This document shows positions 1 through 64,000 of a stretch of DNA of 64,000 nt, piece after piece (position 1 is the stretch's first letter; each line of letters begins with the position of its first letter). The notes below the pieces were generated by a model, which did not search any database, was not told the DNA's origin, and saw only the letters and a list, made by a program, of their open reading frames with translations. The DNA comes from Symmetrospora coprosmae (Eukaryota > Basidiomycota > Cystobasidiomycetes > Symmetrosporaceae): positions 248,001-312,000 of the forward strand of contig VUYT01000001.1 of NCBI GenBank assembly GCA_008802785.1. Direction: 5' to 3'. A program made the position numbers and the translations under genes.

Positions 1-1018
1 CGAGGCCAAAGTCGGCCAGCTTGAGCTCGCCGCGCTTGTTGATGAGGAGGTTCTGCGGCTTGAGGTCCCGGTGCAGCACCCGGTTCTCGTGGCAGAACCC
101 CGTCCCTTTCAGCAGCTGCCACATGAACGAGCGCACCACCGCAGGCTCGAGCACGCCCCGGTCCCCGTGCGAGTCCATGTACTTTTTCAGGTCGAGGTCC
201 ATGTACTCGAATACGAGGACGAGCTTGTTTTCCGTGTGAATGACATCGTACAGGCGGACAATGTTGGGGTGCTGGCAGAAGGAAGGGAGAGGGTGCAGAA
301 TGTGTGTCAGGACCGGACTCGGAGGCGCTCACATGGCAAGCGGAGAGGGTATCGCGATGCGGAATAGGTCGGGAATGGGGTAGGTCGAGCAAAGCGATTG
401 TGCATGCGCGTGCCTGACCGGCCTTTGGCCTAGCTTGTCGACCTTCAGACAGCAGGCATGGAAGGAGTGCAGTGGTGACCACATCTCCTTAACCGCCAGT
501 CTAGCCGTCTAATGCCGTCACGCCTACCCATGCGCATCTCCCGAGACGGCATGCGAAGGGCGTGTCTCCACGCGACTTGCACCATCCCATGGCACGCTCG
601 GACACGCCCTCGCGGCCGGCCCGCGACTCATTACAGGCCCCCTCGTGCAGCACTTATAAAAGTGACAGTTTCCTCTCACCTTGAGCTCCTTCATGAGCGA
701 GATCTCCCTGATTGCCGTGCTTGGTGTCCCTTCCTCCGAGTCGAGGTGGATCTCCTTGAGGGCGACAATGTCGTTCGTGACGCGGGACCGGCCCTGTTGG
801 CGTTTGCCACGCACAGATGCGGGATGCGGGTCAGGACTCAGTATAGTGCCGAGGTGCACCTGTAGAGCCCAAGCCATGTCCTGCTCGACAAGCTCGTGTC
901 CCGCCCGACGTGCCTGACCGCGACATGGCCGCGAGCTTGGACAGACACACACCTTGTGGACCGTGGCGTACGTCCCTTCGCCGAGCTTCTCGAGGACAAT
1001 GTAGGGTGTGGACGACAT
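1..1018 (-). CDS. PHO85: Pho85-type cyclin-dependent kinase, 5' part (runs off the window)
   Basis: Serine/threonine kinase of the Pho85/CDK5 group, which binds Pcl-type cyclins and controls phosphate, glycogen and cell-cycle responses. Exons 1018-953, 793-680 and 271-1; the 3' end lies outside the window. The Gly-rich loop [12 protein letters not shown] is in exon 1. Exon 2 carries VALKEI with the ATP-binding Lys and the cyclin-binding helix [14 protein letters not shown]. Exon 3 carries [10 protein letters not shown], the catalytic loop [10 protein letters not shown] and the start of the DFG motif (ADFGL). Both joins keep frame in phase 0. PSTAIRE followed by SLMKEL, together with [17 protein letters not shown], favours Pho85 over Cdc28. 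No in-frame ATG precedes the start chosen. It is divergent from the methyltransferase gene across about 1 kb. Confidence 0.9.
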
Positions 1019-2052
1019 GCTGTAGTGGGTTGCTGCTGGTGTCAATGGTGGTGCTGCTGTATCCCTGTCCGTTGGACGAGCTGGACGAAGTGGCTGGCTG
1101 GCTGGCTGGCTGCTGGCTGCTGGCTGCTGGCTGCTGGCTGCTGGCTGCTCTCGACGAGCTGCGTGCGTGGGAGCGGACGCGGTGACGACCCAATGGACGC
1201 GATGCGGTGCCGGAGCGCTGCTGCGAGTTGTGTATGAGTGCCAAAGTGGTGAAGTGCAAAGAGAGGCACACCCTCCACCTCGGGAGTCGACGCGTACGAG
1301 GGCGCCAGGGCAAAGGGAGAACAGGACAGGTCACGACTGATCCAGGACAAGAATGCCCCATCGCCCAGATCTGGTCAGGGCATTGAGTGGATGCTCACTA
1401 TGCACAGAGACTACGCTCAGTCATACATGGTTCGAAAATCGTATACTGTACACTGTGTAGACGCTCTTTTTGCCACCGGACAAGGGGACCGGCAAGCTGA
1501 AGGGCAGGCAGGCAGGAAGGAGCTCTTCTCCGATAGATAGAGTATGGGATAATCGTTCGATATGCACCAGCGAGCAGCAGGAAGCATGCAGTGGCAGTGG
1601 CAGTGGCAGACTGCTCCTCCCGGCAATGACCTCTTTGCGGACGCTTCGCTTGCCTGCCGGAAACGGAGGCGAGCGAGGGGAAGAGAGAGCTCGAAGCAGT
1701 CGCAGCCAACAAAAAGGGAGACACTGATGGAATACAATGCAGGACAGCAGAAGGGCAGCAGCCCATATCCGAACGACTGACTGCTGACAGAGCGCACCTC
1801 TGACTGTACTCTCCTGTGCTGGACCTGAATTGGGCCGCCTCGGAGACCCATCACCGCCGTCCCCGTCGCCGTTCCTGGGCCCTCTTCAGCGGGAGGGAGG
1901 AACGTCCACGAAGATCCGACCGCGCGGACTGCGACCGCTGACTGCTGTCCATACACGACTGTGTCGTCGAGCGGAATAGCGTCCAAAGGGCATCAGGGTG
2001 AGTGAACTTGGAGGTCTGCTCTGCTTGCATCGTAAAGGGTGGACCCCACTCC
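1019..2052. other. Intergenic region shared by two divergent genes
   Basis: About 1 kb between the CDK start and the methyltransferase start, so it should hold both promoters and 5' leaders. It contains a TGGC/TGGCTGC tandem repeat near its left end and short CAGTGG repeats near 1590-1610. No coding exon or RNA gene is convincing here. Confidence 0.6.
1091..1149. repeat. TGGC then TGGCTGC tandem repeat
   Basis: A TGGC tetramer array passes into about five copies of the heptamer TGGCTGC. It lies about 75 bp upstream of the CDK start codon, in its 5' leader or promoter. Confidence 0.85.
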
Positions 2053-5000
2053 ATGATGACGGCTGCCGTGGCGCATGGCAACCGAACTGACGCTCGCACG
2101 ATGCACGGCCCTTCCGTCTACAGACAATCCTACTTAGACATCGACGATCTAACCGAAGAGATTAACCACCAGCTCTTTGGCGTATCGTCATCCTCCGGAG
2201 CGAGCTCGCCCACAACACCCACATCCGCCGGCGGTGGGGTTAGTCTTCCCCTCAGTGCAGGCACAGCCTGGTCCGCTACAACTACCGCCTCGCACCCAGT
2301 AGCCGTCGCAGCACGTCGGAAGAGCGTCGCACCGACTGGCAGCAATCTATCATCGCTCGTACTGCCCGCCTGGAGCCGTCTGAGCAGGAGGAAGCAGCAC
2401 TCGCCGTCCAGGGACAGACGCACAAGCCGCCCGACCACACCAAGCAGCCTCAGCTCGCAGGACGGTGCTCCTCGAGACTGCAAGAGAGCAAGAGCCCCAT
2501 CCGTGTCGCTCTCGCTCCGCGGAAGGAGGAGGAGCAAAGCCAGCTCGCTCGACAGCATTGCCATTCCCTTCCAGCACCTACAAAAGCAGGAGCAGGAGCA
2601 GGATCAGGAGCACCATCACCTTGCCGCCGCTCGGCATAGCGAGGACGCCACTTCAGCCAACCACCCAAGCAGCCCCAGGATCTCCCTGATCCCTCTGCCT
2701 GGCATCCACAGCATTCATAGTCAAAGTCAGGGGTGCAGCTACAGCAGTACAAGCGCAATGGCACCGCCCGCGAGCCACCTGGCGTCCTCGTCGCCCGCGC
2801 AAGAAGCCCGGCGGCCATCGACCATCTCCAAGCTCCTCGCGAGCGCCCAATCGCGCTCTGACCGTGACAGTCGCACTCCGCCTGCCCCTTCCAGCGCTGC
2901 GCCCACCCCCGACACCTCACCAACCATCTCGCGCACGATGTACACAGCCTCAGCCTCGGCCTCGACCTCAGTTGCCGGCGCAAGCAACGGCAAGAGCAAG
3001 AGCAAAGGCCGCGACAGCCGCCCAGGGACCGCAGAGAGCAGCCGGGCCGGAGCAAGCAGGGACGAGAGCTGGTCCTCGGGCCTCACGAGCGCGAGCATGA
3101 GTAGCACGACGACAGCGGGGACGGGGCATTCGTCCTTGCCTTCAGAGCGCGTGTTTGACTCGCCCAGCCACTCGCCGAGCCGAACGTTCGGGCGCGCGTT
3201 CCGCAGCGTAAGCGGGGCAACAGGGTCCGTCCCACGGACGCAGACGCAGACGCAAGCCTGCGGCGGACACGTATCTGCGGGCACGCCCAGGCTCAGCATC
3301 GCGGAGGAAGCATACCCACACCCACACCCACACCCACACCCACACCCACACCCAGGGACCGTCCTCCTGCCCGGCTTCTCGTACACGTACCCGCAGCCGG
3401 CCGAGAGCTATACATACAAGACCCGCTCGCCCGCCTCGCCACCTTCGCTCCCGCGATCAGCACATACCTCCCCTGGCTCCCAGCCACAGTCGCAAAAGAC
3501 GAGCTTCGAGCAGCGCGGAGCAGCGGGTGCTGTATGGGGCTGAGTCACGGACACGGACACGGTCTCGGGCTGGGCATCGCCTCGCCATACGCGCACGCAG
3601 GAACGGGCAGCATCGACCGGGATGGGGAGAAAGAGAGGGACAGAGACAGGGAAGGAGACCGGGAAAGGAAAAAGAGCTTCGCATCCGGCTCGGTCAACAC
3701 GGCCTCCACCAGCGGTAGCCGCGGCAGTGCGAGCGGCTCTGGCGAGCGCAGCGCCGATACACGCCGATACAGCACGTTCCGTAGCCCTGTGCTCGGTCTG
3801 GGACTCGGTCCCTCCTCGTCTTCCCCAGCTGAGCACAAGTCGAGCGCCAGAGGGAAGCAGGCGGCGGCTGCGGCTGTGGCTGCGGCTCCGGCCTCAGCCT
3901 CGGCTCTGGCAGAGCGCGACAGAGAGATGGTGCGCCACAGTAGGCAGAAGCAGAAGAAGCGCGTCATGGCGGTGGGCGGAGGTGAAGGATGGGACTGGTT
4001 CCGGCGCGCCAACCTGCACGCTCAGCGATATGCGCCACGAGCGGCCGGTGTGCGCCGTCCAAGCGGCAGTGTTGTCATGAGCGATGACGGCGGTGCCGAG
4101 AGCACAGACGACGATCTGGATGGCGCTGGTGACGAGGCGCTGCTCGTGCCGTATGTGCTCCCATACCACCGCGAGCAGGTCGATCGCGACATCATCCGGG
4201 AGCTCGTGCTCCGCTACGCGCGCGGGATGGACATCCTGCCTCTGCCTGCGCGGTCTGCCACTTCGGCACCGCCCACCGCGCTCAGTGCGGCCAAGCTCAC
4301 GCCCGCCGAGCTGAACGCAGCGAAGAGGCGCCGGAAGGAACTGGACTTTGTTCCGAGGAGAGTGCTGGATGTTGGCTGTGGCATAAGTGCAGCGTGGATC
4401 AGTGAGTTTGGTCCTGATCTAGCTGGCCGACGTGTGTGACAGGCGCTAGGGTTCCTACCAGCAGGCTGACGCGTTGTCCATCCGGACGACAGTGGACTCT
4501 GCAGCACAGTGGCCAACAACACACTTTGTCGGCCTAGATATCGCGCCCGTCCTCCTTCCCCTCTCGCGCTTCCTTCCTTCCCTGACCTCCCGCCTCCGCT
4601 TCGTGCAGCATGATTTCTTGTCCTTCCCGTTCCCATCGGACCTTGTCGCTGCGCCGGGCTCGAGCGCCGGCACCAGCATCAGCGAAGGGCCATTCGACCT
4701 CATCCGCCTCTCGCACATTGGCTTCGGCGTCCCGGAAGAAGCGTGGCAGGATCTGCTGGACGAGTGTGCCCGCCTGCTTGATCCGTGCACGGGCTGGATA
4801 CAGGTCATCGAGAGCGGGCTGCCTGCGCTCCTGGATACGGAGAGCCGGCAGTGGCGGGCCGAGGTCATGCCTGCTGGAGCTGTAGATGGGCTAGCTGCCC
4901 CACCTCGCACGCTCGACTCGCCAGAAATGGGCAAATTGCCTTCTGCCGCTACGACCGTAGGAGCCGAGAACGCCGTCCTTGCGCAGGCGCAGGCAAGAAC

Positions 5001-5959
5001 CGCGCAAATAGAAAAGCTCGGGGCAGCAAGTGAGCTTGCTTGGACGATCTGCTGAGTTCGCGGTAAACACAACATAGAGGCGCTGTGTGAGCTGACTTGC
5101 GCCATTTACCTCGCCCCGCCTCAGTCGCTGCTACCCTGTCAGCCGTAAACATACCCCTCTTTCCAACGTCCATTTTCCCTGCGCCATTCGTGCTGTCGTG
5201 CAAGAGTGTTCAGACTGAGGGTCCACTCGTTCTCGAGGGTCCCGGCCGGCCGCCACATCCAGCAGATCTGGTTCCGAGACACAAGGGCGAAGCGGCCGTG
5301 CCATCGTACTGGGACACGACAGATGGACAAGCCGAGATTGCCATGCGCGTCTACGAGCACGCAGAAATGGATGCCTTCGCCGCGGGTGCGGTTATCCCCA
5401 CACACCTGTCTCTTCGCTCGATGTTCAGCGAAGCTAACGCCGCTCGTGTCTCTGGTCTCCTCCCTCTGCAATTGTTGCAGACGCGTTCTACGAGGGCGGC
5501 AAGCGTCGAGCAAGCACCACGACCCACGTCTCCATGCGGGACTATGTCGACTACTCTCGCGGCGCCGAGCAGCTCTTCTCAAATGTGCGGCAGCGGGCTG
5601 GGCTGGGCGCGCTGCTTGCGCAGAGGCTGGGCTGGACATGCGACGCGGACGCGACGATCGAGGAGGCACTCGCGCGTCAGGTGGAGGCGCTCACGTACGA
5701 GCGCGACGCTATGAAAGCCGAGATTGCCAGCATGACCTTAGGCAGCCGGACATCAGAATCTGGTCCTGCAGTGAGCGCAGCAGGGGCGGGCTTGGACGAG
5801 GCGGCGCGCTTGCATGAGATCGAGCGCACGCTCAGGGACGCCAAAGCTGATCTGGAGGCGGCGAGGATGAGACTCGGCACGCTGGAGTGGGACGACCCGC
5901 TCGGTGACAGGAAGTTTACGGTGGAGGTGCTCATGAAGGCTGGGAAGCGAGCGCTGTGA
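2053..5959 (+). CDS. Large Ser-rich protein with a class I SAM-dependent methyltransferase domain
   Basis: Predicted 1183 residues from exons 2053-3526, 3601-4401, 4493-5029, 5125-5385 and 5481-5959, all phase-consistent. The first 700 residues are Ser/Pro/Arg-rich and look disordered, with a His-Pro run near residues 421-434. The methyltransferase fold starts near residue 740: motif I VLDVGCGISAAWI, then THFVGLDIAPV (motif II region) and FDLIRLSHIGFGVPEE. The third exon begins at 4493 because only that join gives the expected spacing WI-MDSAAQWPTTHFVGLDI between motifs. The C-terminus is Glu/Arg/Leu-rich and coiled-coil-like. Fungal proteins with disordered N-terminal regions and such a domain are common, but the substrate is unknown. 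The start could also be the Met at 2101. Confidence 0.75.
3314..3353 (+). repeat. CCCACA hexanucleotide repeat inside coding sequence (His-Pro run)
   Basis: Tandem CCCACA copies in frame encode alternating His-Pro in the disordered part of the methyltransferase-domain protein. Such runs commonly vary in length between strains. Confidence 0.85.
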
Positions 5960-6331
5960 TGCGAGCCTTGTGCGTCTCGGCTTGAACGGCAGTATCTGTT
6001 GTTGTAGCGATCTCGTGACCGGGAAACGCTTCATGCAAGTCTTGAGTGCATTCAATGAGATCCGTTCGCTACACTCGCATGGCGGGTCCGCCTTCACGCC
6101 GTAACTGCGACAAGCAATTCTACTCATCTATTCGGACATCGTGACTGGCGTAAGGGAATGAGACAGATACGGGAGAGTGCGATGCGAGCTCAGTTGCTAG
6201 ACAGGCGGGAGAGCGGGGAGAAATGGATGCCAACAATGAGGTACTGCGAGCGAGAGCATATACTGCGGGACGGAGAACTGGTGCAGAGTGCCTTCGTGGG
6301 TCTGTGCTGGCGTGCGTGAGAGAGTAGAGTA
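5960..6331. other. Intergenic, between two convergent genes
   Basis: About 370 bp between the stop codons of two convergent genes, presumably 3' UTRs. Nothing else is recognisable. Confidence 0.6.
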
Positions 6332-8076
6332 TCATGGCGCTGCCTTGTTGAGCAGGACGTGGGCATGCTGCGCGATTTTGTCTGGAGGGATGCATGCGGT
6401 CAGTTGGGCGACCAGGTAACATTGAACGGCGCGGAAGAGATCTTGACACACCTAGGAGGCGGTCATACGGGTCGTTTGCCTCCTCTGGGTATATGGAGGT
6501 CTTGCTGTCGTCTGCATACGTCACCTAAGATGTCCAAGTGATATGCGTCAGCGAGGCGCTCCACGCTGTCTCGGTCGGAGGCTACAGAGCGTGAAGCGCA
6601 CGATTATTCGACTCCTGGTGCTCGCGCCTGATGGGTTGCCGGCGTTGCCCACGCTCACAATCACCCTGATAAACGGAAGGCGAGGCGATCCCGGGACGCT
6701 TGTAGATAATGACGCGCTGCGTGGTGCAGGAGAGAACGGCGGCGACCGGTGCAGGCTCGCAGCGTGCGACGGCGACAGGGGAGTTGGCGGCGCAGAGTTG
6801 CTGTCGCTGCTGCCATTGCTGATGTTGGGCAGGACGCCGGTGCGGTTGAGGCGGTCGAGGGCGAGGCGGACCTTCTTGCACTGCTGGGCCGAGTACGATG
6901 TGAGTTCGGGCGTATACGTGAGCGAGACGCTTCGGATGTGGTGTGCACACTCGGCAGAGAAGGGCGTGAGCGGGGACCTCTCGCCCGCCCCGCCCGCAAG
7001 GGACGATCGCGTCGCAGAAAGCGAGGGCGAAGGCGAGTGAGAGGGTGTTGAAGGCTGGCTGGTGATGGTCTGCAATGTCGTGCTTCGCTCTCGAGACGAG
7101 GTCCGGGACAGGAAGTGCGGTAGGCGAGGGCTGGGCAGCGAACAGGCTGGCGGAGAAGGCCTGGTACTGCTGCTGCTGCTGCTGCCGCAAGTGCTGAGTG
7201 GCGCCTCCATGCGATTGCAGCCGAAGATGCGGCTCAGCGAGCTCACGCTCCGTAGCGTGGGTGAAGGTAAAGTCAATGGAGTCTGTGGCTGCGGCTGCGG
7301 CAGTAGCTTTCGCGGATCCTCGGACGTGAAAGTGCTGGATCTGCCGCGCTTCCTTCGAGGCCCGGTGGAGAAGGCGGGTGTCAGGGGAGAGTGGCCGACC
7401 AGAGACATTGGACTGACAGGCGGTGAAGGCGATGTACCGGACATGTGCTCGTCCTCGTCTGCGCCGGCTGGAGGCCGCTGTTCTCGCGTCGGTTTGGGCG
7501 GGAACGAGAAGGACAGGGACCGCCTCGAGGAGAAGGACAGCGATGGCATAAGCGAAGACGAGAACGCATTAATCTGTGCTGGCGAGCTGCTGTCGTTCTC
7601 GTTGGATGCGGTGATTCCCGTCGAATTGGGAGATGATCCGGCCGATACGCGATTATCAGTCGCGTCTCTTTTTCCGACGACCCCATGCCTGAGGGCAATC
7701 TCGCCCAGGGTTGTTGCTGAAGATGAGCGTGAGCGGTCTGACCAGTTATCTGCATCGGAAGCGGTGCTGTCGACGCTTGTGGTGCTGTGCCAGCGCAGAA
7801 TGAGTGTCGCGTCAGCCAAAATTTCCCAAGATTGCAGTCCTAGCTCTCGGAGCAGACTCACGCGATGGACGCCTTGGACGAGCACCTGCGCATGCACGGC
7901 GAGAACGAGCTCGATGTAGACGTCGAGAAGCGACTACCGATGGCCGACGCCGACTGGGATCTCTTCATTCTCGTGTTCCTGCGCCTGACCGTCTCCTGGC
8001 TGCTGGGTTGGCAATCGTCGTCCTCCAGATCCGCCGACGATGACAGCAGAAGGATCTCCTCGTTGTCGGCGTCCAT
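6332..8076 (-). CDS. Unknown Ser/Pro-rich protein
   Basis: Predicted 506 residues from exons 8076-7862, 7784-6602, 6524-6452 and 6381-6332; all junctions keep frame. The two 3' exons are short but clear: one reads VTYADDSKTSIYPEEANDPY, the other ends DKIAQHAHVLLNKAAP before TGA. The centre is very Ser/Thr/Pro-rich with many SP/TP sites and basic patches, suggesting a phosphorylated regulatory or scaffold protein. A less repetitive stretch, SAQQCKKVRLALDRLNRTGV, lies in the second half. I recognise no family. The start is uncertain: the same frame is open to an ATG at 8169, and a different frame just upstream reads DSDDIDELLVQIEAG without an ATG, so an unplaced 5' exon is possible. Opposite-strand open frames here are treated as shadows. 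Confidence 0.6.
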
Positions 8077-8169
8077 GGTGGTCGACTCGGTACAGGGCGT
8101 AAAGGTGAGCGAGCTCCAGCTTCGATCTGCACCAGGAGTTCGTCGATGTCGTCGCTGTCCACTCTGCAT

Positions 8170-8842
8170 CTCTGTCTAGATTTGCGAAGCGCCCGAACCC
8201 TCTCTTACCCCTGGCCCTTCAAGCGCAAGCGATGCGGAGATTCCTTTGAAGAGGAGGAAGAGCGCGAAGCGGTGCGAACATGCTCAAAGGGGAGCACAGA
8301 GCAGGGAGCGTAGGCTAGTCTGCGCGAGGGATTATGAGGGAAATGCGATGAGCGACTAGAAGTGGTCAAACGCTTGGGAGTTGTGCAATCTAGCGTGCAG
8401 AGAGAAGGATGGATAGAGACAGAGAGCAGACTGGGCAATATGGGCAGGCCAGCAAGCGCCACACCCGTTGCCCGTTGCACAGTCAGGACGCTCGTCATGC
8501 TCAGGGCGCTTTTCACTGCCATGGTTGTACGTCCGACCCGGAGGTGCACTCTGGCGCTAAGGCAGGCCCACAGGCAACGCTCGGGGCGCCGCTGCAGCTG
8601 TGGCATTGCCTGTCGCGATGGAGCTTCCGAAGCAGCGCGAATTCCATTGACCGTGTCGTCCTGTCGACGAACTGTAATGCGTCCTCGCAGACAAAGGAAG
8701 AGGGTCCGCGCGGTGCGTTCGGAAATGCAGTCTTCGGACTTGGCCCGAAAGCGCTCCCTTGGAACCACGTCTCCTCGGCAAGTTCGTAACGCAACGCTCG
8801 ACCATCGGTCGATCCCATCATCCTCTCGCAGCGATTCAGACC
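8170..8842. other. Intergenic, divergent promoter region
   Basis: About 670 bp upstream of VTA1 and of the unknown Ser-rich gene. Open frames on both strands have no family resemblance and no sensible splice context. A 5' exon of the left-hand gene could lie at its edge. Confidence 0.5.
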
Positions 8843-10387
8843 ATGGACAAATGGACAACCGTGCCCGCGTCAGTCCCGAAAACCATCTCGCCCTTTCTCG
8901 CGCGGGCCAAGGAGCTCATCGCGAGAGATCCCGTCGTGGCGTATTGGTGTGAGTCCGGACGTCTCCGCTGACAGACACGACGGACGCGCAGTGACCTGCG
9001 CTTTTCGAGTTTCGAGGAGCTAGGTGTTCAGAACGGCAAAGCTGACTGTCTCGCTCGCTTTCGATGCTTCGGCAGGCAAGTTCAAGGCGGCGCAGATAGC
9101 GCTAGACCGGATCCCCGCCGACAATGAAGGGAGGGAGTTCCTCGGAGACCTCATGGACGACCTCGAGTCTGTGAGTGCAGCATCGGTCATGGTGCGCTCC
9201 GGGACCGTATTGTCCTGACCTGCCCTGCTTTCCGACCTCGCCCACGTTCAGTCAAAAGCCGCCCTAGCGGAGAACGAGCTCGTCACGAACGACGCAGCCG
9301 GCTCGGCCTATGTCTACAACTTTGCATCGCGCGTCTTTGACTCGGCCGACGCGACAGACAGGGACGGCAAAGCGACGAGGTGCGGCGCTGTCAATCGGCG
9401 CGGAGGGGCTCTTTCGCGGGCTGAAGGTCGATAGGCCCGACTGGACTGATAAAGGCGACACCTGCTCGCTCCTTCAGACTCACGGCGAAGGAGTTCCTTG
9501 CAGCCTCGGTGTTCTACGATGTGCTTACCATCTTTGGGCCACTGGAGACGGAGGTACGTCTCCTTCGGCTTGTGTCGTGCTTTTGCGAGCAACGCGATGC
9601 GGCATCCAGGTCAGCTGACGCCTCCCCTTCGTCACTGCTGCACCAGGTCAGCGAAAAGATCACGTATGCGAAGTGGAAAGCTACGAGCATCGCGAAAGCT
9701 TTCAGAGAGGGAAAAGTTCCTACTCCTGGACCTGCTAATGCCGAGCCGCCCCTGCTGCCTGCCGCTGCCGCCGCGACGGTAGCAGCTGATGCCCATCTGG
9801 ATGCGGCGACGCATGATGCAGCAGATACAGATGCGGCCGAGAGGGACGAGGTGTCCCGCCAGCTTCTGCCAAGACAGCGGCACGAGGAAGAGTTCTCCTT
9901 ACCGTCTGCCCCTGCGGACTTCGCAACGGATCAGGGGGCAGATGAGGAAAGACCCTCATTACCGGGGGTACCAGATGACATGCCTACGTCCTCGAAAGAC
10001 ACCTACGACCTACCATCCACCTCGGAGCTTGACATCCCTCCACCCGCCAACCAACTCCCCTCGGCTCCACCTGCGGATGACATCCCTGCGCGGCCTTCGC
10101 AGGCCCAGCCGCCCCCGCAGCCGCCCTCCCTGCCGCCACAACAACCGTCAGCGCCCGAATTGCCAAGCAGGCCTCTGCCACTGCCGAAACCGTCAGCACC
10201 TCCTTCAGCGCCAGCGCCGCTAGCATCCGCATCCGACGAATGGCAGCCTGCACCCGCCAATCTCGATCCCACCGCCATCGCGGCGTCGCAGAAGCATGCC
10301 AAGTGGGCGATCAGCGCTCTGAATTACGAGGATGTCGAGACGGCCAAGAAGGAACTCCGTCTGGCATTGCAGCTTATCGGAGGGTAG
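8843..10387 (+). CDS. VTA1: Vacuolar protein sorting protein Vta1 (LIP5 family)
   Basis: Cofactor that stimulates the Vps4 ATPase during ESCRT-III disassembly at multivesicular bodies. Predicted 381 residues from exons 8843-8948, 9076-9170, 9252-9379, 9478-9553 and 9647-10387; all phases fit. The N-terminal MIT-like region shows PFLARAKELIARDPVVAYWC joined to KFKAAQIALD, then EFLGDLMDDLES and FDSADATDRDGKATRLTAKE, all typical of the family. A long Pro/Ala/Ser-rich linker follows. The C-terminal dimerisation domain, AKWAISALNYEDVETAKKEL ending in LALQLIGG, is the strongest match and binds Vps4. The first join places a Cys codon across the intron, restoring the family's YWC context. Convergent with the epimerase gene. 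Confidence 0.93.
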
Positions 10388-11088
10388 GACGGGGCGAGAG
10401 CCATCCGCTTTGATTTGCAGCACTCACATATACACATTGTCGCACCAGCAAGGTTGTCTCAGACAATTGCTTCGTTGAGGCCTCTGTGATCTCGAAGGGG
10501 ATGTTGCCGCCCTCTTCATTTCTGCTTACACACCGCCACCGCACCGTCTTCTCCTTCCCGCCGTCTTCTGACCTCTCCTAGTAGCGCTCCGTTCAGGTGT
10601 CTCCGCTTTCTTGTCGACCGATGATTACAGACCACGGACATGGCCCTTGCTGAGTTTGCCAACATGAACATGGCTGCTGTCTCCGGGCATTATCGAGATA
10701 GGGGAACTTACGACTGGAAAGAGCGCAAGAGTATGGCCCCCATACTCCCGTATGCTTGTGGGGCGGATGACAGCTGTGGGGTCTCGCTAGGAGACTGACC
10801 CGTGCTTCACCCGGCGCTCGGGACAATAGGACTCGTGTCCCACCCCATGAAAAGCATAGTAATGTGTTCTAGAGCGCGTCTTTCAATCACATGTGCCGGA
10901 AACATCGTCCAGTGGGACGAGCGAGAGCGATGGCCTTCTGCGACATCCGCTAGACAGTCTCGTCAGCGAGTATTAGTACGAACGCCCTTGCGCTTTATCG
11001 GCAGTTTGCGGCAGCAACGTCTCGTCATTCTCTGATCGGCTACAGATGGGCGCACCAGAAAGAAAGCCACGCCTTCTCTAATGCCTTG
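10388..11088. other. Intergenic, between convergent genes
   Basis: About 700 bp of 3' flanking sequence for VTA1 and the epimerase gene. I see no convincing exon, RNA gene or repeat. Confidence 0.55.
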
Positions 11089-12454
11089 TCACTCCTTATC
11101 CTCGTGCACCCATCCGAGCAGCTTTTTGGCCTTGCTTGTTGTCCAGAAGCCCTTGTTGTCCTCAAGTCCGTCGCGGATCTCTGCATTGGGATAGTACTTC
11201 GCAGCCAGGTCCTTCGAAGGCGTGTCTTGAGTGGTCGTGGGCGCGACAATGTTGAAGACTGGAGGAACGAGGCTTTCGGTTAGCTGGGTGCCCGCCAGAT
11301 GACGAGGAGCGTTCACCCTTCACCTTCGTGCCCTTCGAACTTGTCCGTAGTGCAAGCGAGCAGACACGCCTTTGCCGTCTCGTGCGGGCTGACCCATCCC
11401 CAGAGCTGCGTGATGCCGCTCTTGGGCTCTCGCTCGTGCTCGTCGCGGACGTCCTTGAGCGGCTCGACCTGGTGAATGCGCAGCGAGGCAACTCGCATCC
11501 CCGGGAACCAGCGCACAAACGCCGCTGCCTGCGTCTCGGCCTCTTGCTTTGCGAGCGCGTAGGCGTCGGTCGGGTCGGGGTTGTAGTCTTCATCGATGCT
11601 GTGCCAATACTGCGGATCAGCGAAGGCACACGCCTTGCGCGAATGCGCAAAGACTTTACTCACGGAAAGTATGGGAAGTTCAGAGGCTGATTGGCGTACG
11701 CCAGTCCGATCGCATTGACCGAAGATGCGAGTGCGAAGCGCTTGATGCCGTTCGCCGCTGCCTGGTATCCATAGGAACAGCGTCAGCTGCTTCAGACTAG
11801 CACCACATGGAAAGATTTCCCCGGGCTTTGACTCACCGCGCGCATCCCGATGAAAGCGCAGCAGACGTTGTTGTTGTGGACGGTGGCATCGGCCTTTCCG
11901 ACCGGATTGGGTATTGCGGCCAGGTGGATGACGGCATCGGCGCCCTTGAGAGCCTCGACGGTCGCATCGTAGTCATCGGCGCTGTTGGCAGTCCGCATCT
12001 CGGTGTTGGGCGTCTTGCCATCATCCTTCTCCTCCGTGCGATTGATCTGGATTGTGCTATAGGCATGCCGCGATGGTGAGCGAGGCGTCAGACCGAATGA
12101 TGAGAAAGCCATCTTGCACACGGCGGAAGCAGGCCTCACTGATGCCCCTCGGCCGCGCATAGCTTGACGCAAGCTTGTCCGACGGATCCTGCGGAGCAGC
12201 GGTCGCAGGTAGGCGATTATCAGCGTGTGCACAACTATTCGCAAGCTTGGGGCTGAGCCGGTCGCTCACCTCGAGCACCTATCAGACAGCGGACAGGGGA
12301 AGAGAGTGAGAAGAGAGAGGGGGCGCGGGAAGGGCGGACGTGGGATGACACGAAGAGGAAGTGGAGACGGTCAGAGCAGACTTGGCTTGGACGCCTGCAG
12401 GGCGGGAGCGCATGGCCGCTTGAGCAAAGACGGACCGGTGATTGCAATCTTCAT
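11089..12454 (-). CDS. NAD(P)-dependent epimerase/dehydratase (extended SDR)
   Basis: Predicted 279-residue Rossmann-fold enzyme of the UDP-glucose 4-epimerase-like SDR group; substrate unknown. Exons 12454-12436, 12278-12270 (9 nt), 12188-12140, 12056-11837, 11761-11664, 11598-11324 and 11258-11089. The NAD-binding motif MKIAITGARGSVGQACVKLC is complete only when the 9-nt exon is joined between exons 1 and 3. Downstream are DDYDATVEALKGADAVIHLA, the serine strand FALASSVNAIGLAY, the catalytic-type YALAKQEAE (Tyr-x-x-x-Lys) and a C-terminal KAKKLLGW. The sequence PYFPIDEDYNPDPTDAYA matches the family around the active site. Seven exons for under 300 codons is dense even for this locus. Confidence 0.88.
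12270..12278 (-). other. 9-nt microexon of the epimerase gene
   Basis: The sequence GTGCTCGAG lies between an AG acceptor and a GTGAGC donor. It supplies Gly-Ala-Arg-Gly of the nucleotide-binding loop in phase 1/phase 1. Skipping it would keep frame but remove three residues of the Rossmann glycine loop. Confidence 0.75.
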
Positions 12455-13011
12455 GATGGCTTTGCGGTTTCACCTATAGATGCGGATGTGGCAGGGGAGG
12501 GAGGGATAGGAACGAGAGGAAAGAAGCGCGTCGAGTGCTTGGAGGTGCACCCCGGAAGCGCGGGTGACATCAGCGAAGAGGCGACACGGCTGGGAAGCCT
12601 GCGCATCCCTGTGCACAAGCACGAGTACGACCGTACTGCGACGAGCACTGTGTCGTATTGTACAGTAGTGCCTTGCATCCTGAAGCTCGTCCCTCCTCAT
12701 CCTTTCTTCAGTGGTTACGCGCGAATTGCTCGCCCCCCATGCTCGCAGCCTCGGTGCTGCCTGGCCATGGGCGAGGGCCGCCTCCTTCCCCTCTCACGCA
12801 ACGACTGCAGCAATCAAGCGAGGGAAGCAAGCAAAGACGCTCTCTCTGCTGCATTCGTTCGCCTAGACTGGGTATGTCTGCGTCTCTGTACACGCCCTCT
12901 CCTGGGCCTCTCTCACCATGCCCTGTCTCCAGGCTCCTTCGCTCACTGCCCCTGCCCTGCCCTGCAGTCCGATTGACACTGGGTAGAGGACATACAGAGA
13001 GTGCGTGAGAG
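12455..13011. other. Intergenic, divergent promoter region
   Basis: About 560 bp between the epimerase and SERRATE starts. The part near SERRATE is C/T-rich, as often seen before fungal start codons. No exon recognised. Confidence 0.55.
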
Positions 13012-16000
13012 ATGTCGTACAACGAGCGCAGCCCCTCCCCCGCCAGAGGAGGCGGATGGGGAGGTGGTGGTGAAGACGAGGGAAGGGGAGGAGGGGGAGG
13101 AGCACGAAGAAGCCCGCTGCCCCCCGTGGGCCGCAGGGAGGACGACTACCCGTCCTCCATGGGCGCACAGGATGGCTATGGCCTGCCCAGGCGACCTCGA
13201 AGTCCCATGGACGATGGTGAGCGGCTGTGGCTGGCTGAATCCTCCACTGACTTGGCTGCCCTCCACTGATCCTGATGCATGCTGCCCTGAACAGACCGCA
13301 GAGGAAATGGCGGCGGAGGCAAGCGGCGACGCTCCCCCTCGCCTCTGCCCCCGTCCAGGAGTGAGCGAGACGTCTACATCCCCAGCTACGGCCGGGAGCG
13401 CTCCCCACCTTCCTACAGGGATGCCGGCAGCCGCAGGGGAGGACCACCACCGGGAAGCGACTATTACGGCGGGGGCGGATATGGCGGCTACGGTGGGTAC
13501 GGCAGCTACGGAGGAGGCGGTGGAGGATACGCCTATGGTGGTGGATATGGTGGGTGCCTTTTCGCTGGTCTCTGCAGAGAAAGTGCGCTGACCGGCGCCT
13601 GACATTGACACGCCTTTCCTGCCTTAGACCGCTTCGACGACCGCGGCTCGTCTAGCTATGGCCGGGATCCCTACGACCCCTACGCGGCACCTCCGTCGTC
13701 CCGCTACGATTCGCAGCGGCTTCCTCCGTCCACCTCGTGCGTTCTGCCCCGGCTCACAAAGTGTCGAGTCCTCGCACGCGCACACCACTAAAACCCGCAA
13801 TCCCGTGTACTCATACAGCCGCTCGAGCATGAAGCCGCCAGAGGACCTATCGTACCTTGCGCCCTTCAGCTACTACCGCGATTTCATGCGCGACGAGGAC
13901 CCGCGCCTGTACGACGACAAGGACGGCCTCGAGGAGTCATACACAAAGTATAAGCGCTCCTTCCTCTACAAAGCCAACAAGGAGCTTTTTGCCGAGATCA
14001 AGGGAATGAGCTGGTGCAAGGAGAGATATGGCATCACGCAGGCCGAGGCGGATGACAGGCGGAGACTCAAAATCAAAGGGCGCGAGGGCAAGCTCGATGC
14101 CTTCCTGTCGGCGCTGGCGAAAGGCGAGTGGGACGATTTGCTCCTGGACCAGCGAGGTGAGTCCGGTCAAGTTGTGCAGAGCCGGCTCAAAAGCAAGCTG
14201 ATCGGCTTCGTCTTGGCCTAGTCATTGCGCCACCTCCAACACCGGCAAAAAGGGACGCCAGGCTTCTCGAAGTCGACAGCGAGGGCAAGGTCATTGACCG
14301 TGAGGTGTCTGCTAAGGCAGAAGGAGGCGACGAGGAGCACAAGCCCGCTGTCAAGGTCGAGGGAACCGACGAGCAGTCTACTGATGCGACAATGAAGGAG
14401 GAAAGCAATGGCGCGGATGCGGACCAAAAGCCAAAAGTCGAGGGCGATGGCGAGGGCAAGAGCGAAAGTGCCGTGCCCGTGGCAGCGAAAACTGAGGGCG
14501 AATCCGAGGGTTTAGCAGCAGCGCCGGCTCAGAATGGTGCCCAGGACTACCAACAGCAGAAGCGAAACGAGGAAGACAGTATCCTCATTCCGGCTGCTCC
14601 GAACACTCTGCTCATCAAGACGCTGCCTCCGGACCTCTCTCGCGCCGATCTGGAAGCTGTGCGTCCCGGCCACACGCATAACAGTTGCTCCATTGCAATA
14701 TTCCGCTGATCTCCTTGCCTTGCCGTCGGCATTCACAGCACTGCTCACAAGTCGAAGGATGCGACTACGTAGCACTGGCCGAGCCGAACCCGACCAAGCG
14801 CTTCCACCGAATTGGCTGGGTCGTCTTCAAGCCCGATGCCGACATGGCATCTGCCGTCGAAAAGCTGTGCGAGTCCAAGATCAACAACTTTACGCTGCAC
14901 ATGGACCTGGCAGAGAAGCTCACCTACCAGCGGATGCGTGTGACGCCCGCGGCTATGGGGACGCCGGAGCGGACGCGCGAGACACTCGCGCACATTAAGC
15001 AGGTCTCCGCTAAGCTCGAGGCGCAGGCGTCCGAAGAGAGCCCCGAGGAGGCTAAGGAGGATTATTCGCGCGGCTCTGCGGCCATCGAGGCTCGCCTCGC
15101 TGAACTGCGGTCGCGGCCAAAGAGCGAGACGGACACGATCAAGCCCGAGACGGCCGATGATGTCGACGCGGTCAATGCTGTCGAGGTCGAGCGTCTCGAG
15201 AAGCTCGAACTGGATCTGCACATCCAGTACCTGCGCAGCGTGTTCAACGTCTGCTACTACTGCCTATACTCGGCCGACTTCCCGGAGGAACTGACCAAGA
15301 AGTGCGTCAAGCACGTCAGGCGGAATCTGGCCTCTCCTGTCGGAGGCAAGAACAGGAAGGAGCAGGAGCAGGCGTGGATCAAGAACTTTGACGAGAAGGC
15401 AATCCTCCTCCTGGACAGGGAGAAGGCGAATGCTCTCGACTTTGGCGGGGAGAGCTACCAGGAGTGGGTTCCGGTCATGCTGCCAGAATAGCAAGATAGC
15501 TGCAGCATTCTGACGATCACCCTTCTTTTCCCTCGACTACAGCGAGCTGACCCGTCTCTGCAAGGATCACATCCAAGTCGAGGACGACAGCAAGTTCAGG
15601 TGCAAGACGTGCAAAAAGCTGTTCAAAGCAGCACCCTTTGTGGAGAAGCACATAATGAACAAGCACCCGGAAGTCATAGGCGACAAGCTGGACCAGGTGG
15701 GCTGAGCCGAGTCTTCTTCCGCAGACGCAGTCGACAAGCCGCCATACTGACTGAGCCTCTTTGCTACACAGCTCAAATACTTTAACAATTTTGTGCTCGA
15801 CCCAGCACACGTCTCTGCGCCAGCCGAGCCGACCGCTTACTCCATGTCAGGCGCACCTTACCCGTCGGGCTATGGCGCATCAGCCGCCTACTCTGGAATG
15901 GCCTCGACGTTCGGTGCCTTCAACCAGATGTTCAACCCTTCGTATGGTGGCGGGTACGGCAGCATGATGGGCGGTGCATACCCACCGCTGTCTGGCGGGT

Positions 16001-16344
16001 ACGGTGCCTCTGCGCCCATGTTTGCTGCTCAGCCCGTCGGAGGCGCTGCGGGCTTCTCTGCGGGCGGATACGGAGGATACGGCGGAGGCAATCTCTCTGG
16101 CGGGGCGAGAGCGCTCGGCGAACGCATTGGCGATCGGGGAGGGAATGGATACGCAGGAGGCTATGGCGCCGCTGCGGGTATTCCTGCCGGGCCGGGCAGC
16201 GCTAGCAAGAGGCAGAGGCGCGACCCGCCCGCACCGCCAAAGGGCGCCAAACTCGACCCGCGAGCCGGCAAGCTTCACGCGTACACTGATCTGGATGGAC
16301 CGCCCGCTAGCGGTGGAGGGGACGATACAATGCTGGACTACTGA
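13012..16344 (+). CDS. ARS2: SERRATE/ARS2 homologue (cap-binding-complex partner in RNA metabolism)
   Basis: Nuclear zinc-finger protein that links the cap-binding complex to RNA maturation and decay. Predicted 931 residues from eight exons: 13012-13216, 13295-13549, 13628-13736, 13819-14156, 14222-14658, 14739-15463, 15543-15696, 15772-16344; all frames join. The N-terminus is rich in Arg, Gly and Tyr. A DUF3546-like segment follows: SYYRDFMRDEDPRLYDDKDG and FLYKANKELFAEIKGMSW. Then come a charged linker, an RRM-like region beginning LLIKTLPPDLSRADLEA, and the conserved core with the C2H2 finger FRCKTCKKLFKAAPFVEKHI followed by MNKHPEVIGDKL near residues 690-740. The C-terminal tail is again Gly/Tyr/Met-rich. 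The exon 6/7 junction (DELTRLCKDHI) was chosen because it restores the family sequence before the finger. Confidence 0.93.
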
Positions 16345-16627
16345 TTCTCGCAAAGGTGTAGAGGGGCTAGCTATCATCGCTGCGTTGTGGCCTGGCTTCT
16401 TCCGCAAGGGTCTCCGGGCAGCTGCAAATGAGTGCCACTGTATTCACCGCATATAGAGGCTGTCGAAGTGGGACCCGCATTGCTTCTCTGTAGACCTCCT
16501 TCGGGTTTGCCCCGATCCTGGGCCACAAAGATTGCCTGCGCCTTGGGCCGAAACCGACTGCACGACAGATCGCATCGACGCGCGGATGAGTCTTATTGCT
16601 GACTCACTCCGGTAGTTATCGCTCGCA

Positions 16628-18712
16628 ATGCGCCCGCTTTCCGCAAGATCCCTGGCAGCCCGTCTGCGGACGCGGACGCAATCGCGTCTTCTCGGATCGA
16701 GCGCGCACGCTGTGCAGCCGTCACGGCAGCAAGTGAGCTCGTCGCAGCTGACAGACTGTCGTGCACTCCATGCTTCCGCCCCTGCTCGAGACGCGAGCCC
16801 AACGGGCGGCTCCTCCGCTCTCAGCAAGGCTGCTGTGACGTCTCCTTCGCAAGAGCTTCTCCGGGTCATCACTTCGCACATCAAGGTCAGCCAGCTAGGA
16901 TCGTGATTGCAACGGTGTGACAAACAGAACGAGATGCGGATGGTGACAAGCGTTCGCCGTGGGCCTCTTCTCCTTCCTGCGCCCAGGCACATGGCCCGCT
17001 GCCTCTGCCCCGCTACATCTCTTTCTGCCTGTACCATCCAACATTGGGCTACTACACGCGCTCCGACCGCTCACCTGCCCGGATAGGAGACAAAACGGGC
17101 AATAGCACGGGAGATGCCGTCATTGGAGCGAAAGGCGATTTTGTGACGTCTCCCGAGATCAGCCAGGTCTTTGGCGAGGTGCGCTACTACGGCACTATGC
17201 GAGGCGTTCAATGACATTGGCAGTCGACTTCTGACACGCCCATACTCTCTGTCGATCTGTTTGTTACCCACAGCTCCTCGCCATCTGGTACATCTCGCAA
17301 TGGCAAGCGCAAGGCATGCCCAAGCGTACTCGGATAGTGGAACTCGGACCCGGGCGGGGGACGCTAATGGAAGACATGCTGCGGGTTAGTGTTGCAAGCT
17401 TCCGCGCCGATTTCAATCATTACAAAACAGTCTATGAGTGTGCTGATGCGTGTCTCTATCGGCACAGACGTTCCGCTCAATCCGGGCATTTGGGCAGACG
17501 CTAACGGACGTGCATCTTGTCGAGACGTCTCCATACATGCGCAAGCTGCAGGAAGACAAGCTCGCGGCCTCGTGCAGAGCGCAGACTATCAAGCTGCACT
17601 GGCACGACCGGATACAGGACGTCCCGCTCGCCCCGTCTTCATCTCCTGGCGAGGACGGCGGTAGATCTGACCCAGCCTTCACCATGGTCGTCGCGCATGA
17701 GTTCTTCGATGCGCTGCCCATACACATGTTCGAGAAGCGCGCTACGGGGTTCCGCGAGGTATTCGTCGACATCGACGCCGCAGCCGCGGCGGCTTCCAGC
17801 AGCTCGCGGATCTATACGGGCAACGCCGAGCGCGACGCAGCAGAAGCGCCGGCGCACAAGTTGCGCCTGGTCGTCTCGCAGGCCGAGACGCTAGCATCGC
17901 GCCTGCTTGTCAACACGCATGATCCGAGATATGCGGGGTTCACTAGCGAAGGAGTCCGGATCGAGGTATGCCCCGAGGCGTACGAGGTCGCGCAGTACTC
18001 GGCGGAGCTCGTCTCGGATCCCGGTGGAGCGGGGGGCGCGGGGCTCGTTGTCGATTACGGCGACGACAAGGTCTTCAACAACAGCTTTCGTGTTCGTTTG
18101 CCTGCGATCTCAACGCATCTACATTCTGCCACAAGGGTGTCGCTGATGACCTTCGCTTTGCTACCACAGGCCTTCAAGAACCACCAGCTAGCAGACCCGC
18201 TTGCAGAGCCAGGGCAGGCCGACCTGACCGCCAATGTCGATTTCGCCTTCCTCCGCGAGGCGCTGACAACAAAGCGCGCTCTCCCGCTCTACTCGCAGCT
18301 GTCGACTGCGTCATCCGGGCCGCTCCCCCCGCTCGCCGCCGCATCGACGCCCCTCGTTGCGCCGTCCGCAGCCACGCCCGGCGGCCTGTCTGCGGGCACT
18401 AGCCCTTCGAACATCTTTGTGCCGCCCCTCCTCTCGCAGCGCTCCTTCCTGCTCAGCCTCGGTCTGCAGCAGCGCGTTCAGCGCCTCGTTGACGCTGCAC
18501 CGAGCGACGAGCGCAAGCAGGCCATCATCGATGGCGCGCAGCGGCTCGTCGACAAGACAGCAAAGATCCATGGGATGGGGAAGATCTTCAAGGTGCTGGG
18601 CTTCGTGCCTCGTGAGCAGGGCAGTGCACCCCAGCCGAGCGAGGCCGGGCTGGCGCACCAGTCTCCAAGCCAGAGCAAGGAGGTCTTCCCATTTGGGAGT
18701 GAGCTGGACTAG
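16628..18712 (+). CDS. NDUFAF7: Mitochondrial complex I assembly factor, protein arginine methyltransferase NDUFAF7
   Basis: Mitochondrial SAM-dependent methyltransferase that in animals dimethylates an arginine of complex I subunit NDUFS2. Predicted 575 residues from exons 16628-16885, 16987-17178, 17274-17384, 17468-18091 and 18170-18712. The N-terminus is Arg/Ser-rich with no acidic residue in its first 40 positions, as in a mitochondrial presequence. Family motifs: [29 protein letters not shown], the SAM loop [38 protein letters not shown] and [13 protein letters not shown]. The last intron (78 nt) is in frame and stop-free; the spliced form SFRAFKNHQ matches the family better. It follows SERRATE by about 280 bp on the same strand. 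Its presence implies the fungus has complex I. Confidence 0.93.
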
Positions 18713-18860
18713 GTGGTGGTGCCTTACATGGAGGATGGCCGTGTCTTGTAGCCAGTAAGGACGTTTGTCCTGCGGGAATGGCATTTTTCACGGGAGCGGG
18801 ATGGGGAAGAGCTCGTACCGAAGCTAGTCCGCGAGCAAGGCGTTCTCCAGTTTTGCAGCG

Positions 18861-19693
18861 TCATCCCCGATCACGATTGTTCTCGCGCTCTCCGTTGCGG
18901 CTCTTGCTAGACTCGGGGGATCTGCTTCGACGGTGAACGTCTCTGCTTTTCCGCACTGGCCGCAGCTCTCGGTCCCGACTCCCACCCGCTGATGCCTTCT
19001 TCTCGTCATCCATCGCAGTTTCCGCAGCACGCTTTGCGTCGGCGGCAACACCTTTCGCATGGCCGTTGGTCGACCAGTCTTCTTCCCTCGCCCTGAGCTT
19101 GTCCTTCTCGCGGTCCCTCTTCCATGTGAGCTTTCTGCTGCACCGGTCACAGAGGACGACTTTTACGAGAGCCTGCTTGATCTGCCCTCCTTCCTCGTAT
19201 CGAAAGTTGAGCTGGTAGGGTGCGAGGTCCTTTGCGACAAGCGGTGACTCGTCGCCATTGTCGTCATTGCGAGGGGTGTAGACGGGCTGGTGGTGCTTGC
19301 ATTCGAGGGCCCCGCAAGTGAGCTGTTGGAACAGGGGCAGCTAGGTAAGTGCAAGTACACAGAGAGTGTGTGCGTACACTCTCGGTGAAGAGCTGGATCC
19401 ACCTCGCCGAGCCTGTCGAGGACCTCCTGCTCTATCCTCCATCTGAGCGCGACCCCTCCGCTCTTGTACTGCGTCAGGTCGCACAGGGCATACTCGCGGA
19501 ACAGCTTGTTGTACCAGGACAGACTGAGCTGCTCCTCCCATGTGTGCGCTGCTATTCCGTCATCCTCATCCCTGATGAAGCGGTGGTTCCTCTGCAGCAC
19601 CTCGAGCTCGCTGAGGGTGGATGGACGGTGCGAGGGCGCTGCTGGATTGTAGCGATGGAGGTGTCGGCTGCTGTGCCCCGACTGAGCGGACAT
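18861..19693 (-). CDS. FRA10AC1 family protein
   Basis: Homologue of the nuclear protein encoded at human fragile site FRA10A, reported among spliceosome-associated proteins. Predicted 250 residues from exons 19693-19403 and 19322-18861 (phase 0). Diagnostic sequences are HRFIRDEDDGIAAHTWEEQL, YNKLFREYALCDLTQYKSGG, ALRWRIEQEVLDRLGE, then LTCGALECKHH, a Cys-containing knuckle, and ALVKVVLCDRCSRKLTWKR, the second Cys pair. The four Cys suggest a zinc-binding core. The C-terminus is charged and Arg/Lys/Asp-rich, typical of the family. Convergent with NDUFAF7 (about 150 bp between stops) and divergent from the myosin gene across 232 bp. Confidence 0.9.
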
Positions 19694-19925
19694 TGTTCCC
19701 AATACTGGTGCTGATGCTGGTGCTGATGCTGAATCTAAATGTGCCCTGTTGGAGCTGGTCCATCCATGCCCATGTCGCAGCCCTCCTCCACTCGCCACTC
19801 TGGCGGTCGCGACCCCCTGTCGTCGCCGTCCATCCCCTCTCTTCACCACCACGACCCACGTCGACGAGCGCAGCACAGAACAAGCATAGCAGAGAGACGC
19901 TCACTGGCATCGGTCCACTGCTGCG

Positions 19926-22900
19926 ATGGACAACCATCCTCGAGCGCGCTCCCTGCGCCGGATGTACTCGCACAATGACGGCCAGCAGGGTCAGGGTCAG
20001 GGTCAGCACGGGACGCGTTCCAGCAACAACAGCAGCGGCAGCGGCAGCAATACAGGGCAGCAGGAGGATGCGGCTATGGGACAAGCAGGCATGCATACAG
20101 CCCTGCAGATGAAGCACAAGCGACCCGGGCAGTCCCTCACGGACGCAGCAGCGCAGGCAGAGTGGGCAAACAAGAAGTGGGTATGGGTACCCGACCCGAC
20201 GCTAGGCTATGTGGCAGGGTGGATCGTGAAGGAGGGGGAAGGGGAGGCGCAGCGGGGGGATGGCGAGAAGGGACCGTCCTCCTCATCCTCCATGGCCACA
20301 GTGTCCTGCTTGGACGACAGGGTGCGTGTCAGCTAGCAGCTGGGAAAGGGAGGGGCAAGCGAGCAGACGCTGGCTGATGCCCTTCCATGGCAACCTCCCT
20401 CGCACCACAGACACGCACAGTACCCTCCGAGGATCTCTCAAAGATGAATCCTCCAAAGGTGCCGCCTTTACCTCCTTCCCCTCCTGCTGTCCTGTCGCGT
20501 AGTCTGATGCCATTCCCATCTGCGCCTGGCTCACGTGCCGCCGTTCCTGGACCAACTCCCAACTCCGCCGCACGCGTCGCCCACCCACACGCATCCACAG
20601 TTCAACCGCGTCGAGGACATTGCAGACCTTACCTTTCTGAACGAGGCCAGCGTCGTGCACAACCTGCGCGAGCGCTACACGGCCGAAATGATCTACGTGG
20701 GTGGCGTGGCGGCTGGCTGGCTGGCTCTCTCCACTTGGGCACCACACGCTTCTCGTTCTGGCTGACACGAGGTACAATCCACATCCACAACCGTGTTTCA
20801 AACGTCACAGACATACTCTGGACCTTTCCTCGTCGCAGTCAACCCGTATCGCTCTTTGCCAATCTACGGCAATGACGCAGTACAGCGTGAGTGCAGGCGT
20901 GGCAAACAAGCACACTCGACGCGCATGTGACGAAAGACGGACTGATTCGCGTCACTCACGCCGTAATTTCAGTCTACAAGAGCCGGCGGAGAGAGGAGTG
21001 CCCGCCGCATGTCTTTGCTGTCGCAGAGCGGGCCTGGCAGAACATGGTCGGCGAGCGGGAAGGCCAGTCAATCCTCATTACGTGCGTGCATAGGAGCGGG
21101 ACCGGAATTTGCATTCACAGCATAGCACAGCACTCCTAGCTGAACTCGTGCCTTCATCCCCACCACGCAGAGGAGAGTCTGGAGCCGGAAAGACCGAGAA
21201 CACCAAGAAGGTTATCCAGTATCTTACGGCAATAGCAGCCGAAGCAGCCCACTCTCTGCCAGTGTCTGGCTCGGCGTCATCCTTCATCGATGACGCTATC
21301 GTGCCAAACCCGAAGCGAGTAGGGCAGAGCGAAGGGGGGGAGCTCGAGAACCAGATCATCCAGGCCAATCCGATCCTCGAGGCCTTCGGGAATGCCCAGA
21401 CAGTGCGCAACAACAACTCGTCTCGCTTTGTGAGTGTCTTGGGATCACGCTACGTGAACCGCTCCGTGCTCTAAAGACCCTGCTAATTTCCGTTTGGACC
21501 TTCCGCACTACAGGGCAAATTCGTCCGCATCGAGTTCGCACCCTCCGGAGCCATTGCTGGAGCCACGATAGACTGGTACCTGCTAGAGAAATCGCGCGTC
21601 ACGGCTCGCAGCGTTAAGGAGCGCAATTTCCACGTCTTTTACCAGCTGCTGCGCGGCGGTCACAAGGACCTCAAGCGTGAGTGACCATGTTGACCTCTAC
21701 AATGGCATCAGGCTGAGACAGTATGACTTTATGAACCAGGCGATCTGCTGCTCTCCGGCGGGCCGGAGGACTACGAGTACCTCAAGAATTCCAGGCTGAG
21801 CGTCGAAGGGGTAGACGATCATGAGGAATGGAGAGCTCTGCAGGTGGGCGATCTCGGGATTATCAGATGCTCACCACCTAGCTGATACGAGGACCACCCT
21901 CTCTGACAGCACGCACTTGACGTCGTCGGCATGTCTGCAGCAGAGCACTTCGACCTCTTCCGCGTAGTTGCCGCGATTCTCCATATTGGCAACATCGCCG
22001 TGACGGCGGACAGGTCCGAGCAGGCGTACATCCGAGACAACTCTGCCCTCGAGAAGGTGTGCCACCTGCTGGGCTTGCCTATTGCCGAGTTCACCAAGGC
22101 GCTCCTGCGCCCACGCGTCAAGGCTGGGCGCGAGTGGGTGACACAGGCGCGGACAAAGAAGCAAGTCGAGGACGAGATGGGTGCGCTCTGCAAGGCCATC
22201 TACGAGAAGTCGTTTGGCGCACTCGTGGAGCGCATCAATCGGGCGCTCGACAGGCCAACGAGCAAGAGCACATTCATTGGCGTGCTCGACATTGCCGGGT
22301 TCGAAATCTTCGAGACCAACGGGTTCGAGCAGCTGTGCATCAACTACACCAACGAAAAGCTGCAGCAGTTCTTCAACCACCACATGTTTGTCCTGGAGCA
22401 GGAAGAGTACGCCCGCGAGAGCATCGACTGGCAGTTTGTCAATTTCGGCTTGGACCTGCAGCCGACCATAGATCTCATCGAGTCGTCGACGGCCCCGCAT
22501 ATTGGGATCCTGTCGACACTCGACGAGGAGTGCATCATGCCGAAAGCGACGGACCGGACATTTACGGAGAAGCTCGACCAGGCTTACAAGCAGAACAATC
22601 GCAAGTCTATTCCTGCCCTCTCGGCGGCCGCTGGTCCGCCATCCACGCCATTGCCAGCAACAAAATACGCGCCAGCGCGATTCGACCTCGGATTCACAAT
22701 CTCGCACTACGCTGGCAAGGTCGAATACCGGACGGAAGGCTGGCTCGACAAGAACAAGGATCCGCTCAACACCAACATCACCACCGTCCTCGCCAACTCG
22801 AGCGAGAGATACGTTGCGGCTCTATTCGAGGAGTTCCGAGACGATGATGTCGGACTGGCAGATCCTGTTGCTGCTGGAGGTGCCCTTCCATCAGCGGGGG

Positions 22901-25890
22901 TGATGCGCAAGCGCAATAAGAAGGGCGCATTCAGGACTGTCGCTCAACGGCACAAGGAGCAGCTCAACTCGCTCATGGCTCAATTGCGCGACACTCAGCC
23001 ACACTTCGTTCGTTGCATCGTGCCCAACGAGAACAAGCGGCCTGGGCAGGTGAATGTCCCGCTAGTGTTGGATCAGCTCCGGTGCAACGGTGTTCTCGAG
23101 GGCATCCGAATCGCGCGACTGGGCTACCCAAATCGACTGCCCTTCATCGAGTTCCGGCAGCGGTACGAGGTGCTCACGCCTGGCATCATTCCGAAAGGAT
23201 ACATGGACGGACGCAAGGCATGCCAGAGAATGACCGAGGCGCTCGAGCTGGACTCGGTCGCATTCCGCATCGGACTCAACAAGATCTTCTTTAAAGCTGG
23301 TGTGCTGGCCGACCTCGAGGAGCGGCGGGACGAGCTGCTGTACGACATCTTCAGCCGGCTGCAGGCGCGCTGCCGGCGATACGTGGGCGAGCGGCGGTTC
23401 CGCAAGCAGCTCAATCGCGAGCAGGCCATCCGGACGGTGCAGCGCAACGCGCGCATCTACCTCGAGCTCAAAGCGTGGCCGTGGTGGCCGCTGTACACGC
23501 GCGTGCGCCCCCTCCTCGCCGCGACACGCACGGACGAGGCGCTGCGCCGCAAAGAGGCCGAGCTCCGCCTGATTCAGGAGCGCGCGCAGCGCGACACTGA
23601 AGAGCGCGCAAAGCTCGAGCAGTTGCAGCTCACGCTAGAGAGCGAGCGTAGGCGCGTGCAGGACGCGCTTGATAGCGAGCGCGCCCTTCATGCCGACAAG
23701 GACCAGCTCCTTGCGCGCTCCAAAGAGCGCGAGGCCGAGCTGGAAGACGAAGCTGCAGCGATGCAGGCCGATCTCGACACGCTCGATTCGCAGCTTGAGC
23801 GCGCGCTGGCATCTCAGCAGGCTGGAGAGGCACGGTACGACGACCTCAAGGCTGCATTCGATGAGGCAGCTGCGCATGTGGCTTCGCTTGAGGCGCAATC
23901 GCAGATCCACAAAAGTCGAGAAGCAGCGCACGAGAAAGAGCTTGGGGCACGTACTGCAGAAGTGCAGACGCTCTCGGATGCTAGGTCGGCACTTGCGAAA
24001 CAGCTAGAGGCAGCTCAGCGGACGATACGCGAGCGCGAAGAGGACGGTCAGCGGGCGAACGCGCGCCTTGAGATCGCCCAGGCGGATCTTCAGGGCAAGC
24101 TCTCCATTATCCTGAAGGAGAAGGAGAACCAATCAGCCCGAGCGAGTGGGCTTGAAGATCAGAAGCGCGCGGCTGAGCAGAAGCTGGGCGACCTGCAGCG
24201 GTCCCTGCAGGATCTGCAGGCGGCTGACAAGCGGCGCGAGGCCGAGCAAGCCGCTCTGCAGAGCCAGATTGCTGCATTACAGAAGCAGAGGGATAGCTCG
24301 GCGACCGAATTGTCTGAGCTACGTGTGAAGCTCGAATCGAAAGACAAGCAGCTGAGGGATGCCGCTTCCGAGACGAGCCGCGTCGAGCAGGCGAAGAGCA
24401 AGCTCGAACAGGAGCTGGACGCTCTCAAGGCGCTCGTCCAGGCAAAGACATCCGAGGATAGCAAGCAGGAGGAGATGGCGACCATCAAGGAGCGGGAGAT
24501 TGGGGACCTGCGGTCACAGATCACCTCGCTCACCTCGGAACTTAGCATATCATCGCGGCAGAATACGGAGAAGATGAACACCCTGCGTTTGGAGGTGAGT
24601 GCCCTTCTGAAATCCTCAGCATATTTCCGCTAACGCGTGTGTGCATTTGTATTATATTCACAGGTCGAGTCTGCCAAGCAGCGGGCCGCCTCGGCTAGCA
24701 CGTCGCTCTCCGAGGCCAAGCAACAAGTCAAGACGCTTACGAGCCGCTTGTCGGATACTGAGCGATCTTTGACAGCGGCAGAGCAATTGGCCAAATCGAG
24801 CGAGAGCGAGCTGCGCCTGCTCAAGAGCAAGTCCTCGGAAGTTGAGGGTCAGCTTGCAACGATACGGCGAGAGCGGGATCACCTTGAGCAGCGCGCGTCC
24901 ACCGCTCAGGCCAAGCTTCAGAGCCTCGAGGATCGGGCATTGCAGGCCGAGCGGGACCGGGCGTCATGGGAACGCGAGATGACGGCCCTGGGCGACCAGC
25001 TCGAAGCCGAGATGACGAAGCGCATTCAGCTCGAGAAGAGCCACAAGGCCGTCACGAGCGAGATTGACGGGTTGCAAATGCGCCTGGTGGAGCAGGATCA
25101 GTATATCAAAGGACTTCGGAGGGAGCTCCGCGACAAGGAGGCAGAACTGGCAAAGTCGATCTCGCTGCAAGACAAGACAATCGTTGAGCATGTGCACGTC
25201 CTGGAGGAGGCGAAGCGGTATACGGACAAGCAGCTTTCCGAGTGCGTGCACTTGACCGGCTCCCCTGCCTGCGATGCAAGCTGACGCTGACGCCGGGCCC
25301 TCTCCCTTCTGCGCAGAACGCAAGCCCGGCTAGCGTCCATCACCCAGTACAGCCGGACATTGGAAAAGACAAAGACGCGCCTGCAGGCCGAGCTCGAAGA
25401 CCTGACTGTGCACAACGAGCGCGAGCGGATGGACGAGCGTGCCATGGAGAAGGCGTTCCGGAAGGTGGAAGAGCAAGCCGAGAAGGCCAACAAGCGACTT
25501 CAGCAGGAGGAGCGGATGCGGCAGGTTGCTGAGCAGGACGTTGCTCGTCTGACGGCCGAGGTGGCCCGTCTGCGTGCTGGATCGGCGAATGGGGCCAGCT
25601 CGCCCGGGGTTGGCGGGCTCGCCTCGAACGGGATTCAGCGGAGCAAGAGCGCCTTCGAGAACATCCCTCCTCCTTCCTCGCCAGTTGATGGACAACATAC
25701 GGTCAACGGAGTCCAAACGAAGCGCGGCCTCATCGCCGAGCTCGAGAAGGGGACCATCTACTCGAAGGACGGCAGCAAGGATGATGCGCTCCGGGGCAGG
25801 ATCCTCCGCGAGCTCACGGCAGCCAACCGTGATCTGGCATCGTCAATGGATGCAACACTGATGCGGGGTCACGGCGTCGGCCGGCGCTGA
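19926..25890 (+). CDS. Type II myosin heavy chain
   Basis: Conventional two-headed myosin, in fungi the motor of the cytokinetic ring. Predicted 1695 residues from exons 19926-20321, 20411-20458, 20601-20696, 20811-20886, 20973-21081, 21171-21429, 21514-21676, 21740-21843, 21910-24594, 24664-25241 and 25317-25890. The N-terminal SH3-like piece reads [20 protein letters not shown]. Motor motifs: P-loop [13 protein letters not shown] near residue 242, switch I NNNSSRFGKF, switch [18 protein letters not shown], and [14 protein letters not shown]. The neck includes [20 protein letters not shown] and [14 protein letters not shown], a class II signature. The remaining roughly 740 residues are heptad-rich coiled coil with no cargo-binding globular tail, excluding classes V and I. 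The N-terminal 100 residues are Gln/Ser/Gly-rich. Confidence 0.95.
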
Positions 25891-26889
25891 CGATGGCCTT
25901 GACTGGACCTCTTCTTGCTTGTTCTGATCTGTGCAGTTTGGCATTGGCTTGCTTTTTCTAGGTCTCTTCTAGTTGTTGTACGCATACGCGCTTATAGTAA
26001 TACAGATGGAAGACAGCCCTCGTACAGTCTGCTGTGCAGCATGCGCCTCCGGGATACCTGTCCTTGCCGAATCGCATCGTCGTGCTGGGTGCGACCTGGT
26101 CCTGCTCGCGTGGCAGACTGGGAAGGTTCTGCTTACGTGAACGACGGCTGGAACGGCGGCCGGAGCGGAGGCGGCAGCGGAGATTACACGGAGATAGAAA
26201 AGGGGGGCCATCCATGAAGCTGCAAAGACGGCACGGCGAGCCGCAACGGCAAAGGCTGTGCAGACGCGCCGTAGAGCATACACGGGGCGCATACTTACTC
26301 GCGCATTGATCTCAGTCGTCAGCATTTGCGGATATTGCTCCGCTCACGCACGCCCACTTCGGCCTGCTCTCTCTCTATTTTTGTGGGTACCCGGCACAGG
26401 GGACCCCCATCGCTCTGGAATCCGCAGCAGCGAAGACCTCTTTCACTTCTGCACCACCGCCCGCCATCACAAAACACGGTAGGCATCGTCTCGAATCGCA
26501 ACGCTCTGTAGAGTTGGCTTGAGCGTCCTAGCAAGCGCGAGGCGGTCACAGATCCAATATCGTGGTCGTCCGCGAGGTCGTGTGTCTTCTCGCGAGTGCC
26601 AGTCGGCCTGGAACGCTGCCCAGAGTAAAGACAGGGTCGTAACGGGTGCCGATAATAGGACGCCTCGAAGGCAAGGGGAGGGGTGAGGGAGCAGGGTATT
26701 CAACAGTACACAGAGCAGAGTCTGCGGGAGACGATCAGCTGCCGTCGCATACTGCTAGACCTGGCTATCTGGCTGGGCTTGGTTGTGTGACTGGACCCGA
26801 AAGACGTCAGCAGAGCAGATCAGATTTCGAGACGGTAACTGCGGCCCTCTCAGCGCGCGACACGATACATAGTCCCCCACCCAGCCAAG
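25891..26889. other. Intergenic, myosin 3' end and zinc-finger gene promoter
   Basis: About 1 kb. It should hold the myosin 3' UTR and the promoter and leader of the zinc-finger gene. No exon, RNA gene or repeat stands out. Confidence 0.55.
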
Positions 26890-28581
26890 ATGGCCTCCCT
26901 AGGATTGCGCCTCGACACCAATGCGCTCACCCTGAACCCGCTCGGGGCCGACTACGATGCAAAGACACCCACGGCCAAGCTGTGCGCGCAAGGACGCGGC
27001 CTTGGCCTCGCCAGAATGGCAGCAGACGGAGGAGAACAGGCTGGCAGGAACGACAGCTTCAGCATCATAGACGACGACCGCTTTAGCGTGTACGAGGCCG
27101 CTGTCGCTTCGCGAAGCAGGAGCAGCAGCACGAGCGTGAGCAGCGGTCACGTCGCCGAGCCACCGCGGGGCACCGTCGGGCATCCGCGTCCAATGCCATT
27201 CGTGCACCAGCCACAAGCAGCACAGATGCAAGGCCCTGTGCCACTCGTATCTGCAGCCTCAGGCATGACCCAGCTTCCGCAATACTACCCATACGTCGGA
27301 CACGTCCAGCAGCCGACCCAGCAGTACTACGCACTTCAGCCTGCTGGCATCGACCTTGGTAGCTATGTGCCGACGGAGGACACCTCGGGACAGTTCCAGC
27401 AGATGGGCCAGCCAGCTATCTGGCAGCAATCGCAGTATCACATGCATCCAGTGCAGCCCAACAGCTTTGCACCCCAGCCTCATACTGCGTACGAGAACGG
27501 CGGACCGGCACCTCAACTACCTTACGCCGCGAGTGACACCTTCGACACGCTGGGGATCTATGCCCCGGGCAAGCAGTACCCCATCGGTCTTCACCCGCAG
27601 CCCTACTTTGCAGGTATTGACTTCGAGGAGCAGCAGCACCTTCAGCAGCAGTTCGACAATCCAAACTCCGTCGAATCCTTCCTCAATTACGGGAACCTGC
27701 CTGCCGCTTCTGTGGGAACTGCACACAGACGTGCGTACAGTACCTCGGGCGACTCTGTCGCTTCGAGCGTTTCGTCGATCTCGCCGGATGGTCTTTCCGA
27801 TTCGGCCAGTCTTACGAGTTCGGATGAGCTGCACAGCAACTACGGGCATGGGGCCGACGCCACCTTCCAGCTACCGGCGGGCTTCGCTCCGCTTCACGCG
27901 GCGAGCACGCTGGTCGAGGACGTTGCTGCGCTCTCAACGGTCAGCTGCTTGCCCGCTCCCGCTCAGACCATCGTCGAGCCAACCGTCCACATCGAGGGCA
28001 CCACCCACAAACCGCCTGTCTCGACTGTGCGATCGACACGCAAGCTTTCCATCAGCTCAGCGCTCAGTAGCGCCAGTGCTCGCAGCGGGAGCACCAGCAC
28101 GGGAAGCAGCGAAGGCAGCTCATTCGAAGGCAGCGATAGCGAGCGACCGGCCAAAGCGGCCAAGCGGAGCGCCAAACAGGCGAGCGTCGACGGTGGCTCC
28201 GACTCTGCGGAGAAGAGCAAATCCAAGAACTGGGTGTGCAGCTACCCTGACTGCGGCAAGGCATTCGGCAGGAATTTCAACCTTGCTACTCATTACGTGA
28301 GTTCTGCACGTCACTTCCGACTGCTTGTGGTGACTTCAGCTGATCAGTCGATCATGCGGCTACAGAATACTCATCTCGGCATCAAGCCATTCCCGTGCTC
28401 TCACTGCACCAAGTCCTTTTCGCGTCGCCACGATTGCGCCCGACACGTTGCGGCCGTCCACTCAGGCAAGGTCGCTGATGCCGACAGCAGCACTTCGGCT
28501 GGTCCGAGCAATGCTGGTGCACACGCCAACGCCTTGATTCCCTTCGACACGTCGGCCTTTATCGCCAAGGTCGAGGAGTAG
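26890..28581 (+). CDS. C2H2 zinc-finger transcription factor
   Basis: Predicted 540 residues from exons 26890-28296 and 28366-28581. The first 440 residues are Gln/Ser/Pro-rich, probably an activation or regulatory region, and include SSALSSASARSGSTSTGSSE. Basic residues (RPAKAAKRSAKQ) just before the fingers could be a nuclear localisation signal. Finger 1 is CSYPDCGKAFGRNFNLATHY joined to NTH; finger 2 is CSHCTKSFSRRHDCARHVAA then VH. The linker THLGIKPFPC resembles the usual TGEKPF linker. The 69-nt intron lies inside finger 1 between its two zinc-binding His codons. Two tandem C-terminal fingers are a common layout of fungal regulators; targets cannot be inferred. Confidence 0.88.
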   Translation: MASLGLRLDTNALTLNPLGADYDAKTPTAKLCAQGRGLGLARMAADGGEQAGRNDSFSIIDDDRFSVYEAAVASRSRSSSTSVSSGHVAEPPRGTVGHPRPMPFVHQPQAAQMQGPVPLVSAASGMTQLPQYYPYVGHVQQPTQQYYALQPAGIDLGSYVPTEDTSGQFQQMGQPAIWQQSQYHMHPVQPNSFAPQPHTAYENGGPAPQLPYAASDTFDTLGIYAPGKQYPIGLHPQPYFAGIDFEEQQHLQQQFDNPNSVESFLNYGNLPAASVGTAHRRAYSTSGDSVASSVSSISPDGLSDSASLTSSDELHSNYGHGADATFQLPAGFAPLHAASTLVEDVAALSTVSCLPAPAQTIVEPTVHIEGTTHKPPVSTVRSTRKLSISSALSSASARSGSTSTGSSEGSSFEGSDSERPAKAAKRSAKQASVDGGSDSAEKSKSKNWVCSYPDCGKAFGRNFNLATHYVSSARHFRLLVVTSADQSIMRLQNTHLGIKPFPCSHCTKSFSRRHDCARHVAAVHSGKVADADSSTSAGPSNAGAHANALIPFDTSAFIAKVEE

Positions 28582-29703
28582 AGCCAGTACACATTCAGAA
28601 GTGCGATCTAAGCTGGGAGTGACATGGTGAGTCGGTCGGCCAAAGGGCGTAGCGTAGAACTAGCTCGGCCGTTGCTGACTCGGGGTTATCCTTTCCTACA
28701 GCGCGTTCATCGACATGCACTCTCCCTCAGATCTGCAAGAGGATCAACAACATTGCACAACACTTTTTATCGCCCATTTTCCGTCCGCGCACGAGGATCA
28801 GGGAGTCTGCTTCACCATCACGGTCCTTCCATCCTACTCTAAAGGAGCGGGAGTGATGCTCAGCAAATTCGACTAGTGCCCCTCCTTTCGAAATTTCTCG
28901 GGTGCCTTCCTTCCTGCCAATGTTTGCAGACGCACGAAGGACGAGAGACGCCGGACGATGCATTTGGTTACAGCTTCCCGCTTGAAAGACGATGCCTTCG
29001 TGGCCTCGAATCATGCGGCTCGGCCATGACGACGGATAGCACTGGTTGCTCGGAGAGAAGGATCAACGGATACTGGCGAGCGCGCTTTGGCAGCCGAGAG
29101 CTACAGGCAGGAAGGACGGAGTTCGACTTGTTTTCAATGCAGCAGGCCCGAGCCGCACACGAAGCATCTGGCTCTCAGATCTTTGTGCTACGTTTCCCGA
29201 TCTGCCGCGCTGTCTTGGTCTGTCCCTAGAGTGCCCGATCCCGCCCTACGCCTCCTTCACCTCCCAGATACACCTGCTTCCATCCACCTTCACCGACCGC
29301 TGCTTCTGTACCTCTCCCTCCTCGTCTCTAACACATATACAGCTCAGCTCGCATCACACTATAGTCGTGGCTTATTGTGCCTAGTCTTCACCGCCTTGCG
29401 TCTGCTGAAACTAGGTCAATGCACATATACGGCTGGACGCATCAGACTCGACTGCTCGCGCGGAATCTGCTGCAATCACGATCCGTTTCAGGAATCGCGA
29501 CGTTGTCATCGCTGTTCCCATCTCAGTACCTGTCAGCCTTCTTGCCTGTGATGACCCGAAGGTACTCGTGACGTCGACGAACGGGATAAGAACCGCCAAA
29601 GGCTTTCCTTCCTCACAACTCCTCATACAGCGACCCGTCTCAGCAGAGCTAAAACCCGGCGATCGTTTCGGGGCAGTCCAACGCATACCTACGCACGCTC
29701 GCG
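28582..29703. other. Intergenic region of about 1.1 kb
   Basis: Lies between two genes on the same strand. Several short open frames on both strands look like chance: no domain, no compatible splice sites, and unlike neighbouring coding sequence. A small unrecognised gene cannot be excluded. Confidence 0.45.
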
Positions 29704-31461
29704 ATGTCGCTTCTCGAACTGCACTTCCTGGGGACTGGGACATCCGGATGCCTGCCGGCGATATCGTGCCTGACGGACCGAGCGAATGGCTGCGACTGCT
29801 GCATATCGACAACGCGTCCGGGACCAGAGGGCAAGAAGAATGTCCGCCGCAATACCAGCGCCGTCTTGAGAGTCAAGCCGCATGGCTCCAACACGCGCGA
29901 GGAGGACGTCAAGTGGGTCGGTCGTGAGATTACACCAGAGGCTCGACCGTGCATCGCAGTAACAGCATGGATCGCCTCATGCACCAGGACTATCCTTATA
30001 GATTGCGGCAAGTCTTTCCTGACGAGCGCCCTCGAATGGTTTCCACAGAAGGGATTCCGCAGGATCGACGCGCTTGTGAGGGAACGGGCAGGCGTGCGCC
30101 GCTGACTTCAGGCTGCATACTGACACAGCGCTCCCCAGATCATCACGCATCCGCATAGGTAGGCTGGTGCTGGTGCGATCTATGCGGCATCGCGAAATGC
30201 TGACCCTAAAGCTCGGATTCATTCCGCGCCGCAGCGATGCAATGTCTGGACTGGACGATCTGCGGGGTATGACGCTGTCTGCTACAGTCCGTAGCCGAAG
30301 ACAAAGCTTGACGTGCACGCGGTTCCAGGCTGGACTCTCGGTGGCGCTATACAGGACACGATGGACATCTATACGACGCAGAGCACATTTCAAGAACTTG
30401 AAAGAGTGGGCATGCTGTACTCACACCTGCTAAGTGCTCCACACACTAATAAGGATCTCCAGACATATCCCTATCTAGTTTCAGCACACCTTGCGACCGG
30501 TGGAGGTGACGTACCTGCCATGAATTACAAGATCTTTGACGAGTCTCGCCCATTCGAAGTGTGCGGCATCAAGGTCACTCCGCTCCCGGTTCATCACGGC
30601 ATCTACTTCACGAAGAAGGAGCCGTACTACTGCCTCGGCTTCCTCTTCAATCGTGCGCTAGCGTACATTAGCGACGTCTCGTATATTCCCGAGGAGACTT
30701 GGCGGCTGCTTGAAGGCGTCGATACGCCAGCGATACAAGTTTTGCAGAGTGGAGGTGTCAACGCAAGCAAGGCCTCCAGAGTAGTCAAGGAGGAAGCCAA
30801 GGAGACTCTGACAGATGGCGATGGCAACGGGAATGCGGCAGATCAACCTGTACCCCACCAAGGTCGGGTCCAGCCTGTACCAAAGCACAAGCAATCGCCG
30901 CCTCCAATCCTCATCATCGACTGCTTGAGAGTGTATCCCCACACATCGCACTTTGGGTGGGTCTCTGGCTATAACGACTGAGGTTTGCGGGCTCGAGCTG
31001 ACATTATCCCGCTCGACTAGATTCGGACAAGCGATTGCGACTGCCAGACGCCTAGGTCCAAGCAAGACCTACATGATGGGCTATGCTCACCGGTGGGTCT
31101 GCCCTATCATTGCCAAACTCAGCACATCCGCGCACTGATGTAGTGCTGCCAACCCATCCGTAGGGTTCTGCATTCGACTTGGCAGGCAATCAGCCTTGCT
31201 GTCGAGCAAGGCGAGCGACCAAAGCATCCCCCCAAAGTTGTATCAGGTGGCTTGCAAGCAGAAGCTGGCAACCTCTCTTTCGGCGCCTTCAACCCCAAGA
31301 TGCGACACAGCGAAGATCCGGCGGAACTCAAGGAGATTGCGCTCTCAGTCATGGAGGAGTGGGAAGGCGGGCCAAAAGAGCCACTGTGGACCAGGCCTGC
31401 TTATGACGGTCTGGCTCTGTTCGTTGACGAACGGACGGGCGAATGTTGGGATGACGCTTAG
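29704..31461 (+). CDS. Metallo-beta-lactamase-fold hydrolase (PhnP-like cyclic phosphodiesterase group)
   Basis: Predicted 454 residues from seven exons: 29704-30075, 30139-30158 (20 nt), 30235-30266, 30329-30405, 30463-30956, 31021-31092 and 31164-31461. It starts LELHFLGTGTSGCLP, the first strand of the fold. TILIDCGKSF precedes the metal motif THPHSDAMSGLDDLR, assembled across three exons. Also typical are GWTLGGAIQDTMDIY, GIKVTPLPVHHG, LAYISDVSYIPEETW (metal Asp), CLRVYPHTSHFGFGQAI and YMMGYAHR. Bacterial PhnP cleaves phosphoribosyl 1,2-cyclic phosphate; fungal members of this group are mostly uncharacterised. The motif reads HxHxDA where many family members have HxHxDH. The exon 5/6 join was set to give HFGFGQAIATARR, matching the family spacing. 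Convergent with RNA14. Confidence 0.87.
30139..30158 (+). other. 20-nt microexon of the metallo-hydrolase gene
   Basis: Encodes most of the metal-binding THPH element. It lies between a CCCCAG acceptor and a GTAGGC donor in phase 0/phase 2. Skipping it would shift the frame. Confidence 0.7.
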
Positions 31462-31563
31462 CCATGAGATTTGGCAGTCAGTATATCGGTGCTAGCTTTA
31501 ACTCAGCTTGTGCCCCTCTCGCTGCTATGTATACACCATGCTGCGGCAGCCTTGCCAACGTCT

Positions 31564-34500
31564 TCATCTGCGACCTCCTCCTCGCGAGTAGTCGGGTGAC
31601 CTACGTCGCGGAGCAGCCCCCATCCTTCTGCGCGGACTGACAGACCGATCTCGCCCTCGGACCGGCGCACCAGCGTGCCCCATTTCTACCCCAGGCGGTA
31701 TGTTAGTCGTCATGAGGAGGTGCAAAAGGTGTTGCCAGTCGAGAATTGGTCCGTGCGCTAACGAGAATGATAGAAATGTCAGCGCCAGCGGGTGTATGCC
31801 AGCAAGGGGGCTGCTCCTCACCTGCAAAGACCGTCTTGCTCGGCAACTGTGCCATCAGCCAGGGAATCGCTTCGGGAAAATCGTCGGTCGGCGTGGCTCT
31901 GCCTGGTCCCACGCGGGCCGGCGAGACAGGTCTGCGCCTATCAGGGCCGAAGTTGCCCCTTCGGCCAGGGGGAGACGGCGAGCGACGTCTCTTGTTCAGC
32001 GGCAGGGGGGGCACAGGAGGACCTCGCCCTCCTCTGCGCTTGTCATCGTTCCCGTCGAGCGACGGCGGGCCAGCGCGGTGCGGGGAAAAGTCGCGCGGCG
32101 CACGCTGCTGATACGGGTTGAGTGGACCAGCACCGGGCGGCGCGACACCCGATGCGAGCGGGTTGGGGACGTTGGGCGGGAAGCCGCCAGTGTGTCCAGG
32201 TGGCGGTTGGGGCACAGGCATGCCCTGCTGCATGGTGCCGGGCGCCATACCTGGCACATTAGCGGGCGGTGTCGGTGTCGGAGAGCTTATGTCGCGTTCC
32301 TTGTTGCTGCGAGACGATGTGCGCTCCTCCTCGCGCCCGAGATCACGGTATGCAATATCATCGAGATCGAGGTACGTGTGTCGCTCTGTAAATCGGTCGA
32401 TGGGCGAGTCTATACACCAAATATCGGTAAGTATCCAATAAGGCAACAATAAGAGCGCACATCCGCCTACCCTCTGGAAATACTTCAGCTAGACGAGCGT
32501 CCAGCTTTTGAATAGCCGTCAGGTCGCCAAACAGATACTCGTGATCCGCCCAGCGTCTCCACAAAGGTCTAGCTTTCTCGGCGGGAATCTTGGCTATGCT
32601 TCTCTCGAATACGGCTCGGGCGTCTGGCAAGAATTACGGTCACCCAGGTACGCGGTAAGGAGAAGATATGGAGCGTCTCGGGACTCACTGCCATCGTCGT
32701 TGACCGACAGGAGGAAGTCCAGGTAGCGAACGACGTAACCGACATCATCGCTGAAGCGCTTCAGCCCCACCTCAAATACATTTGTGGCAATCTTCTGCTC
32801 TTTATTCCAGTGCAGCTCGAGCATGGCCGATGCCTCAAAGACCTGCCACGTCGTGTGCGCGGACTTGCGGGCTCTGCTGAAGACGGCTCTGGCAGCCTGG
32901 ACGCCCTCCGCACGCCGGGCAAAGCGCATCTGCATGATCCAGACATTGGCAGTGAGCCGCTTGAGCTCGTTGAGCTCCTCCGCCTTGCTCTCCGTGATGG
33001 CGGCGCGGATGCTCTCGCGCTCTTGGATCCGGACCGCCTCGCTGACCTCGCCGTCATCGCCGTCGCCATCCTCATGCATGCGCTCGTCTGCGGCTGTTGC
33101 TGCTGCCCGCCGTGCTTTCTCCTCCAACTCGTAGCGCGCTTTGTCGTCCAGGGCGTCGGCAATTTCGACCTGCGTGGCTGCAACCACCCGCTCAATCTCG
33201 GCTTGCAGGCGCTCGACGAGTGCATTGTACACGCGGTGGCATTCTTCGAACGAGCCCTTGCTCTCTTCGGATTCAATGTAGGCGTAATGGAGGAGAAGCG
33301 ATGTTGGGTTTGCCTCCATGCCAGCCCGGTAGAAGCTTGTCGCGTCATCCGATTTGTCGTGTTTCTTTGCGAAGGCTCCCGCTAGGTACCTGAGCCAAAA
33401 GGCAGACAGGGTGTATTTTCAGAGGCTGCTGAGCAAGAACCATGACTTTCGCTTCGAAGCTCACCATATTTCTGGGTAGAAACGCAGCTGCGCGACAGCC
33501 TTGTTGAAGCCGAGGAGGACTCGCCCGCGGATAGCGACAGGGTCACCGAGCTCCATTGGATCCGACTCTTCGTACCGGAGCAAGTCCTTCCAGATCTGGA
33601 TCTGGGTCTTGTCTGTCCTGCTCTCCCAGTCCGGGCGGTGGGGCACGTCCTGCTTCTGCAGCCGGTCGAGGAAGGACTGGATGCGCCGCGAGGCTGCCCG
33701 CGCCGTCATGTAGGCGGGCGAGCGCTCCTGCAGGAACCGCTTTGCCGTCGCGCGATTGAGGCCGTTCTCGAATGCGTCGTAGTCGCGCCAGATCTGCTCG
33801 ACACTACCGAGCGGGATAACCACCGCGCGCTGGTACGTCTGCCGCAGCTTGTCCATTTTTTGCTGCGCCTCCCACGTACCGGCAACCTGCGGATGTGTAA
33901 TACATGATCAGGCTGGCACAGCCAAAGCACGCGGCGGCTAGGCGCGAGCAGTAGCAAGAGCAAGCACTCACCTCGCCTTCCTTCAAGAACTCAATGTAGT
34001 CGTGCCAGATGCTGCCCGCCTCGATGTCCGTGCCGACGTGCGCGAGGGAAAACTCGAATGCCTTTGTGATGATGTCGCGGGCTAGCGCTGCGCGCTCTGG
34101 ACTGGACCGGTCAATCGGGTTTGTGCGCCGGATGTACGTGAGGTAGAACTGCCAGAGCGCGACCGAGGGGGACTTGCGGAGGCACTGTCCAAAGATGGCG
34201 TTCACGCGCTCGTTGTTGCCGTGCGAGAGCTCGAGATCGGCAAAAGCTATCCACTCTCTCGCCTGTACCGCGGAAACCCACGCCGAGGCAAGCCGCGACC
34301 AAGTGGTGGCCGAGCCGTGCGAGCGCAGGAGGCAACGAGCATGGCACAGCGTACGTTCGCGCGACCGCGTCGTTACGTGCCAGACGTTGGTATTAGAGCA
34401 GCCGGCAAGAAGGGCGAGGAGGTGTGGTCAGGTCCAGGATGGCAGAGAGGGGTTGAGAGGGAGAAGCAAAGATGTCTCAGATACTGTGCAATCGGTAAGT

Positions 34501-35805
34501 CCATCCACCTGGAAACTGCTCGGCTGCTATGCCTGCGCGGCAACGCGGCCATGTTGGTCCAGCTGGAGTGGGAGCAAGTGGCAGAGCACGAGCAGGCATA
34601 GACTTGGGGCGGTATCCCTAATGCAATGCACCACTGCACAAGCACGTTTCTTGTTTGCGGGACACGGCGCTGGCTGGCGCGTACCGCACATGCAGAGCGA
34701 AACGGGGGGAGAAAAGGAGCCTTACATTATCTGGAAAGTTCTTGAGGAAGCCGCTGTACGCCTCTCTGGTTCTCTCGAGGTCTCCCTTCTCCGAGGCGTC
34801 TGCAATGAGCTGCAACCATGCCTCGCCATCGAACTTGTCTTTCGCCACGCGCTGTCGGAGTTTTGCGAGGCGTGACAGGGCCTCCGGCTTGCGGTCGTGA
34901 GAGGCCGCTGCGAGCTGTGACGAGCCGGTCGGGCGAGGAGAGCCGTAGTTGGCCTTGCTGCCGGACATCACTGCGGGAGCTGCTGATGTCTGCGCCTGAC
35001 CGGAGTTGGTAGGGTAAGGACTGTTGCTCTCGGATTGAAGGTGGCTGGGAAGGGGGCTCTGGTAGTCGACAGCAGCAGGTTGGGATGGCTGCTCTTCTTT
35101 GATTGTCTGCTGAGCCGAAGCCGGCTGGCTGCTCGATGTTTCTGAAGGTGGTGCGAGACCTTCGCTCGGCTGGGTGTCCATGGCCGTGGAGTCGGGGCCG
35201 TTCGAGTTGGTGTCCGCTTCACCAGTGAGTGCCGGTTCTATGGACGGATGCCGACCACCATCGTTAGGCTGTGATACTTCTGTTGACGTGGGACCCAGCT
35301 CGGGTCCAGCGTTCTCGAGGGAGCCGAGAAGCTTGTCGAGTGCGCTCTGCGCGTCGGTCCCGTCTGCGCCATCCCCTTGGCTGTTCTGGGTGGACGCGGC
35401 CTGCAGCACATTGTCTTGCTGTGTCTCCTGCGCTGTATCTGGCGCTTGCTGTTGCTGTTGCTGTTGCTCTTGCTGTTGGGTATCCGCTGCTGGATTAGTG
35501 CCTGGAGAAGGAGCTTTCTCGCCTTGAGCAGCGGAGGGTGACGGGACTGGAGCGGCTTCTTCTCCTGACTGTTTGGCGGCAGCAGCATCCGCTGATGCAT
35601 CATCCTGAGCAACAGCGTTCTCGAGATTCATATCGTGAGCCTCCTCGCCTTGGCTGGCTTTTTCGGTATTGGCTGTTGCGACCTCGGACTCTCCATGCTC
35701 CTGCCCCTTCCCCTGCTCGAGCGTCTGCGTCTGCGTCTGCGGCTGGGCAGGCTCTGCGATGCCGTTCGACTGGGACTGGGCAGCGTCTTCGTCCATCTGA
35801 TCCAT
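31564..35805 (-). CDS. RNA14: mRNA 3'-end processing factor Rna14 / CstF-77
   Basis: HAT-repeat scaffold of cleavage factor IA, needed for pre-mRNA cleavage and polyadenylation. Predicted about 1142 residues from exons 35805-34726, 34262-33972, 33886-33465, 33389-32689, 32623-32471, 32409-31822 and 31757-31564. The first 300 residues are Gln/Ser/Glu-rich. HAT repeats begin near LAKLRQRVAKDKFDGEAWLQ and include AREWIAFADLELSHGNN, VALWQFYLTYIRRTNP, SLLLHYAYIESEESKG and ARAVFERSIAKIPAEKARPL. The Pro-rich C-terminal part ends with the conserved Rna15-binding element GPILDWQHLLHLLMTTNIP. No ATG exists upstream in the first-exon frame before a stop, so the start is placed at the first internal Met; an earlier 5' exon is possible. 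The first intron is long, 463 nt. All internal junctions keep frame. Confidence 0.9.
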
Positions 35806-36304
35806 CACAGTCTCGTGCTCCTCCTCCACCTCGGCGTACTCGCTCTGGAGTTGATGACTCCCCTGCTGCACTCGACCGTCACCGTTTGCTGCTGCTGCTG
35901 CGATGAACTCGTCTGTCGTCTCCTTCAGACGAAAGTGAAGCAGGGACAACCGGAGTGGTTCAGGCGACGACACTGACGACGACGAAGCAATGGCTACGGC
36001 TCTCTCGTGGGTGATACGTTATATGTGGATGTCGCTCTGACACGTATCTCTCCCTCTCTCTGTGCCCGGTAGGAGCAGAGTAGAGCCGAGCAGGGAAGGG
36101 GGGGAGGGGGAGGAGGGAGGAGGGAAAACGGTCGAGGAGGATGACCCCAGCACCCTCGCCCAAATGACTAGTATCGATACAGTATGCACGTGTTACTCTA
36201 GACGACAGGCATCATGTACAGTGAATGGTATTCGATGGGATCGGAAGGGTCTGCCGTTGTTGCGCTCTTGCTCTTGCTCCCGATGACCAGGCTGGCCGTG
36301 TGTC

Positions 36305-36328
36305 TGCCTGCCTGCCTGCCTGCCTGCC
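36305..36328 (+). repeat. TGCC tetranucleotide repeat
   Basis: Six direct copies of TGCC, about 260 bp upstream of the predicted Pom33-like start. Confidence 0.85.
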
Positions 36329-36430
36329 AGCACACCTGCTCAGACATCCACCCACCCACCCACATCCCCCATACATCACACACATAGCAAGATGGCACGG
36401 ACAATGTCAATCCCTCACTATGTGCGTCTG

Positions 36431-36470
36431 CATCGCATCGCATCGCATCGCATCGCATCGCATCGCATCG
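36431..36470 (+). repeat. CATCG pentanucleotide microsatellite
   Basis: Eight perfect copies, 40 bp, about 115 bp upstream of the predicted Pom33-like start, so in its promoter or 5' UTR. Confidence 0.95.
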
Positions 36471-36575
36471 GCCCTGCTGCTAAGGGAATGGAGGGGAACG
36501 GACGGGGCCTGTGACGACAGCGGACTCGACAGACGATTGCACTCCAGGATGGGAGGCCAAGGCTGATGAACTGCG

Positions 36576-36625
36576 ATGCAATGCAATGCAATGCAATGCA
36601 ATTGCTATGCTATGCTATGCTATGC
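36576..36625 (+). repeat. ATGCA and TATGC pentanucleotide repeats overlapping the start codon
   Basis: Five ATGCA copies (36576-36600), one imperfect unit, then four TATGC copies (36606-36625). Because 5 is not a multiple of 3, the array offers ATG codons in all three frames. Those at 36586, 36607 and 36622 are in frame with the Pom33-like protein. Confidence 0.9.
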
Positions 36626-37994
36626 TATCTGCACACCGTTTCCTCAATCGCGCACAGGCATGGGCAGCAGGGCACGCTATCGTTCTTCTCACGGCGCTCT
36701 ATGCCCTCGTCGGCCTCGTCACCTTCAGGCCGCACCCATATGCATACAAGCTCAGCTACCTCGGCGCGACCGGTGCGTGCGGGTGCGAGTGCGCATGCTC
36801 TGCTGTGCTATCTCAACTCCTCACTGACTGAAACCGCCGACTGCTGTCACCCCGCTCCTTCGCCGCCTTCATAGCGTCATGGGTGGGTGGTCACCTCCCC
36901 GACATGTCGGCCGTCGGGACGTTCTGCCTCTCTCCGTGTGCTTCCAGCTAATCTAATCCTTGCACGGCTCCACGTCCATCTACACCCAACAGGGCATCGT
37001 GGTGGTGAGTCTGGCGCTCGGCACGCGAACGCAAACAAGCCTAGCCGCTCACCCTCACACTTATCCCATCTCTCCCTCACAGTACAAATCCCTAGGCATC
37101 CCATCGCTGAACAGGGCCTACATCCAGCGGGCTCTACTCGACGAAAATGTCCAGTATCTCCTGCTCGCCCTCTACTGGAACTTCCGTGTGTTTCACTCCT
37201 TGCTGCCTGGCCAGTCACGCCGCTAATGCAACGCCGCCGCCTTTTGCAACCCCCTCGCCGGCCACACAGTCGAAAAGCCAATCCCCTTGACGCTCATCCC
37301 GTTTGCCACTTTTTCGCTCTTCCACACGCTCACCTTTGTGCGCTCACTCCTGCCAAAGTCGCCCGCAACGCCAGGCACGGGTGCCGGAGCCAAGAAGTCG
37401 GCAGAGGGCCCAAAGCCAGCCGCAACCGCAGCCGCCGCCGACAAGGCCGCGCAGCAGGCAGGTGGCGCGGCAGCGCAGCTCAACAAGCAGCTCCAGGTGT
37501 GGATAAAGAAGAACTACGAAACGGCCATGCTGTTTGTCAGCTACTTTGAGGTCGTCGTCATCATGGGCCGCGTCATTCTCGGTGCCATCTCGTACGTCTC
37601 CTCTATGCGCACACACCGATGAGCACGAGCTGAGACTCACAACTACGTTTCACCCAGCTTCCGCAACTCGTTCGGGACGCCACTCGTGTTCGCCATGTTC
37701 CTACGCTTGCGCTACTACCAGTCGGCCCAGACGAGGAGCGCATTCGGATACGTCAGCAAGCAGGTCGACGCCGTCTCTGCGCATCCGTCGTGCCCAGAGC
37801 CCGTCAAGAAGGGCCTGAATACCGCTCGCGATCTGGTGCGCGCCTCCTGCTGTGTTTACCTGCAGCGAAAGGAGCGGGCCGCTGAAGTTCCCGTCATTGT
37901 TTGCCCTGCGCAGGTCATCCGCTACGGCTCGAGCATACTGCAGGGACAGGGTCAGGGCCAGCCGCAGGGTGCCGCACAGCCAGCGGCGCGTTAG
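36586..37994 (+). CDS. Pom33/Tts1/TMEM33 family ER and nuclear-envelope membrane protein
   Basis: Integral membrane protein family that shapes ER tubules and helps place nuclear pores. Predicted 296 residues from exons 36586-36772, 36875-36882 (8 nt), 36993-37004 (12 nt), 37083-37185, 37270-37591, 37658-37835 and 37914-37994. Membrane segments: AWAAGHAIVLLTALYALVGL; ASWGIVVYKSLG, formed only by joining the two tiny exons; NVQYLLLALYWNF; LTLIPFATFSLFHTLTFV; and MLFVSYFEVVVIMGRVILGA. LRLRYYQSAQTRSAF and the basic tail follow, as in the family. An Ala/Lys-rich loop lies between the third and fourth conserved blocks. The start is uncertain because it falls in pentamer repeats; Met codons at 36607 and 36622 are equally plausible. 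All phases agree. Confidence 0.85.
36875..36882 (+). other. 8-nt microexon of the Pom33-like gene
   Basis: CGTCATGG after a TTCATAG acceptor and before a GTGGGT donor. It adds Ala-Ser-Trp in phase 1 to phase 0. Skipping it would shift the frame. Confidence 0.7.
36993..37004 (+). other. 12-nt microexon of the Pom33-like gene
   Basis: Encodes Gly-Ile-Val-Val between a CCAACAG acceptor and a GTGAGT donor, phase 0 on both sides. It restores the family sequence SWGIVVYKSLG. Confidence 0.72.
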
Positions 37995-38936
37995 AGCGTC
38001 ACCTTGCTACGCGTGTCGCAGTAATCGAGAAGACCGCAGCCTGCATAGAAGCCGAAACCGCACAGCGCGATATATGCAGCGCCGACTCTCTCGCCAGTCA
38101 AGCCCAGCTTCTCTCCACTGATCAGTCGGCTCTTTTGGCGGTCATTGTGCATACTCACTGCGATATTAGGGGTACTCTTTTGCCGATCTTACGCGCTCCT
38201 CGCGCCATGAGACCTGCTGCGGCTGGCCCGCAGAGGAAAGTGCGCACCAAGACTGTTCTCCGACGCTTTGCAGACATCTACACAGCTCTCGCTTATCCCA
38301 TTCATCGACCTCCGGACTGACGAAATGTCGCCCGAGATGTCCCAGTGAAATTGCACCCACTAACACCCCAGATAATATCGTCAAATTCGCATCGAGAGAC
38401 GCTTCGCGACTGTAACGCACGCAGCAACCATCAGCAAAAGGACGATTCGAGAGCCAAGGCACTGGCATCAGTGTCATGGTCCAAGCACGCTCACCATGTG
38501 TGTATCCATTGTCGACGCGTATTGGCGCTCTCCAGTTCTCTCCGTCATCACAGCGCGTCTTCCGTCAGCTGGACGCTTCTTTGGGCCGAAGTCTCGTGGT
38601 CGCAGATCTCTGCGGCAGGACGAGGTCAAGTTACGGTACGATTCACTCTGCTTGAGCCTCTATAGCCCTCTGGTCTCAACGGGACTCGTCCCGATTGCGC
38701 CGGCCACAGGAAGATCATCTTCCCTTTGTTCTACTCGCGTCATCTCCGTCGTTGACAAGACTGACAATGTCGGTCGATGATAGTCTGACCGGCGGGGACC
38801 GCTTCCCTCTCCCTGCTTCTACTAATCCATCCGATATGCACTTTCTTGGGCTTGCTGTACTTTGAGCCACTGCGGGAATCCATTGTTCAGCTTCAACAGT
38901 GCGCTCGTCCAATCTCAATACACTAGGGTCCGTGCC
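37995..38936. other. Intergenic region of about 0.9 kb
   Basis: Lies between the Pom33-like and F-box genes on the same strand. No recognisable exon, RNA gene or repeat. Confidence 0.5.
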
Positions 38937-40277
38937 ATGTTCTCGGAAGACTTCCTGGATGCCCTGGCTTGCGACGAGTCGGACACTGAGGTCGACGAGT
39001 GAGTATGCGCTTTTTACTGCGTGTATCGCCCAATTCACCAGCTGACAAGCACCCCGTCTTGCGCTTTCAGGCCGGTGCCTTTCAGCGAGCCAATCGCTCC
39101 AGTCAGAGTCAACAGTGGCACGAAGCTGCTCGACCTCCCTGACGAGCTGCTCGCGCCCATTTTCCAGCTCTTTGCGCCCATCGTGCGCTTCCAGAGACCC
39201 GTTCCGCCTCCACCACACGGGATCGCCGCATACGAGGTCGTGCATTTGGGCGATCGCGCCGCATTATGCAGCCTCGCCCAAGTGTCTCGCCGAATCCACA
39301 ACCTGGCTACGCCGATCCTATACCGCGATCTGGTCTGCCTCAAATCAGACTACCTCAAGCCGCATCAGAAACCACACGAGTTCGCTGCAGGCCTGCTATA
39401 CTGCCTCAGTCTCGCCCTCCAGCGCTCCGACACGAGCGCTTTCGCGACTGCGCGTTCGGTCAGCGTACGCTATCATGCCCCTATCTCAGCGCGGGGCGCG
39501 GGCGTCGGCGACGATGTTCGCAGGCTCATTGCCGCGTGCTCGGGACTGCGAATCTTGCAGCTGCGTGGGCTCGAAGCGCTCCGAATCCTAGATATCACTG
39601 GCATCCCGCTTGCCCTGCCAGAGCTGGATCGACTCGACATCACAGCAGGCCCATCTGCAAAGACCGCCTCGGCGCCAGTCAACTTCGCTGCAGGATTACA
39701 GCTTGCGGCCATCCGTACCCTTGTCCTGAGTAGCTGTGAAATCAGCTCTGAGGCATTCCTGCGCCATAGCGGCATGTGGCTGGGCTTGGAGACGCTCGCC
39801 CTCATGGCTCCGGTATCGACCGAAGACCTTCGCATCGATTTTTCTAGATTGCCGGCTCTTCGATTCCTTATCCTGGACGGAGCAGCGCACCCCGACCTGA
39901 CAGCTACATCCTCGTTGCTGGATGGGCAGCGTCCGCAGGTCATGGAGCTCGGCGTCAGCCTCTACAACGTCGAAGACGGTTGGGGTATCCTGAATGCAGT
40001 CACGCGCGGCGCCAATGACTTCGGAAAGCTAGAGACGATCAACCTCAAGCTCGATGCCATTCAGAATCGTCTAGGCTTTTCAGAAAGCATCAACCGTGAC
40101 GAACGGATGAGAAGGGAGGGTCTCGCATATCGATTGTCGCAGTTCCTGGACAAGCTCCTCGAGGCGAGCCAGACTTTTCCGTTCCGCCTTCAGCCGCAGC
40201 AATACCCCATGGACTACGACAGGTATCTCCAGACTGCACGCCAGGTCTACAATGCTCCCTGGGGTAGATGTTATTGA
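38937..40277 (+). CDS. F-box protein
   Basis: Predicted 422 residues from exons 38937-38998 and 39071-40277 (phase 2). A short acidic start, MFSEDFLDALACDESDTEVD, precedes the F-box LLDLPDELLAPIFQLFAP, which would bind Skp1 in an SCF ubiquitin ligase. It continues AALCSLAQVSRRIHNLATPI and LYRDLVCL, the usual F-box end. The rest is Leu-rich with irregular repeats such as LRILQLRGLEALRILDITGI and LPELDRLDI, resembling divergent leucine-rich repeats of basidiomycete F-box proteins. Such families are large and variable, so no substrate can be named. It converges with the repeat-precursor gene, 95 bp between stops. Confidence 0.82.
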
Positions 40278-40372
40278 TGTATGCGTTCCCAAGCCCTATT
40301 TCTGGTCATGACTGTTGTGGCTTCGTGGCCTTGATACTGTGTTGCGCTTGATTTGCTCAACCGGCACACACT

Positions 40373-41061
40373 CTATAGACCAAGCCCCTCCTGCAGTGTT
40401 CCTACGTTCTCGACAGTAGAATCGAGCGTGTCCTTAACGCCTTCCACCTCACTGGCGACGATCTCGTTGATGGCATCGAGCAGGCCGCGTTTGCCGAGAC
40501 CGAGACCTTCCTCGAGGGTGCCGACCTACGGGACGCTCTGCCTTTAGCGCTGTATTCGGTGACTAGTGCTTTGCCCTTATAGCTCACATTCTCTACCGTT
40601 GAGTCAAGAGTATCCTTGAGGCCCTCAACCTCGCTCTCGACAATATCGTTGACGGCGTCGAGGAGGCCGTACCGCTTGCGAAGGCCCAGACCCTCCTGTA
40701 GTGTGCCGACATTCTCCACAGTCGAGTCGAGCGTGTCTTTGATACCTTCGACTTCGTTCGCGACAATCTCGTTGACAGCGTCAAGCAGTCCTCGTCGACC
40801 GAGACCGAGGCCTTCTTGAAGGGTCCCGACGTTTTCGACCGTGGAGTCTAGAGTGTCCTTGACGCCCTCGACTGAAGAGTCGCACGCGCGGCTAAGGTGA
40901 TCAGTACTGATGTCGGATTGCAGAAGGGCCGGAGCCGGCTTACCCTCATTGGCGACTATTTCGTTGATGGCGTCGAGAAGACCCGGTCGCGCCACCGGTG
41001 CAGCGGCACTGAACCCGATGGCAAGGGAGCAGAGCGCTGCAAGGACAGCTGAAGTGCGCAT
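40373..41061 (-). CDS. Secreted kexin-processed repeat peptide precursor (KEP/Rep1-like)
   Basis: Predicted 208 residues from exons 41061-40588 and 40525-40373 (phase 0). Residues 1-21 form a signal peptide: MRTSAVLAALCSLAIGFSAA. Four units follow, each beginning GLLDA and ending EGLGL: residues 27-90, 91-130, 131-171 and 172-208. Units are divided by GRR, RKR and GKR, which are Kex2 cleavage sites; the last unit ends at the stop codon. Unit 1 carries an extra 24-residue stretch with the only Cys after the signal peptide. Each core has about 37 residues and is strongly acidic (unit 2: 8 acidic, 1 Lys). Established parallels are fungal KEP precursors, including Ustilago Rep1, whose peptides coat aerial hyphae. 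Function here is unknown; surface, signalling or host-interaction roles are all possible. Confidence 0.85.
40376..40983 (-). repeat. Four tandem 37-residue coding repeats
   Basis: Repeat units in transcript order: 40983-40792, 40791-40672, 40671-40588 continuing at 40525-40487, and 40486-40376. All encode the block VEG(V/I/L)KDTLDSTVENVGTL. Unit 1 is longer because of a 24-codon insertion; unit 3 is interrupted by the intron. Confidence 0.9.
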
Positions 41062-41184
41062 GTCTGATGTGTGAAAGTGCTGCAGGGAGGAGTGTGCCGG
41101 AGTAAGAGGTCCGTTGGGTGGGTATGCGAGTGAGGATGTGTGGGAGGAATGGAAGGAGAGAAGCGGACGCACACCAATTCCTGC

Positions 41185-41190
41185 TTTATA
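41185..41190 (-). promoter_or_regulatory. TATA-like box of the repeat-precursor gene
   Basis: TATAAA on the minus strand, 124 bp upstream of the ATG, a plausible distance for a fungal core promoter with a leader of about 90 nt. Confidence 0.45.
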
Positions 41191-41207
41191 CCTGCGAGCA
41201 GACATCC

Positions 41208-41213
41208 CTTATC
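41208..41213 (-). promoter_or_regulatory. GATAAG site
   Basis: GATAAG on the minus strand, just upstream of the TATA-like box. It matches the core bound by fungal GATA factors, but a hexamer alone is weak evidence. Confidence 0.3.
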
Positions 41214-41580
41214 GTCATGTCAGTGTCTAGTCTCGCTTGGCCAGTCGTCATACAGGGCCTTGCAGCATCTAGCAGTGTTTCCCGGTGGCGGATTTTCGCT
41301 ATCCGGTCGCCCCTGCTACAGCGCTACTCTCGGACTCCCTGCAGCGATGACTTAGTGCCATCATCTGTCGAGGAGCAGAATGCCAGGCAGAGACGTGTGC
41401 AGGCAGCGAATCATGGCGACTCCTGCAGCCATGCGGATGACCCGCCGGTGGGCTTGGACTACGGCTCCGGGGTTGCGACTAGCGGCAGTGATGCATCGAG
41501 CTAAGGGTTATATCATGTCCCGGTGACGATCTTGCGAGAGGTTGAGGGAAGCGAAGATGTGCAGGCGAAGTGGTCCAGCA

Positions 41581-41594
41581 GATAAGGGCTTATC
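41581..41594. promoter_or_regulatory. Inverted GATAAG pair
   Basis: GATAAG-GG-CTTATC, two GATA cores in inverted orientation separated by 2 bp, about 520 bp upstream of the precursor start. Closely paired GATA sites are typical of functional fungal GATA elements. Confidence 0.4.
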
Positions 41595-41986
41595 AGAGCG
41601 CGGGTGTGCCTAACGCCACTAGCGCAGCCGAGACCCGCGGGGATCTGCTTCTCCAGAGCCGAATATCGGATTGCCTATCAGAGCGAGCGGGAGCGGTACT
41701 GCGACATGGATGAGTGATAATGGTGTGTCATCTCGCTTGCCCGCGCCTTGCGCGCCCACAATCCTCATGGTGGTCCGCAGGCTGCAAGCGAAAACATCGT
41801 TAGGTGGCGAAATTGGCCAGACGGCGCACGACTTAGTCCATACTACCTCTCATCCCCTCTGCGTAGACTTCCTTTCGAGCAGGTGTATGGATACACGGCA
41901 CCCCTGGGTGCTCTACTTCGGAATACACGAGCCAAAGACGCGGGAGATACCCAAAAACTCGGACGAAAGATGCGATTTTGGTACGG

Positions 41987-43641
41987 CTACGCTGCCTTGG
42001 CTGCTGCGCGCTGCTTTGCTGCTTGTGCGATAGCGTGCTCCTTGCCGATGAGATGGCTCGTCGCCTCGACCAAGGCCTGATGCATGAGATGGGTTATTAG
42101 CGGGACCGCACAGCCCGAGGCGACGTGACGTGGACTTACCATGAGCTTGCCAACGTCGTTGCTCCATTCGTTAAGCACCTTGTACGTGCCCTTGTTGACC
42201 TCTCTGAAGTCGACGATCCCGGCAGGCCTGTCGATCTTTGCGTAGACCTGCTTCGCGACGACCATTTTCGCAAGGCTCTGCTCCGTCTCTGCCGCATCGA
42301 GGTCGAGGAGCTGACTGAGGCGCTTCAGCCCCACGCGGGTGTAGTACTTTGCTATTGTGCGAATGTTGTGCTCGACGACGCGCTTGTGCAGCTCTTCGAA
42401 CCGCTTTTCGCCCTGTCCCGCCGTAACCTTCTGCTCAATGTCTCCGTCCACGCCTGCAGAACCGTTGGCGCCAAAGACGCGCGTCTGGCGCAGGCCCGGA
42501 CCGTAGAGCGACTCGATGCGCGGCCACCGTGTCAGCTCGGGTGTGGTGAAGCATTTCGCGAGGCTGAGGCAGTCCGGGAGCTGCTGCAGCTTGTCGTCGT
42601 CGTCCTTGAGTATGCGGTGCAGGAGGTCGTTCTGCTCGTTGTCGTACGGGGCGAGGACGATGAAGAAGATGATGTTGCGCAGGATGGCCTGCCACTTGTC
42701 GTCCGAGTCCTTGATGCTCGGCGTGGCAAATAGCGAGCGGTAATGCTTTGCGACGTCGAGGTACTTGTCCATCTGGAGCGCGTAGAGGATCATGAGGCCG
42801 TAGAACTTGAACTTGAGATCTTCGTTGCTCTCCTCCTCGAGCCACTTCGTGTTGATCTTTTTGCTGACAATCTGGAGCATGTCCCAGTTCTCCTTTGCGC
42901 GCAGCAGGCGCATCTGCTCCAGGATGAATTCGAGCTTTTCACGTCGCTCCATCGAGGCAAATGTCTCAACCTGGAGGTCCTGGAGCAGGTCGGATGCGGC
43001 CGTGATGTCGCCCTCTGTCTCCTTGATGGTAGCCAGCAAGCGGGTCACCCTTGCGCGCGGGACCTCGAGGTAGATCTGGTCAAAGTTTAGAGAGAGCGAA
43101 GACAGAGGTAGAGCAAGCCAATATCAGCTACTCAGCTCTGATGCGCTTGCACGCTGCGGCTCCGGTCATCCAGGGTCTGAATGACGCGTCATTGCCCGTC
43201 GCCATGCCCGGTCTGGATTCGCCGACATTGACCGAAACCCACCTTGCCCTCTGTGACGTCCCTCAGCGTCTCTATGAGCTTGAGCCTGTGCCCCTCCCCC
43301 CTTTCACTCTGGTCGAGCTCATCGAGGTACTCCATTGCCCTGTCTACCATCCTGCGGGTCGCCTCCCTGAGCTGGCCGTGCTTCCTGCTGAGGCCCGACA
43401 GCTGCGAGTTGACGCCGTCCCAGTCGTGTGCATCGTGGAGGACGTCGATGATCTTGACGAGGACGCGCGATGTGCTGCTCAGGTCCGCAGCATTCCTCGC
43501 CTGCTTCTCCAGGACGAGGAGGCGGTCCACTTTCGACGATGACGGTGACGACGCCTCGTCCGCGCCATCCATGGCGGCAATGAGCGCGTCGACCTCCTTC
43601 GTGTAGTCTGCCTCCTGCTTGCGAGGGGCAATGTCCGACAT
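41987..43641 (-). CDS. RPN5: 26S proteasome lid subunit Rpn5 (PSMD12)
   Basis: PCI-domain subunit of the proteasome regulatory-particle lid. Predicted 474 residues from exons 43641-43243, 43075-42140 and 42076-41987, all phase 0. The N-terminal helical repeats include RLLVLEKQARNAADLSSTSR and EYLDELDQSERGEGHRLKLI. Conserved blocks: IYLEVPRARVTRLLATIKE, GDITAASDLLQDLQVETFAS, EFILEQMRLLRAKENWDMLQ, KFYGLMILYALQMDKYLDVA and IIFFIVLAPYDNEQNDLLHR. The PCI region holds IRTIAKYYTRVGLKRLSQLL and KQVYAKIDRPAGIVDF. Length fits the family (about 450). It is divergent from LRP1 across 172 bp. Confidence 0.95.
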
Positions 43642-43813
43642 GGCTGCTATATCTGCTCTGTACTGCTATGCTGCTCCTGCACTGTGCTTGCTGATGGATG
43701 GAGTCCGTCTGAAGGTGAGAGCCGTGGATGGAATGGATGGACGGGGGACCGCCGCTCTCCTCCCTTCCGACCACCAACATCCTCGAAAAAAGGCATATCT
43801 GCACACCAACAAT
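43642..43813. promoter_or_regulatory. Short bidirectional promoter region, RPN5 and LRP1
   Basis: Only 172 bp separate the two start codons, so both promoters and leaders must overlap. I looked for a fungal proteasome-associated control element (GGTGGCAAA) and do not see one. Confidence 0.6.
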
Positions 43814-45145
43814 ATGGCTGCTAATGGCACACCAGACCTCTCCACCGTCCTCGACCAGCTCGGGGGCTCGCTCGACAGCGTCCAGGCTGCGCTCGAGCCT
43901 TTACTCGCCCGTCCCCTCGAAGAAACGCTCGCAGAGCTGCCAGGACCCATCGAACGCGCAAAGGTGCTGTTCTGGATCGCATACACGATCCACAGCTGCT
44001 CATGGGGTGGGTGTGGACCGCTTGTCTCTATCCAGAGCGGAGCTGCAGAGTCTGACCTCGTGGCCCTCGCCCGTCCATTCCGGTTGTGCAGTCTATGCAA
44101 AGACCAGAGGAGCTGATGTAGAGACCCATGGCGTACTCGACGAACTAGTGCGTATCATCGCATTGCCTGCCTCGTCGAATGGACATGCTGACACCCTTCT
44201 GCTTCATTGCGACTGCTGCAATTCGCAGAAACGCATCCAGCCTTACAATGGCAAGATCAATGCCGCATCAAAGCAGACTGCTTCTGGGGCGTCAGGAGGC
44301 GACAAGCGTGAGTGCAGCGGATGGTGCTTCTCCGTCTCGTCTGTACGTGCAACGCGGACGAGGCAGCTAATGCCATGGCTGTACACCCATTCTCCCAACT
44401 CTGCAGGCACCTTCAAGATCGACAAGGACGCTGCGTCCCGCTTCATCAGAGCTGGCACGCACAACAAGGCCGGCGCGCCCAACGCGAGCAGCTCCTTCTA
44501 CACGTCAGAAGCCACGGTAGACGACCCTCGCAAGAACGAGAACGACGGACCTGGGGTGCACAGTAGGCTGAGCAGCCTGAGCCGGAACGCTGCTGGCAAG
44601 GGGAAGAAGCCGGAAGAAGCGGACAGCAACGACAGCAGCAGCAGCAGCAGCGAAGAAGGGGATCTGCAGGTGCACAATGGTGGGAACGAGGCAGTTGCTG
44701 CCCCGACATCCGCCAGCACGGTCAAGGGCAAGAAGAGGAAATGGAATGCAGAGGGCATCATAGAGGGCGAGGACGACTCTGCTGAAACGGGGACTCTCGA
44801 TGACGCATCCAAGAAGGCGACCCAGGATCCTCTTCAAGGTGAGTTATTGCAGCGTCGGACGCGTCAGGCATGTCCAAGCTGAAACGGCTTCGCTTTTGTC
44901 CAGGCTACGACGGCTCGACTAATTCAGCATCGAACGGGCTGACCAGCAAGCAGAAAAAGCGCGTAGAGAAGAAGTTAAAGAGGAGGCAGCAGCAGCAGCT
45001 GGCGGACACGCCTATGAACAGGTCAGCCGCAGCCAGCCTGGTCTCGTCGCCTGCTCCATCCGCCAGCAGCACCGGAGATGCCGGAGAAGGTAGCTCCTCC
45101 GGTAGCAAGGCAAAGAAGCGCAAGAATAAAAAGGTTGCCGAGTAG
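43814..45145 (+). CDS. LRP1: Exosome cofactor Lrp1/Rrp47 (C1D family)
   Basis: Nuclear RNA-binding partner of exosome nuclease Rrp6, used in rRNA, snRNA and snoRNA 3' trimming. Predicted 333 residues from exons 43814-44006, 44092-44147, 44229-44307, 44407-44838 and 44904-45145. The N-terminal Sas10/C1D domain reads LDQLGGSLDSVQAALEPLL, RPLEETLAELPGPIERAKVL, AYTIHSCSWVYAKTRGADVE, then HGVLDEL joined to KRIQPYNGKINAASK. The C-terminal half is Ser- and Glu-rich and ends in Lys-rich patches (KKRVEKKLKRRQQQ; KAKKRKNKK), typical RNA-binding tails of this family. The seryl-tRNA synthetase gene starts only 112 bp downstream on the same strand. Confidence 0.9.
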
Positions 45146-45257
45146 ACGAGGGAGCTACATTATGTATATATCCTAGTCCCTTCTTCTTCTGCAACCATTC
45201 GTTGGCGCGCAGGTCTGCTGCTGCCCTCATGTCTCGCTCCTACTAACCCCGGAGGAC

Positions 45258-47145
45258 ATGCAACTCTCGCGCATCCAATACAATGCGACCGCATATAGCG
45301 CCCTAGCAGGGCCTTTGCGCTGCAGCATCCGCCTGCTGCGTGCGCAACGTGCACCAATGTCTGGCAAACGCCATGCGTCATCGTTGTCGTCCTCCCCGAC
45401 CTCGACCTCGACCTCTGCAGGCCTCCCACGCCCTCGACCAGACTTGGGTGCGGTCCTGTCCTCGCCGCAGAGCGTCATTGCAAACCTGCACAATCGCCGC
45501 TCGCCTACCACTCTGCCGCCCGATGAGCTCGTCGCGCGCATACAGTCGCTCCACGCCGAGGTCGCGCACCTCCAGAACCGGTTCAGAGAGCTGAGGGGCG
45601 AGCGGAACGAGCTGGGCAAGCTACTCGCACAGCAGCAGCCGAAGACAACGACGACCTCGAATGAGGACGGCCTTGACGAAGGCGCAGGCGCTCGTGTAGC
45701 TGCAGCTGCGAAGGCGCGCGCAGAGGAGATCCGGCGCGAGCTGAGCAACGGTGAGGATGGTGTCGAGAAGCTGTTGGCGCGCAGCGAAGACCGCCTGCTG
45801 GAGCTCGGCCTCGAGCTGCCCAATGCGACATCACCAGAAGCACCTATCGGCGACTACGACGCTATCCAGATTGTCCGGACTTCGCCCTCATCCTCCGGCC
45901 CCAAAATCGGGTCCGGCAGCGCGTCGAGCTCTGCCTGTAGCTCTGCCTGTACTTCATCAGCCTCGTGTGCCGAGCTGGAGCGGCCAGAGCCCCGCGCAGA
46001 CCACGTCGAGCTCCTCACTGCGCTCGGGTGGCTCCACCTTCCCGTGCACATCACCGGCTCATCGTGGCCGTACCTCCTCTCTGGAGGCGCGCTTCTCGAG
46101 AACGCCTTGATCCAGTACGCGCTCGCCCACGCCGTCAAGGCAGGGTACGAGCTCGTCATCCCGCCCGACGTCGTCAAGCACGAAATCATGAAGCGCTGCG
46201 GCTTCAATCCGCGCGACTCTGGTGGAGAGGCGCAGACGTATTTTGTGTCGACTTCGGCTTCGCGCCCCCGCGCTGGGTCGGCAGGCGCACAAGACCAGGA
46301 GAGCGAGCACAAACACGAGCACGAACTGGCGCTGGCTGCGACCTCAGAGATCCCGCTCGCCGGCTACTTCATGGGCTCTTTGTATAAAGACCCGGCCTCG
46401 GAACTGCCGAGGAAGCTTGTCGCCATCGGGCACGCCTTCCGAGCGGAGGCAGGGGCCAGAGGCAAGGAGTCCAGAGGTCTGTACCGCGTTCACCAGTTCA
46501 CGAAGCTCGAGCTGTTCACTGTCACTACGGCTGAGAATGGCGAGAGCAGTCGGGCGTTGGACGACATGACGGACCTGCAGTGGCGCATCCTATCTGGTCT
46601 TGGGCTACCCCTACGGTGAGTCGTAAGGCATCACCATAAGCCTGCCAAGGATGCTAAGCCTGCTCTGCGCCTCCCCTCACAGCTTGCTCAACATGCCGTC
46701 TGGAGAGCTAGGCGGCTCCGCCTTCCGCAAGTACGACATCGAGGCATACATGCCAGGCCGGGGCAGCTGGGGCGAACTGGCCTCTGCGAGCAACTGCACC
46801 GAGTACCAGGCGCGGCGTCTAGACATTCGGCACAGGGTGCAGCAGCCCTCGACCGAGACGGACAAGGCGCAGAGGAAGCCAACCACCGCCTTCTGCCACA
46901 CTCTCAATGCGACTGCAGCAGCCATCCCGCGCCTCATTGTAGCACTCGTCGAGAATGGCATACGGTTGAACGACAGTGGCCAGTGGGCGGCTCTGGAGCT
47001 GCCGAGGGCCCTGCGGCCGTACTGGATGGGGAGTGAAGCGCAAGAAGAGCGGTGCAGAGTTCAGCTCACCGACGCCAAGATGAGCGGTCGCAAAGGCGGA
47101 CAGCCGGCCAAAACACCGGACAGCATTGAACTTCGATGGATCTAG
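45258..47145 (+). CDS. Seryl-tRNA synthetase, probably mitochondrial
   Basis: Class II aminoacyl-tRNA synthetase charging tRNA-Ser. Predicted 606 residues from exons 45258-46615 and 46683-47145 (phase 2). The Arg/Ser-rich N-terminus and RPRPDLGAVLSSPQSVIANL fit an organellar enzyme after a presequence. The tRNA-binding arm includes ARIQSLHAEVAHLQNRFREL. Catalytic landmarks: SGGALLENALIQYALAHAVK, EIPLAGYFMGSLYKD, motif 2 FRAEAG with GLYRVHQFTKLELF, and motif 3 LNATAAAIPRLIVALVEN. NMPSGELGGSAFRKYDIEAY is also diagnostic. Low-complexity Ser/Ala insertions interrupt the domain compared with bacterial enzymes. A cytosolic SerRS would normally be a separate gene. The C-terminal stop lies 12 bp from the convergent LRR gene's stop. 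Confidence 0.92.
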
Positions 47146-47157
47146 TCATGCTGCCAT

Positions 47158-49400
47158 CTACAACACCGTCGACAGCGACAGGAGCACCGACATGGCCACG
47201 AGCGCGGTCGAGCCGCAGCTGGCCAGGCTCGGCGAGCCACCGCTCATAGCGTATGCTGCAGCCAGAGACGCGGGGGTCTGCCCGGAGTCGTCTCCTTCGA
47301 CCTTGCTGCCTTCCTGACCAGCTGCGCTCTTCGTCTTGACCTTCTTGCGCGGTGCGTCTGTGCCGTCTGCATCTGCATCTTCGGAGCTAGCGGCAGCATT
47401 CACTGGCCGCCCGCCACCGCGGCACTGCAGCTGGCACTGCGATGCCAGAGAGGCAGGGTCACTCATGACGCTCGAGCTCGGGCAGGAGGAGGTCAGGACC
47501 GGGTCGACTCGGCAGGTGGTCAGGTTCGTGGGCGCTGATCCAGACGGGAAGCGACCAGCTAGATCGTTCCCGTTGAGCGCCAGGAAGGACAGCGAGGACA
47601 GCTTTGTGACGTCGGGGAAGGAGCCCGTGAGGAGATTGCGTTGTAGATCCCTGCGCAGTCTCCAAACACCATCAGCTGCTGTGCTCAACTGCACTACTTT
47701 GGTGCTTGGCAAGATTGCTCACAACTTGGTCAGTTGCGTGAGACCGGCGACGTCAAAGACCTCCCCTGAAAACTGGTTCCTGGCGGCAGAGAACGTCTGC
47801 AGCTCTGTAAAGGTGGAGACGTCCGGCAAGGTGCAATTGAACTGGTTGTCGTCTAGCGCGATCTTCACGAGCGCGTTGTTGGCCTCAATGTTGAGGTATG
47901 TAAAGGCGTTCCTCGATGCGTACAGCTGCGTGAGGTTGTTTGCTTTGGGAAAGTACAGCATGCCGTCGAGCGTATTGTTGCTGATATGCAGCGAGCTGAG
48001 GGAAGTGCTGTTCTGCAGCGTGGGCGGGATGGTCCCCGTTAGCGCGTTCTGATCCAGATACAGCGAGGCGAGATCCGGCAGCGCGTCGAATTTGTCGGGC
48101 AGCGCGCCGGAGATGGCGTTGCTGGAGATGTTTCTGCAAGTGCGGAAGACTCGTCAGTCTGGGCTTAGGCTCTCAGACCTTCAGCCGAAACTTACAGTCT
48201 GTATAGGGCAGCCAGGTCAAAGACATGAGCGGACAATGCACCAGTAAGGCCGTTGTTCTCGAGATCCAGTGCAGTCACTCTGCCCTCCGAATTGCACGAG
48301 ACGCCGTACGCTGAGCAGCAGCTGCTGCCGTCCTTGTCGCCCCAGCCGTCTTGTGTGACCCAGTCCGCTCCCCCCATATCTTCGTAGACAGCGGTGAGAG
48401 TCTCGCAGTCAGCCCCGCTACTTCCGGACGACCCCGCTCCGGAACGAGCGGGAATCGCTGATGAGCGGGCTTTCTTTGTTGACGAAGCCGTCGAGCTGGG
48501 CTCGTCCTCGTCTTCGGTCGCTGTGGGCTCGTCATCGGCGCCCTTGCTCGATTGGACAGCTTTCACTTTGGCAGTAGGCTTCGCAGTGGTCGTCTCAGCG
48601 TCATCGGTAGCCGTTGAGTCTTCTTCGGGGTTCGGATCTTCGCTAGCTTCGTCAATCTCCGAGCCAGCCTTGGTGCCCTTGACGGCCTTCACCTTTGCCT
48701 TTGGCGCAAACGTCTCTTCCTCGTCCTCTTCGTCCATCGCCTCCTCTTCCTCATCATCTCCTTTGGCGTCTTTCTTGGACGAAGATGAGCTCTTGACGCT
48801 CTTGACTTTCCCCTTCTCCTCTTCCCAGCTGTCAGAGCTGCTTCCTCCGTAATCTCCCTGATCTCCACGCCACGACCCATCGTCATAGCCATTCGCGTCC
48901 TTCCCCTTCTGCTTCCCCTTTCCTTTCTTGCTGCCTCGGCCTCGGCCACTGCCACTGCCGCTCTCGCGCTCGTCATCCTCGTCGTCCGCATCGTCGTCGT
49001 CCTGTTCCTCCCCATCGTCATCGTAGTGGTGACGTCTGCGGGTTAAGATGATGTGCTGGACTGTCGTGAGCTGCGCCGGCAGGTGCCGAGCGTCAAGCTC
49101 ATGGGGGTGTTGGCCCTCCGCCGCGACGGACCTCGGCGAGCTGGAAACTCGCCCAGCTCGCAAGCGGCGCCTGTGGAGGTAGTGCTGCGGCGAGCTGTAC
49201 TCCAGCACAGTGGCAGCTGGAGGCTGCTCAGCTGCAGCACGACGGACCTGTGGCAGGCGGAGGCGCCGGGAAAGGTGCATCGAGGGAGCGTGCCGGTGCG
49301 TCGGGAGGGCTTGCACTACATAGAACGAAGAAAGTAGAAGGAGGTCGAGGAACAGAATCAAATGCACGGCAGTCCGGCTGCTCGTGCCGATGGTCAACAT
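47158..49400 (-). CDS. GPI-anchored cell-surface leucine-rich-repeat protein
   Basis: Predicted 702 residues from exons 49400-48196, 48133-47723 and 47650-47158, phase 2 at both joins. The N-terminal hydrophobic signal includes AVHLILFLDLLLLSSFYVVQ. A long Asp/Glu/Ser/Lys-rich spacer follows, with RGRGSKKGKGKQKGK and repeated (V/A)KAV(K/Q). An LRRNT-like cap, CETLTAVYEDMGGADWVTQD with CCSAYGVSC, resembles plant-type extracellular LRRs. About eight repeats follow, for example LDLENNGLTGAL, LYLDQNALTGTIPPTL and LQRNLLTGSFPDVTKLSSLS. The C-terminal GSTALVAMSVLLSLSTVL is a GPI-attachment-type tail. No kinase or cytosolic domain is seen, so it is not a receptor kinase. Likely cell-wall or surface recognition; the ligand is unknown. 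Confidence 0.85.
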
Positions 49401-49819
49401 CGTAGAGAAATGGCCGTCGAGGCGAAAGTTGGAAAGAGACGGGTGTCTAGCGGCCGGCGCTATGTCCGCACTCTCGCTGCTACCGCGGCCGTGGGGGACC
49501 TGGAAAGACGGAGGACAGGATTGGTCGAGGATGGAGAGCACTCGGAGAGGAGAAGGGCGTATGGCTGATGTTCGCCCGGCTGTGCAGACCTTGTGGGACG
49601 GGTCACATCCGAGGCGCCAAATCCCCCGCCGAGCCGGTCCGATTCGCAATCTGCATCACCAGGTGGCAGGCACGATTGATACGGCACTGACAGCGCTGTT
49701 ACCGCGGCAGAGGGACGCACATGTAGATGATCAGTCATGTTGTCAGTAAGTTTGCAGTTCCGAAGCATATTGTGTCTTGTCACGCGCTGCGCAAGTAGTC
49801 ATGGATGAATGGATTGCAG
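49401..49819. other. Intergenic, NUP49 3' end and LRR gene promoter
   Basis: About 420 bp between two minus-strand genes. Nothing beyond presumed 3' UTR and promoter is visible. Confidence 0.55.
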
Positions 49820-51680
49820 CTACCGGATCGACATGCTCTGCACCGACTCGAGCACGCCCGCCTCGCTCCCAAGCACCTCCCTGCGCCGCTCGATAAATGG
49901 ATCGCGGACGCTTCCCGTCCTCTCGCGCCAGAGGTCCCTATACTCCGCCTTGAGCTCGCCGATGCCCTGCTCGAGCTGGCTGAGTCGGCTCGCGAGCTGC
50001 AGCGTCGCGCTGTGCTGGGCGCGCAGAGTGGGCAGGAGCGACTTGACGACGTCTGGGTCAGAGCGCGAGAGCGAAGCCTGCACTTGCGCGATGCTGTCGC
50101 GGTACACGCTGAGCCGCCGGGAAAGGTCTTCAGCTTTGCGGCGGAAGAAACTGCCACCGGCGCGAACTACCTAGTCAGCTCTGACCGTGACTCCGCACCA
50201 CGGAAAATGATAGAGGCAAGGCCGCACTCACTCCTGCAGGAATGTCGGATGCGGCCTCTGGTTTCCCTGTGCGCCCTGCGGGTGTCCGCCCACTCCTTGT
50301 CCAGGCGCCACGGGTGCGCGGTAGCTGTCGATGATCTGTACCGCTTTGACTGCGTCGCGCAAGCTGCCCTCGAATCTGCCGCGCAGCTCGCCCGTGTACT
50401 TTGCATCGTGGTTGAGGTGGTTCGACAGCGCAGAGAACTCGAGGCTGACGCTCCGCAGCATGCGTGACGTCTCTTCGATCTCGGCGCCGAGCTTCTGCGA
50501 CGACAGAGAGTCGTAGATGGCATTCCGGCCCTGGATATATGTCCTGTGTCCCAAACGTGCGCGCGAAGGCGTTCAGTGGGCTCGTTGCGCGAACTCGGCT
50601 GGAGCAGGCCGGCAGATTACCCACTCAATCTCTTCGATCATCTTGCGCGCAGGCTCGGGCAGGTCCTCGAACTTGGTCGATTTTGTGATTGGCGCGTTGC
50701 TGCCGCTGCCGCTCGGGCCCTGGCTCTGTGATCCTTGCTGCTGCTGCTGCTGTTGGGAGGGTTGCTGTGAAGTCGAAGCGCTGTGGGCAGGGGCGAAACC
50801 GCGCTTAGCGCTTGCGCGATACACAGAGCCACTGACTGATGAGCTGCGACATACCCGAAGTTGAGTCCGGACGTTGTGCTGGTTGCTGTTCCGGCAGCCC
50901 TTTTGAGAAGCTCGGGGAGCGGTCAGCTCGTAATCGCGGCACAGGCAGGCCCCACAGACCAACGCGCCGCCGTGGTTGATTCCCAAGATGCTCACGGTGC
51001 GCCAAAGCTAAAGGTTGGCTTGCTCTGCTGCTGCTGCTGTTGAGCGGACGTGTTGGCGCCTGAGGATCCAAAGAGGCCTGTCGAAAGGGTTGTCCGTGCG
51101 TGTACGTGTGGTGAGGGCAGCCATCACAGTGAGTTCGCGTGAGAGTACCTCCTGTCAAAGAACGACCCGACGCACCTGCTCCACCAGCCGCTGGCGCTGG
51201 CGTCGACGCGGCCGGTTTGGCGCCAAACCCTCCAAAGCTGAACCCGGTGCTTCCTCCCGCTGCGGGTGTAGCCGCAGTCTGCCCAGCGGGTTGCTGCTGC
51301 TGCTGCTGCTGTCCGAATCCAGAGAAGAGGCTGCTCCCTCCTGATGGCTGCTGCTGACCCCCAAAGAGGCCCGTCGTTCCCGTGGATGTCGTCGGTGTCG
51401 AGGCTGCTGCCGGTGCTCCAAACGAGAAGGTGGGCGCAGCAGATGGCGTTGAAGACGGAGCTGAGGCCGCAGGCGCGCCAAAGGAGAAGCTGCTGTGCAG
51501 GATGCGCAGATCTCGAACATCAGTGCGGTTCGCGCTCTCGCTGCTCTCGCTGCTGCTGCTGGGATGCCGGCTCCTTCTCCTTCCCTCCGGGCGCGCCCTC
51601 ACTCACGGTTTGGCGGCACCAGGCGTGGGCGTACTATTCTGCTGCCCGAACCCCCCACCAGTACCGAACGAGAAGGCCAT
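49820..51680 (-). CDS. NUP49: FG nucleoporin Nup49/Nup58
   Basis: Component of the central Nsp1-Nup49-Nup57 channel complex of the nuclear pore. Predicted 438 residues from exons 51680-51607, 51492-51176, 51077-50996, 50899-50855, 50780-50625, 50543-50232 and 50150-49820. The N-terminal half has FG repeats: MAFSFGTGGGFGQQN, SFSFGAPAASAP, GLFGGQQQ, FSFGGFGAKP, GLFGSSG and FSFGAP. A Gln-rich linker leads to the coiled-coil anchor: KFEDLPEPARKMIEEIE, TYIQGRNAIYDSLSSQKLGA, RKAEDLSRRLSVYRDSIAQV and SRLSQLEQGIGELKAEYRDL. Length and order fit fungal Nup49. Exon 2 could start three bases later. The 45-nt exon 50899-50855 encodes AAGTATSTTSGLNFG. Confidence 0.88.
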
Positions 51681-52252
51681 GGCGGTATGCGATGGCGATG
51701 ACTGTGTCCGGGTTGACCGGAGCAGAGAGGAGGGAGCGAGGTGGCGAAGGTGCCCTGTTCCAGGTCTGCTGGCCGGATCTACGCGCCCTTACCACAACCA
51801 CATTCCACAATCACTACAGCGCGATTCGCATCATTGCATCAGCTACCACATACGCGGCGTTCTTCTCTGCGCAGTCACGATATCACAGACTGCATGCATC
51901 AATCATGCTGCTGATGAGTCCCGCATCCACGTGCACGTGCGTTGCTGACAGTCCACGGACACGGGACTCTGCGCACAGATCTGTACTGGCACTGAGGGTG
52001 CATCGCTCCTCTGTGCGTGTTATGAGATGGGCCATCCTCTGTATCTGCCTGTCCATGCCCTTCCTGTACTCTTTAGATGGTGGCGACACCCTGCGGGTTC
52101 CGCCGGGGCCGCTCCGTCCCTGACGACAACCGACGGACGACGTTTCAACCTCATCACCGCCGTGTCTCCTCCCTTTCAACATCTCCCATCTTCCAGTTCT
52201 GGTCGGGACCTTCCCCTTCGCTTCTCTGCTTCTCGTCTCCACTCCACCTTGC
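51681..52252. other. Intergenic, divergent NUP49/TPP2 promoter region
   Basis: About 570 bp. C/T-rich stretches precede the TPP2 start. No exon recognised. Confidence 0.55.
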
Positions 52253-55200
52253 ATGCAACTGGCCTCACTGCGCAGCTCCCTCCGAGTCGCAGCCACGGCA
52301 TCCGCACCCCTCCGATCCACAGCATCGCCAGCAGCAACAGCGACAATGACCCGCCGCCAGGTCGTCGTCCCTTCCTCGCCCTTCCCGTCCAGCGGTCTCC
52401 TCCCCAAGGAAGAGATCCAGGCGGCCTCCTTCGTCAAGCAGTTCCCAGAGTACGATGGCAGAGGGGTGCGCGTTGCCGTCCTCGACACGGGCGTCGACCC
52501 GGCCGCGTTCGGCCTCGACGGCAAGAACAAGGTCGTCGATCTCATCGACTGCAGTGGTGGGTACATCCGCAATCGCAAGGTTCCGCGCGCCAACCCGAGC
52601 TGATCGCGGGCGACGCGGCATTGGCTTTGGCTTCGCCTTTGGTCCAGGCTCTGGAGACATCGCCTTGAAACCGGTCGAGCCCCTCCCGACCAGCGCAAAG
52701 GACTCAGGCAGCGCCATCACCCTGCCAGGTCTCTCTGGGCGGACACTCCTCGTCAGCCCGGACTGGGCCAACCCATCGGGGAAATGGAAGGTCGGGTTCA
52801 AGCGGGCATACGAGCTCTTCCCTGGCAACCTCGTCTCGCGCAGGAAGCGGGAGCGCAAAGTAGAGTGGGACGTGAAAGTCGCAACGCTGCTGAGCCAGGC
52901 CAGCAAGGATGTCGAGCAGTTCGACCGGGATGCCGACCCCGAGAAGACGGCCAGGGCGGGGGCAGCCCAGAGCAGCACTATGCAGACCAAACCCGCTGCC
53001 GCCTCATCTGCTGCTGCGACAGCGACCAGCAAGAGCAAGGACACAGACGCAGACACAGACACAGCAAAGGACAAGAGCGATGCAGAGAAGAAAGAGGACG
53101 CAGAGAAGGAGCACGCGCGCAAGGCCAAGAAAGCCGATCTCGAGGCGCGACTCGCGTATCTGAACGAGCTGAGCAGCGACGCCGAGGATCCGGGACCCAT
53201 CCTGGACGTTGTCGTCTGGCACGATGGGAAACACTGGCGCTCCGTCGTCGGCGGGGCCGAGGGCGAGGGCGTCGAACAGAACATTGCGTCCAACCCACCA
53301 GTCCCCTCTGCGCCTCTCAGCGACGAGAATAAGGACATGAGCACCAGCACCAGCACCAGCACGAGCGAAAAGGCGACGCTCGACCTACGCGACAAGAAGC
53401 CAATGACAGACTACCGCAAGGAGAGGCACTACGAGCGTTTCGGCACGCAGGACCTTCTCACTTACAGCGTCAATTTCTACGACGACGGACAGGTCATTAG
53501 GTGAGGCTGTGCATTATCCTCGATCCAAGGCTCTGCATCAAGGAAGCGCCCTGCTGACGCGAGAATTGTCTGGTGTCGGCACCCGATTTACAGCATCGTA
53601 TGCTCCTCCGGCATACACGGCACTCATGTTAGTTCGATCGTTGCAGCGAACGTCGAGGACAACCCAGATATCAACGGTGTCGCGCCCGGTGCAGAAATCG
53701 TCTCGCTCATGATAGGCGACAACAGGCTGGACTCTCTCGAGACTCATCAGGCCCTCATGAGGGCGACAAAGGCCATCATGTGGGTGCTGCACTGGTTCTT
53801 CAATGTCAGTGCCAGACTCTGACGTCGTGTGCTGCCACTCTCCCCGTGCCCGCTGCCGCTGCACAGCGATACCGAGTGCGACATGTGAGTGGCGCTTCGA
53901 ACGATCTTCGAAAGCGTTCCTGGCTGACACGTCCACAATACGTGTCTCACATCAGCTGCAACATGTCATTCGGTGAAGACGCCGCTTTCGGCCTCGAGAA
54001 CCGCGGGCAGTTCGTCTCGATGCTGCGCGACGAGGTCATTAAGAAGCGCAATGTCATCTTTGTGACGTCCGCCGGTAACTCCGGTGAGCGAGCAGAGCGA
54101 TCTTGCGGCCTTCCTCATTCTGTGTCCTGCGACGGGCACATCGCTTGCGGCCAACAAAGGCAGGCTGACGCGCTGCGTTGCCGCTGCAGGACCCGCACTG
54201 ACGACCGTCGGCGCGCCCGCAACAACCTCGGGAGTCATCAGCGTTGGCGCGTATGAGACGCCGTCAATGCAGACGGCAGAGTACGCCTTGCTCGAGAACG
54301 TTCCTGCAGGGCCGTATACGTGGTCCTCACGCGGCCCCACGTTCGACGGCGAAAGCGTGTCGATCTACGCTCCCGGTGCGGCCGTCACGGGCGTCAACAA
54401 GTACAATCTCCAGCTCACACAGCTCGCTAACGGGACCTCGTGAGTGCTTCTCTTTGACCGCGATTGCGCGAGCGCGATGCAGTGTCCACTGACTGGCTGG
54501 TTGACTTGCTTTCGCTAGAATGGCCTCTCCGAACGCCTGTGGTGCCATCGCTCTCGTCCTCTCCGCGCTCAAGGCCGAGAAGATCGGCTACACCCCTGCG
54601 CGTATCGCGAAAGCGCTCAAAGCATCGTCGAAGGACGTCGACGACCCGCAGAATGTCGGGCTAATCCAGGTCGAGGCGCTGTACAAGTACCTCGTTGCGC
54701 ACAAGGACCAGCCGGACGAGGACGCCGACTTTGACGTCGCGGTCGTCAAGCAGGGTACGCCTGCCCCAGATTACGGCAGGACCCTTTCGGAACGCGAGGG
54801 CATGCGCGGGGTGTATCTGCGCGAGAAGGAGGAGACGAGCCGGCTATTTGAGGCTGCCGTCTGGGTCAGGCCGTCCTTCCCGACCGTGCAGCAGACCGAG
54901 AAGCTCTACAACCTCGACCTGAAGCTGGCACTGGCCGCGTCGGAGCCATGGGTCAAGACGCCAAGCTTCCTCTCGCTTCCCTCCGCTGGTAAGAGGAACT
55001 GGTTTACCTGATGGTGGCGTGCTGTGGACTACATGCCTGAAAGTAACAAGATCGTACCTAACCGCAGGCCGCAACTTCAACATCCGCGTCGACCCGACCG
55101 CTCTGCCCGCCGGTCTGCATTGTGCCGAGATCCGCGCATACGACACTGCTACGCCCGGACGCGTTGTCTTCACCATCCCAGTAACAGTCTGCAAACCTGA

Positions 55201-57199
55201 GACTGTCTCGATCCCCTCGCACGCGTTCAAGGCGTGGCACTCGTCGCCCGGCACTATCGAGCGGCGCTTCCTCGCCGTGCCGGAAGGCGTCACCTGGGCC
55301 GAGCTCCGCTTCTCGACGCGCAACCACGCAAGCCCTGTCAACCTTTGGGTGCACTGCGTGCAGCTTCAAGCAGAGGCCCGACTGTCGAAGACCGAGAGCC
55401 AGTCCATCGTCGTATGTACAGCTGGCGAGACCGTCACGAAGAGCTTCAATGTCGTGGGCGGAGTCACGCTCGAGATATGCGCGGTAGGTGATGCTGGCAG
55501 CTGTTCCGTCTGAAGCTTACGGCTCACTCCTCGACTTGGTCGCAGTCCCAATTCTGGAGCTCACTGCCATCTGCGGATATCAGCCTGGAGATCCACTTCC
55601 ACGGCCTGACCCTCGACACGGGCAAGTCGCTGACCATCGTCGGAGGGTCCGAGCTTCCCCGTCTGCAAGTCTCGAGCAAGGTCCGCCTCGAGCAATTCTC
55701 ACCGAGCGTGTCGTTCGACCGGCGCCGCTCCGTTCTGCGCAGCAGCGAGAGCAAGACCACAGCCATGGGCGAGCGAGACGTCATGCCGGACGGCAAGCGC
55801 CTCTTCCAGCTCGTCAACACCTACCCAATCAAGCTCGCCGACAAGACCAAAGTCAAGCCGTACTTTGCTACGTCTGACAATCTGTACGACAACGGCTTTG
55901 CCGTCCTTACGCAGATCCTGGACACCCGCAAGCGCGTCCTCCAGTGGGGCAGCGTCTACCCAAAGGAGATCGAGCTGGCAAAGGGCGAATACACCCTGCT
56001 CCTCCAGATTGAGCACACAGACTACAAGGTGCTCGAGAGGATGAAGTCGATGGCGCTTGGCCTGGAGGCTCAGCTTGGGGAGAAGAGCAAGAAGCTCAGC
56101 TTGACAGTTCACAGAGGTGCGGTCTGTCCGCTTGGAGAGTGGAGAGGTCGGCCTGGGCACTTTTAGAGGCTGACGGCGTCGGGTTGTTTGTGCGATCCCA
56201 GATCACGTCGATGCCACGACCAAGGCAGACAGCAATCCGTTCAAGAATATCAAGATGCCTCTTGGTGACACACGCCCGCTTGTCGTCTCGACCGAGCTCA
56301 AGGGCGACACTGCCGACCTGTACAAGTCTGCCAAGGCCGGCGATCTCCTCCTCGGGACCCTCAAGCTGGGACCTGGCTCTTCCAAAGCAAGCGTCGACCT
56401 CACCTACGTCATCCCGCCCAAATCAAAGGCGGCGGACGGCGGCAGCGACGAAGGCGGTGACGCGAAGGAGGCGCCCCTCCTCGTGGATCTCCAGCTAGGC
56501 ATTGTTGACAAGATCAAGGACGACAAGGAGAAGAAGCAGTTCCTTGGAACGCTGCTCGCTGCACACCCAAAACACCTTCCGCTCCTAGTGGCCGCGCTTA
56601 AGGCGACCAAGGACGAGGCGGAAGCCGCCGAGATCAGCAAAGCTGCAGACGCGGTCCTGGCGTTAGTGGATGAGGCTGAGCTCTCCAGCTACCTCGGCAA
56701 GAAGGCTCTGCCTGCCGAGGAGCAGAGCGCTACTGACAAGGAGACAAAGAAGGCCATGGACGAAAAGAAGGCTGCATGGTCCAGGGCCTACGCTAGAAAG
56801 ATCGAGGCTAGCTACAAGGCAAAGGACAGCCTTGAGAAGCAAAATGACCTCTTTGCCAAGTACCGGCAGTTCCTGGATGCTCCAGAGAAAGATCCTGAAT
56901 TCTCCCTCATCGCCGCCAAGCGGGACTTTGCGCAGGAGGTGGGTTTGCTGTCGTCCACCGCTTTCTTTGCGGTACGATTCATGGCTATGGCTCATGCACT
57001 TGGTCTTTTCTCGCAGCGATACGGAGCATGCCTCAAGTCCATCTCAGCCCTTCTTGACGAGTCGCTGGACAAGGGAAAGTACAAGCAGGTCACCGAGCTG
57101 CAGAGGCAGTGCTTCGCCAAGCTCGGTTGGTCGCCCCTTGTCGAGTACAACTTGCGTTGGCAGCTTGTGAAGGAGCCCGCAGAGGAGGCTCTCTGGTAG
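52253..57199 (+). CDS. TPP2: Tripeptidyl peptidase II
   Basis: Giant subtilisin-family exopeptidase that removes tripeptides downstream of the proteasome. Predicted 1371 residues from 11 exons: 52253-52556, 52648-53500, 53594-53779, 53867-53884 (18 nt), 53956-54083, 54190-54439, 54519-54988, 55068-55483, 55546-56116, 56202-56938, 57017-57199. Catalytic Asp is in [16 protein letters not shown], His in [14 protein letters not shown], oxyanion Asn in [14 protein letters not shown], Ser in [12 protein letters not shown]. The long insertion between Asp and His is usual for TPPII, though here it contains an extra Lys/Glu/Asp-rich stretch. C-terminal family blocks include [26 protein letters not shown] and [13 protein letters not shown] second in-frame ATG at 52346 gives the usual cytosolic start; the first adds 31 residues. 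The last intron is 78 nt, stop-free and in frame. Confidence 0.93.
53867..53884 (+). other. 18-nt microexon of TPP2
   Basis: Adds Asp-Thr-Glu-Cys-Asp just before NMSFGE. It is bounded by GCACAG and GTGAGT, phase 2 on both sides. Skipping keeps frame but deletes six residues before a conserved block. Confidence 0.65.
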
Positions 57200-57389
57200 A
57201 AAGGCGCCGGCTGCGGCCGTCGATAATGCGGGAATCTACTTGATGATGCGGGACAGTCCTGATATACAACAAGCATGCACAGATGCAAGTCACTACTGCT
57301 ATATGCCAATGTCCTGCTGCCTCGGACCACGGGATTGAGTCTCCCTAAGCCGGAGTCAAAGCAGTGATGCTCGTGTCTCTGACAGTGTC

Positions 57390-60215
57390 CTATTTCCTCC
57401 ACTCGCTCGCTATGCTGTTGAGTACCTGAACGATGACGGGGACGTTTGTCATGAGCGAATGGTCCGCCCCCGGGATTATTGTGACTATGCAGTCCTGCAT
57501 GCTGCTCTCGAGTCCAATTACGCTATTGAGGCTGATCTTGTCGTCCTTGAGGCCGTGCCAGATCTTCACCGGGCGCTCGACGTCGCCGTATGAGTAGCCT
57601 GCGGCCTTGTTGGTACGCTCGAGAATTGTCAAGAGGTCCGCAGTCCCGCCTTGCAATGACTCAGCGTGAGACGCGCGCAGGAGTGCTGTGCCAAGATCGA
57701 GGCCAGCGCTCTTGTGCGTCTGCTCTGAGAATACGGAGGGATCAGGAGAGCCCGAGCGCATTGAGGGGCTCGTTGAGCGAGAGCTGGCAGGCAGAACCCC
57801 GGTTCCCGGCTTTGGTGAGCCGAACAGACCACCCAGCAGACGCTTGCTGCTTTTCTTGCCAGGCGGACCGTTGCTGTGGCGATGAGGAGGTACTGGAAGC
57901 AGTGCGGGAGAGCTGATGTTCGAGCGCCGCTGGACATTGCTCTCTCGCGACGAGCCGGTCGACAAAGCCGGCGAGGCTGTCATGGCACGAGGATACGCCC
58001 TCAGCGTGACAGGGTCTGATGATCCATCGGAACCGCTGCTGCCGTCATCGTTACTTCTGTCGGGTTGCTCGAAGAATTGCGCAAAGACAGGGCTAGCGGC
58101 TGCGCTGTCACTACTGACTGGCGCTCTCGGATCAAAGCCCACGCCGAGCATGGGATTCTGGGGCGGCTTGCCGAGCTTCCACGACTGCATCTTCCACTCG
58201 GCGGCCTGCGCGGTGCGGATGACTCCGCTTGGCACGTAGCGGAGCCAGCGATACGCGCCTGCTGCCGCCTCGGCGGCCGTGCTGACCCAGGGCGCGAGGA
58301 GATGGACCGAGCCGTGCACGCGCGCGTCGAGGCGGATTGCAGACGCAAGCGCGTACGGTGCCCCCGCGCTGTGTGCCAGTATGGAGAAGCGCGTGACATC
58401 GAGCTGGTCGAGTACCTCGTGCACCACTGCTGCCCATTCGAGAAAGCCGCGCCGAGCATCAGGGACGCTGCCCGTCTTGCCGAGGCCCCACCTGTCGATG
58501 CAGATGAGGCGCAGCCCGAGCGCAACGGCGAGTTCGTCGTATAGCGCCACCAAGTAGCGCACGCTGCCGAGACCGAGAAAGATCACCACTGGATGACCCG
58601 TAGGGCAGCCCACGTCCGCGAGAGAGACGTGGAGGTGGTGGTTAGGCGCGCGACGCAGCGTGAGCAGACGCGTCAGGCGGGGCGAGCGCAGATACTGCGC
58701 AATGTCTTCTTCCGTCGTGGGTAGGCTGGTGCTGCTGCTGCTGCTGCCGAAGCGCGGAGAGGCCGGAGTAGATGCCAAGTGCGTGTTCATCGAAGGCACC
58801 GATGACATGTCCGAACCCTGACTAGACTGACGCTTTCGTTGTGGCTGCTGACGGGAGCGGGCGGCAGACGCGGGGGTAGTGGCGGACATGAATGGCTGCG
58901 AGCGGACGTAATGAAGATGTCTGTTTTGATGCGCTCCGGCGATTTGCAGTGATTGCAGGACTTCTCCAGAAATGGAGTCGATGGAGGAGCGCGCCTGGCT
59001 GCTCGCGGTAGTCTCCTCTGTTGTCGTGCGAGCCCGGCTCCGGCCAGCTGCCGTGGTAGCTACCGGCGACGACGCTGCCCTGCCCAGCGGACGTGCTAGA
59101 GGCACATGAAGCGCTGCCGAGTTCTTGCGGATGATCTCGTCGATGGTTGGGATTGCTACCGGCTCGACGCGGAACCGGTCTGGTATGGCAGGGACTGGTG
59201 GACTTCCCCGTGGAACGCCGAGGGATGGACTGCCGACGCCAACAATTGGTAGGTGTGACCTTATGATGTCGTCGATCGACTGGATAGGAACCTGATCTTC
59301 GGGCCCGTCAAGCGAGACGTTCCAAGACAGCTCGAGCTCGTCTGTGGGGGTGCCAAAAGACGCCTCTGAAGAGGCTGAGGCGATGCTCGAGACGGTGGTC
59401 GAACGCGGCAGTGATGACCGCGGGTGTGGTGGCATCGTCGAAGCAGTGCTCGAGCGAGACAAGGTCTCTTGGCCAGATACGTCGACGTCCGCGCCATTGG
59501 GCAGGGATCGACTCCGAGGCAGTCCTCCTTTACATGCCGCCAACCTGTCATGTCTGCGCTGCGACGAGCCAGAGCCAGAGCTACTAGCGCGTAGCCGGAA
59601 GAAAGTGCGTGCAGTTTCTCCGCATACAGCCGCTGCTTTGGGTTCCAGTAAACCGTCGCTCGGCCCTAGATGACCCTCGGACACGCCGAGACCGGTCAAA
59701 GAGTCCGCTGATACTGGCGTTGTCGGGCCAGCATATAGATCGACAGGCAAGACGGCGAGGCGAGTGTCGTCGCGAGACGCCCGTGGCGCGCGCCATTCGG
59801 GCTGGCTGTGCGTTGTTTGTCGCCCAGCCTCGAGCAAAGGTGAGGAGCTCCGCGAGAATGATGCGGAATCGGTAGGCAGGGCTTCTATCGCGTGGACTGT
59901 CCGTCTCGAGGAGCTGCGCGGCAGTGGGTGGTAACCCTGCGGCGATGGTACCGGTGGCGAAGGGGCAATGGACCGGCACGTGGGATCATCGGTCGCCTTC
60001 ACAGCGCTCGGTGAGAGACCAACGACAGGCTTTGTGCGAGTCGGAGAGGTTGTGGTCTTCCCCTTGTGCCCCCGCTGGCCCTTGGAGACGATTTTGAGCT
60101 GGGAGGTGGACCTGGGCAGACCGTCATCCAGCCTTGGACTCGCGCGTTCCGTGTAGATGTCAAAGTAGCGTCCTGGAGCAGGCGATGCGCCTGCAGCAGA
60201 CGATATAGATGCCAT
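57390..60215 (-). CDS. Alpha/beta hydrolase with a long disordered N-terminal region
   Basis: Single-exon gene, 941 residues. The first 540 or so residues are Ser/Pro/Arg-rich, with polar runs and SP/TP sites. The hydrolase fold starts near VVIFLGLGSVRYLVALYDEL, followed by LICIDRWGLGKTG. The nucleophile elbow ILAHSAGAPYAL (Ser near residue 613) has Ala instead of the first Gly of GxSxG. Acid and base candidates are HGLKDDKISL (near 887) and GADHSLMTNVP (near 918). A Ser/Pro-rich insertion with basic KKSSKRLLGGLFG interrupts the lid region. Basidiomycetes encode such long hydrolases, but I know no assigned substrate. Convergent with TPP2, 190 bp between stops. Confidence 0.85.
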   Translation of the reverse strand: MASISSAAGASPAPGRYFDIYTERASPRLDDGLPRSTSQLKIVSKGQRGHKGKTTTSPTRTKPVVGLSPSAVKATDDPTCRSIAPSPPVPSPQGYHPLPRSSSRRTVHAIEALPTDSASFSRSSSPLLEAGRQTTHSQPEWRAPRASRDDTRLAVLPVDLYAGPTTPVSADSLTGLGVSEGHLGPSDGLLEPKAAAVCGETARTFFRLRASSSGSGSSQRRHDRLAACKGGLPRSRSLPNGADVDVSGQETLSRSSTASTMPPHPRSSLPRSTTVSSIASASSEASFGTPTDELELSWNVSLDGPEDQVPIQSIDDIIRSHLPIVGVGSPSLGVPRGSPPVPAIPDRFRVEPVAIPTIDEIIRKNSAALHVPLARPLGRAASSPVATTAAGRSRARTTTEETTASSQARSSIDSISGEVLQSLQIAGAHQNRHLHYVRSQPFMSATTPASAARSRQQPQRKRQSSQGSDMSSVPSMNTHLASTPASPRFGSSSSSTSLPTTEEDIAQYLRSPRLTRLLTLRRAPNHHLHVSLADVGCPTGHPVVIFLGLGSVRYLVALYDELAVALGLRLICIDRWGLGKTGSVPDARRGFLEWAAVVHEVLDQLDVTRFSILAHSAGAPYALASAIRLDARVHGSVHLLAPWVSTAAEAAAGAYRWLRYVPSGVIRTAQAAEWKMQSWKLGKPPQNPMLGVGFDPRAPVSSDSAAASPVFAQFFEQPDRSNDDGSSGSDGSSDPVTLRAYPRAMTASPALSTGSSRESNVQRRSNISSPALLPVPPHRHSNGPPGKKSSKRLLGGLFGSPKPGTGVLPASSRSTSPSMRSGSPDPSVFSEQTHKSAGLDLGTALLRASHAESLQGGTADLLTILERTNKAAGYSYGDVERPVKIWHGLKDDKISLNSVIGLESSMQDCIVTIIPGADHSLMTNVPVIVQVLNSIASEWRK

Positions 60216-60893
60216 ATCTCTTCTGGGTATGGGCTGCGAATGCTCCTGCTGCTGTTCATTGTACGCATAGAAGCGCGTGAGGTGGTCAGCGCGGACCTCT
60301 CCTGTGTCTCCAGGGGAGTCGCGCGCACCCGTCTCGAGGTGCCTTACCTTTCTTTAAAGGGTAGAGGGGGACGGGGCCGCCAGCTACGCCAGGACAGATG
60401 GCATGGTCGTCTAGACGCCCAGTGTCGTGCTCGTATCCGCCATGCTGCTATGCTGTTGTGGATGGGGCGGATTGCGACCGAGGGACGGTGGACCAAGTCG
60501 CGCTCACGTGCTTGAGAGGCGGAGGAGGATGAGGAGGAGGAGGATGGAGGAAAGACAGCAGCAAGGCATACTCGAAGTATGCGCATCAGTATGGTAGAGA
60601 CAGCCGAGAGTTGCACAGTGCGGTGCATGCATTGAACCGAGGGAGAGTGCGGCAGTGCAGTAATATAGTGCTCCCTGCCTGCCAAAGCAGAAAGGATGCG
60701 CGCAGCGAAGGGAGGGCGGGGGCGGGGACTTCGGCGCCCGGTGATGGCGAGGCACCATTGACCCTGTAGCTGAGGACTCGGAGATGGGAAGGTTGCCTCA
60801 GACCCAACAGCAATACCATACAGCAGGCACATTGTCATCCTACACCGCAACCCTCTCCTCTGCACTTCATCTCCACTCGTAGTAGCAGCAGAT
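60216..60893. other. Intergenic, divergent promoter region
   Basis: About 680 bp between the hydrolase and ABM-domain gene starts. A G/A-rich tract (GGAGGAGGATGAGGAGGAGG-like) lies near 60520-60550. No exon recognised. Confidence 0.55.
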
Positions 60894-61689
60894 ATGGCCT
60901 CCGTCCCTACCGAGCGTGAGTGCCGCCTTCCAACGCAGACCAAGAGGGGCATTCCCCCGTCTAGTCTGCGCCAGGAAGACCAAGGACGATATCACTCGTT
61001 GACGTCTATCGTGCCAATCGTCCAGTCAAGAACAAGCCGTTCACGCTCGTCGCGAGGTGTGTCAGACCTGCCTGGCTTCCATCGGCCTGCCCCGCATCGC
61101 CCACCTGCGCCTGCCACGCAATCAACACAGCTGACATCGATACATACACACCTACGCGCAGCCTGTCCGCCAACGAGGGGAAAGGTGACCGCCTCATCGA
61201 GCTCCTCAAGCCTGTCGTCGCGTGCGCCAACTCGTCCAAGGAGCCCGGCTGCAAGACGTACCGCCTCAACGCGAGCGCCGACAAGAAGACTTTTGCCGTC
61301 TTTGAGGAGTACGTGAACGAGGACGCTCTCAACGTGAGTGTGTGGCCCTAGTCGCAGCTGCTTCCCTCGGCTGCGGCGCCCGTCGCATGGCCACTTCTCA
61401 GCTTTGATGACCAACTGATCCCCGCACATGTCGCATATCCAGAACCACCGAGAGCAGGAGGCATACAAGGCCCTCATGGCTGCAGCCAAGCAGGAGAACC
61501 TGCTCGCAAACTTCGAGGTTGGTCTATACTGCGGAACCTACGACTGGGCCACAGTCGCCTCTTCCCACTGGCCCTTGCTTAACGTGCTGACGCGGCCCTC
61601 TCTCGCCGTCTTCGCAACCCCTCCGCCTCCGGCGCACACAGGTCAAGTTCTTCGAGGAGGTCAAGCCCTCTGGCGGCGCGAACCTTTGA
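60894..61689 (+). CDS. Small ABM-domain protein (antibiotic biosynthesis monooxygenase fold)
   Basis: Predicted 115 residues from five exons: 60894-60915, 61026-61056, 61162-61333, 61443-61517 and 61642-61689; all phases fit. The protein begins MASVPTELKNKPFTLVASLS. It then has GDRLIELLKPVVACANSSKE, PGCKTYRLNASADKKTFAVF, EEYVNEDALNNHREQEAYKA and a C-terminal strand VKFFEEVKPSG. This is the dimeric alpha+beta-barrel layout of ABM proteins, including quinol monooxygenase YgiN and LsrG; here it is probably a stress or quinone-related enzyme. The domain is too small to specify a substrate. Five exons for 115 codons is notable. Convergent with the thioredoxin gene. Confidence 0.85.
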
Positions 61690-61966
61690 GTTGAGGTAGA
61701 GCGCTCGCGCTCACTGGCTCGTCTGTCCGGAACAGAGCTTGTATTGCGCAGAGACCGCCATCGCAAACCAGGCTACAGTAAAGGAGACATTGACCACCAC
61801 GAGCTCCGCAGCTGGTGCAATCCATCGCCTATTATTGCGTTGAGCTGGACCTTCGCTTCTGCCCGTCGTCGTCGACTCATACACCATCAGGGAAGACATC
61901 CGAGTCGTTTGCTACAGATTATGTGTGTATCAAGAGCACGCAGCGAGAATGAGGGCATAGTCCTCC

Positions 61967-62865
61967 TTAGTGGTCCTTTGCGTTCGCCAAGAAGGTCTTT
62001 ACCGCCTCTTCGTTGACCATGCCGACAAAGCGCGAGAGCTCCTTGCCGTGTTTGAAGGCGACGACGGTGGGTAGGGACGTGATCTGCGAGCAGCGGAGGA
62101 TTCAACAAGCAGCGTCAGCAAGTGCTTCCCTCCTCCGCAAACGAATCGAGCATCACGAGAGACGGTGAGATGCAGGCGAGATCAGAGAAAAGTTTTGGAA
62201 CGCTCGTGGTGGCATCATCCCCACTTCCTGCCGCAGCCTTGCCCATGGGGCGCAGCTGGCGGAGAAGCGACGGGTGGCAGATATCTCAAGTAGAATTATG
62301 TATAAAAGCAATTTACTCATCCTTGGTGTGTTGTGCGGTGAAGGGCAGGAGGTGGACATCGGATCGGATAGAGTATGTGTGAAGGCGAGGAGAGGGCAGG
62401 CAGGCCCAGGAGGAGGAGCGCGCGCGCAGGAGAAGCTGCGAGGCAGGAAGACACTACCAAAGCATCGTCTAACGCACCTTGTACTTTGCCGCGAGCTCAG
62501 TCTCTGCGTCCGTGTCGACGGTCGCAAAGTCGACCTCGTTCGGCCCCGCAGCTTCTGCAGCCATGACCTTGTGCAGAATCGGGCCGAGCAGCTTGCACGG
62601 CGGGCACTGCAGGCATGACGCATGAGAATAGCGCAGACACCATCATTTAGCAGCTGTCGAGCTGCACCTAGGTGGTCCACGCGCGCCCCACCCATTCAGC
62701 GTGGAAGTCCACAATGGTCAGCTTCTGCCCTTCGACAATGTGGCTGTTGAAAAGCGCCTTGTCGGCTGCACCCAGCACCTCTCGCGCAGGGCGGGACGTG
62801 CTGAATGAGCGTAGCGGGAGCTGAGCTGCTCGAGATGTGCGCGCTATCAGACTGGATCGCAGCAT
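61967..62865 (-). CDS. Mitochondrial thioredoxin
   Basis: Disulfide reductase, predicted 139 residues from exons 62865-62692, 62606-62478 and 62083-61967, all phase 0. The N-terminus MLRSSLIARTSRAAQLPLRS with no acidic residue is a mitochondrial presequence. The thioredoxin fold starts near LTIVDFHAEW. The active site CPPCK begins exactly at exon 2, so the motif is WCPPC and not the common WCGPC. Also typical are DFATVDTDAETELAAKY, the cis-Pro strand ITSLPTVVAFKHGKE and GMVNEEAVKTFL. The second intron is unusually long, 394 nt. It diverges from the right-edge gene across 166 bp. Confidence 0.92.
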
Positions 62866-63031
62866 GTTGGCGATTGAGGCGAAATTGTTGACGTTGTGAA
62901 GCGAAGGAGAAAGCCAGCGAGCATGCTCGAGCGGCTGACCGACCGAGCCCGAGACCCCTCATCTTCACCCATTCCAGCAGCTGCGATCCAGCTGCAACCT
63001 GGCACAGCCGGCAAGAGACACGCAGCGTAGC

Positions 63032-63959
63032 ATGGCGCGACGGCAAGATCTGGACCACACTCCACGCTCACCAGGGCGGGTGCGGGATCCGACACACTAC
63101 GAAGACGCCACCGCCCAGACTCCACGCTCGCCGCTTCTCGCGGGGACCAGCGGGGAGGGACGAGCCCGCCCAGAGCTGCTGTCCGTCCACACCTCGGACG
63201 CAATGCTGCGCAGCCCTGATGGACATCGGCGCTGGGATAATGACAGCGGGCCGAGCGCGCACCCACATCCACACACCGAGACGCGGATGGAGAGCACGGC
63301 CGCGAGCAGCGCGACGGACGCAATCGTTGCGCAGCTGCACCTGATACAGAGCCTGCAGGTGCGGTGCCACGCAGAAGGCAGCTTCCGGCCGCACGAGCTG
63401 ACGCGGCCTGAGTCATGCTCTGCCATGTAGAGCGAAATCACAGCGGAACACTCTGCGCTCGAGAGCCTGGGCGGCGGGAACAGTGACAGCAACGGGCACA
63501 GTAAGAGCCAGAGCAGCAGTACCGGTCCGTCTGCAGGACTAGGCAGGTCCAACGCGACGACCACAAGCTCCGGACTGGGGAGCGAGAGCGGCAGGGCAGG
63601 GACCGCCACAGCCAGCGCACCGGGCCACACCAACGATGCAGATAGCAAGGAGGACAAGCGCGCCTCGGCCGACGCGTACGATACGCTTTCTGCTGGGTTC
63701 CGGGATCGCCAGCGGGGCGTCGAGTCGATGATGGACAAGCTGTCGCAGCTCTCCAAGGTGGGAGGTCCAGCAACTGGGCTCTTGCGGCGGAACGCGGTGC
63801 GGCATCGGACTGACCTGAGCTTGCTCTGCGATGCAGGCCGTCAAGGAGTTTCACGCGCTCCCGGCACCAGTGCTGTTCCCAGACTCGCGCATGCTCAACT
63901 CGGGCCAGATCGTCGATACGCCGATTCAGATGTCCGCTCGCGGTCGTTTCCCTTCCTGA
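63032..63959 (+). CDS. Unknown protein at the right edge
   Basis: Predicted 258 residues from exons 63032-63358, 63431-63757 and 63837-63959, phase 0 at both joins. The N-terminus is basic and polar, with MARRQDLDHTPRSPGR and RSPLLAG. A Ser/Thr/Gly-rich middle follows the helix-like AIVAQLHLIQSLQ. The last part is heptad-like: AYDTLSAGFRDRQRGVESMM, DKLSQLSKAVKEFHALPAP, then VLFPDSRMLNSGQIVDTPIQ. The frame ends at TGA, but a GT donor at 63942 could continue splicing beyond the window. I do not recognise the family; the pattern suggests a helical subunit of a complex. Confidence 0.6.
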
Positions 63960-64000
63960 GCATGCTGTCCGGTCTGCTTCGTACTTTGAGAACTCTCCGG

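Follow-up and report, generated by a model that had tools for sequence, protein, structure and literature searches.

The locus considered here raises two related questions: what kind of protein is made by a small gene that repeats one short peptide four times, and what would such peptides do for the fungus? The window (the whole stretch of DNA that was analysed, 64,000 nucleotides) contains this gene at 40373-41061, and a first-pass annotation from the letters alone had described it as a secreted precursor of kexin-released peptides.

Gene structure and splicing

The peptide-precursor gene is carried by the minus strand, with its ATG at 41061 and the end of its stop codon at 40373; the same interval read on the plus strand has four stops in translation. 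The unspliced genomic frame is interrupted, and the gene is read with two GT-AG introns, one within unit 1 and one within unit 3 of the repeat (Table 1). The spliced precursor has 184 residues: MRTSAVLAALCSLAIGFSAAAPVARP, then four 37-residue units, the last of them directly before the stop.

The splice model was compared with the other models that the locus permits. GT-AG introns of 45-120 nt were enumerated, giving 218 candidates and, from them, 1410 models with two introns and an open frame as far as the stop; exactly one of these 1410 (donors GTAAGC and GTGAGC) yields four 37-residue units. Intron 1 contains a branch-point-like CTGAT, and the pattern that was searched for has no match in intron 2. 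Unspliced, unit 1 is 61 residues long and the frame of unit 4 is lost, to be restored by the removal of intron 2. Since intron 1 is free of stops and a multiple of three in length, its retention could give the 61-residue form of unit 1, and a unit of that length would arise in this way only.

Two metagenomic relatives of the precursor bear on the model. P0002 matches the unspliced reading of the window as far as TVENVS and then diverges. The VS of this string is the donor GTGAGC read through in the window, and the point of divergence appears to be independent support for intron 2. P0001 corresponds to the unspliced reading of the same gene, with two differences over its 256 residues. Its first residue is M where the window has V; the codon there is GTG, probably used as a start and hence given as M. 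The other difference is a Ser/Thr change at codon 40906-40908, inside intron 1.

The first-pass annotation thus had the coordinates right but missed the two introns of this minus-strand gene. The parts that it listed are all seen in the spliced reading: an N-terminal stretch resembling a signal peptide (by eye), and four units running from GLLDA to EGLGL, parted by GRR, RKR and GKR, with the last unit at the stop. Its peptide length of about 37-60 residues came from the unspliced reading and has to be replaced by 37 residues for every spliced unit and 37-39 for the predicted products.

Table 1. Parts of the precursor gene and of the encoded protein, in window coordinates
Feature	Position	Strand	Remark
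Exon 1 (ATG, signal peptide, N-terminal stretch, beginning of unit 1)	40944..41061	-	
Putative signal peptide MRTSAVLAALCSLAIGFSAA	41002..41061	-	cut before AP judged by eye
AP-VA-RP, three X-Pro/X-Ala dipeptides directly ahead of the GLLDA of unit 1	40984..41001	-	read from the sequence
Unit 1 GLLDAINEIVANEVEGVKDTLDSTVENVGTLQEGLGL, interrupted by intron 1	40801..40983	-	
Intron 1, 72 nt, GTAAGC...TTCAG, a multiple of three, without stops	40872..40943	-	inside unit 1
Exon 2 (remainder of unit 1, GRR, unit 2, RKRY, residues 1-27 of unit 3)	40588..40871	-	
Linker GRR, Kex2-type site	40792..40800	-	kept in P0002
Unit 2 GLLDAVNEIVANEVEGIKDTLDSTVENVGTLQEGLGL	40681..40791	-	
Linker RKR + Y, Kex2-type site	40669..40680	-	kept in P0002
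Unit 3 GLLDAVNDIVESEVEGLKDTLDSTVENVGTLEEGLGL, interrupted by intron 2	40496..40668	-	
Intron 2, 62 nt, GTGAGC...CGTAG	40526..40587	-	inside unit 3
Exon 3 (last part of unit 3, GKR, unit 4, stop)	40373..40525	-	
Linker GKR, Kex2-type site	40487..40495	-	
Unit 4 GLLDAINEIVASEVEGVKDTLDSTVENVGTLQEGLGL, stop codon directly after	40376..40486	-	

Predicted processing and precursor class

The N-terminus of the precursor is hydrophobic and, judged by eye, shows an AxA-like cut site. All four units begin with GLLDA and end with EGLGL. Basic residues are few: of the 13 Lys and Arg, seven stand in the linkers and four are single lysines, one in each unit, the others being Arg 2 and Arg 25. Aromatic residues are hardly present at all (one Tyr and one Phe), and the single Cys, residue 11, lies within the signal peptide.

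From this layout a processing route can be proposed. Signal peptidase is predicted to cut before AP; Kex2 would then cleave after GRR, RKR and GKR in the Golgi, and a carboxypeptidase would take off the basic residues that Kex2 leaves. Unit 1 has no dibasic site in front of it, and its likely mature N-terminus is AP-VA-RP-GLLDA. A dipeptidyl peptidase of the Ste13 type could strip AP, VA and RP in turn, in which case unit 1 would also begin at GLLDA. AP-VA-RP is a candidate trimming ladder for such an enzyme, and so short a motif, in surroundings rich in Ala and Pro, could also have arisen by chance. The Tyr of RKRY would remain on the N-terminus of unit 3. The expected products are GLLDA...EGLGLG of 38 residues from unit 1, GLLDA...EGLGL of 37 residues from each of units 2 and 4, and YGLLDA...EGLGLG of 39 residues from unit 3; with four copies per precursor, the dose of one peptide species would be raised.

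Profile searches of the genome give matches for the enzymes in this route. The Kex2 family is represented by a P_proprotein match above the cut-off in two stretches of one locus, with subtilisin-type protease motifs recognised by eye in the neighbouring frames. DPPIV_N, the dipeptidyl-peptidase profile, also has a match above its cut-off, and the adjoining frame is hydrophobic and membrane-anchor-like. S10 carboxypeptidases are found in 21 stretches on five contigs, and Kex1 may be among them.

For the class assignment we use the criteria for Kex2-processed repeat proteins (KEPs) in the relevant parts of PMC7329392 and PMC6339444. A KEP is defined by at least three repeats of at least eight residues between KR, KK, RK or RR, none longer than 100 residues, together with a signal peptide (PMC7329392). 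In this example there are four 37-residue units, with linkers containing RR, RKR and KR; the repeats make up 148 (4 x 37) of 184 residues, where the threshold is at least 15%, and Kex2 in the same organism is indicated by the P_proprotein match. With its signal peptide judged by eye, the precursor is very probably a KEP. This kind of precursor is widespread, 7878 KEPs being reported in 1345 of 1461 strains (PMC7329392), and their functions are described as mostly unknown in the part of PMC9769878 drawn on here.

Evolution of the repeats

Across all six pairs of units, protein identity is 84-97% and DNA identity 73-80%. Nonsynonymous differences are rare (pN 0.012-0.078) and synonymous ones abundant (pS 0.56-0.99, beyond correction in five of the six pairs). 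By identity and by pN against pS, the likeness of the four units is not due to chance.

Codon choice was compared with random draws from local usage, for which 4301 codons from eight open reading frames of the window were available. Units share the same codon in 72 pairs, against 85.0 +/- 8.0 expected, and so few would occur with P 0.060 under local usage or 0.027 under usage within the gene. Units 1 and 2 differ most clearly from expectation (7 same codons against 15.2; P 0.001, uncorrected for six pairs), whereas units 1 and 3 are more alike than average, with 18 against 13.0. It is thus weakly supported that the units were driven apart beyond random at the codon level. Exact DNA matches between units reach 14 nt at most.

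High protein identity combined with codons that resemble random draws points to old units that have not been homogenised and whose likeness is maintained by selection at the peptide level. As far as can be judged from these comparisons, each repeat is constrained to nearly one peptide and the array is not undergoing homogenisation. Where a KEP peptide is conserved, the difference between species is generally the number of repeats, according to the portion of PMC6339444 consulted. An array that has lost its DNA homogeneity might resist such changes in number. No second copy of the gene was found in the 20.05 Mb assembly, where scoring was limited to the best candidates: all matches from two assembly searches (3 and 4) are at this locus.

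Relatives and database comparisons

Comparison of the precursor with about 5.8 billion proteins brought up 4462 candidates, of which two, both ENA sequences, match with E no higher than 10. These are the relatives mentioned above; by their sequences, P0001 is the same gene and P0002 a diverged copy. P0002 retains the linkers GRR and RKRY, the position of GKR being outside the recovered piece, and its complete unit is identical to unit 1 at 35 of 37 residues. No longer relatives were found at E up to 10 among the 8000 candidates that share most words. The search requires shared five-residue words, so that distant relatives can escape it, and introns hide such genes from a protein search when frames are unspliced.

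No named protein matched the precursor in the protein searches, and among PDB sequences there was nothing below E 0.49. Pfam lists 17 families at E up to 10. DUF2525 (PF10733) scores 39.5 bits against a cut-off of 27 for the whole precursor, summed over four stretches, and 13.6 bits, below the cut-off, for unit 1 alone; we judge this a repeat effect. DUF5798 (PF19111) scores 27.1 bits against a cut-off of 27 in one stretch (117-156 of 184, running from unit 3 into unit 4), has no match to unit 1 alone, and was judged a composition effect. Apolipoprotein (21.6 bits, cut-off 90) and the other sub-threshold families were judged to be effects of repeats or composition. NCBIfam gave nine matches, all far under their cut-offs. 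A literature search by topic (KEPs, repellents, candidalysin, Pucciniomycotina, Cystobasidiomycetes/Cystobasidium) rather than by sequence found no paper on this peptide.

The family is real and apparently undescribed, and comes from a known kind of precursor. In this the first-pass annotation is borne out: it had proposed a KEP precursor, an assignment favoured by the architecture, the Kex2-type match in the genome and two linkers kept in the diverged P0002 (GRR and RKRY, the third lying outside the piece found); and it had suspected a new peptide family, with which the lack of any named match within our searches agrees.

Genomic neighbourhood and lineage

The gene for RPN5, a proteasome lid subunit, lies upstream on the same strand (41987-43048, minus), and a gene for an F-box-like protein (25.2 bits, cut-off 24.3) is convergent with the KEP gene at 39021-40277 on the plus strand. 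A search with RPN5 gave 1560 matches. Among the best 120 listed, those from P0020 to P0069 that carry organism names are Pucciniomycotina, at 50-59% identity, and those listed beyond P0069 are other fungi. In a tree of 39 rows (the window and 38 of the 120 listed matches), the window falls in a 14-row clade with support 100/100, beside rows from Pucciniomycotina. Judged by this one gene, RPN5, the fungus would belong to Pucciniomycotina, with rusts and red yeasts among its relatives, and not to the smuts. Cystobasidiomycetes would be a guess at its class, suggested in part by the lack of named close relatives among the listed matches. The 13 partners in the clade (P0003-P0014 and P0019, with P0015-P0018 excluded) are a diverse set that lies inside or beside Pucciniomycotina.

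Two other sequences can be mentioned here. An open reading frame of 402 residues (48192-49400, minus strand) has a hydrophobic N-terminus and a long acidic stretch rich in Ser and Lys; its C-terminal part resembles a leucine-rich-repeat cap by eye, with no Pfam match at 0.001. Elsewhere in the genome, a hydrophobin-like exon (L011, G000:C28:72618-72755, minus strand) scores 24.4 bits against a cut-off of 23, with a profile whose control was positive in 0 of 14 genomes, and the adjoining frame bears a signal peptide. The genome may therefore hold a hydrophobin-like gene besides the KEP gene, and another coat protein is possible.

Peptide structure

Net charge is -7 for units 1, 2 and 4 and -9 for unit 3. 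At 100 degrees the units have hydrophobic moments of 0.309-0.332; depending on the unit, 15 to 37 of 5000 shuffles equal this, and the best angle is 98 degrees in every unit. With a free choice of angle between 60 and 180 degrees, 53 to 145 of 1000 shuffles match the moments of the units; at 160-170 degrees these are 0.05-0.16. Amphipathy is thus clear at the helical angle and moderate across all angles.

Structure prediction (AlphaFold2, single sequence) gives one helix for unit 2 alone, from residue 2 to 35, with a mean pLDDT of 96.1. For the 94-residue stretch encoded by exon 2 it gives three helices (mean pLDDT 73.3); the coil, at 21-24 and 61-65, coincides with the GRR and RKR linkers or adjoins them.

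Repeats of 11 residues occur in synuclein and perilipin helices, and an internal repeat of this length was considered in the units. Each of the four units gives positive values at lags 7, 11 and 18, lag 18 being the best; the probability that any lag does as well is 0.026-0.060, and for lag 11 alone 0.011-0.026. We take this to be ordinary helical periodicity and dropped the internal repeat.

Function of the peptides

The closest functional analogues, by anatomy, would be Rep1 and Hum3 of Ustilago maydis. Their repeats are amphipathic, 34-55 and 31-36 residues long respectively, with Kex2 sites between them, and Rep1 peptides are described as forming surface-active amyloid-like fibrils (PMC4617103, in the part used). 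Like these proteins, ours has a secreted precursor, amphipathic units of similar size and Kex2 sites. Repellents of the Rep1 type consist of amphipathic repeats, about 35-53 residues in length and set at Kex2 sites; the units here have 37 residues and a hydrophobic moment at the helical angle. The differences are also considerable: there are four near-identical units here and 12 and 17 imperfect ones there; the hydrophobin domain of Hum3 is absent, and the precursor has one Cys where a hydrophobin has eight conserved cysteines; the subphylum is another one; and the predicted acidic helix stands in place of the amyloid-like fibril of Rep1. The models show helix, not strand, which would be compatible with later conversion to fibrils. 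The link to Rep1 drawn in the first-pass annotation accordingly holds as an analogy in size, amphipathy and release: no named protein was among the matches to the precursor, one gene puts the fungus in Pucciniomycotina, and the model of an acidic helix contrasts with the amyloid-like fibrils reported for Rep1.

A secreted, surface-active helical coat is the leading reading, held tentatively. Each peptide would fold into one long acidic amphipathic helix, and the helices would adsorb to an interface between the cell surface and air, wax or lipid. Such a coat would work like the Ustilago repellents, by means of helices rather than demonstrated amyloid. Against it stand the net charge of -7 to -9 and the few aromatics, and no sequence relation to known surface peptides was found. 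A wider proposal, which we regard as doubtful, is that the peptides exemplify a helical, acidic, surface-active class, restricted to a lineage in Pucciniomycotina and made by way of KEPs, which does the job of repellents or hydrophobins, with its copies fixed by synonymous divergence that suppresses recombination between repeats. Beside the coat, signalling stays open as an outside chance, and membrane activity as a slight one.

As a signalling precursor, the gene would be laid out like that of an ascomycete alpha-pheromone, the peptides would be receptor ligands, and their conservation would reflect receptor fit. Repeated peptides, Kex2 sites and the possible Ste13 ladder are shared with alpha-pheromone precursors, and four near-identical peptide copies whose synonymous sites are saturated would suit a ligand. 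The resemblance of AP-VA-RP to a Ste13 signature also speaks for it: in the part of PMC6339444 cited, this signature is taken to point to candidate hormone KEPs, and Rep1 is noted to lack it. Nevertheless we think this unlikely: our peptides are longer, the host is a basidiomycete, and the ladder occurs once, before unit 1, whereas alpha-factor precursors have one after each Kex2 site. The mating pheromones of basidiomycetes are moreover a-type, and the 37-39 residues exceed the 9-24 residues of the most abundant KEP class in Dikarya, although yeast-like Basidiomycota are exceptional in having longer KEP peptides (all from PMC6339444). Given that exception, the argument from length weighs little if this fungus is a yeast.

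Typical membrane-lytic peptides differ from the acidic charge found here (-7 to -9, with one basic residue per unit). A lytic or antimicrobial, membrane-active peptide is thus quite unlikely, even though its release as an amphipathic helix from a secreted KEP precursor would recall candidalysin, a 31-residue amphipathic peptide of Candida albicans freed from Ece1 by Kex2 and Kex1 (PMC5784256, in part). By description, Ece1 shares the KEP layout and the trimming by Kex2 and then Kex1; ours is acidic, has four equivalent units and belongs to another phylum, whereas in Ece1 one peptide alone is the toxin (same part of PMC5784256).

The precursor might instead stay whole, as a helical-repeat protein of the wall or matrix with its dibasic linkers serving as flexible joints. 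The predicted helices parted by short coil and the sub-threshold match to the helical repeats of Apolipoprotein would fit; the concentration of basic residues at the linkers (7 of 13), the conservation of two linkers in P0002 and the Kex2-type match in the genome make such a protein very unlikely. Side chains of Cys, Tyr and Trp take part in known cyclisations, and the units have none of these residues. A precursor of a modified (cyclised) RiPP like ustiloxin, which would have the same layout and for which it counts that DUF3328 genes lie near 22% of KEPs (PMC7329392, in part), is extremely improbable, the flanking genes being those for the F-box-like protein and RPN5 and no UstYa/DUF3328 match being found genome-wide (an absence weakly shown, with the control positive in 0 of 14 genomes).

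Implications

Set beside published KEPs, this precursor differs in that no named relative was found in the searches and its repeats are unhomogenised in DNA. It offers a clean, testable KEP, in which one peptide is almost unchanged in four copies despite reshuffled codons; because the peptide is kept while the codons are reshuffled, selection acts on the unit. With introns inside the units, genes of this kind can be missed or misread when fungal DNA is surveyed by reading frame. Experiments on KEPs of Coprinopsis, which included expression in Pichia pastoris, gave no specific function for any peptide examined, according to the part of PMC9769878 cited, which is a warning that peptide function may be hard to detect. 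If the peptides are indeed helical surfactants, basidiomycetes would have a second way of making repellent-like coats, and each peptide would be a short, easily synthesised biosurfactant.
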